In this document: positions 1 through 36,562 of the stretch, in pieces
Position numbering within the stretch: the stretch's first letter is position 1
Layout of the letters: each line of letters opens with the position of its first letter
Assembly (NCBI RefSeq): GCF_016743215.1
Contig: NZ_VRZC01000020.1
Coordinates: 1-36,562 of the forward strand
Length of the DNA: 36,562 bases
Direction: 5' to 3'
Origin: Geminocystis sp. GBBB08
Lineage (GTDB): Bacteria; Cyanobacteriota; Cyanobacteriia; Cyanobacteriales; Cyanobacteriaceae
The notes under the pieces: model-generated
Databases searched by the model: none
Told to the model about the DNA's origin: nothing
Seen by the model: the letters and a program-made list of their open reading frames with translations, nothing else
Program-made: the position numbers and the translations under genes

Positions 1-1276
1 CTAAAATTGTCCACAACAAACCGCTATTGCTTTTTTTCTCCTGTTTACTCTCAGAAGTAACGATTTTCGCCTCTGGTTTAATGGTAGCAGTAGAAGAAGG
101 TTGAGCAATTTTTGGAGGTGGAAAAGTCACATCCCCTTGATAGGTAACTAATGCACCTCTAATTACCTCATCTTCAAGGTTAACAGTAAAATTTTCATTA
201 CCACCCATATCCTTAAGTAAATGCCATAGGTTAGTACCATAGAGTTGACTCGATTGACTAGCCATGCGACTAGGTAAATCTGTTAAACCGATGATAGTTA
301 CACCATGATATTGATAAACTTCGTCAGGTTTTGTAACTTCACTGTTACCCCCTTGTTCGGCCGCCAAATCAACGATAACACTACCTTGACGCATACTACG
401 CACCATCTCTTCCGTGATTAGTTTTGGTGCAGGTTTACCCGGAATGAGGGCAGTCGTGATAATAATATCAACTTCTTGAGCTTGTTCAGCAAATAAAGCC
501 ATTTCTGCATCGATAAATTCCTTACTCATGGTTTTCGCATAACCGCCTTCTCCTGAGCCATCTTCCGCAAATTCTAACTCTAAAAATTCACCGCCTAAAC
601 TCTCAATTTGCTCTTTTACTACCAATCTAGTATCAAATGCCCTTACTATAGCACCCAAACTTTTAGCGGTGCCAATAGCTGCTAATCCGGCAACCCCTGC
701 ACCTATAACTAAAACCTTTGCTGGAGGCACTTTTCCCGCTGCCGTAATTTGCCCCGTAAAAAATCTGCCAAAATTGTTAGCCGCTTCGATTACAGCCCGA
801 TAACCTGCTATATTTGCCATGCTAGATAAAGCATCTAATTTTTGTGCCCGACTGATTCTAGGCACAGCATCCATAGCAAATACAGTGGCTTTTTTCTCTG
901 ATAACTCTTTTAACAATTCAGGATTTTGGGCGGGATAGATAAAGCTTATCAGGGTTTTTCCTTCCGTCAAAAGGTTAACTTCTTCTGGTTGAGGAGGGCG
1001 CACTTTCAGTAGAATGTCAGCTTCCTGCCATAATTGTTCTCTATTATGAATAATTTTACATCCGACTTGCTCATAAGCTCGATCACTAAAACTAGCTTTT
1101 TCTCCAGCTTGAGTCTCAATTAAGACGGTAAAACCGAGTTTTTGCAATTTTGTCGCTGTATCCGGAGTTGCTGAAACTCGACATTCGTTAGGATAAATTT
1201 CTCTAGGAATCCCTATCTTTAATGATGATGTTATGGTGGAATTTTCTTGTTTTTCCTTGGTGAGGGTTGCTGTCAT
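1..1276 (-). CDS. pntA: NAD(P) transhydrogenase subunit alpha (partial, C-terminus outside window)
   Basis: Proton-translocating transhydrogenase subunit alpha, which carries the NAD(H)-binding domain; with PntB it couples hydride transfer between NADH and NADP+ to proton movement across the membrane. Translation from the ATG at 1276-1274 gives about 425 residues with no stop before position 1. The N-terminus has the alanine-dehydrogenase/PntA pattern (IGIPREIYPNECRVSATPD, about residues 21-39), followed by KVRPPQPEE near 91, a MDAVPRISRAQ-type stretch near 135 and a dinucleotide-binding GAGVAG at about 192-197 with FDTR at the end of the following strand. The last visible residues (GLLWTI) look like the start of the membrane segment expected after the soluble domain, so roughly 100 residues probably lie outside the window. 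An Ala- and Lys-rich linker precedes it. Family assignment is firm; the C-terminal arrangement is inferred. Confidence 0.93.
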   Translation of the reverse strand, partial: MTATLTKEKQENSTITSSLKIGIPREIYPNECRVSATPDTATKLQKLGFTVLIETQAGEKASFSDRAYEQVGCKIIHNREQLWQEADILLKVRPPQPEEVNLLTEGKTLISFIYPAQNPELLKELSEKKATVFAMDAVPRISRAQKLDALSSMANIAGYRAVIEAANNFGRFFTGQITAAGKVPPAKVLVIGAGVAGLAAIGTAKSLGAIVRAFDTRLVVKEQIESLGGEFLELEFAEDGSGEGGYAKTMSKEFIDAEMALFAEQAQEVDIIITTALIPGKPAPKLITEEMVRSMRQGSVIVDLAAEQGGNSEVTKPDEVYQYHGVTIIGLTDLPSRMASQSSQLYGTNLWHLLKDMGGNENFTVNLEDEVIRGALVTYQGDVTFPPPKIAQPSSTATIKPEAKIVTSESKQEKKSNSGLLWTIL

Positions 1277-1477
1277 GATTTTTCTTTGATAATTTTTGAT
1301 GTTTGTTTTTTTTCGCTTTCGTTGCAAAGGCGCAAAGGTTTATCTGGTTATTCACCTTTATTCTTGCATAGTAAGATCATTTTCCTTTTTTGGAACGTAA
1401 TTTAAACTTCTTTTAGTAATTCAGTCTATTTTTTTACAATTCTTTACCTCACTATATAAAATTATAGGTTAAGACAG

Positions 1478-1496
1478 GGTATCAGGTATCAGGTAC
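1478..1496. repeat. Short heptamer repeat (GGTATCA)
   Basis: Two exact tandem heptamers GGTATCA followed by a partial third, in the 275-base gap between pntA and the first R-M gene. Short tandem heptamers of this kind are typical of cyanobacterial intergenic DNA. No function is implied. Confidence 0.5.
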
Positions 1497-1551
1497 TATT
1501 ACATAGATATTGACGATAATTTGAAAATTCACCCATAAATCCCCTCCCAAT

Positions 1552-4500
1552 ATGTCTTATCAAACTATCCTCAACAGTTTAAATCTTGCTTATTATAAAT
1601 TAAAAGTTTGGCGATCGCACTTTACCATCTTTAAGGATAATTTAGACAAGTTATTAGTAAAAACTTTAGCTCAAATTGATCAATCTGAGGAGTTTCATAA
1701 AACCAATTTAAGAGATTTTCTTAAGGATACTTTTTATCAAGATAATCACTATATTAATATCAAAGATAAAAATGATTTAGTTATCTATCATGGTAAAAAT
1801 ACTGATAGTAAAGTCGGCGTTATTATAGAAACCAAAAGCCCTAGTAATCACCCAGAAATGTTAACTTTTAATCAATTTAATAATAAGGCTTTACAACAAT
1901 TATTATTTTATTATTTACAAGAAAGAATTATTAACAAAAATTTTGAATTAACGCAACTAATTGTTACAAATATTTATGATTGGTTCATTTTTCCAGCTAG
2001 TTTATTTGAAAAGTTATTTTATCACGATAAATCTTTAGTTAAGCAGTTTAATGATTTTCAAGAAAAAAAGTTAACTAGCCATAAGACTGACTTTTTTTAC
2101 AAAGAAATTGCTGATTCTGCTATTGAGAAAGTTGAAACAGAATTAAAAAATGAGGTAGTTTATTTTAATCTCCTTGACTATCACAATAAGCAAGATTCTG
2201 AGTTAGTTTTACTCTATAAATTTTTATCTCCTCAACACCTATTAAATTTATCCTTTACTAATGATAGTAACAGTTTAGATCAAGGTTTTTATAACGAGTT
2301 ACTACACATTATCGGTTTAACAGAAGTTAAAGACAAAAGTAAAAAATTAATCCAAAGATTACCGCTTAACAAGCTTTATCAGGGTTCACTTTTAGAAAAT
2401 ACTATCACACAATTAGATACTTATAATAAGTTAGATAATGTTCTTAATTTAACTGACTATGGAGATAACAAACAAGAACAATTATTTCATACTGCCTTAG
2501 AATTAGTTATTACATGGATTAATCGCATTCTATTTTTAAAACTATTAGAGGCACAATTAATTAACTATAATCAACAAGATAACAATTTCGCTTTTTTAAA
2601 TGGCGATCGCCTCAAGAGTTATAATGATTTAGATTTGCTATTTTTTCAAGTCTTAGCAAAAAAAGATGAAGAAAGAAACCGTGATATTCAAGAAAAATTT
2701 TATCATGTACCTTACCTCAATAGTTCTTTATTTGAAGTAACAATTTTAGAAAATCAAACTATTCCGATAGGTAGCTTAAATTTCAGTTACGAATTACCTT
2801 TTTATAACACAACTATTTTAAAAGACTATCAAGGAAAAAGAAAAATAGGAGAGTTAAACACTTTACATTATTTATTCGATTTTTTATCAGCTTATGACTT
2901 TAGTAGTGACACTTCTGAAGCGATTCAAGAAGAAAATAAAACCCTTATCAATGCTTCAGTTTTAGGCTTAATTTTTGAAAAGATTAACGGTTATCAAGAT
3001 GGCTCATTTTTTACCCCGGGATTTATTACTATGTATATGTGTCGGGAGACTATTCACCGTGCAGTTATTCACAAATTTAATGATATTAAAGGATGGCATT
3101 ATCAAAATATTGACGAGTTATCTAATCATATTGAAGACATAAAAGAAGCTAACTCTATCATTAATAATCTCAAAATTTGTGATCCTGCTGTAGGCTCAGG
3201 ACATTTTTTAGTGTCAGCTTTAAATCAAATTATTGCCTTAAAAAGTTATCTGAATATTTTACTAGATAGAAACGGTAATAAAATAAAAAAAATTGATTAC
3301 ACTATCAAGGTTATTAACGATGAATTAATTATCACCGACGAGAATAATAAACTATTTACTTATAATCCTAAAAATTCAGAAAGTCAACGAATTCAAGAGA
3401 CTCTTTTTCACGAAAAACAAATTATCATTGAAAACTGCTTATTCGGTGTTGACATTAATCTTAATTCTGTGAAAATTTGTCGTCTTCGTCTATGGATTGA
3501 GTTATTAAAAAATGCCTATTATCAAAAAGAAAATTCTCTCCCTTTAACAAGAGGGGTTAATCCTTCAAAATTAGAAACTTTACCTAATATCGATATTAAT
3601 ATTAAGTGTGGTAATAGTTTGATTAGTCGTTTTGATTTAGAAGAATTACTTTTATCTCCGAAAATTAAGCAACAAATAGCAGATTTTAAACAAGCTGTTA
3701 ACATTTATCGCAATCCTCAAAGTAAGACACACAAAAAGGAAGCTATCAAAAAAATTGAGGAAGTTAAACAGAGTTTTAAAACTGCTTTGACTGGTAATGA
3801 TGACGATGATAAAAAGTTACGCAGTTTGCAAGGAGAGTTAACTCTTCTTTTAAGTCAAACTTCTTTATTTGAGGAAACAGTTAAGGAGAAAAAAGCGAAG
3901 GAAAAGAAACAAAAACAGTTAGAAAAAGAAATTCATTTACTCACTGCCAAAATTGACGATAAGAAAAATAACTGTATTTATCATCATAGTTTTGAATGGC
4001 GTTTTGAATTTCCAGAGGTGTTAGATAATGAGGGTAATTTTATCGGCTTTGATATAATCATTGGCAATCCTCCTTATATTCGTCAAGAAGAATTTTCTGC
4101 TATAAAACCTTTCCTTCAACAAAAGTTTGTTATTTATAATTCCATTGCCGATTTATTAACTTATTTTGTGGAATTGGCTTATAACATTCTCAAAGATGAT
4201 GGTATTTTTCAATTTATCATCTCCAATAAGTTTACTAGGGCTAATTATGGCAAACAAATGCGGAAATTTTTGTTAGAGAAGACGACTTTAACTCACTTTA
4301 TCGACTTTAGCGGTTTATCGGTTTTTGATGAGGCAACTGTGGATTCCGCCATTCTTGGTTATCAGAAAACAAACCAGTCTTCTTCCTGTCTAATTTATGG
4401 TGATGTCAAGAAAGAGTCGGTAAGAATTAATGATTTTTCTAATTACTTAAGGGAAATTTCGACTAATTTTCTACAAGCTGATTTAACAGAAAATAGTTGG

Positions 4501-5328
4501 AGTTTTGAAAATCCACAGGTATTAAAAATTAAGCAGAAAATTGAATCTCAAGGCATCCCTTTAAAACAATGGAATATTAGCATATCCAGAGGAATTTTAA
4601 CTGGTTATAATCAAGCCTTTGTTATTGATGGTAAAACTAGACAAGATTTAATTAATCAAGATAGTAAATCTGCTGAAATTATTAAACCTCTTTTACGAGG
4701 GCGTGATATTCACAAATATTATCCTAATTTTCAAGATTTATGGTTAATCAATCTCCATAATGGCTATGAAGTCAATCACCAAAAAATTCCTGCTTTAAAA
4801 ATAGAAGATTATCCTGCTATTAAACAACATCTCGATCGATTTTACCCTCAATTAGAAAAAAGAACTGATAAAGGTAAAACTCCTTATAATTTAAGAAATT
4901 GTGCCTATCTTCCTGATTTTGAAAAGCCTAAAATTATTTATAAAGATATTGCCCAAAAACTTACTTTTACATTAGATACATTATCTTTTTATACTAACAA
5001 CACTAATTATATTATCGTGGGAGATTTTGATTTATCATATTTAACGGCAACTTTGAATAGTAAATTATTTGATTTTTATTATCGACTGATTTCTACTCAA
5101 TTAGGCACTTCGGCGGTAAGATTATTCACTCAATTTGTCGACAAAATACCAATTAAACAAGTTACTGAAAAGGAAGAAAAACCATTTCAAAAATTAGTTA
5201 TAGAAATCATGAAATTAAAAAAAGAAAACCCCGATAATGACACATCACCCTTAGAGAGAGAAATAGATTTATTAGTCTATCAATTATATGGCTTAACAGA
5301 GAAAGAAATTAAGCTAGTTGAAGAGTAA
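1552..5328 (+). CDS. Type IIG-like fused restriction-modification protein (paralogue 1)
   Basis: Large single-chain protein (1258 aa) combining a candidate nuclease with an N6-adenine DNA methyltransferase. Seen: near the N-terminus an acidic residue in NDLVIYH (D75) followed by GVIIETK (E93, K95), which fits a PD-(D/E)xK nuclease core; a long helical region; methyltransferase motif I DPAVGSGHF at about 544; catalytic motif IV NPPY at 839-842; then a region containing LLRGRDIHKYYPNF that resembles the TaqI-type target-recognition domain; and a conserved tail LEREIDLLVYQLYG. A charged Lys/Glu-rich coiled segment lies at about 745-800. Layout and length fit Eco57I/type IIG enzymes, which need no separate restriction or specificity subunit, and none is encoded alongside. 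It is paralogous to the gene at 28619-32269. BREX PglX is an alternative, but no other BREX gene is present. The recognition sequence cannot be read from the protein. Confidence 0.88.
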   Translation: MSYQTILNSLNLAYYKLKVWRSHFTIFKDNLDKLLVKTLAQIDQSEEFHKTNLRDFLKDTFYQDNHYINIKDKNDLVIYHGKNTDSKVGVIIETKSPSNHPEMLTFNQFNNKALQQLLFYYLQERIINKNFELTQLIVTNIYDWFIFPASLFEKLFYHDKSLVKQFNDFQEKKLTSHKTDFFYKEIADSAIEKVETELKNEVVYFNLLDYHNKQDSELVLLYKFLSPQHLLNLSFTNDSNSLDQGFYNELLHIIGLTEVKDKSKKLIQRLPLNKLYQGSLLENTITQLDTYNKLDNVLNLTDYGDNKQEQLFHTALELVITWINRILFLKLLEAQLINYNQQDNNFAFLNGDRLKSYNDLDLLFFQVLAKKDEERNRDIQEKFYHVPYLNSSLFEVTILENQTIPIGSLNFSYELPFYNTTILKDYQGKRKIGELNTLHYLFDFLSAYDFSSDTSEAIQEENKTLINASVLGLIFEKINGYQDGSFFTPGFITMYMCRETIHRAVIHKFNDIKGWHYQNIDELSNHIEDIKEANSIINNLKICDPAVGSGHFLVSALNQIIALKSYLNILLDRNGNKIKKIDYTIKVINDELIITDENNKLFTYNPKNSESQRIQETLFHEKQIIIENCLFGVDINLNSVKICRLRLWIELLKNAYYQKENSLPLTRGVNPSKLETLPNIDINIKCGNSLISRFDLEELLLSPKIKQQIADFKQAVNIYRNPQSKTHKKEAIKKIEEVKQSFKTALTGNDDDDKKLRSLQGELTLLLSQTSLFEETVKEKKAKEKKQKQLEKEIHLLTAKIDDKKNNCIYHHSFEWRFEFPEVLDNEGNFIGFDIIIGNPPYIRQEEFSAIKPFLQQKFVIYNSIADLLTYFVELAYNILKDDGIFQFIISNKFTRANYGKQMRKFLLEKTTLTHFIDFSGLSVFDEATVDSAILGYQKTNQSSSCLIYGDVKKESVRINDFSNYLREISTNFLQADLTENSWSFENPQVLKIKQKIESQGIPLKQWNISISRGILTGYNQAFVIDGKTRQDLINQDSKSAEIIKPLLRGRDIHKYYPNFQDLWLINLHNGYEVNHQKIPALKIEDYPAIKQHLDRFYPQLEKRTDKGKTPYNLRNCAYLPDFEKPKIIYKDIAQKLTFTLDTLSFYTNNTNYIIVGDFDLSYLTATLNSKLFDFYYRLISTQLGTSAVRLFTQFVDKIPIKQVTEKEEKPFQKLVIEIMKLKKENPDNDTSPLEREIDLLVYQLYGLTEKEIKLVEE

Positions 5329-5363
5329 TAATTACCCTAATCTCCTTTGAAAATAGGAAATAA

Positions 5364-5566
5364 CCATGAAATACCTAGCGAGTCACAACCATATCTAATA
5401 ACTTAACTATGAAATACCTAGGGAGTCACAACCATATCTAATAACTTAACCATGAAATACCTAGCGAGTCACAACCATATCTAATAACTTAACCATGAAA
5501 TACCTAGCGAGTCACAACCATATTTAATAACTTAACTATGAAATACCTAGCGAGTCACAATCATAC
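5364..5566. repeat. 43-bp tandem repeat, five copies
   Basis: Five head-to-tail units with an exact 43-base period; the internal ATG of each unit falls at 5366, 5409, 5452, 5495 and 5538. Units are nearly identical (core CCTAGCGAGTCACAAC); the fifth diverges in its last third. The array starts about 36 bases after the R-M stop codon and ends about 70 bases before the hicA relic. The same unit recurs singly near 6064 and as a pair at 6811-6888. There are no variable spacers, so it is not a CRISPR array. It fills most of the 308-base gap between 5329 and 5636. Confidence 0.9.
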
Positions 5567-5636
5567 TTTTCTTAAAGATTAATGATAATAATATTCTACA
5601 ATCAAAGATAAATGATCAAAAAAGAGATTTTCCTCC

Positions 5637-5822
5637 ATGAAAGTCAAAAAAATGATTAAAATTATTAAACATGATGGTTGGTATTTAGTCAGAATCAGAG
5701 GTAGTCATCGATAATATAAACACGATTTGAAAACAGGATTGGTAACAATACCGGGTAAATTATCCGATGATTTAGCACAAGGTACAGCTAATAGTATCTT
5801 AAAACAAGCACAATTAAAATGA
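5637..5822 (+). pseudogene. hicA: HicA-type toxin, interrupted by an in-frame TAA
   Basis: The frame from ATG 5637 reads as a complete HicA mRNA interferase of 61 codons except for one TAA at 5712-5714 (codon 26). It starts MKVKKMIKIIKHDGWYLVR and contains the conserved G-S-H motif (residues 22-24) carrying the catalytic histidine. After the stop the same frame continues YKHDLKTGLVTIPGK and ends in an AQLK-type terminus just before hicB, as HicA proteins do. A single change from a sense codon such as CAA explains the stop. It would leave a 25-residue peptide lacking the rest of the double-stranded-RNA-binding-like fold, so the toxin is probably inactive while the adjacent antitoxin is intact. 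Alternatives are a sequencing error or low-level readthrough. Confidence 0.8.
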
Positions 5823-5839
5823 AGTTAAGGAATTTTATT

Positions 5840-6049
5840 ATGCGTTATGCTATTGTTATTGAAAAAGCAGAATCTAATTATTCCGCTTATGTGCCTGATT
5901 TGCCCGGATGTGTGGCAACGGGTAATACTATTGATGAGGTAAAATCAGAAATTACTGAGGCGATTGCCTTTCACTTAGAAGGGTTACAAGAAGAAGGCTT
6001 ACCTATTCCCTTACCTTTATCTTTAACTGATTATGTTGACGCTAGTTAA
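5840..6049 (+). CDS. hicB: HicB-type antitoxin
   Basis: Small HicB-family antitoxin (69 aa from ATG 5840) with the degenerate RNase-H-like fold: RYAIVIEKAESNYSAYVPDLPGC, then the characteristic CVATGNTIDEVKSEITEAIAFHLEGL stretch (both described from the middle of the protein) and PIPLPLSL near the end. An upstream ATG at 5819 would overlap the hicA stop; ATG 5840 is preferred because the conserved MRYAIVIE start follows directly and an AAGG sits nine bases upstream. HicB normally binds and blocks HicA and represses its own operon. Here the preceding hicA frame carries a nonsense codon, so HicB may be an orphan that could still neutralise HicA proteins encoded elsewhere. No DNA-binding extension is visible in this short form. 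Confidence 0.85.
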   Translation: MRYAIVIEKAESNYSAYVPDLPGCVATGNTIDEVKSEITEAIAFHLEGLQEEGLPIPLPLSLTDYVDAS

Positions 6050-6063
6050 TTTTTATTTATTTT

Positions 6064-6100
6064 CTAACTTAACCATGACATCCCTAGCGAGTCACAACTA
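6064..6100. repeat. 43-bp-family repeat, single copy
   Basis: One copy of the unit found in the array at 5364, sharing CTAGCGAGTCACAAC and the preceding TAACTTAACCATG. It lies directly after hicB and before the convergent PIN-module genes. The 3' part has TATGTTTTAAGTTAA, a variant also seen in the copies near 6888. Confidence 0.8.
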
Positions 6101-6127
6101 TGTTTTAAGTTAAAAAATTGTTATTTT

Positions 6128-6325
6128 CTAATTTTCTTCTTTTCTAAGTTGTTTAACATCTTCCCAAAATTGCTGTCTCGTAATATTTTGTAAAGACTTT
6201 TGACGTTCTTTTGTATAATCACCAAAACCCCATCCCATCTCCTGTAAAAATTTCAGTGTCTCAAATTGTCCTAATTCTTTGACTAATACTTGATAACCTT
6301 TTTCTTTTAATTCCATTGGTGTCAT
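6128..6325 (-). CDS. Small antitoxin-like partner of the PIN toxin
   Basis: A 65-residue charged protein starting MTPMELKEKGYQVLVKEL and containing FLQEMGWGFGDYTKERQ. I recognise this as the small protein commonly encoded beside PIN-domain toxins in cyanobacteria (MTP.EL..KG...L...LG....FL.....G.GDYTKER pattern) and infer an antitoxin role. The ATG at 6325 is supported by a GGAG ten bases upstream on the minus strand. It lies 19 bases downstream of the PIN gene on the same strand, consistent with a two-gene transcript in which the PIN gene comes first. No DNA-binding motif is evident. Confidence 0.72.
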   Translation of the reverse strand: MTPMELKEKGYQVLVKELGQFETLKFLQEMGWGFGDYTKERQKSLQNITRQQFWEDVKQLRKEEN

Positions 6326-6344
6326 TATTTTTATCTCCGTTTAA

Positions 6345-6797
6345 TCAAAAATCATTCATTAACCAAGATACAGGATTTTCTTCTCTTATTTTTAATACTT
6401 TACTATATCTAACTGCTTTCTTTAAAAATCGATCATCTGTAGTTAATAATATATCGACTTTAGCATATTCTGCACAGGCAATATGAAAAGAATCATAAAT
6501 CCCAAAACCTAATTTTTTTATCTCTTGTGAACGTTCATCTATTTCTTGATTTAATCTTACTTTAAACTTCGCTATTTTTAATAACTTTTTAATTTCTTTT
6601 AATTTATCAAGATTAGTCATTCTTTTTAATTCAGCTTCGATAGCTTCACTATTTATTAATTGATAATTTGATAAACTAAACTTTTTAAAAATTTCAATAA
6701 TTGCTTCACCTTCTAAACAGTTTCTATCTTGTTTCCAGTCATCAAAAGGGCGATTTAAACAACAAACATCGAGATAAATTAGATATTGTTTATTCAT
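6345..6797 (-). CDS. PIN-domain toxin (VapC-like ribonuclease)
   Basis: A 150-residue PIN-domain protein. The N-terminal YLDVCCLNRPFDD carries the first metal-binding Asp (residue 9 or 10), and the C-terminal half has the second acidic cluster DSFHIACAEYAKVDILLTTDDRFLKKA. These match the acidic residues that hold Mg2+ in PIN ribonucleases of toxin-antitoxin systems. The middle is helical and Lys-rich. It is encoded first in a two-gene minus-strand unit with the 65-aa partner at 6128-6325. Copies of the 43-bp repeat lie on both sides of the unit (6064 and 6811). Family assignment is firm; the RNA target is unknown. Confidence 0.87.
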   Translation of the reverse strand: MNKQYLIYLDVCCLNRPFDDWKQDRNCLEGEAIIEIFKKFSLSNYQLINSEAIEAELKRMTNLDKLKEIKKLLKIAKFKVRLNQEIDERSQEIKKLGFGIYDSFHIACAEYAKVDILLTTDDRFLKKAVRYSKVLKIREENPVSWLMNDF

Positions 6798-6810
6798 TTT
6801 TTTCCTTAAA

Positions 6811-6888
6811 TCATGAAATACCTAACGAGTCACAACTATATTTTCAAACTCAATTTTGAAACACCCAGCGACTCACAACTATGTTTTA
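6811..6888. repeat. 43-bp-family repeat, two copies
   Basis: Two further units of the 43-bp family in tandem: ATG at 6813 and the equivalent TTG at 6856, again exactly 43 bases apart. They are more diverged from the 5364 array (CTAACGAGTCACAAC and CCAGCGACTCACAAC cores). They sit immediately upstream of the PIN gene start on the minus strand and close the toxin-antitoxin block on the right. Confidence 0.75.
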
Positions 6889-7003
6889 ATTGAACAAATT
6901 GTCATCGGTTAATTTTCCGTTTTTTAAACAATTCTTTACTGAATTTTATCGTTTAATTGTGTGTTATCTTTTAGATTCAAACTCTTAACTATTTTTCCTC
7001 ATT

Positions 7004-7531
7004 ATGAAATTCTTAAAAAATTATCCTTTAATTATTACCCTTAGTTTTCTCCTTCTTGGTTGTGATTTTGAATCTTCTTCTATATCTACCAATGAGAAAA
7101 ATAATTCTCTCAAAATTACTCCTGTTGAAAATACTTCTTTAGCTCAAAATTTACCTATTGGTGCTAAATTATTGGTTAACAATGAAGTTATTGAGTTAGA
7201 AATCGCACAAACTCCTCAACAACAATCTATTGGCTTAATGTATCGTGATTCTCTTTCCCCCAATCATGGTATGTTATTCCCTTTTAATCCCCCCCAAACT
7301 GTCAGTTTTTGGATGAAAAATGTCTCTATTCCTCTTGATATGATTTTTATCTCTGAAGGTATTGTGAAGCACATTGCTAACGCATCTCCTTGTAAAAGTG
7401 AGGCTTGTCCTCTTTATAATTCAAACGTACCGATTGATCAAGTCATTGAATTGGCAGAAAATAGAGCAAAAGAACTAAATATCAAAATTGGCGATCACAT
7501 AAATATCAAAATGTTGGATGTCAAAAAATAA
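7004..7531 (+). CDS. DUF192-family lipoprotein
   Basis: A 175-residue exported lipoprotein. Residues 1-20 form a lipoprotein signal (MKFLKNYPLIITLSFLLLGC) with the lipobox Cys at 20. After a Ser/Asn-rich linker comes a DUF192 domain from about residue 54: LLVNNEVIELEIAQTPQQQ, GLMYRDSLSPNHGMLFPF, VSFWMKNVSIPLDMIF and IKIGDHINIKML. The WMKN.SIPLDMIFI motif is diagnostic. Function is not established for the family; the protein should be membrane-anchored, facing the periplasm or thylakoid lumen. It stands alone, with more than 200 bases before it and about 720 bases without a clear gene after it. Confidence 0.9.
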   Translation: MKFLKNYPLIITLSFLLLGCDFESSSISTNEKNNSLKITPVENTSLAQNLPIGAKLLVNNEVIELEIAQTPQQQSIGLMYRDSLSPNHGMLFPFNPPQTVSFWMKNVSIPLDMIFISEGIVKHIANASPCKSEACPLYNSNVPIDQVIELAENRAKELNIKIGDHINIKMLDVKK

Positions 7532-8251
7532 TTAAAATTATTAACCCATAATTAGATTAAAAGATGTATAATATTTTACTTAAACATTCTCATCGGCTAG
7601 TTACGATTACCACGAGATTCTATTTAGGAAAAAGTTGCCTAGTCTATTTCTTACAAAAAGAAACATGAACTCTTAGATAGAAATTTTCAATGTACATCTT
7701 TAAACCTACTTTTTGAGCATAATTGAAAAAAATATATAGGGTATATTAGTTAGTCTTACCAAAGTAGAACTTTTATTCTCGTATAATAATGATCCATTTT
7801 CAACAAAAAAGAAGTTTAGCAATAATTTCTGATGATTTAAAAAGTGATCATCCTCAAAATATCAAAAATAAATCCATAAAGATGTAGATATTTAAGCTAA
7901 GTTATTTTCGTCTTAAAAATACGTTAAAACCTATGCTTATAAAAGTTAGACAAAAACAAAATTGATAATTTATCTTAGTTTAGCTAGAAATTAAATATAG
8001 TGAGAGAAAAGATAATATTATTCAATAAATATCAAATTAGTCAAGAAATTGTCACTGTAAATAAGTTGTTATCAATCAATATTCTCGTTTAATTATTTAT
8101 TCTCATTCATTTTTTTGATATTAGCTTGTTTTTTATTTTCTTCAATTTATTTCTTACAAAAAACAATTTTTATTTTTTCGACAACAAACAAAATTTTATA
8201 AACTTTTTAAATCAACTTATTCACAATTTTATAAAAAAAAATAAATATATT
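7532..8251. other. Gene-poor AT-rich interval
   Basis: About 720 bases of very AT-rich DNA. A 32-codon ATG frame at about 7789-7887 has no recognisable similarity and no clear ribosome site. The 42 codons preceding 8252 are open but Phe/Asn/Lys-rich low-complexity sequence and are not treated as coding. I see no RNA gene or strong terminator here. Confidence 0.4.
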
Positions 8252-8443
8252 ATGCCAACTATGACTTATAACCGTTTTATCAAATTTTTACAAGAAGAAA
8301 TCAATTTACCTAAAGATTCTATCGCTATTGCACAACGTTCAGTGGATCAAAATTTAGGTTTAATGCCGATGGTTTTATGGCAATATGGATTAATAACTAT
8401 TGAACAATTAGATCGTATTTATGATTGGTTAGAAACCTGTTAA
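8252..8443 (+). CDS. DUF2949 family protein
   Basis: A 63-residue protein typical of the cyanobacterial DUF2949 family: TYNRFIKFLQEEINLP, then GLMPMVLWQYGLITIEQLD and a terminal RIYDWLE. The family is small, helical and of unknown role. The ATG at 8252 is chosen because conserved sequence begins there; ATG 8261 is also possible. The frame is open further upstream to 8126, but that part is Phe/Asn/Lys-rich and unlike the family. It is monocistronic. Confidence 0.82.
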   Translation: MPTMTYNRFIKFLQEEINLPKDSIAIAQRSVDQNLGLMPMVLWQYGLITIEQLDRIYDWLETC

Positions 8444-8609
8444 TTGTGATGGGGTAGATAAAAGTTAAAATTTGTTTAACCCTTACAAAGTAATAGTCAA
8501 AGTAGAGGCAGCCATCCCTTTGCCAAACCATTAACACTATTTATTCCTTATTCCCTACCCTCATCAACTTTTTGACGCACCCCTAAATAACCTTCAGGAG
8601 TAACTACCT

Positions 8610-9326
8610 TTGGCAAAAGAAAGATTAGATATATTATTGACTGAGAAACAATTCTGTGAGACTAGGGCAATCGCACAAAAAATGATTAGGGCGGGAAAAG
8701 TCCGAGTTAAACAGCAAATTGTCGATAAACCAAGCACTTTAGTTGATGTAGAAAGTTTGCTTGAAGTGGAAGCAGAACCTCTTTTTGTCTCTAGGGGAGG
8801 GGAAAAATTAGTTAAAGCCTTAGAAGAATTTAAGATAAATGTAGAGGGGAGAATTTGCTTAGATGGGGGTATTTCTACTGGAGGATTTACTGATTGTCTT
8901 TTTCAAAAGGGAGCAAAAAAAGTTTATGGTATAGATGTAGGATATGGACAAGTAGCGTGGAAAATTCGACAGGATAAGCGCTTAATTTTATTAGAAAGAA
9001 CTAATTTTCGTCATGTTACCATTGAAAAACTATATCAAGGAGAACAATTAGCGGATTTAGGAGTGATGGATTTATCTTTTATTTCGTTGACAAAAGTATT
9101 AGCTAAATTATGGGAATTATTAACTTTCCCTAGAGACATAATTTTATTAGTAAAACCGCAGTTTGAAGTAGGTAAAAATAAAGTAGGGAAAAATGGAGTT
9201 GTTAGAGATTCAAAGATTCAAGCCGAAGCCATTAATCAAGTATTAACAGAAGCAATGACACTAGGTTGGCAATATCAAAGTTTAACATGGTCTCCTATAA
9301 CTGGTCCGGCGGGAAATATTGAATAA
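8610..9326 (+). CDS. tlyA: TlyA-family rRNA 2'-O-methyltransferase, premature C-terminal stop
   Basis: TlyA/hemolysin-A family ribose methyltransferase acting on rRNA. An N-terminal S4 RNA-binding domain (residues 3-60, ERLDILLTEKQFCETRAIA) precedes an FtsJ-like SAM domain with DGGISTGGFTDCL at about 84-96, VYGIDVGYGQ at about 104-113 and MDLSFISL near 151. The TTG start at 8610 is supported by CAGGAG nine bases upstream. The frame stops at TAA 9324-9326 right after GPAGNIE, but continues in the same frame for 36 codons with LMWL, the expected family ending (GN.E[YF]L.WL), to a second TAA at 9435. The complete protein would be about 275 aa, the usual family length. The C-terminal loss may impair folding; this could also be a sequence error or a recent pseudogene. 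Confidence 0.87.
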   Translation: MAKERLDILLTEKQFCETRAIAQKMIRAGKVRVKQQIVDKPSTLVDVESLLEVEAEPLFVSRGGEKLVKALEEFKINVEGRICLDGGISTGGFTDCLFQKGAKKVYGIDVGYGQVAWKIRQDKRLILLERTNFRHVTIEKLYQGEQLADLGVMDLSFISLTKVLAKLWELLTFPRDIILLVKPQFEVGKNKVGKNGVVRDSKIQAEAINQVLTEAMTLGWQYQSLTWSPITGPAGNIE

Positions 9327-9437
9327 CTAATGTGGTTAAGAGAAAATGAAGGAAATCAATGCCCCAGTTTAAAGATAATTGAGGATTTAACACAAGAAAG
9401 CCATAAACAATTAACAAAGACAAATGGTAAAGAATAA
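9327..9437 (+). pseudogene. Detached C-terminal end of the TlyA reading frame
   Basis: Thirty-six codons in frame with the upstream methyltransferase, beginning LMWLRENEGNQ and ending at TAA 9435-9437. It reads as the missing C-terminus of the TlyA protein, separated only by the TAA at 9324. It has no ribosome site of its own that I would trust. Confidence 0.6.
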
Positions 9438-9493
9438 AGAGGGCTAGTAAATATTTTTTCACCTCATCTCCTTTTCACCTCATCTCCTATACA

Positions 9494-9892
9494 TTAATTC
9501 ATCACAGTGTCTTTAGAAATGTCTCTGCTAGTAAGGGGTTGGTTTTTGGGTTTATTAGATTCTTGGGTATTATTACTTTCTCCCTCTCCTACTAAAGTAA
9601 TCTTAATTTTAGGACCAGAACTAGCTAAACGTATTACCATACCGTCTTTTACTAAAACTTTATTAATTTTTTTACCATTAATAAAAGTACCATTTGAGCC
9701 TAAATTTACCAATGCCCAATCATTTCCTCTGGGGCGAATTTCTAAATGATGACGAGATACTACTGCACTGTACAGAACTACCTCATTATCATTAGCTCTA
9801 CCAATTCTAATTACCGAATTTGGCTCAAAATTCCATTTTTGAACTGCAATTGATTTGAGAGGATGTAAGAGAGTTAAGGTAATCACCGACAT
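9494..9892 (-). CDS. FHA-domain protein
   Basis: A forkhead-associated (phosphothreonine-peptide-binding) protein. The full set of FHA signatures is present: VIRIGRANDNEVVL, AVVSRHHLEIRP and LVNLGSNGTFINGKKI, with the Arg, Ser-Arg-x-His and Asn residues that contact phosphothreonine. The C-terminus is a polar Asn/Ser-rich tail. I prefer the ATG at 9892 (MSVITLTLLHPL, about 132 aa) because FHA proteins of this type commonly begin with that strand. The frame is open back to a TTG at 10009, which would add 39 residues. It probably signals with Ser/Thr kinases encoded elsewhere. It is monocistronic, downstream of psaK on the same strand. Confidence 0.87.
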   Translation of the reverse strand: MSVITLTLLHPLKSIAVQKWNFEPNSVIRIGRANDNEVVLYSAVVSRHHLEIRPRGNDWALVNLGSNGTFINGKKINKVLVKDGMVIRLASSGPKIKITLVGEGESNNTQESNKPKNQPLTSRDISKDTVMN

Positions 9893-10089
9893 TTCATCTG
9901 AGTAAAGATTGTTACTTTTGTTATAAGTCAAAAAAGATTGTTGACAAGTTTGACTCGACACACTCTCATATTTTACATGATTTAGTTCATCGTTGATACT
10001 TGTTAGCAACAGAATATAATAGAATTCCTCTGAATTTTAGCTGTCAGGTTTTAGGTTTCAAGCTATAAGTTTTATATATTACTCCCTAA

Positions 10090-10110
10090 GGGTTGAATAA
10101 CGTTCAACCC
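10090..10110. terminator. Perfect 8-bp hairpin downstream of psaK
   Basis: GGGTTGAA and TTCAACCC are separated by five bases (TAACG), 26 bases past the psaK stop. There is no strong T-run on either strand, so termination is uncertain. The same kind of palindrome is a common dispersed repeat in cyanobacteria. Confidence 0.45.
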
Positions 10111-10135
10111 CCACAAATTCCTCATTCCTCATTAA

Positions 10136-10411
10136 TTATAAAAGTCCTGCGTTAGATAATCCTAAGACAAAACCAGCACCTAAAATATGCCCAAAACTGA
10201 GAGTAGCTAATAATTCTGGTAAGCCAAATTTTTTCCATAAAGCTGGTTTATCTACGGGTAAATCAGGACCTATTCCAGCTTTTTGAATGGCAACTCGTCC
10301 GATAAATACGGCGACTAAGTTTGCTGAAATCATTACTAATGCTACGTTTAAATTCCATTGTACTGTCTGAGGAATATTCCCTAAAAGATTTGATAATACT
10401 AAAAAATTCAT
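10136..10411 (-). CDS. psaK: Photosystem I reaction centre subunit PsaK
   Basis: A 91-residue thylakoid membrane protein of photosystem I. Two transmembrane helices are visible: about 20-43 (WNLNVALVMISANLVAVFIG) and about 66-88. They are joined by a stromal loop with the conserved KAGIGPDLP motif. The C-terminal GLPELLATLSFGHILGAG and the ending LSNAGLL are highly characteristic. PsaK sits at the edge of the complex and is involved in trimer/antenna association and state transitions. The start at 10411 matches the usual short N-terminal presequence. It is divergent from trpF, with about 138 bases between the two starts holding both promoters. Confidence 0.96.
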   Translation of the reverse strand: MNFLVLSNLLGNIPQTVQWNLNVALVMISANLVAVFIGRVAIQKAGIGPDLPVDKPALWKKFGLPELLATLSFGHILGAGFVLGLSNAGLL

Positions 10412-10549
10412 AATTTTAATCTAATTTGATTTATGTTAACTATTTTTGTTATGTTAATAGTTATAGTGCCTTTTCTGTTAATTTTCTTAAGATTTATTCA
10501 TTATTTTTATTATTAACTTTTATTACTAAAAATTGACTTTTTATAAAAT

Positions 10550-11173
10550 ATGCGCATCAAAATATGTGGTATTACTACCTTAGAACAAGCTTTGGCGATC
10601 TCCAATTTAGGAGCGGATACTCTGGGATTTGTTTGTGTAGAAAAATCTCCTAGATATATAAACAATGAAATCATCACAAATATAATTAAACAATTACCGA
10701 AAGAGATAAGTAAGATTGGGGTATTTGTCAATGAAAAAATAGATAATATAGTAAAAACAGTAGAAGAAACAGGTTTAACAGGAATACAATTACACGGAGG
10801 AGAAAATCCGGCTATTTGCCATCAATTAAGAGAATTTTTGCCTGATAGAGAAATTATCAAAGCCTTTCGTTATCAAAATTTAGAATTTTTAGCTTTATTA
10901 GATAATTATTTACCTGTCATTGATACTATTTTATTAGACGCTTATGAAGAAGGTGTTTACGGTGGTACTGGAAAAACGTTAAATTGGTTACAATTAGCTG
11001 ATTTTCGTCCTCATCGCCCATGGTTATTAGCTGGGGGAATTAATCCAGAGAATGTGCTAAATGCCTTAAAAATAGTAAAATGTGACGGAGTAGATTCTTC
11101 TAGTTGGTGCGAAATTAGTGCGGGGAATAAAGATTTAGAAAAAGTTAGACAATTATTTCAACAATTAAACTAG
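10550..11173 (+). CDS. trpF: Phosphoribosylanthranilate isomerase
   Basis: Tryptophan pathway enzyme that isomerises N-(5'-phosphoribosyl)anthranilate by an Amadori rearrangement. The (beta/alpha)8 barrel is recognisable: MRIKICGITT with the catalytic Cys at 6, GADTLGFV, SPRYI, GIQLHGGE at about 78-85, DTILLDA with the catalytic Asp at 130, and the phosphate-binding LAGGINPENV at about 160-169. The last phosphate loop reads VDSSSWCE, where most relatives have VD.SSG.E, a minor substitution. It is 207 aa, normal length. It stands alone, as trp genes usually do in cyanobacteria; trpB is about 16 kb away in the same window. Confidence 0.96.
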   Translation: MRIKICGITTLEQALAISNLGADTLGFVCVEKSPRYINNEIITNIIKQLPKEISKIGVFVNEKIDNIVKTVEETGLTGIQLHGGENPAICHQLREFLPDREIIKAFRYQNLEFLALLDNYLPVIDTILLDAYEEGVYGGTGKTLNWLQLADFRPHRPWLLAGGINPENVLNALKIVKCDGVDSSSWCEISAGNKDLEKVRQLFQQLN

Positions 11174-11393
11174 TTAAAAAGTTGCCCTATCGTTTAGACT
11201 TAGTAAGTACCCATGGAAAATTAATTGTATAGAGGCAATGGGTTTAAACCGATTGTTACCATAGCTTTGAGAAAAATAAAATACACAATTAATTTTACTC
11301 ACTCACTTATTCTGTATATTAGGATTCAAAAAAAATTGTTTTTTAAAACTGCATTCAAATCCTAAAATTCAACACCCTCCTAAACTAAAAGTT

Positions 11394-11807
11394 TCAGAAT
11401 TTACCTTGAAAATAATTTTTGCCCCATCCGCGCCTTTCTAAACTGTAAGGAATATTTGCTTGATTAAGAACCCATTGAACATAAGTGTTACTGTTAGGCC
11501 CGGGATAATAACGATAAAGATAATTATAAGGATATTTTGTCGGACTTTCTCGAATAATCTTGGTTAGTATTTCGGCATCTTTCCCTTGCCATTGAGTTTC
11601 TAACCAACATTCACCGTTACCAACTCCTTGAGTAACTCCCATGAGATTTTGATGTAAATGCCCCCAACTTGTGGTTACTAAATGTTTACTTTGCCAAATC
11701 TCCCAACGTTCACTATAATTGTCATCAACAATAACAAACCAATAATGTACAGCGATTAAACCCAAATAAGGAATTTTCGCTACCCTCAAATCACATTTTA
11801 AGGTCAT
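11394..11807 (-). CDS. DUF3750 family protein
   Basis: A protein of about 137 aa from ATG 11807, matching the DUF3750 pattern: IPYLGLIAVHYWFVI near the N-terminus, a middle segment with WGHLHQNL and GVGNG, and the distinctive YRYYPGPNSNTYVQWVLNQA followed by a Gly-rich end. The conserved His and the PGPNSNT motif resemble a papain-like/NlpC-type fold, but this is inference. The frame is open to a TTG at 11855, adding 16 residues; I prefer the ATG because conservation begins there. It is convergent with trpF. Confidence 0.78.
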   Translation of the reverse strand: MTLKCDLRVAKIPYLGLIAVHYWFVIVDDNYSERWEIWQSKHLVTTSWGHLHQNLMGVTQGVGNGECWLETQWQGKDAEILTKIIRESPTKYPYNYLYRYYPGPNSNTYVQWVLNQANIPYSLERRGWGKNYFQGKF

Positions 11808-11899
11808 AAAAAGGAAATAATCATGTAGAATAAAGTCCGTACTTATTTTTACCAATAAGTTTTATAACAATTGTAACTGATTAACACTCGTGAGGAGTA

Positions 11900-12535
11900 A
11901 TGTTTAACCTGATAAAAGTAGTAACCAGATCGACGAAAGGATCATTAAACCTTAGACAATATTTACATTCATCGGGTTTATTGATCAGTACTGTAACTCT
12001 TATTATGAGTAATAGTTTAATTGCTGTCAAATCTAAATTAGTTCAAGCACAAACTATTCCAGTAACTGCGTCTTGGCGACAAGCATCTTTTCCCCTAGAG
12101 AATTTTCAGGCTTATACCTCTGGTTATGGCTATAGAGTGCATCCCATTAGTGGTTACACTAAGTTTCATCAAGGTTTAGATTTAGCGGCTCCTTTAGGTA
12201 GTTATGTTCGTAGTTGGTGGAGTGGTCAAGTTGTCGCCCTCTCAGATCATACTGGGTGCGGTACAATGATTACAATTCAATCGGGAAAATGGACACATAT
12301 CTATTGTCACTTAATGGGTTCGGTTGAAAATACACCTAAAGGTACAGTTTTAGTTGATCGTAGTGGTGGAATTGTATTGTGGTTAGGACAAAATGTTCCA
12401 GCAGGGGCAAGAATTGCTAGAGTAGGTATGACAGGTAGAACTACGGGCCCTCATTTACATTGGGAATTAAAATACAATGGTAATCATCTTGATCCGGCTG
12501 ATGTGTTACGTCAAATGTTTGCTGAGAGAACTTAA
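11900..12535 (+). CDS. M23-family metallopeptidase (LytM/peptidoglycan hydrolase type)
   Basis: A 211-residue exported zinc endopeptidase likely to cut peptidoglycan cross-links. The N-terminus is Lys/Arg-rich followed by a hydrophobic stretch (about 26-44) that looks like a signal or anchor. The catalytic domain starts near residue 73 with GYGYRVHPISGYTKFHQGLD, giving zinc ligands H90 and D94, and ends with the H185-L-H187 pair in TTGPHLHWEL. About 25 extra residues between WTHIYCHL and the final ligands (around 140-168) form an insert. A strong GAGGAG lies just before ATG 11900. Its stop shares the TTAA at 12532-12535 with the convergent crr6 gene. Confidence 0.92.
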   Translation: MFNLIKVVTRSTKGSLNLRQYLHSSGLLISTVTLIMSNSLIAVKSKLVQAQTIPVTASWRQASFPLENFQAYTSGYGYRVHPISGYTKFHQGLDLAAPLGSYVRSWWSGQVVALSDHTGCGTMITIQSGKWTHIYCHLMGSVENTPKGTVLVDRSGGIVLWLGQNVPAGARIARVGMTGRTTGPHLHWELKYNGNHLDPADVLRQMFAERT

Positions 12536-13014
12536 TTTGATGATAAAAGTTCAAAAAAACTATCATCTAAATCATAACCAAAAATTTGTGCCATTGCTTT
12601 TAATCGAGAATTACCCTTAATATTTTGTTGTTTTAACCAACGATGAAGGGTAAAAGTTTTGCTGATAATAAAAATATCTAAAGCCTCAGAATTATATTGT
12701 ATCCCTTCACTGCGATTAAAACTATGAGGTACAAGCATCGCTGTATATCTAGCCAATTCACCATCTCGCCAATTAAGACAAAAAAGTAACCAAGGGTAAT
12801 AACTATCTAAAGCAATAAACCATAATCTTATTTCTGAAACTTCAGATAGTTCACGAGGATCTGTTTCTTCTCTGGGATAATTGATCTTAAAAACTATTTG
12901 TTGTTCTAATGTCAAAATTTCTTCCCGTTTTTCTAACTCTTCAACAACTATCTTGACAGGAGATAAATCTAGTTTATGAATGTGATTTTGATCAATATTT
13001 ATATTAATAGTCAT
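12532..13014 (-). CDS. crr6: CRR6-family NDH-1 (NdhI) maturation factor
   Basis: A 160-residue soluble protein matching the CRR6/DUF1817 family of cyanobacteria and chloroplasts, needed for assembly of the NdhI subunit into NAD(P)H dehydrogenase-like complex 1. Recognised segments: KLDLSPVKIVVEEL, INYPREETDPRELSE, VRLWF-like IRLWFIALDSYYPWL, GELARYTAMLVPHSF and EGIQYNSEALDIF. Length is normal. It is convergent with the M23 peptidase gene (four-base overlap at the stops) and lies just downstream of gun4 on the same strand with a 68-base gap. Confidence 0.9.
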   Translation of the reverse strand: MTININIDQNHIHKLDLSPVKIVVEELEKREEILTLEQQIVFKINYPREETDPRELSEVSEIRLWFIALDSYYPWLLFCLNWRDGELARYTAMLVPHSFNRSEGIQYNSEALDIFIISKTFTLHRWLKQQNIKGNSRLKAMAQIFGYDLDDSFFELLSSN

Positions 13015-13082
13015 AATAATTAGAAATTTAGAATTTAGAATATTGATTTTTGTCCGTTATTTATTACTTATTAATTTATTCC

Positions 13083-13763
13083 TTAATTCCATGCTGGATG
13101 AGACAGTAAAGCATCCATAACTCTAACACCACGCAATTGATTTGATAAGGGTAAATGCCCTGTTGGAGCTGTTAAATCCCATATAAATTCTTGGGGATAT
13201 TTTGTCCATTTATTAGCAGTTTTCCATTTTAATTTTTCCCATAATTGTCCATAATCTTTTCCTAAAGATAACCACATTTGACGCTGTATTTTATAACCGA
13301 ATTTTCCTTCAGAATAAACTTGCCAAAGTAAATCAATTAATTGTAAATCTTCCTTGGGAAATTTATCTACTTCAGTAAAATAAACCCATTTTCTTTGAAT
13401 GGCTTTTTCTCCGGCTATTTCACATAATTTTACTCTGGTTAATATGTCTGCTTCTTGATATTTTTGATTAATTAATAGTTGTTGTAAATCTTTATAGTCA
13501 ATATTTCTTTCTGATGTTAATTTAACAATTCCTTGAGGAAAATATAGGTTAATAAATTTTTGATCTTCTGGATTATTACTTTGTTTTAATAATTGATAAA
13601 TTTTACCAGTTATGGGAGCGGCTTGATGTTTATTATTAAATAAAAACTCTCTTAAAAATTGGTATCCATCTTCACCTTTTTTAATTAATTCAGTAACAAG
13701 GGATAATTTATTTTTTTCTGATGTTTGCTTAAATTTTTCTTTGAGAATTTCTAAATCATTCAT
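13083..13763 (-). CDS. gun4: GUN4-type porphyrin-binding protein, Mg-chelatase activator
   Basis: GUN4 binds protoporphyrin IX and Mg-protoporphyrin and stimulates the ChlH subunit of magnesium chelatase in chlorophyll synthesis. The 226-residue protein has the two-domain form of Synechocystis Gun4: an N-terminal helical-repeat domain (residues 1-80) and the GUN4 core with LITRVKLCEIAGE-like ILTRVKLCEIAGEKA, RKWVYFTEVDKFP at about 123-135, GYKIQRQMWL, and the C-terminal HLPLSNQLRGVRVMDALL, whose LRGVR motif is diagnostic. The C-terminus ends at HPAWN, a few residues shorter than some homologues. It is followed on the same strand by crr6. Confidence 0.95.
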   Translation of the reverse strand: MNDLEILKEKFKQTSEKNKLSLVTELIKKGEDGYQFLREFLFNNKHQAAPITGKIYQLLKQSNNPEDQKFINLYFPQGIVKLTSERNIDYKDLQQLLINQKYQEADILTRVKLCEIAGEKAIQRKWVYFTEVDKFPKEDLQLIDLLWQVYSEGKFGYKIQRQMWLSLGKDYGQLWEKLKWKTANKWTKYPQEFIWDLTAPTGHLPLSNQLRGVRVMDALLSHPAWN

Positions 13764-13939
13764 TTTTTATTAAAGTTATAGTTATTTATTCTAGTTGTTT
13801 TTTAGATAAAATTTAGTTTAATAATTAATTTATAGCAATTTTCACATAACCGAGGTAGGGGCAAGGGGCGATCATCCCATTGTTAGCAAGATTTATAGAG
13901 ACCTCACCATAATGAAAAACGCTATAGTAAAGATTACTA

Positions 13940-14018
13940 TATAACAATCCTAAATCATTCGTAAAGAATTAAAGATTAAAAAATAAATCTGTAAATCTTA
14001 CTATACCTTAAAGCTGAC
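13940..14018. repeat. Dispersed ~78-bp repeat, copy 1
   Basis: Near-identical to 16171-16253: two substitutions and lack of a TTAC duplication separate the two copies by eye. It begins TATAACAATCCTAAATCATT and runs into AGCTGA heptamer-like sequence. It lies in the 296-base gap between gun4 and the DUF92 gene. Its left end resembles the terminal inverted repeat of the element at 35837. Confidence 0.75.
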
Positions 14019-14059
14019 TGCTGAAAGCTGATAGCTAACACCTCTTTAAATCTCATAAC

Positions 14060-14818
14060 TCACATAGTGATTGCTATATAAGTGCATAAAATAGCAACTA
14101 TTGCCCCTATAAGAGTATTTAAAACATTGACTATTTCATTGGTTAACCAGTCAAATTTAGTTTGTAAAGTTGCCCCAATAACACTTTCTAAATTAGTGGC
14201 AATCAAAGCTGATATTAAGCAAATAATTACACCTATACCGTTAATCATGCTGATACTATAACTTAACAAGGCGATCGCCATACTAGCAAAAATACCAGCT
14301 ATTGTACCTTCAAGACTTACTGCTCCTTCCGTGCCTCTAGCAACAGGTTGAAAAGTGGTAATCAAAAAAGTATTTTTCCCGTAGGCTTTCCCGATTTCAC
14401 TAGCACAGGTATCTGATAATTTCGTAGCAAAACTAGCCACATAACCAATTAAAAAAAACTGCTGCCAAGAGGGTGGTGCAAAAACATAACCTAAAGCACA
14501 TATTGTGGCAATTAAGGCACTTCCCCAGACATTTTCAGGGCCACGAACACCAGAGCGTTTTTCGGCGATGCCTTCGGCTTCTTTTTGCTTAATTCCAACT
14601 TTGGTAATTGCTGAGCCTACTAAAAAATAAAACATTACTACCAAATAACCTTGCCACTGTAAACATCCCCACACAATCACTCCCAAAACCCAAGCATGAA
14701 GATAACCCATAAAAGTTAATAATTTTTTGGGAGAAATTAAAGCGATAATGATGAGAATAGTATTTAAAATGGTGGCAATTAACCAAGAATTTGACCAATC
14801 AAAATTAAGGTTTATCAT
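14060..14818 (-). CDS. DUF92/VTE6-type membrane kinase (TIGR00297 family)
   Basis: A polytopic membrane protein of about 252 aa from ATG 14818. It matches the DUF92 family, whose plant member VTE6 phosphorylates phytyl phosphate to phytyl diphosphate for tocopherol and phylloquinone synthesis from chlorophyll-derived phytol. Seen: successive hydrophobic helices, the motif GPENVWGSALIATICAL, GYVASFATKLSDTCASEIGKAYG in the middle, and VARGTEGAVSLEGTIAG, the most conserved family segment. The frame extends to a TTG at 14875 overlapping cysC; I prefer the ATG. It follows cysC on the same strand. Phytol kinase activity is inferred from the family. Confidence 0.87.
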   Translation of the reverse strand: MINLNFDWSNSWLIATILNTILIIIALISPKKLLTFMGYLHAWVLGVIVWGCLQWQGYLVVMFYFLVGSAITKVGIKQKEAEGIAEKRSGVRGPENVWGSALIATICALGYVFAPPSWQQFFLIGYVASFATKLSDTCASEIGKAYGKNTFLITTFQPVARGTEGAVSLEGTIAGIFASMAIALLSYSISMINGIGVIICLISALIATNLESVIGATLQTKFDWLTNEIVNVLNTLIGAIVAILCTYIAITM

Positions 14819-14867
14819 AATTATTTGGTAAATTGAAAAGATGTTTTTTAAAGAAATAAATCTTGGA

Positions 14868-15413
14868 TTAGACAACTACAAGATTAGATAAATAACCGAG
14901 TTTTTCTAATCCTTGTAGTACTTTATTTACGCTTTCGTTTAATTCTTCTAAATCAGTATGGCATTCGATTTCAGGGTTAAGAGGTGCTTCATAAGGATCG
15001 CTTACTCCTGTAAACATTTTGATTTCACCACTACGAGCTTTTTTATATAAACCTTTTACATCTCTATCTTCACACACGGATAAAGGAGCGTTAACGAAAA
15101 CTTCAACAAAATTACCGATTTTTTCTCTGACTTCTTCTCTGATAGCACGATAAGGAGAAATAGCGGAGACAATAACGATAACACCGTTACGAGTAAGTAA
15201 ATTAGAAACAAAACCGATACGGCGAATATTTTCGTCTCTATCTTCTTTACTGAAACCTAATCCTTTAGTTAAGTTTGTGCGTACTATATCACCGTCTAAT
15301 ACTTCTAATTTGTAGCCTTGCTGTTTTAATTTTATTGCTACTTGTTCACTAATAGTGGTTTTTCCTGCACCGCTTAAGCCTGTAAACCAAATGGTTACGC
15401 CTTTTTGTTCCAT
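14868..15413 (-). CDS. cysC: Adenylylsulfate (APS) kinase
   Basis: Phosphorylates adenosine 5'-phosphosulfate to PAPS in assimilatory sulfate metabolism. The 181-residue protein has the P-loop GLSGAGKTT at 12-20, LDGDIVRTNL, the family motif RDENIRRIGFVSNLL, and IVSAISPYRAIREEVR, followed by FVNAPLSVCEDRDVKGLYKKAR with the APS-binding residues. It ends near the predicted family length. It is upstream of the DUF92 gene on the same strand, a 49-base gap if that gene starts at 14818. Confidence 0.96.
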   Translation of the reverse strand: MEQKGVTIWFTGLSGAGKTTISEQVAIKLKQQGYKLEVLDGDIVRTNLTKGLGFSKEDRDENIRRIGFVSNLLTRNGVIVIVSAISPYRAIREEVREKIGNFVEVFVNAPLSVCEDRDVKGLYKKARSGEIKMFTGVSDPYEAPLNPEIECHTDLEELNESVNKVLQGLEKLGYLSNLVVV

Positions 15414-15502
15414 GATATTAATTATAGTGATTAATTATAGGATTGAGTATCCCTAAAGTATTTTACAAGCGTAAGAGGCAATTAACAATCAGTCATTCCT
15501 AA

Positions 15503-16156
15503 TTATTGATAAATTTTAGGGCAAGGTTGAACAGAATTGATAGATGTAGGGCAGTAAGTTTTGAGACAAGGTTGATAACTAGCTTTTTCAGTTTCGAAAG
15601 GAGGGGGATATTTACCGAAAACCATCTCACAACTAAAATCATCAAAATCAGGAGTCATAGTTAGAGGAATACCAAAAGATTCGGTGAAAAATTTTTGAGT
15701 GGGCATTTTACACATATTGATACACATTCCGACGCAACCGCTTTCTTCAAGATAACGACATTTTTTGATTTTAACCGCACTTTTTTGCTTAATAATTTGA
15801 TTATTTTGATCAATTATTTCCACTTCTTGAATTTCAGATTTTCCTACTAACCATTGAAATAAAACCGTAGCAAACCAAGCATTAGATTCACATACCCATT
15901 TTGTGGGGGAAGAGAAGGTACGAATTAGAAATAGAATAGGAGAAGGCACTAAAGATTTTAAGACTACTTCTACTAATTCTTGTTGTTGTTGGGGATTACG
16001 CCCTTTCATTATTTGTTGTGATAAATCAACAAAACCATCATAACCTTTAAATTTACTGGTTTTTTGTACTGCTTTCGCCATTTTTCGAGAAAATAAAGCA
16101 ATAAATATTCGATCAATTAAGTTATCTTTATATATAGTTTTTTCACTAATATTCAT
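15503..16156 (-). CDS. D27-like protein (beta-carotene isomerase domain, DUF4033)
   Basis: A 217-residue protein with the DWARF27/DUF4033 domain. In plants D27 isomerises all-trans to 9-cis beta-carotene for strigolactone synthesis and contains iron; cyanobacterial members are of uncertain substrate. The N-terminal third has FKGYDGFVDLSQQIMKGR. The C-terminal third is Cys-rich: CRYLEESGCVGMCINMCK at about 139-156, followed by FFTESFGIPLTMTPDFDDFSCEMVFG and an extended tail with PCLKTYCPTS and CPKIY. The repeated Cys residues could bind a metal cluster (inference). It lies upstream of cysC on the same strand with an 89-base gap. Confidence 0.87.
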   Translation of the reverse strand: MNISEKTIYKDNLIDRIFIALFSRKMAKAVQKTSKFKGYDGFVDLSQQIMKGRNPQQQQELVEVVLKSLVPSPILFLIRTFSSPTKWVCESNAWFATVLFQWLVGKSEIQEVEIIDQNNQIIKQKSAVKIKKCRYLEESGCVGMCINMCKMPTQKFFTESFGIPLTMTPDFDDFSCEMVFGKYPPPFETEKASYQPCLKTYCPTSINSVQPCPKIYQ

Positions 16157-16170
16157 AAATTAATAGTTAA

Positions 16171-16276
16171 TATAGCAATCCTAAATCATTCGTGAAGAAT
16201 TAAAGATTAAAAAATAAATCTGTAAATCTTACTTACTATACCTTAAAGCTGATAGCTGATAGCTGATAGTTAATAG
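16171..16276. repeat. Dispersed repeat copy 2 plus AGCTGAT heptamers
   Basis: Near-identical partner of 13940-14018, then three exact AGCTGAT heptamers (16247-16267) and degenerate ones. It lies between the start of the D27-like gene and sppA, which are divergent, so it may overlap promoter sequence. The TTAC at its centre is duplicated relative to copy 1. Confidence 0.75.
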
Positions 16277-16385
16277 CTGATAATTTAATTCCTGATTCCT
16301 GATTCCTCATTCTTTATTGTTGTTATAATGTTATGCTGATTTAATCTCAAAACGTACATATTATCTTAATATATAAATATATCTA

Positions 16386-17207
16386 ATGATTTGGCCTCTT
16401 AAACCATCATCTAAAAAACAAATTGCCCGAATTGAAATTAATGGTGCGATCGCATCTCAAACCCGTGAACAAGTATTAGAGGCATTAGAGGAGGTAGAAG
16501 AAAAAAAATACCCTGCCTTATTGTTGCGCATTGATTCCCCGGGGGGTACAGTAGCCGATTCTCAAGAAATTTATTCTGCTTTAAAAAAATTAGGGGAAAA
16601 AATTAAAATAGTTGCTAGTTTTGGCAATATTTCTGCTTCTGGAGGAGTTTATGTGGGAGTTGGAGCAAATCACATTGTTTCTAATCCGGGTACAATTACA
16701 GGCAGTGTTGGGGTAATTATTAGAGGAAATAACTTACAAAAATTATTAGATAAAGTGGGAGTTTCCTTTAAAGTGATCAAATCTGGACCTTATAAGGATA
16801 TTTTATCATTTGATCGAGATTTGACCAATGAAGAAGAAAGTATTTTACAAAAATTAATTGATAGTACATATCAACAATTTGTAGAAACCATTGCCGAAGC
16901 AAGAAAATTGAGTATTGAAACCGTGAAAAGTTTTGCGGATGGACGTATTTTTAGTGGTCAACAGGCTTTAGAATTAGGATTAGTGGATCGTTTAGGTAGT
17001 GAAAAAGATGCTTTTCGTTGGGCTTGTGAATTAGTTAAACTTGATCCTGATAAAACCGAATGTCAGACTATAGAACAACCGAAATCTTTTGTAAATCGTT
17101 TTCTAAATAACCGTAGTCAGGTAAAATCAGGGGTAGGATCTGCCATGAATTGGTTAGAATTTGAATTGGCTACCAGTGGGCAACCTTTATGGTTATATCG
17201 TCCTTAA
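16386..17207 (+). CDS. sppA: Signal peptide peptidase SppA (short form)
   Basis: A membrane-associated serine protease that degrades cleaved signal peptides; cyanobacterial homologues also act in light acclimation. The 273-residue short form has one S49 domain: LLLRIDSPGGTVADSQEIY at about 46-62, SFGNISASGGVYV with the nucleophile Ser at 85, NPGTITGSVGVI at about 100-111 and IKSGPYKDIL with the general-base Lys at 137, giving a Ser-Lys dyad. There is no clear N-terminal transmembrane helix, unlike the long form. The gene ends six bases before aroH on the same strand, so they are probably cotranscribed. Confidence 0.93.
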   Translation: MIWPLKPSSKKQIARIEINGAIASQTREQVLEALEEVEEKKYPALLLRIDSPGGTVADSQEIYSALKKLGEKIKIVASFGNISASGGVYVGVGANHIVSNPGTITGSVGVIIRGNNLQKLLDKVGVSFKVIKSGPYKDILSFDRDLTNEEESILQKLIDSTYQQFVETIAEARKLSIETVKSFADGRIFSGQQALELGLVDRLGSEKDAFRWACELVKLDPDKTECQTIEQPKSFVNRFLNNRSQVKSGVGSAMNWLEFELATSGQPLWLYRP

Positions 17208-17213
17208 TTTATC

Positions 17214-17648
17214 ATGGAAAATTTGCAATTTACTGGGGAGATGAGTAAAAATTTGACGACAAAAGTACGGGCAATTCGAGGCGCTACTACCGCAGAAGCG
17301 AATACGAAAGAAGCCATGAGAGAGGCTGTTTGTGAGTTATTGACTGACATTGAAACCCGTAACCAATTAGATTATGATGATGTTGTTAGCGTTATTTTTA
17401 CTGTCACCCCCGATTTAGATGCAGTTTTTCCGGCTGCGATCGCGAGAGAACGCCCTCACTGGACAAATATACCGTTATTAGATATACAACAGATGCAAGT
17501 AAGAGGCAGTTTAGATAAATGTATTCGAGTCTTAATCTATGTCAATAGCGAAAAACCGCAATCACAAATGTATCATTCTTATCTGAGAAAAGCAGAAAAA
17601 TTGCGTCCTGACTTGACTCTAACCCACGCTTTTTTGAGTAAGGAGTAA
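17214..17648 (+). CDS. aroH: Chorismate mutase, AroH type
   Basis: Monofunctional chorismate mutase of the trimeric AroH fold, converting chorismate to prephenate for Phe/Tyr synthesis. Motifs: VRAIRGATTAEANTKEAM with the active-site Arg, ELLTDIETRNQLDYDDVVSVIFT, DLDAVFPAAIARE and MQVRGSLDKCIRVLIYVN. It is 144 aa from ATG 17214; the family core begins at about residue 12 and a second ATG at 17241 (MSKNLTTKVR) is equally plausible. It is directly downstream of sppA. Confidence 0.92.
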   Translation: MENLQFTGEMSKNLTTKVRAIRGATTAEANTKEAMREAVCELLTDIETRNQLDYDDVVSVIFTVTPDLDAVFPAAIARERPHWTNIPLLDIQQMQVRGSLDKCIRVLIYVNSEKPQSQMYHSYLRKAEKLRPDLTLTHAFLSKE

Positions 17649-17695
17649 GGGGAATTACTTTGTCATTGACGCTAAATTTTGACAATAAATAAAAA

Positions 17696-17713
17696 AGTGG
17701 GCAATTACCCACT
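17696..17713. terminator. Hairpin with A/T-run flank
   Basis: AGTGGG and CCCACT flank a six-base loop, 48 bases after the aroH stop. On the minus strand the hairpin is followed by a T-run, which would make an intrinsic terminator for a leftward transcript, while on the plus strand no T-run follows. It may terminate aroH weakly or act as a boundary. Confidence 0.45.
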
Positions 17714-17909
17714 CTAGTATCTACTTAGTACTAATGTATTGATACAAGGTCTCAGTCTGAGAAAAATGTAGTAAATATAATTATAAAAACACTTTATTGT
17801 GATCTGAAAAGACGATCGCCAAGTGAGATAGAACGATCAATCAATATTGAGTATGATAAAAAAGTGTTAGGATTAAGTGGTAATAATTTTATTTACTTTT
17901 AGATAAGTT

Positions 17910-18134
17910 ATGACGGCAAGAAAAATGTCGGTGTCCATTTCTGAGGATTTGGTGGTATTTATCGACAGTTATAAAAATAGTAAGGGGAGTAAATCGTCTT
18001 CACAGGTAGTAGAGGAGGCGTTAATGTTACTGCGGGAGCAAGACTTGGAAAATGCGTACAGGGAAGCTGACAAGGAGATTGAGTGTGATTGGGAGGTGGT
18101 AGCAGGAGACGGTTTAGGTGATGAAACGTGGTGA
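17910..18134 (+). CDS. MazE-like antitoxin (ribbon-helix-helix type)
   Basis: A 74-residue protein with a short N-terminal DNA-binding-like stretch (KMSVSISEDLVVFIDSYK and SSSQVVEEALMLLRE, as in ribbon-helix-helix proteins) and an acidic C-terminus (DKEIECDWEVVAGDGL) suited to wrapping the toxin. It overlaps the MazF-type gene by 14 bases, the usual arrangement for a translationally coupled antitoxin-toxin pair. The RHH domain probably autorepresses the operon. Antitoxin role is inferred from position and composition. Confidence 0.85.
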   Translation: MTARKMSVSISEDLVVFIDSYKNSKGSKSSSQVVEEALMLLREQDLENAYREADKEIECDWEVVAGDGLGDETW

Positions 18135-18459
18135 TATATTCTATGCTAATCTTAGTCTTACCATTGGCTCAGAGGTGGCTAAAACTCGCCCTGTGTTAAT
18201 CGTCAGCAATGATATTAATAATCGGGTGGCTTCCACTGTAACGGTGTTACCCATAACTTCTAAGGTGACGAAAGTTTATCCTTTTGAGGTGTTTATTAGT
18301 AGGGCGGATTCGGGTTTACCTCAAGACTCGAAGATTCAAGCTCAACAAGTTAGGACTATTTCTAAAGAAAGGTTACTAGGGGATGTTGTAGGTAGTCTCT
18401 CTGGGGAGATGATGAATTTGGTTAATCTGGCTCTTAATTTACATCTGGGGTTTAAGTGA
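18121..18459 (+). CDS. MazF/PemK-family toxin (mRNA interferase)
   Basis: A type II toxin of the MazF/PemK family, an endoribonuclease that cuts single-stranded RNA. The protein of about 112 aa has KRGDIFYANLSLTIGSE, the core KTRPVLIVSNDINN (Arg in the catalytic loop), VTVLPITSKVTKVYPFEV, the QAQQVRTISKERL segment and a C-terminal helix. A GTG at 18118 precedes ATG 18121; I prefer the ATG, with a GGAG about 13 bases upstream. It is translationally coupled to the antitoxin at 17910-18134. Recognition sequence is not predictable from sequence alone. Confidence 0.92.
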   Translation: MKRGDIFYANLSLTIGSEVAKTRPVLIVSNDINNRVASTVTVLPITSKVTKVYPFEVFISRADSGLPQDSKIQAQQVRTISKERLLGDVVGSLSGEMMNLVNLALNLHLGFK

Positions 18460-18612
18460 CTTGAATGTGAGTTTAAGTTAACTTCTTAAGAATCCTCGTG
18501 GAAGACAGCCCGATAGAGTGTCATCAATTCCTGAAAAGATTGCAACATCTAGGAAAATATATCTTATCCTAAAAGAGAGAAGTTTAATTATCTATCGATA
18601 GGATTAGTAACA

Positions 18613-19560
18613 GTGAATATTCCGGGTAATATTATCACACTGATAGCAGGTATTTTACTAACGCTGATCAGTTTGTGGTATGGACAAAATCATGGTTTAA
18701 TGCCAGTAGAAGCCTCTCAAGGTGCGGCGGAAGTAGATGAGTTATTCAACTTGATGATGACGATCGCCACTGGATTATTCTTAATAGTAGAAGGAGTTTT
18801 AGTCTATTGTCTGATTAAATTTAGACGAAAAAAAGGGGATAAAACAGACGGACCTGGTGTTGAAGGGAATGTACCGTTAGAGATAGTGTGGACTGCTATT
18901 CCCACGGTTATTGTTTTTATTTTGGCACTTTATAGCTTTGAAGTTTATAACAATATGGGAGGTTTAGATCCTGAAACTTCGAGAGATTTTCCTCAAGGGG
19001 AAATGCAGATGGCGGAAAATAAAGGAAAAATGGTTGCTTTTAACCCTCATCAAGGGCATTTATCTTTAGGTATCGGCAACGCTAAAGCTGATTTAGAAGT
19101 AGATGTTAATGGTATTCAATACGCATGGATTTTTACTTATCCTGACTCTGGTGTAGTTTCGGGAGAACTTCATGTACCTGTAAATAAACAAGTGAAACTT
19201 AACATGAAAGCTGGGGATGTCATTCATGCTTTTTGGGTACCTCAACTGAGGTTAAAACAGGATGTATTACCGGGTAGAGATTCTAATTTAGCATTTAATG
19301 CCAATAGGATAGGGAATTATCCGATTGTTTGTGCTGAGTTATGTGGTGCTTATCATGGGGGAATGAAAACAACCCTTTATGTAGAAAGTGAAGAAGATTA
19401 CCAAAAATGGATACAAGAAAACACTTTTGCTAACGCCCAAGAAAAAGCGGATACAATGGCGTTGATGACACAATCGATGACAGGGGAAAAACGATTAGAA
19501 ATGCACTCCCACCATTTAGGGGTAACACCTGAAACCCTTGCACAATTGCATAATAATTAA
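18613..19560 (+). CDS. ctaC: Cytochrome c oxidase subunit II
   Basis: Subunit II of the aa3-type terminal oxidase, carrying the CuA centre that accepts electrons from cytochrome c6/plastocyanin. 315 aa. Two transmembrane helices near the N-terminus (about 5-25 with the following spacer, and about 45-70) are followed by a second membrane-proximal helix EIVWTAIPTVIVFILAL. The soluble cupredoxin domain ends in the CuA motif VCAELCGAYHGGM, with two Cys, a Glu, a His and a Met. The GTG start at 18613 has AGGA nine bases upstream. It is first in ctaC-ctaD-ctaE. Confidence 0.95.
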   Translation: MNIPGNIITLIAGILLTLISLWYGQNHGLMPVEASQGAAEVDELFNLMMTIATGLFLIVEGVLVYCLIKFRRKKGDKTDGPGVEGNVPLEIVWTAIPTVIVFILALYSFEVYNNMGGLDPETSRDFPQGEMQMAENKGKMVAFNPHQGHLSLGIGNAKADLEVDVNGIQYAWIFTYPDSGVVSGELHVPVNKQVKLNMKAGDVIHAFWVPQLRLKQDVLPGRDSNLAFNANRIGNYPIVCAELCGAYHGGMKTTLYVESEEDYQKWIQENTFANAQEKADTMALMTQSMTGEKRLEMHSHHLGVTPETLAQLHNN

Positions 19561-19603
19561 AATGTGAAGAATGCGAAGGAGAATAGATAACTTACCTGTA
19601 ACC

Positions 19604-19627
19604 CTTTGCGTCTTTGCGTCTTTGCGT
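19604..19627. repeat. Three CTTTGCGT octamers
   Basis: Three exact tandem copies of CTTTGCGT in the 120-base gap between ctaC and ctaD. A diverged inverted version (GCAAAGGCGCAAAGG) occurs near 1325 before the first R-M gene. This is a common dispersed cyanobacterial motif. Confidence 0.55.
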
Positions 19628-19680
19628 GAGACAAATCAAATCTTTGAATCCACATCAATAAATTTTTTAATCAACCCTTT

Positions 19681-21333
19681 ATGGCAACAAACACAGTTTC
19701 GGAAAAACCTCAACACAAACAGAGGAAATTAATTGATTACTTTACCTTTAATACTGATCATAAAGTAATAGGTATCCAGTATTTAGTAACATCTTTTTTG
19801 TTTTACTTTATCGGGGGTGCGTTTGCGGAAGTGGTACGCACAGAATTAGCAACTCCAGATCCCGATATTGTTTCACCAGAGTTATACAACCAACTATTTA
19901 CCCTTCACGGTACAATTATGATCTTTTTATGGATTGTACCGGCGGGGGCTGCATTTGCCAATTATCTTATTCCTTTGATGATTGGTGCTGAAGATATGGC
20001 TTTTCCCCGTTTAAATGCCGTTGCTTTTTGGATGGCACCACCGGGAGGAGTTTTATTATTAGGTAGTTTTTTAGTAGGTGCGCCACAATCTGGTTGGACA
20101 TCTTATCCTCCTTTAAGTTTAATGACTGGTAAATGGGGTGAAGAATTTTGGATTTTAAGCCTTTTATTATTAGGCACATCTTCCATTTTAGGGGCGATAA
20201 ATTTCGCTACCACTATTCTTAAAATGCGGATTAAAGATATGGATTTGTACAGTATGCCCTTATTTTGTTGGGCGATGTTGGCAACTTCGGCTTTGATTCT
20301 TCTTTCAACTCCCGTATTAGCAGGAGCGTTAATTTTACTTTCCTTCGACTTAATTGCCGGAACAAGTTTCTTTAATCCTACAGGTGGTGGTGATCCTGTG
20401 GTTTATCAACATCTATTTTGGTTTTATTCACATCCGGCGGTATATATTATGATTCTGCCGTTTTTTGGGGTAATTTCCGAAGTAATTCCAGTACATTCTC
20501 GTAAACCTATTTTTGGTTATCGGGCCATCGCCTATTCTAGTTTAGCCATTACTTTTTTAGGATTGATTGTATGGGCACATCATATGTTTACCAGTGGTAC
20601 ACCAGGATGGTTACGGATGTTTTTCATGGCTACAACAATGTTGATTGCCGTGCCAACAGGAATTAAAATTTTTAGTTGGTGTGCGACTATGTGGGGCGGC
20701 AAAATTGAACTTAATACTCCCATGTTGTTTGCTATGGGTTTTGTGTCATCTTTCCTTATCGGCGGTTTTACAAGGGGAATGATTTCTTTTTTACCTTTTG
20801 ATATTTACGTCCATGATACTTATTTTATTGTAGGTCATTTTCACTATGTATTGTTTGGTGGTTCGGCATTAGCTCTATTTTCGGGCTTTTATCACTGGTA
20901 TCCGAAGATGACGGGGAAAAACTACCACGAAGGTTTAGGGCAATTACATTTTATCTTAACTTTCATCGGTTTAAACATCACCTTTATGCCTATGCACCAA
21001 TTAGGCTTAATGGGGATGAATCGCCGTGTGGCTTTATACGATGTGGAATTTCAGCCTCTGAATTTATTAAGTACTGCTGGTGCGTACGTTATGGCAGTAT
21101 CAACAATTCCTTTTATAATTAATGTGATTTGGAGTTTAGCAAAGGGCACACAAGCCGAGCGCAATCCTTGGAGGGCGTTAACCCTTGAGTGGCAAACAGC
21201 TTCACCCCCTATCATCGAAAATTTTGAAGAAGAACCAATTTTATGGAGTGGTCCTTATGACTATGGTGTTGACGATGAAGAGCAAGAGGAAGAAAGTGTT
21301 GCCGATATGTTAGCAGATGTCAGCGCTAAGTAG
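19681..21333 (+). CDS. ctaD: Cytochrome c oxidase subunit I (A2-type)
   Basis: Catalytic subunit I with heme a, heme a3 and CuB, 550 aa, 12 transmembrane helices. Conserved residues: the CuB His-His in WAHHMFTSG, HDTYFIVGHFHYVLFGG with the heme-binding histidines, and FTLHGTIMIFLW near the N-terminus. In helix VI the sequence is FWFYSHPAVYIMILP: the Glu of the usual GHPEV is absent and replaced by the YSHP pattern of the A2 class, in which the tyrosine and serine substitute for it in the proton path. The C-terminus is very acidic (DDEEQEEES). It is second in the operon, 120 bases after ctaC. Confidence 0.95.
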   Translation: MATNTVSEKPQHKQRKLIDYFTFNTDHKVIGIQYLVTSFLFYFIGGAFAEVVRTELATPDPDIVSPELYNQLFTLHGTIMIFLWIVPAGAAFANYLIPLMIGAEDMAFPRLNAVAFWMAPPGGVLLLGSFLVGAPQSGWTSYPPLSLMTGKWGEEFWILSLLLLGTSSILGAINFATTILKMRIKDMDLYSMPLFCWAMLATSALILLSTPVLAGALILLSFDLIAGTSFFNPTGGGDPVVYQHLFWFYSHPAVYIMILPFFGVISEVIPVHSRKPIFGYRAIAYSSLAITFLGLIVWAHHMFTSGTPGWLRMFFMATTMLIAVPTGIKIFSWCATMWGGKIELNTPMLFAMGFVSSFLIGGFTRGMISFLPFDIYVHDTYFIVGHFHYVLFGGSALALFSGFYHWYPKMTGKNYHEGLGQLHFILTFIGLNITFMPMHQLGLMGMNRRVALYDVEFQPLNLLSTAGAYVMAVSTIPFIINVIWSLAKGTQAERNPWRALTLEWQTASPPIIENFEEEPILWSGPYDYGVDDEEQEEESVADMLADVSAK

Positions 21334-21376
21334 AATGTGTTACTCTCTCGCTAACACACTATAACCATTGTAAAAA

Positions 21377-21441
21377 GTTGGGTTACGTTATCACTAATTC
21401 CGGCTACTTCAATTGTGGAATTACGTTATCACTAACCCAAC
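21377..21441. repeat. Inverted repeat with internal direct repeat before ctaE
   Basis: GTTGGGTTA (21377-21385) and TAACCCAAC (21433-21441) form a nine-base inverted repeat. Inside it, TTACGTTATCACTAA occurs twice exactly (21383-21397 and 21421-21435). This is the kind of palindromic element frequent between cyanobacterial genes. It lies in the spacer between ctaD and the preferred ctaE start at 21477, so it would be in the mRNA leader of ctaE. Confidence 0.75.
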
Positions 21442-21476
21442 CTACTTTTAATTTATTCGATTATTACTGTAATATT

Positions 21477-22097
21477 ATGCAAAGTTCAGCTATTGATTCC
21501 CAAGTTACTATCGGTTACGAAGAAAAAGCCGAATTTCATCATCATGGACATCCAGATCATCGGATGTTTGGTTTAGTATTGTTTCTTATCGCTGAAAGTA
21601 TGATCTTTTTTGGTCTTTTCAGTGCTTACATGATTTATTATGCTACTGTGCCTGAGTGGCCTATGGGTGACATCGAATTAGAGTTACTTTTACCCGGCAT
21701 TAATAGTGTTATCCTGATTTCTAGTAGTTTTGTTATGCACAAAGGGCAAAGTTGTATTAGAAATAATGATGTCAAGGGTTTACAACTTTGGTTTACTATT
21801 ACTGCGATTATGGGTGCTATTTTCTTGGGTGGGCAACTCTATGAATATGCCCATACTGGTTTTGGTTTAACAGATAATCTCTTTACCAGTTGTTTTTATG
21901 TGTTAACTGGTTTTCACGGTTTACACGTCACCGCAGGTTTATTGTTCATTTTAGCAGTACTTTGGCGATCGAGAAAAGAAGGACATTATTCTGCTAGTAA
22001 ACATTTCGGTGTGGAAGCATCAGAATTATATTGGCACTTTGTGGATGTAATTTGGATTATTTTATTTGTTTTGGTATATTTATTACCTTTACAATAA
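21477..22097 (+). CDS. ctaE: Cytochrome c oxidase subunit III
   Basis: Subunit III of the aa3-type oxidase, stabilising proton uptake in subunit I. The 206-residue protein has a His-rich N-terminus (HHHGHPDHRMFG), about five transmembrane helices, and the family motifs FHGLHVTAGLLFILAVL and EASELYWHFVDVIWIILFVLVYLLPL. The start at ATG 21477 (MQSSAIDSQVTIG) is preferred over a TTG at 21378, whose extra 33 residues would be read through the inverted repeat at 21377-21441. It is third in ctaC-D-E. Confidence 0.94.
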   Translation: MQSSAIDSQVTIGYEEKAEFHHHGHPDHRMFGLVLFLIAESMIFFGLFSAYMIYYATVPEWPMGDIELELLLPGINSVILISSSFVMHKGQSCIRNNDVKGLQLWFTITAIMGAIFLGGQLYEYAHTGFGLTDNLFTSCFYVLTGFHGLHVTAGLLFILAVLWRSRKEGHYSASKHFGVEASELYWHFVDVIWIILFVLVYLLPLQ

Positions 22098-22181
22098 TGA
22101 TTTTGGTGGGGTGATAAACTGCCCTACCATAATTATTTTAAGCTCACATTATTTCCATCAACAATAAATAAGCTTGTTGAT

Positions 22182-22209
22182 TTGAGTAATTCTCCCAATT
22201 TTTTATAAT
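22182..22209 (+). promoter_or_regulatory. Possible sigma-70 promoter for hicBA
   Basis: TTGAGT (22182-22187), a 16-base spacer and TATAAT (22204-22209), about 43 bases before the hicB start. Match to the consensus is good, but it is unsupported by any transcript evidence. Confidence 0.35.
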
Positions 22210-22251
22210 TATAAGCTCTAGGATCGAAAGAAGAATCTAAATAGTAAAACT

Positions 22252-22476
22252 ATGGACTTTAAATATACTGCTAAATATACAAAAATTCCCTCTGGATATA
22301 TGGGGCAAATAATTGAATGGCAAGAGATAATTACGGAAGGAAAAGACTTGCAAGAATGCCGTTTTATGTTGGAAGATGCGTTAAAAGAAATGGTTTTAGC
22401 CTATCAACAACAAGGAAAAGATATTCCGTTAAATACTACTGATATTATTGAAATTTTATCCGTTGAGGTTGCTTAA
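22252..22476 (+). CDS. hicB: HicB-like antitoxin (HicB-HicA order)
   Basis: A 74-residue HicB-family antitoxin: YTAKYTKIPSGYMGQIIEW, then EIITEGKDLQECRFMLEDALKEM near the middle, the segment that follows the degenerate RNase-H-like core. Its stop (TAA 22474-22476) overlaps the ATG of the toxin gene by one base, a tight coupling. Unlike the relic module at 5637-6049, the antitoxin precedes the toxin here. No clear C-terminal DNA-binding domain is visible. Confidence 0.85.
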   Translation: MDFKYTAKYTKIPSGYMGQIIEWQEIITEGKDLQECRFMLEDALKEMVLAYQQQGKDIPLNTTDIIEILSVEVA

Positions 22477-22664
22477 TGTCGGTAAAAAGAAAGGATTTAA
22501 TTAATTATTTGGAAAGTAACGGTTTTTATCTATTAAGAGAAGGTGCTAATCACTCTATTTACACCAATAATGATAAAACAATTCCTCTAAAAAGACACAA
22601 TATTTTTGACAGAATTACAGCTAATCAAATTTGTAAACAAGCTGGATTAACCAAAAAGTTTTAA
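22476..22664 (+). CDS. hicA: HicA-family toxin (mRNA interferase)
   Basis: A 62-residue HicA toxin: SVKRKDLINYLESNGFYLLREGANHSIYTN includes the conserved Gly and catalytic His (GANHSIY, the equivalent of G-S-H), and TIPLKRHNIFDRITANQICKQAGL is the C-terminal helix of the dsRBD-like fold. It is intact here, in contrast to the relic at 5637. Translational coupling with hicB is indicated by the one-base overlap. HicA cleaves mRNA when HicB is lost. Confidence 0.9.
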   Translation: MSVKRKDLINYLESNGFYLLREGANHSIYTNNDKTIPLKRHNIFDRITANQICKQAGLTKKF

Positions 22665-22697
22665 ACTCTTAACTTGAAATTTTTACAAAACAAAATT

Positions 22698-24494
22698 TTA
22701 ATATAAATCGCCACTTTCTTGTAAAGAATGTAATCTTTGATAAATCCCTTTACTAGCTAATAACTGGGCATGATTTCCAACTTCAGCAATTTTTCCTTGA
22801 TCTAATACTACAATTTTATCAGCTTCTCTAACAGTGCTTAAACGATGGGCGATAATAATAGTAGTACGAGTGCCAAAAATCGATCGCATTGCTAATTGAA
22901 TTTCTCTTTCCGACTCATAATCAAGGCTAGAAGTCGCCTCATCAAAGATTAATATATCAGGATTCATAATTAAAGCTCTTGCAATGCCTAGTCTTTGTTT
23001 TTGCCCTCCAGAAAGATTAGCTCCTCTTTCTCTTAATTGGGTATCATATCCTTGGGGTAATTTATCGATAAATTTATCAATATTCGTAATTTCAGCCGCT
23101 TGTTTTATTTCTTCAAAACTGTATTCTTCTCCTAAAGTAATATTCCGTTTTACGTCTCCTGCAAAGATAAAACTTTCTTGTAAAATTACGCCGATATGAC
23201 TTCTCAATTCTGCTTGAGTAATATCTTTAATATCAATGCCATCTACTAAAATTCTCCCTTGAGTTGGTTCATATAAACGGCATAATAATCTAATAATAGA
23301 GCTTTTTCCTGCTCCTGTTGGACCAACTAGGGCAACTTTTTCTCCTGGTTTAATGGTAAAATTGAGATTCTTCAACACATATTCATTGGGTTTATAACCA
23401 AACCACACATTTTCAAAGCGAATTTCGCCAATTTTTTCTGGTTCTTTGTTACTATCAAAACTAATATTATCTTCTCTGTCTTTAATTTCTAAGGGAATAC
23501 TCATCAATTCTGTAATTCTTTCAATAGCAGTAAAACCTGACTGAAACATGGTAAATTTATCGGCAAATTGTCGTAAAGGATCAAATAATCGTTGAGAATA
23601 AAGAATAAAAGCTGATAATACCCCAAATGTGAGTTTATCCTCCAAGATAAATAATCCTCCTAACCATAATACCCCGGCTATCGCCGCTAAAGAAATCCAT
23701 TCTAAAGTTGCTGACACTGCTGAATCATGAAAGATAGTTTTATCAATGGCAACTAAATATCTCTGATTTACATTACGAAACATTTCACTATTATATTTTT
23801 CTCGGCGAAATAATTGCACAATATTAATACCTACAACATTTTCTTGCAATATAGAATTAAGTAAAGATAATTCATCTCGGGCAGCGTAATTTGCCTTACG
23901 ATATTGTCGTTGAAAGTAGATAATTAAGGCTGTGACAGGAATTAACATTAATACCAACATAGAAGCCAACTGCCACTGTAAAGAAAACATTGTCAAAATA
24001 ATGACTAAAATAGATACTAAATCGCTAAGAATACCAATAGCACCCGTAGCAAACACGTCTCCTAATGCTTCCACATCGTTAGTAATTCTAGTCACCAATT
24101 TTCCTACGGGAGTTTTATTGAAAAAATTAGATGCTAAAGAAGTAATATGATTAAATAAATCTTCTCTAATAAATGCAGTTATTTCTTGCCCAACTTTTTG
24201 GACTAAAAAGCCTTGCCATGCTTGAAAAATAGTTCTAATAATAATAGTTAAAAGCAAAATAAAAGCTAATAAATTTAAGCCGTTAGAGACAGAATAAGCA
24301 CTTAAAAATGACCATGTAGCCTCTTTTCTTAACAATGAAATTGCTTGACCTACAAGTAAAGGCTGTACTGCACCTGCTCAAGATAAAGGTATTAATAAAA
24401 CTAAAGATATTAATAAAATAGATAAATTTCTTTTGGCATAAGGAGCGATTTTTAATAATAATCCCCAGTCATTTTCTTTGATTTTTTTTTGCAT
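22698..24494 (-). pseudogene. ABC exporter (transmembrane plus ATPase), broken by an in-frame TGA
   Basis: A homodimer-type ABC exporter gene. From ATG 24494 the frame starts MQKKIKENDWGLLLKIAPYAK and runs 38 codons to a TGA at 24378-24380, in the first transmembrane segment (LLIPLS*AGAVQPLLVGQ), then continues uninterrupted to the natural stop at 22698. The full protein would be 598 aa, normal for the family. The rest shows six transmembrane helices, Walker A GPTGAGKSS, the signature LSGGQKQRLGIARAL, Walker B ILIFDEATSSLD and the switch H-loop IIAHRLSTV. Translation might restart at a TTG at 24335, giving 545 residues that lack most of the first helix; function is doubtful. Substrate unknown. 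Alternative: a sequencing error. Confidence 0.88.
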
Positions 24495-24682
24495 TTAATA
24501 TAATTAAATATTGATTTAAAATTTTTTACATAGCAATGTTAAATTATTTGTGAGAATTTCAAGAGAAGTTTTCTTTTTGCTAAAGAAGGTTAAGAAAGAT
24601 AATTTTCTCCTGACTCATATGGGATTACTATATATCTGAGTTAATGAAAAATATTTGCCTATCATTTGATTATGTATTAATA

Positions 24683-24964
24683 CTAGATAATATTTACTAT
24701 TATGTCATCAAGATTAGTTGTCTTATCGTTAGTTGATTCCATTATTACCGTTATTGAGCCAGAAAAATACTTTTGATATGCAGTTATTCCATCAAGAAAT
24801 TTTTTTGTTATTGTAATTTTTGAATCAGATAGTTTTTTAACCTTTAAGCTAGATATTATAACTAAGTTATAAGTAGGTAGATTTAATATCATGGTTTTAA
24901 CTTCTAAATATATAGCGGTCACTAAGTTGTTGATGACTTGCTGAGATTCTTCACTTTCGTTCAA
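24683..24964 (-). CDS. Unrecognised small protein, possibly a gene fragment
   Basis: A 93-residue frame from a TTG at 24964, supported by AGGA five bases upstream. The middle, NLVIISSLKVKKL followed by TITKKFLDGITAYQKYFSG, is ordered sequence that resembles the N-terminal beta-strand/helix start of a nucleotide-sugar glycosyltransferase, but the frame ends at a TAG soon after. I see no downstream continuation in this or another frame that I can support. It could be a truncated transferase or an unrelated orphan. There is no partner gene. Confidence 0.35.
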   Translation of the reverse strand: MNESEESQQVINNLVTAIYLEVKTMILNLPTYNLVIISSLKVKKLSDSKITITKKFLDGITAYQKYFSGSITVIMESTNDKTTNLDDIIVNII

Positions 24965-25068
24965 CTTTCCTAAGTTATTAAGAATGTTGAAGATCTCAAG
25001 GTGTTAAAATATTTTAATAGCAAGAATTGCTAAATATATTTTAAATCCATACATTAAAGTAAGTACCC

Positions 25069-26697
25069 GTGACTATAGCAGACACTATCCCACCAAAAAC
25101 ACAAGATATAGATACTGACATTGATTCTAGCATTCATGTTCAACGTCAAATGATCGCTATTCTTGATTTTGGTTCTCAATATTCAGAATTAATCGCCCGT
25201 CGCATCCGAGAAACTGAGGTTTATTCTGAGGTTATTTCTTATCGTACCACCGCAGAAAAACTCAGGGAAATCAAGCCTCAAGGCATTATTCTTTCAGGAG
25301 GACCTAGTTCAGTATATGATGATTACGCTCCTCTTTGTGATCCTGAAATTTGGCAACTGGGTATTCCTGTATTAGGTGTGTGCTATGGTATGCAGTTAAT
25401 GGTTAAACAGTTAGGTGGTAAGGTGGAAAGGGCAAAAAGAGGGGAATATGGTAAGGCTTCTTTACATATTGATGATCCTACTGATTTACTTACTAACGTA
25501 GAACAAGGATCTACTATGTGGATGAGTCATGCTGACTCTTGTACCGAACTACCTGAAGGTTTCAAAATTCTAGCTCATACTGATAATACACCCTGTGCGG
25601 CGATCGCCCAACATAAACAAAAACTTTTTGGTGTGCAATTTCACCCTGAAGTAATACATTCAGAATATGGAACAGCTTTAATTCGTAACTTTGTGTATCA
25701 TATTTGTGAATGTGAACCTACATGGACAACTAAAACCTTTGTAGAAGAGTCTATCAAAGAAATTCGTGCCAGAGTTGGCGATAAACGAGTATTATTAGCA
25801 TTATCCGGCGGTGTTGATTCTTCTACCCTTGCTTTTTTACTTCATGAAGCTATCGGAGATCAACTTACTTGTATGTTTATTGATCAAGGTTTCATGCGTA
25901 AAGGTGAACCTGAAAGGCTTGTAGAGATTTTTGATCAACAATTTCACATCAATGTAGAATATGTTAACGCTCGTGATCGCTTTATTGATAAAATAAAAGG
26001 AATAACAGATCCTGAAGAGAAACGACGTTTAATAGGACACGAATTTATCCAAGTATTTGAAGAAGAGTCCACTCGTTTAGGACCTTTTGATTATTTAGCC
26101 CAAGGTACATTATACCCTGATGTGATCGAATCTGCTGATACCAATATCGATCCAAAAACAGGAGAAAGAGTCGCCGTCAAAATCAAGAGTCATCATAATG
26201 TTGGCGGTTTACCGAAAAATCTTCGGTTTAAATTAGTCGAACCTTTACGCAAATTATTTAAAGATGAAGTACGCAAAGTAGGTCGATCAATTGGGCTCCC
26301 TGAAGAAATTGTATCACGTCATCCCTTCCCAGGACCTGGTTTAGCTATTCGTATTTTAGGAGAAGTAACTTCCGAAAAACTAAATATCTTGCGAGATGCT
26401 GATTTTATCGTTAGAGATGAGATCAAAAAATGGGGAATGTATCATGATTTTTGGCAAGCATTTGCAGTGTTACTACCTGTTAGAAGCGTTGGTGTTATGG
26501 GAGATCAAAGAACCTATGCTTTCCCCGTAGTACTACGTTTAATCACCAGTGAAGACGGCATGACGGCAGATTGGGCAAAACCTCCCTATGATTTATTAGA
26601 GAGTATATCTAATCGTATCGTTAACGAAGTCAAAGGGGTTAATCGTGTGGTTTATGACATTACCTCTAAACCTCCCGGCACGATCGAATGGGAGTAA
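25069..26697 (+). CDS. guaA: GMP synthase (glutamine-hydrolysing)
   Basis: Converts XMP to GMP using glutamine amide nitrogen and ATP. 542 aa, fused form. The N-terminal glutaminase domain has the nucleophile Cys at 105 (GVCYGMQ) and the triad His192 and Glu194 (GVQFHPEV). The synthetase domain has the ATP-pyrophosphatase loop [10 protein letters not shown] (about 243-252). The C-terminal dimerisation domain carries [16 protein letters not shown] and [10 protein letters not shown] at the end. The start is GTG 25069. The first 26 residues are a non-conserved extension before [10 protein letters not shown]. It is monocistronic. Confidence 0.97.
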
Positions 26698-27070
26698 ATT
26701 ATAAATATTTTCACTCACCAGTTAATTTGTGTGGGTGTTTATATTTATAGTAATTTTGAATAACAATGATACAGTTTTTTATTACTAATAACTATTGCAA
26801 AGTATTAAATGGTGGGATGTGCATCGCCCTACAAAATTTTAAAATTTGTCTCAATCTTAATTGAAATAACTATAACTAAAAATATAACGAATGTCATCTT
26901 TTTGACATTTTAAAGATAGATAAATTGATTTCATTGAAGGATAAAAGTGTTAAGAATTAGATGTAAAAAACCTTACTTAATAAAGGTTTGAGGTGTTAAA
27001 TAAACAATATTAATCTCTAATTAGGCTAAAATAGTAACAAAAGAAATTAATAAATTAAATCTTAAAAATT
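26698..27070. other. guaA-trpB intergenic region
   Basis: 373 bases with no coding frame that I would defend. It contains a seven-base-pair hairpin, AAACCTT (26968-26974) and AAGGTTT (26983-26989), about 82 bases before the trpB start, and a GTGGGATGTGCATCGCCC motif near 26814 of the type dispersed in cyanobacterial genomes. Confidence 0.35.
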
Positions 27071-28318
27071 GTGACTGTTACACCCGTTAAAGCTAATTCT
27101 AATTTTACTCAAGTACCTGATAATTTCGGACGTTTTGGGAAATATGGCGGTAAATATGTACCTGAAACATTGATGCCTGCGTTAAGTGAGTTGGAAACTG
27201 CCTATGGTAATTATAAAAATAATCCTGATTTTCAACAAGAATTCAATCAACTACTAAAAGACTATGTTGGGAGAGCAAATCCTCTTTATTTTGCGGAAAG
27301 ATTAACCCAATATTATGCTAAACCTGACGGCACAGGCGCTCAAATTTATCTTAAACGAGAAGACTTAAACCATACAGGGGCTCATAAAATTAATAACGCT
27401 TTAGGGCAAGTTTTATTAGCTGTGCGTATGGGCAAAAAAAGAATTATTGCGGAAACTGGTGCAGGACAACATGGAGTTGCTACGGCTACAGTATGCGCTC
27501 GTTTTGGGTTAGACTGTGTAATATATATGGGCGTAGAAGATATGGAACGCCAAAAGTTAAATGTTTTCAGAATGAGGCTATTAGGGGCAAAGGTTCAACC
27601 CGTATCGGCCGGAACTGGAACGCTCAAAGATGCTACATCAGAAGCCATTCGAGATTGGGTAACAAATGTTGAGACTACCCATTATATCTTAGGATCGGTG
27701 GCAGGACCTCATCCTTATCCCATGATGGTGAGAGATTTTCATGGTGTTATAGGTAAAGAAACCCGTAGCCAATGTTTAGAAAAATGGGGCGGTTTACCTG
27801 ACATTTTACTCGCCTGTGTGGGGGGAGGCTCAAATGCCATGGGCTTGTTTTACGAGTTTGTCGGTGATGCCTCTGTGCGGTTAATCGGTGTGGAAGCCGA
27901 AGGAAGTGGTATTGCATCAGGAAAACACGCTGCAACTTTAACTCAAGGAAAACCCGGAGTCTTACACGGTGCTATGAGTTATTTACTTCAAGATACAGAA
28001 GGGCAAGTAACAGAAGCTCATTCTATCAGTGCGGGGTTAGATTACCCTGGAGTTGGGCCAGAACATAGTTACTTGAAAGATGAAGGTAGAGCAGAATATT
28101 ATAGCGTTACTGATAAGGATGCTTTAGCAGCTTTTCAGTTGGTGTGTAAATTAGAAGGCATTATTCCCGCCTTAGAAACTGCTCACGCTTTCGCTTATTT
28201 AGAGAAACTTTGCCTTGATATTAAAGGTAGCCCTCATATTGTCATTAATTGTTCAGGTCGTGGTGACAAAGATGTTCAAACTGTAGCGAAATATATTGAA
28301 GGTATTGATTTATCGTAA
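27071..28318 (+). CDS. trpB: Tryptophan synthase beta subunit
   Basis: The PLP-dependent beta subunit joining indole (from the alpha subunit) to serine. 415 aa, standard TrpB1 length. [19 protein letters not shown] contains the PLP lysine at 106. Catalytic AETGAGQHG with Glu at 128, the phosphate-binding GGGSNAMG at 251-258, and the C-terminal [11 protein letters not shown] are all present. The start is GTG 27071; an ATG-free N-terminal extension [18 protein letters not shown] precedes the conserved [14 protein letters not shown]. trpA is not in the window, so the pathway genes are dispersed. Confidence 0.97.
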
Positions 28319-28618
28319 ATAAGCTAAGACGCATTTAACTTACCTTTTTTATTAATTCTTGAAAATGACTGAAAGTCTTAATTTTTCCCTCTTCCCTCTT
28401 CCCTTTTCCCTACCATCACCATTCTACTTAAATGCAAACTAGCTTAGTTGATAGTTGATAATAAATCCCCTCAATGATATAAATTTCATTCCTAACAGTT
28501 AATTTATGGCAGAGCGATTTATGACTCAACACCATCAACCCTCCCAATAATATTAATATCATTCCTAACAACATAACTCTACTAAAGTCAGTTAATAAAC
28601 CTTAAAAATATATAAAAG
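28319..28618. other. trpB-R-M intergenic region
   Basis: 300 bases without a coding frame. A pyrimidine-rich stretch at about 28382-28420 (TTTTTCCCTCTTCCC repeated) and two loosely similar ATTCCTAACA-containing segments (about 28488 and 28560) are visible. No terminator or promoter that I can support. Confidence 0.35.
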
Positions 28619-31600
28619 ATGTATATTAAACAAGCCTTAAATTCTGCTTTTAGAAAAATACCCATTGCTAGGGAAGATATTAATAAATTTAAAGAAAATT
28701 TAGAAAAATTAATTTCTATAACCAATAATAAAATTAACGAATCGGAAGAATATCATAAAAATAATTTACGAGATTTTTTTAATCAAACTTATTATCATCC
28801 CCTTCATTATCTCAATACTAAAAATAAAAATGATTTAGTCATTCATCATGGCAATAAAAACAGTCAAATCGGCGTAATTATCGAGACAAAAAAACCAGCA
28901 AATAAAACCGAAATGGTTAGTCTTGATAAACTTAACGTCAAATCATTACAGCAGTTACTCTTTTATTATTTACAAGAAAGAATTAACGATAATAACATCA
29001 ACTTAAAACATTTAATCATCACTGATATTTATAACTGGTTTATCTTTGATGCTAATTTATTTGAAAGATTATTTTACCAAAATAAAGCCTTAATTAAAGA
29101 CTTTCAAGACTTTCAAGCAGGAAGATTAACTAGCAATAAACAAGATTTTTTTTATCAAGAAATTGCTAGTAAATATATCACTGAGAAACAGCATGAATTA
29201 AGAGAAAACTTTACTTATTTTAACCTCAAAGACTATCAAAATATATCCGAAGATAAACAGTTAATACCTCTCTATAAAATTCTATCTCCCGAACATTTAT
29301 TAAAACTACCTTTTGCCAACGATAGCAATAGTTTAGATCAAGATTTTTATAGGGAATTACTATATATCATTGGTTTAACAGAAGTCAAAGAAAAAAGTAA
29401 AAAATTAATTCAGCGCCTTTGTCAAGACAATCGAAATCAGGGATCATTATTAGAAAATGTCATCTATCATTTAGATACTTATAATAAACTCAATAATCTA
29501 TCTAATCTTGAGGAATTAGGAGAAAATTATCAAGAACAATTATTTAAAGTTGCCTTAGAATTAGTTATTACTTGGATTAACCGTATTTTATTTTTAAAAC
29601 TCCTAGAGGCACAACTTATTAACTATAACAATGGTGATAAAAGTTATAGTTTTCTTCACAGTGAAACAATTACTAATTTTAATGACTTAGATACCCTCTT
29701 CTTTCAAGTATTAGCGAAAAATATTGATGAGAGAAATCCAGATATTCAAGCTAAATTTAATTATATTCCTTATCTTAACAGTGGTTTATTTGAGGTAACA
29801 GAATTAGAAAATAAAACCCTCTTAATTGCCAACTTAAATAATGATTATCAACTACTCTTATTTAAGCATACTGTTTTAAAAAATAGTCAAGGGAATAGAA
29901 AAACAGGAGAGTTAAACACTTTAACTTATTTATTCGAGTTTTTATCAGCTTATAACTTCAGCAGTGAAGGAAAAGAAGAAATCCAAGAGGAAAGAAAAAG
30001 CTTAATTAATGCTTCGGTTTTGGGGTTAATTTTTGAGAAGATTAACGGTTATCAAGATGGTTCCTTTTTTACTCCCGGTTTTATTACTATGTATATGTGT
30101 CGGGAAACCGTTTCTAAAGCAGTTATCACAAAATTTAATCAGGTTAAAAGTTGGCATTGTCAAAATATTGACGAGTTAAAAGAATTAATTGAATATCAAA
30201 ATCTGGAGGCAAGAAATGAAGCTAATTCTATCATTAATAGTATCACCATTTGCGATCCTGCGGTGGGTTCTGGTCATTTTTTAGTATCAGCTTTAAATGA
30301 AATTATCGCTTTAAAAAGTAGGTTAAATATTTGGCAAGATAGACAAGGAAAACGGATTAAGGAATATTCGATCGAGGTTGAAAATGATGAGTTAATAATT
30401 AAGGATGAAGATGGAGAATTATATAACTATAAACCGGATTTTGCCAATAGTCAACGCATCCAAGAAAGTTTATTTCATGAAAAGAAAACTATCATTGAAA
30501 ATTGCTTATTTGGAGTGGATATTAACATTAATTCTGTAAAAATTTGTCGGTTAAGGTTATGGATTGAGTTGCTCAAAAACGCTTATTATCATGAAAATGA
30601 TCTTCCTAAATCCCCCTTAGAAATGGGTACTTTCCATAATAATACTCACACCTTACCAAGGGGGGCGGTTAAATCCACCTTACCAAGCAGAGCTAGAGGC
30701 GATCGCACCCTTGAAACTTTACCAAATATTGATATTAATATTAAGTGCGGAAACTCTTTAATTAGTCGCTTTGATTTAAAATCAGATTTAAAATTAGCCC
30801 TCAAAAAACATAATTTAACGATTAAAGATTATCAACAGGCAATCAAGACTTATCATAATCCTCAAAACAGACAAGAAAAACAGGAAGTTATCACTTTAAT
30901 TAAGCAAATAAAAGATAATTTTACTACAGTTATGACGGGAAATGATCCTCTACAACAAGAATTAAGGAAAAAGGAAAATGAGTTATATAGTTTACAAAAT
31001 CAACAATCTTTATTTAAAGAATCCGGTAAGGAGAAAAAAGACAGAGAAAAGAAAGAAAAAAAGTTAGAAAAACAAATTAATTTATTAATTCAAGAGATAG
31101 ACGATAAACAAAATCATGCTATCTATCGTCATGGTTTTGAGTGGCGTTTTGAGTTTCCCGAAGTGTTAAATCAGAATGGTGACTTTATCGGTTTTGATCT
31201 TATTATCGGTAATCCTCCTTATGGAGTCAAATTAACACAAAATCAACAAGAAATTCTCAATGAAATTTATGGCTATGGCACAACAGAAACAGCAATTTTA
31301 TTTATCAAAAAAGGTTATGAAATGTTAAATAAATGTGGTATTCAATCTTATATTATCCCTAAATCATTTACCTTTGCCTCTAACTATCAAAAAATTAGAG
31401 AAGATACCATTAATGACTTAACAAAAATTGTCGATTGTGGCAAGGTTTGGCAAGATGTAAAATTAGAAGTTTGTATTTTTCAATTAATAAGAAATTCAAC
31501 AAGTAAAAATTATCAATCTTTAAAACTTTTTGGTGAAGATATTAGATATTTAACTACTTTAGATAAAGAATTATTTAAGCAATTTGGCTTTATTATTAAT

Positions 31601-32269
31601 GGTATCAATGAGAGAGAAATTGAGTTAGGATTAAAAATATTAAATAGCTGTCAATTTTTAAATGATATTAGCATAAATCAACGGGGTGCGATGTTGCAAA
31701 AATTAGTTAGTGACAAAGGAGACGCTGATGTAATTGGTGGTGCCCAAGTACAAAAATATGGTATTAAAGGCATAAAAGGAAAAATTAACCGTCAAATTGT
31801 TAATGACAATAAGGCATTTATTAAGGCTAATTCTATTTTAGTTCAAAGAATCGTAGCTCATATAGAAAATCCAATTGATCATATTTCTATTACTGCTTCT
31901 ATTCCTGAAAATCAAGATTTTATTTTAGTAGATACTATCAATCAAATTGAATTAAAACCGGAGATTAAACCAGAATTTATTTGGACTTTATTACACTCTA
32001 AGTTAGTTAATTGGTATGTTTATTTATTTATATTTGCTAAGGCTATTCGTACTATGCAATTTGATAATCCTACCACTTCAAAAATTCCTATTCCTAAAGA
32101 TATTACGATGAAAAAACAAAAAATATTTATCAAATTAGTAAGGGAAATCTTAACAGAAAAAAAAGTAAATTCTTTAGCAGATACCAGTAAATTAGAGAGA
32201 GAAATTGATGTCTTAGTGTATAAATTGTATGGTTTAACGGAGGAGGAAATTAAGATAATTGAAAGTTAA
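28619..32269 (+). CDS. Type IIG-like fused restriction-modification protein (paralogue 2)
   Basis: A 1216-residue paralogue of the protein at 1552-5328, in the same orientation. The N-terminal nuclease-like part (KNKNDLVIHH with D72; GVIIETKKP with E89 and K91) and the middle (ITWINRILFLKLLEAQLINY and others) read almost in parallel. Methyltransferase motif I DPAVGSGHF lies at about 546 and NPPY at 865-868, followed by GVKLTQNQQ. From NPPY on, the sequence is unlike paralogue 1 until the tail LEREIDVLVYKLYGLTEEEIK. An insert of about 25 residues before ETLPNIDIN (about 30610-30715) contains palindromic CCCCCTTA/AAGGGGGG DNA and a HIP1 site. I infer a separate DNA specificity from paralogue 1. 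No partner genes adjoin it. Confidence 0.88.
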   Translation: MYIKQALNSAFRKIPIAREDINKFKENLEKLISITNNKINESEEYHKNNLRDFFNQTYYHPLHYLNTKNKNDLVIHHGNKNSQIGVIIETKKPANKTEMVSLDKLNVKSLQQLLFYYLQERINDNNINLKHLIITDIYNWFIFDANLFERLFYQNKALIKDFQDFQAGRLTSNKQDFFYQEIASKYITEKQHELRENFTYFNLKDYQNISEDKQLIPLYKILSPEHLLKLPFANDSNSLDQDFYRELLYIIGLTEVKEKSKKLIQRLCQDNRNQGSLLENVIYHLDTYNKLNNLSNLEELGENYQEQLFKVALELVITWINRILFLKLLEAQLINYNNGDKSYSFLHSETITNFNDLDTLFFQVLAKNIDERNPDIQAKFNYIPYLNSGLFEVTELENKTLLIANLNNDYQLLLFKHTVLKNSQGNRKTGELNTLTYLFEFLSAYNFSSEGKEEIQEERKSLINASVLGLIFEKINGYQDGSFFTPGFITMYMCRETVSKAVITKFNQVKSWHCQNIDELKELIEYQNLEARNEANSIINSITICDPAVGSGHFLVSALNEIIALKSRLNIWQDRQGKRIKEYSIEVENDELIIKDEDGELYNYKPDFANSQRIQESLFHEKKTIIENCLFGVDININSVKICRLRLWIELLKNAYYHENDLPKSPLEMGTFHNNTHTLPRGAVKSTLPSRARGDRTLETLPNIDINIKCGNSLISRFDLKSDLKLALKKHNLTIKDYQQAIKTYHNPQNRQEKQEVITLIKQIKDNFTTVMTGNDPLQQELRKKENELYSLQNQQSLFKESGKEKKDREKKEKKLEKQINLLIQEIDDKQNHAIYRHGFEWRFEFPEVLNQNGDFIGFDLIIGNPPYGVKLTQNQQEILNEIYGYGTTETAILFIKKGYEMLNKCGIQSYIIPKSFTFASNYQKIREDTINDLTKIVDCGKVWQDVKLEVCIFQLIRNSTSKNYQSLKLFGEDIRYLTTLDKELFKQFGFIINGINEREIELGLKILNSCQFLNDISINQRGAMLQKLVSDKGDADVIGGAQVQKYGIKGIKGKINRQIVNDNKAFIKANSILVQRIVAHIENPIDHISITASIPENQDFILVDTINQIELKPEIKPEFIWTLLHSKLVNWYVYLFIFAKAIRTMQFDNPTTSKIPIPKDITMKKQKIFIKLVREILTEKKVNSLADTSKLEREIDVLVYKLYGLTEEEIKIIES

Positions 32270-32355
32270 TGATTTTGAGTCGTAAATCCCTTTGCACTCT
32301 TCTTGACAAAGCTAATAGCAAAAATCAACTAAAGCAACTTTAAAAAATGCAATTT

Positions 32356-32568
32356 TTATTCTTGATCTAATTCTCCTAAAAAATCATTAACTGTACTAAA
32401 TTTTATTTTTCTATCTTCCATTTCTTGATGAACTTTTTTTATTTCTTGACTTAACATTATTCTCCGTTATTCAGATAATCTTTTCTGTATTAAATTAACT
32501 AATATTTCTTGTTCTTCTAAAGATAATTTTTCCCCAGTTTCGATCACTTTTTGATTAGATAATGACAG
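32356..32568 (-). pseudogene. Antitoxin-like relic split by an in-frame TAA
   Basis: On the minus strand one frame reads LSLEEQEILVNLIQKRLSE, then TAA (32467-32469), then RRIMLSQEIKKVHQEMEDRK and FSTVNDFLGELDQE before its final TAA at 32356. The joined sequence resembles the short cyanobacterial antitoxin-like proteins with an LSLEEQ...LIQKR...RR...I pattern. A GGAG lies seven bases before the ATG at 32457, so the distal 33 codons could be translated alone. A GTG at 32547 is the best remaining start for the N-terminal half. No toxin gene is visible next to it. Role is inferred; this occupies most of the 363-base gap 32270-32632. Confidence 0.5.
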
Positions 32569-32575
32569 CTATGGG

Positions 32576-32604
32576 CCTCGAAATTAATTTCGAGGTTGGT
32601 TTTT
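32576..32604 (+). terminator. Intrinsic terminator with a perfect palindrome
   Basis: A perfect 20-base palindrome, CCTCGAAATT followed by AATTTCGAGG, ends at 32595 and is followed by TTGGTTTTT. It is about 310 bases past the second R-M stop codon. It has the shape of a rho-independent terminator for rightward transcription. Confidence 0.6.
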
Positions 32605-32632
32605 AGTGGGTGAAAAATCTAAGCTATGGTTA

Positions 32633-34420
32633 TTAGTATTTTCGTTCTTTTGGTTCAAACATAGTTATAACTACAGGCATATAATCAACTTTGACACTAT
32701 CCCTAGAATAAGAGGCTAAAGTATGTTGCAGAAAATTTTTATCATCTCTGGTGGGATAATCTTCCCGTGAATGTGCTCCTCGGCTTTCTTGCCGTTGTAA
32801 AGCGGAGGTTAAAATTATCTCCCCAACAATCATGATGTTTTGTAATTCTAAGGCTTCAATTAACTCAGGATTCCAATGAGTATCTTTTTCTTCGAGGAAA
32901 ATTTGACTATATTTAGCCTTAAGTTGTTGAATTTTTTTTATACCTTCTTTCATCACTTCCCCTAGGCGAAATACTCCGCAATGCTCTGTCATGGTATCCT
33001 GAAAATCTTGTCTTAAGCTATTAATTCTTAAATTTCCCTCTTGACAAAGTAAACTATTTATGCGCTTTTGTGCTTGTTGTAAGTACTTTTTCTCGTCAAT
33101 ATCGGGCATTTTACGATTTATAACATAATTGGCGATCGCCCGTCCAACCCTTCTACCATAAACCACACATTCCAAGAGAGAATTACTACCGAGACGATTG
33201 CCACCATGCACGGAAACACAAGCACATTCTCCTGCCGCAAAAAATCCTTCCGTTAATTGAGTTACATTTTGACGCACTCTACCATCGGTATTAACAGGAA
33301 TGCCCCCCATACAATAATGAGCGGTAGGGCGTACAGGCATGGGCTGATAAACAGCATCAACTCCCACCAAACGATGGGCTTCTTCCCAACAAAAAGGCAC
33401 ACGACTCATAATTTTTTCCTTACCCATGTGAGTCAAATCTAAATGCACATAAGCACCACCGGCACTACCATCAGGATGAATACCCCTTCCTGCCCGAATT
33501 TCTAAAACTATGGCACGGGAAGTAATATCACGGGGGGCTAATTCCATTTGATTAGGGGCGTAACGTTGCATAAAACGCTCACCGTCACTGTTGCGTAAAT
33601 AAGCACCTTCTCCTCTAACTGCTTCAGAAATCAAGACACCGACAGGAAATAAGCCCGTAGGATGAAACTGTACAAATTCCATATCTTCAAGAGGTAAACC
33701 CGCCGCCGCACACATTCCTAAACCATCACCAGTGGAAGCGTAATCATTAGAAGTAGTATTAAAAACCCTACCATAACCACCAGTCGCAAACATCACCGCC
33801 TTCGCCCTTACTACCTCTAAACGCCCATCAGCGATGTTAAACATAACAACACCTTTAGCTTCTTTAATAACATTCTCCTCATTGGGTATATTCTCTCTAC
33901 TTAATAAAGGTTGAGAGGGTTTAGTATCTTCGAGAATTAATTGCAAAACATACCATTCTTCATAAACTTTGACTTTATTTCGTCGCAAATTATTAACCAA
34001 CTCGTGTAACATAGCATGACCAGTTTTATCAGCAGCATAACAAGTTCGTTTATGAGAATGTCCACCAAAAGCCCGTTGGGCAATTCTACCATCTTCTAAA
34101 CGAGAAAATAACACCCCTAAATGTTCTAATTCGATAATAACTTCCGGAGCTTCTTTGGTTAAATATTCTACTGCATCCTGATCTGCTAAATAATCTGAGC
34201 CTTTAACGGTATCAAAAGCATGAGCTTTCCAATCATCTTCAGGATCTACATTTTGTAAACTAGCAGCAATACCACCTTGAGCAGCCACAGAATGAGAACG
34301 AATAGGGTGAGTTTTCGCCACTAAACCTACATCTAAACTATGATTTTGTTTTTTAATTTCAAGAGCGGCACGACATCCGGCTAAACCACCACCAATAATA
34401 ATTACATCATGTTCTAACAT
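32633..34420 (-). CDS. sdhA: Succinate dehydrogenase/fumarate reductase flavoprotein subunit
   Basis: The FAD-containing subunit oxidising succinate (or reducing fumarate), membrane-associated through partner subunits not in this window. N-terminal FAD fold MLEHDVIIIGGGLAG, then RSHSVAAQGGIAASL containing the His that binds FAD covalently, FVQFHPTGLFPVGVLISEAVRGEG, and ACVSVHGGNRLGSNSLLECVVYG. The C-terminal helical domain and a REDYPTRDD motif complete it. About 595 aa from ATG 34420 (MLEHDVI); an ATG at 34441 would add MVSRLIK. I prefer the shorter start, as in cyanobacterial relatives. The enzyme direction cannot be told from this subunit. Confidence 0.92.
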   Translation of the reverse strand: MLEHDVIIIGGGLAGCRAALEIKKQNHSLDVGLVAKTHPIRSHSVAAQGGIAASLQNVDPEDDWKAHAFDTVKGSDYLADQDAVEYLTKEAPEVIIELEHLGVLFSRLEDGRIAQRAFGGHSHKRTCYAADKTGHAMLHELVNNLRRNKVKVYEEWYVLQLILEDTKPSQPLLSRENIPNEENVIKEAKGVVMFNIADGRLEVVRAKAVMFATGGYGRVFNTTSNDYASTGDGLGMCAAAGLPLEDMEFVQFHPTGLFPVGVLISEAVRGEGAYLRNSDGERFMQRYAPNQMELAPRDITSRAIVLEIRAGRGIHPDGSAGGAYVHLDLTHMGKEKIMSRVPFCWEEAHRLVGVDAVYQPMPVRPTAHYCMGGIPVNTDGRVRQNVTQLTEGFFAAGECACVSVHGGNRLGSNSLLECVVYGRRVGRAIANYVINRKMPDIDEKKYLQQAQKRINSLLCQEGNLRINSLRQDFQDTMTEHCGVFRLGEVMKEGIKKIQQLKAKYSQIFLEEKDTHWNPELIEALELQNIMIVGEIILTSALQRQESRGAHSREDYPTRDDKNFLQHTLASYSRDSVKVDYMPVVITMFEPKERKY

Positions 34421-34512
34421 TTTTATTAACCTACTAACCATAATTCTTCATCTATTTTACTTGTTGATACTGTTAACGATGAACGATAATTATGAATAAA
34501 TATTGAGGTGTT

Positions 34513-34537
34513 AGCTATCAGCTATCAGCTATCAGCT
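34513..34537. repeat. AGCTATC heptamer repeats
   Basis: Three exact tandem AGCTATC heptamers plus a partial fourth. On the opposite strand they read GATAGCT, the same series as the AGCTGAT heptamers near 16247. They abut the MITE-like element at 34539. Confidence 0.6.
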
Positions 34538-34538
34538 T

Positions 34539-34663
34539 TATAGAACCCATTTGGTATCTTTTTTAGAAGAATTACATAGTAATGATTTGAGAATAAATGC
34601 TTTAATCTCGTCAAAACCTTTTGTTATTTCGGTTACAGATGTAAATATCAAATAGGTTCTATA
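34539..34663. mobile_element. MITE-like element, 125 bp
   Basis: Terminal inverted repeats TATAGAACCCATTTGGTAT (34539-34557) and ATATCAAATAGGTTCTATA (34645-34663) match at 17 of 19 positions. It has no coding capacity. It appears to be inserted into an inverted copy of the dispersed repeat seen at 13940 and 16171: the flanking sequence AGTAAGATTTACAGAT on the right and the heptamers on the left fit the reverse complement of that repeat. A TA at each end is consistent with a TA target duplication. Confidence 0.55.
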
Positions 34664-34774
34664 TAGTAAGATTTACAGATTACCTACCTTAACCAGTCAA
34701 TTTAATAGTTGATGCAAGATCTGAGGTAAGATATAAGATCGCTCACTAAATTTTAAATTTTATAATTGAGGTAA

Positions 34775-35773
<999 letters not shown>

Positions 35774-35836
35774 TCAACTATCTTTATCCGATATTTTTAC
35801 ATCGAACTGAGGTACTGTTGATTGTCTTGTCTTAAC

Positions 35837-35992
35837 TATAGCAATCCTAAATGATTCGTGGCAAAATAACCATAGCAAATTTGAAGGCAGAGGGTAGGTA
35901 ACAAGGGGCTTAAGCTCCTTGCCTTGTTAGATAATAGGGAAGAATTTGTTTTCTATCTTTAGAGATTTCACAACAGATTTAGGACTGCTATA
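35837..35992. mobile_element. MITE-like element, 156 bp
   Basis: Terminal inverted repeats TATAGCAATCCTAAAT (35837-35852) and ATTTAGGACTGCTATA (35977-35992) match at 15 of 16 positions; the left end continues like the dispersed repeats at 13940 and 16171. Inside, 35897-35924 is a palindromic GGTAAC...CTTAAGC...TTGCCT segment repeated within the adjacent gene at 36315-36342 (26 of 28 bases identical). No transposase is encoded, so it would need to be mobilised in trans. Confidence 0.6.
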
Positions 35993-35999
35993 TTTAGTT

Positions 36000-36562
36000 T
36001 TATAAATTCATTTGGTTAATAATTTTCATCGTTTCAATACTAACTGTAGTAACTCTGGTTAATAAGTCAATTACTTGCTCTTTATAGTCAGCAAAACGAT
36101 AATTATTGAACTTTTCTGCTATGGTTTTATCTTTAGGTTTTTTTTCTTTATATTGGTCTAATATCCATTCTAAGGCACTACGATTACCTAATTTATATTC
36201 CCATGCCAAAGGCGGTATATTTTCTAAAATTGTTATCTCATCAATAATAATTTTACCGTTAATTTTATCAGCTTTTAACTTAACTTTCGGTAAGGGTATG
36301 GGTTTTCCAGAGTTGGTAACAATGGGCTTAAGCCCCTTGCCTGAAGTATCTGAGTTTAGGGTATCTTGAGAATCAATTAAATTTCTGAGAGTGTTTAGTA
36401 TAGTGGGTAAATCTTGACTAAAAGTATTAATTGCTTGACGAAAGTCTTTTATTTCAGCCCTTTCATAGTCTAAAAACTGATTTATTAATTTGTCTAATTC
36501 ATCGTCATTTTCCATGTCAATCCGTAAAGATTCATCTCCATTTTGAATTAATACGGCTGTTT
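36000..36562 (-). CDS. Type ISP restriction enzyme, C-terminal part (partial)
   Basis: The frame is open to the right edge of the window, so this is a fragment. From an internal ATG at 36515 there are 171 residues. The end, PLAWEYKLGNRSALEWILDQY and DLLTRVTTVSIETMKIINQM, is the C-terminal specificity-domain pattern of single-chain type ISP restriction-modification enzymes (LlaGI/LlaBIII group), preceded by GKIIIDEITILENIP. Upstream it continues TAVLIQNGDESLRID without a stop, consistent with a much longer helicase-methyltransferase protein outside the window. Residues about 56-72 (SGKGLKPIVTNSGK) are encoded by a palindromic repeat also found at 35897. Confidence 0.65.
   Translation of the reverse strand, partial: TAVLIQNGDESLRIDMENDDELDKLINQFLDYERAEIKDFRQAINTFSQDLPTILNTLRNLIDSQDTLNSDTSGKGLKPIVTNSGKPIPLPKVKLKADKINGKIIIDEITILENIPPLAWEYKLGNRSALEWILDQYKEKKPKDKTIAEKFNNYRFADYKEQVIDLLTRVTTVSIETMKIINQMNL

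Follow-up and report, generated by a model that had tools for sequence, protein, structure and literature searches.

A restriction gene without its middle at the contig end

The window, i.e. the whole stretch of DNA analysed, is an entire contig (G000:C122, 36562 bases) of a 4.10-Mb genome in 325 contigs, and looks cyanobacterial, with eight copies of the HIP1 octamer GCGATCGC, which is linked with cyanobacteria, against 0.03 expected. Its right end is occupied by P0001, an open frame running on the minus strand from 36560, at the contig end, to a stop codon at 36000-36002, its 5' end lying off the contig (Table 1). Contrary to the sequence-only reading of this DNA, in which a C-terminal specificity domain continued past the window, the gene ends within it and it is the nuclease side that runs off the contig. 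The best PADLOC match of P0001 was REase_MTase_IIG (8.4e-39). The type ISP specificity domain named in that reading was indeed recovered by Pfam (PF18135, Type_ISP_C, E 9.3e-18), but only as profile positions 267-342 of 342, corresponding to aa 91-166 (about 36063-36290). By profile search and paralogue comparison the coupler, the methyltransferase and all but the end of the recognition domain are absent from the middle of P0001, so that what had been described as a third restriction gene survives as a remnant rather than as an intact gene. No member of the family lay within about 1.5 kb of ilvC in any of six relatives; the P0001 copy is therefore lineage-specific or has been lost elsewhere, and a conserved locus linked to ilvC was rejected. 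Two large type IIG-like enzymes of a different kind are encoded elsewhere in the window (P0002, 1552-5328, and P0003, 28619-32269, with DUF7149, DUF7814 and Eco57I); P0003 has a 34-aa insert (KSPLEMGTFHNNTHTLPRGAVKSTLPSRARGDRT, 30608-30709, plus strand) that P0002 does not have; a single further place in the genome resembles the first 59 nt of this insert, at 80% identity.

Table 1 Coordinates of the window features, of the family's interdomain slots and of the transposase-bearing homologue.
Feature	Position	Strand	Remarks
P0001, remnant of a putative DrdV-like type IIG restriction-modification gene	36000..36562	-	186-aa open frame
P0001 N-terminal piece: end of nuclease region and slot A linker with element	36299..36560	-	the 47-48 nt adjoining the junction are 98% identical to the paralogues C298 and C311
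P0001 C-terminal piece: final ~95 residues	36003..36286	-	Pfam Type_ISP_C match
Deletion junction in P0001	36287..36298	-	17-28 nt past the element, where a repeat of its right half is interrupted
Element, coding copy in slot A, 28 nt	36315..36342	.	minus-strand reading frame, part of SGKGLKPIVTNSGK
Element, second copy, intergenic after ilvC	35897..35924	.	26/28 identical to the coding copy; 8-bp stem, 4-nt loop
Slot A	between nuclease and coupler		16 aa in 38/41 named homologues
Slot B	just before methyltransferase motif I		11 aa in 38/41 named homologues and 16/18 others
Slot C	before IEKEDIFYYV		13 aa in 22/41 named homologues, up to 170 aa in the rest; up to 263 aa among 18 others
Slot D	before KLKADK, conserved C-terminal tail		mostly 15-21 aa, maximum 111
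L077, type IIG gene with Y1/REP-type transposase domain	G011:C1, L077 1384-5181	-	1265 aa, one frame

The start of P0001 is off the contig; the relatives scanned for a helicase are about 1000 aa or longer. Pfam found the coupler, N6 methyltransferase and Type_ISP_C domains in L067 (from G001, 1031 aa) and the same set in L077, L075 and the incomplete paralogue C298, with no helicase match in any of these four. L067 aligned end to end with the 1029-aa chain of PDB 7lo5 (residues 1-1017 to 1-1023), which, together with 7lvv, we take to be DrdV; the type ISP enzymes LlaGI and LlaBIII (5ffj, 4xqk) aligned to it only from aa 197. Published work presents DrdV as a type IIG enzyme that combines an N-terminal nuclease, a methyltransferase and a C-terminal recognition domain in one chain (PMC10201449), and type ISP enzymes are defined by a helicase-like SF2 ATPase within the chain (PMC4666363). 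The missing helicase and the end-to-end alignment of L067 thus make the relatives type IIG-like, and strict type ISP membership, proposed for this gene beforehand, was rejected on the missing helicase in the four relatives and the late start of the LlaGI and LlaBIII alignments. As far as the contig extends there is neither a helicase nor a methyltransferase domain upstream, an absence that speaks against that proposal; the upstream part of the paralogues is the nuclease, and their methyltransferase comes after the slot A repeat. The four relatives scanned have the coupler, methyltransferase and recognition domain together, P0001 does not, and likewise the single nuclease-coupler-methyltransferase-recognition chain of about 1030 aa is that of L067 and not of P0001. 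Judged by these comparisons, the family of P0001 is DrdV-like type IIG, with a C-terminal domain in common with type ISP enzymes, and P0001 is a descendant of it rather than an intact member.

A dispersed palindrome in the interdomain joints

The positions of the two window copies of the palindrome and their 26/28 identity were reproduced, as was the earlier observation that the repeat occurs once in coding and once in non-coding DNA, 0.4 kb apart. The coding copy is read within SGKGLKPIVTNSGK, aa 73-86 of P0001 (36303-36344, minus strand). Folded as single-stranded DNA, the window copies form a stem of 8 bp, or of 4+4 bp, with a 4-nt loop. The 27-nt consensus GGTAACAAGGGGCTTAAGCCCCTTGCC matched the window twice at ≤3 mismatches, against 0.00 matches expected from shuffled sequence, and the genome-wide search suggested in the sequence-only reading revealed a dispersed family: at ≤2 mismatches the core had 51 forward and 52 reverse matches in its own genome (each site counting twice because of the palindrome) and none with the reversed control. 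Of 60 genomes searched at ≤3 mismatches, 12 contained the 27-mer and none its reversed control; the 12 are 10 of the 15 genomes of the same family, its own included, and 2 of the 45 others. That linker codons mimic the palindrome by chance, as short low-complexity linkers in general can, is practically excluded by the shuffle expectation and these reversed controls.

At least 86 sites were identified in the own-genome loci examined, mostly centred on CTTAAG or TTTAAA (one of the 86, C140:801, being at a locus edge and without context). Eleven were inside ORFs of ≥100 aa, and eight of these in the restriction family (C105, C122, two in C155, three in C298, and C311), with a decayed remnant at C155:1612 as a ninth copy in the family. 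This family makes up about 0.2% of the genome and would be expected to contain 0.18 sites. Since the slots have been duplicated along with the genes, the eight coding copies are not independent, and a Poisson estimate based on three independent slots, with gene lengths entered by hand, gave P = 9e-4. The three other coding copies fall in one RsmA-like and two histidine-kinase-like proteins, named by reading their sequences and not by family search. In the former (G000:C17:4512) the element forms the final residues (TRGLSPLPNH), 9 nt from the gene's end; in the latter two (G000:C259:69582 and G000:C271:8143) it is in frame in the ATPase part, just before D(Y/T)GxGI (GNGLKPLV and NKGLKPLA). Among the sites of G001, G006 and G011 (6/6, 22/25 listed and 18/18 covered, respectively), 5 of 50 lay in ORFs of ≥100 aa, two of them in the G011 restriction gene. 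As an imperfect palindrome of 20-40 bp with many dispersed copies the element resembles REP sequences; their terminal GTAG or CGTC tag is missing, GTAG being found within 9 nt of only 3 of the 86 own-genome sites (the intergenic window copy included) and CGTC at none, so that it is not a typical tagged REP.

We aligned 18 relatives and then a larger set of 59 proteins, to which named genomes contributed 41 (out of 68 loci, 27 being without a 900-aa frame). The 18 others comprise C298 and C155, both incomplete and from the own genome, and those of the 20 regions retrieved that remained after L068 (decayed), L078 and L079 (frames broken) and L080 (start misaligned) had been set aside. Large insertions in the family fall at four places, slots A to D (Table 1), of which A and B are nearly constant outside this group, and C and D are more variable, also in distant homologues. 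Slot A was visible in 17 of the 18 others, with 16 aa in 5 and 22-129 aa in 12 (the value of 0 for C155 reflecting its missing start only), and measured 45 aa in C298; the only slot B linkers of 16 aa among the 18 were those of the two own-genome copies. The own-genome element occupies slots A, B and D, all three in C298, where the copies share one frame, and relative to 7lo5 slot B of this paralogue contains an additional TRGLS and its slot C a longer insert. An exact overlap of 18 nt connects the start of C298 with the end of C293, the contig bearing the nuclease side, suggesting that an intact-looking paralogue with three element copies is probably present in the same genome. Of the loci of the 20 relatives, L068 (G001) and L077 (G011) alone contained the element.

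An insert common to all homologues, which would have spoken against an inserted repeat, was rejected, since slots A and B are without insertion in 38 of the 41 named homologues. These in-frame copies in conserved proteins whose homologues are without them correspond to what defines the protein-coding palindromes of Rickettsia. This distribution also bears on whether the repeat was born inside the restriction gene and later spread to intergenic sites. The eight of eleven coding copies in the restriction family are what such an origin would produce; against it, the same places are free of the insert in the majority of named homologues as well as in the relative of solved structure (1029 aa), and in the three other genomes sites in ORFs are as rare as 5 in 50, which makes it highly improbable.

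By similarity search, other lineages carry other dispersed repeats in the same slots. The slot A insert of L081 (G020) had 17 matches in that genome at E 0.001, with some sites counted on both strands; slot A of two further family genes (C98 and C113) is among them. The slot A insert of L070 (G002) had 60 matches in its genome, some overlapping, including inverted copies at its own slot D and at slots A and D of a second gene. A DUF559-type segment, accompanied by SPSPAGEGLGVR-like repeat peptides, is inserted in slot C of L075 (1127-4966, plus strand) and of L076, from G006 and G009 respectively, the DUF559 assignment being a Pfam match in L075 and by alignment in L076. A Thiotrichales and a Chitinophagales record contain repeated conserved C-terminal tails downstream of a long family gene (L197 5735-5980 and 9306-9410; L215 3666-7785), which could be remnants or a cassette array.

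Deletion junctions and a transposase in a homologous gene

Residues 36-101 of P0001 match the start, and residues 79-185 the end, of the 926-aa frame of C298. At the DNA level, the first 48 nt of the junction query were 98% identical to slot A of C298 and C311, a similarity that ends at 36298, and from nt 54-59 onward the query matched the tails of C298, C105 and C155 with 76-84% identity, starting between 36292 and 36287. These two limits place the breakpoint at 36287-36298, and what is missing is equivalent to positions 163 to 2499 of C298, about 2.3 kb. It is not the element core that is broken, but a copy of the element's right half that is complete in C298 and C311 and cut at CCCAT in P0001; 5-10 nt at the junction match neither parent.

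Loss of the middle is, to judge from these comparisons, recurrent in the family. In the decayed L068 of G001, slot B is joined to slot D with the crossing point inside the element (CATTTTACAAGAGGCTTAAGCCCATTG then CCTGA). Other internal deletions (C105, L217 and G020:C92) have no element at the join, and the left remnant in C155 keeps its slot A element with the join elsewhere. L217 (4769-5297) and G020:C92 (L278 2005-2856) are short nuclease-plus-tail genes without the middle, in distant bacteria. Similar copies show decay: stop codons in G001, a TAG in G020:C92, a stop and a frame change between the parts in L217, and a split over two frames in C105. The element would thus account cleanly for the G001 deletion, probably for the window deletion, and not visibly for the others.

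In L077, the G011 homologue, slot C holds an in-frame Y1_Tnp domain with an HVH motif, which matched the NCBIfam REP-associated tyrosine transposase model with E 1.6e-15 and 57.3 bits, below the curated cut-off of 80 bits. Element copies flank the domain (G011:C1:3827656 and 3827074), one identical to the 27-mer and one with 2 mismatches, and both are read in frame as TRGLSPLP; the same protein also contains a tandem SPLPKSEE array. Relatives of this transposase in the 120 genomes searched were remote (≤35% identity), none being found in the own genome at E 0.001. The own genome had 3 Y1_Tnp matches, two of them fragments and none beside the element. Fourteen other Y1 loci were drawn from the 33 Y1 matches other than the G011 gene; 13 of these stretches were without the element, and in L177 a copy lies at a distance of about 2 kb. 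Among 50 further search loci the element was present at the G011 gene itself and at no other. A constant association of the element with REP-type transposases was rejected on these two sets of loci; L077 would link the two at a single locus.

Origin of the remnant and comparison with known systems

We consider P0001 to be a type IIG gene reduced to an inactive relic, in which a REP-like element entered the interdomain joints and then assisted the loss of the middle, a reading to which we give a probability of about 75%. It draws on the element family, its in-frame copies in three slots, the insert-free homologues and the deletion architecture, together with the G001 deletion whose junction lies in the element and the element-flanked REP-type transposase in the homologous G011 gene, all of them visible in the sequences themselves. 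The 27-28-nt imperfect palindrome would be a dispersed element of REP or RPE (Rickettsia palindromic element) type, possibly moved by a Y1/HUH transposase of the REP type, that inserted in frame at joints A, B and D of the DrdV-like paralogues, where the peptides it encodes (GKGLKPIVT or TRGLSPLP) were presumably tolerated. Its copies would then provide short homologies within one gene, through which internal segments can be lost by recombination or replication slippage. In P0001, slot A with its element would have been joined in this way to slot D and the C-terminal tail, about 2.3 kb being lost with the frame kept, and we infer that element homology caused this deletion. As it has neither coupler nor methyltransferase, nor most of the recognition domain, the product is most likely inactive.

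A broader version, in our view unlikely, is that the joints serve as landing and recombination sites at which REP-like and other palindromic repeats, inserted in frame, bring in whole domains, such as the G011 transposase or the DUF559 segments of G006 and G009, and afterwards drive the loss of domains and their exchange between paralogues, with gutted products that might act in trans on intact copies; if true, the repeat family would be a domain-shuffling system for restriction enzymes. We likewise doubt that P0001 is a functional mini-protein under selection, made of a nuclease part and a tail and working with the intact paralogues in trans or interfering with them. Its frame is open across the junction, the nuclease-plus-tail architecture recurs in L217, G020:C92 and C105, and the published account of DrdV includes a tetramer with trans-acting nuclease domains (PMC10201449); against this, the comparable copies (G001, G020:C92, L217 and C105) are decayed, and the six relatives have no family member near ilvC.

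We judge it improbable that the gutted gene does not exist and is an assembly artefact, two paralogues having been misjoined at a short repeat. The assembly does invite the suspicion, since five of its contigs (C122, C293, C298, C311 and C155) end inside this gene family and P0001 itself runs off one of them. Of 325 loci, however, just 3 contained the 30-nt junction string, each of them part of the contig that forms the window, and this confinement speaks against a mere joining error. Nowhere else in the genome was there a match spanning the junction. The C-terminal piece is moreover a distinct copy, with 76-84% DNA identity to its paralogues, and an analogous deletion is found in the relative G001, assembled in six contigs. 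Beyond the relic reading of P0001 itself, the analysis carries a warning for annotation: ORFs labelled as type ISP C-terminal beside such repeats may be gutted relics.

In the top-listed titles and abstracts of the openly licensed PMC literature we found no direct report of coding palindromes in cyanobacteria or of repeats in restriction genes; nor did we find, in the same literature, a description of coding copies that cluster at the joints of a single restriction family, of the in-frame transposase, or of deletions with the element at the junction. Elhai is said to have written a paper on very small cyanobacterial repeats. Passages of an article on restriction systems in bloom cyanobacteria contain nothing on such inserts (PMC8262939).

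The relatives of P0001 share with LlaGI and LlaBIII the coupler, methyltransferase and C-terminal specificity domains, but differ from these type ISP enzymes in having no detected helicase-like ATPase and in being homologous to them only from aa 197 of L067. With DrdV they share, in the case of L067, a helicase-less single chain that aligns end to end; P0001 departs from this plan by its missing domains, and its paralogues by their repeat-coded joint inserts.

As regards the element, REP sequences are associated with REP-associated tyrosine transposases (PMC6006769, PMC3733652), and REP insertions inside tnpAREP genes have already been reported (PMC6006769, section 23). Consistently with a REP, the element is a 20-40 bp imperfect palindrome with tens of copies, mostly outside ORFs of ≥100 aa; contrary to REPs, it is mostly without GTAG or CGTC. 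In G011 it flanks a REP-type transposase, a link seen at this one locus, and the own genome has no relative of that transposase. Two deletions end in or near element copies, and whether dispersed repeats act both as tolerated hinges and as breakpoints in the remodelling of multidomain defence enzymes thereby becomes testable.

Protein-coding palindromes are best known from Rickettsia. The palindromic elements found there in frame within ORFs were described by Ogata and Claverie (cited in PMC3733652), and the present element is likened to them, by its behaviour and not by sequence comparison, as a short palindromic repeat found both in frame in ORFs and between genes. It differs from them in its host group and in the clustering of its coding copies at the joints of a single restriction family, where they coincide with domain deletions. 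Rickettsia-like behaviour is thus seen here in what looks like a cyanobacterial family, most coding copies falling in the linkers of that one group of restriction enzymes.
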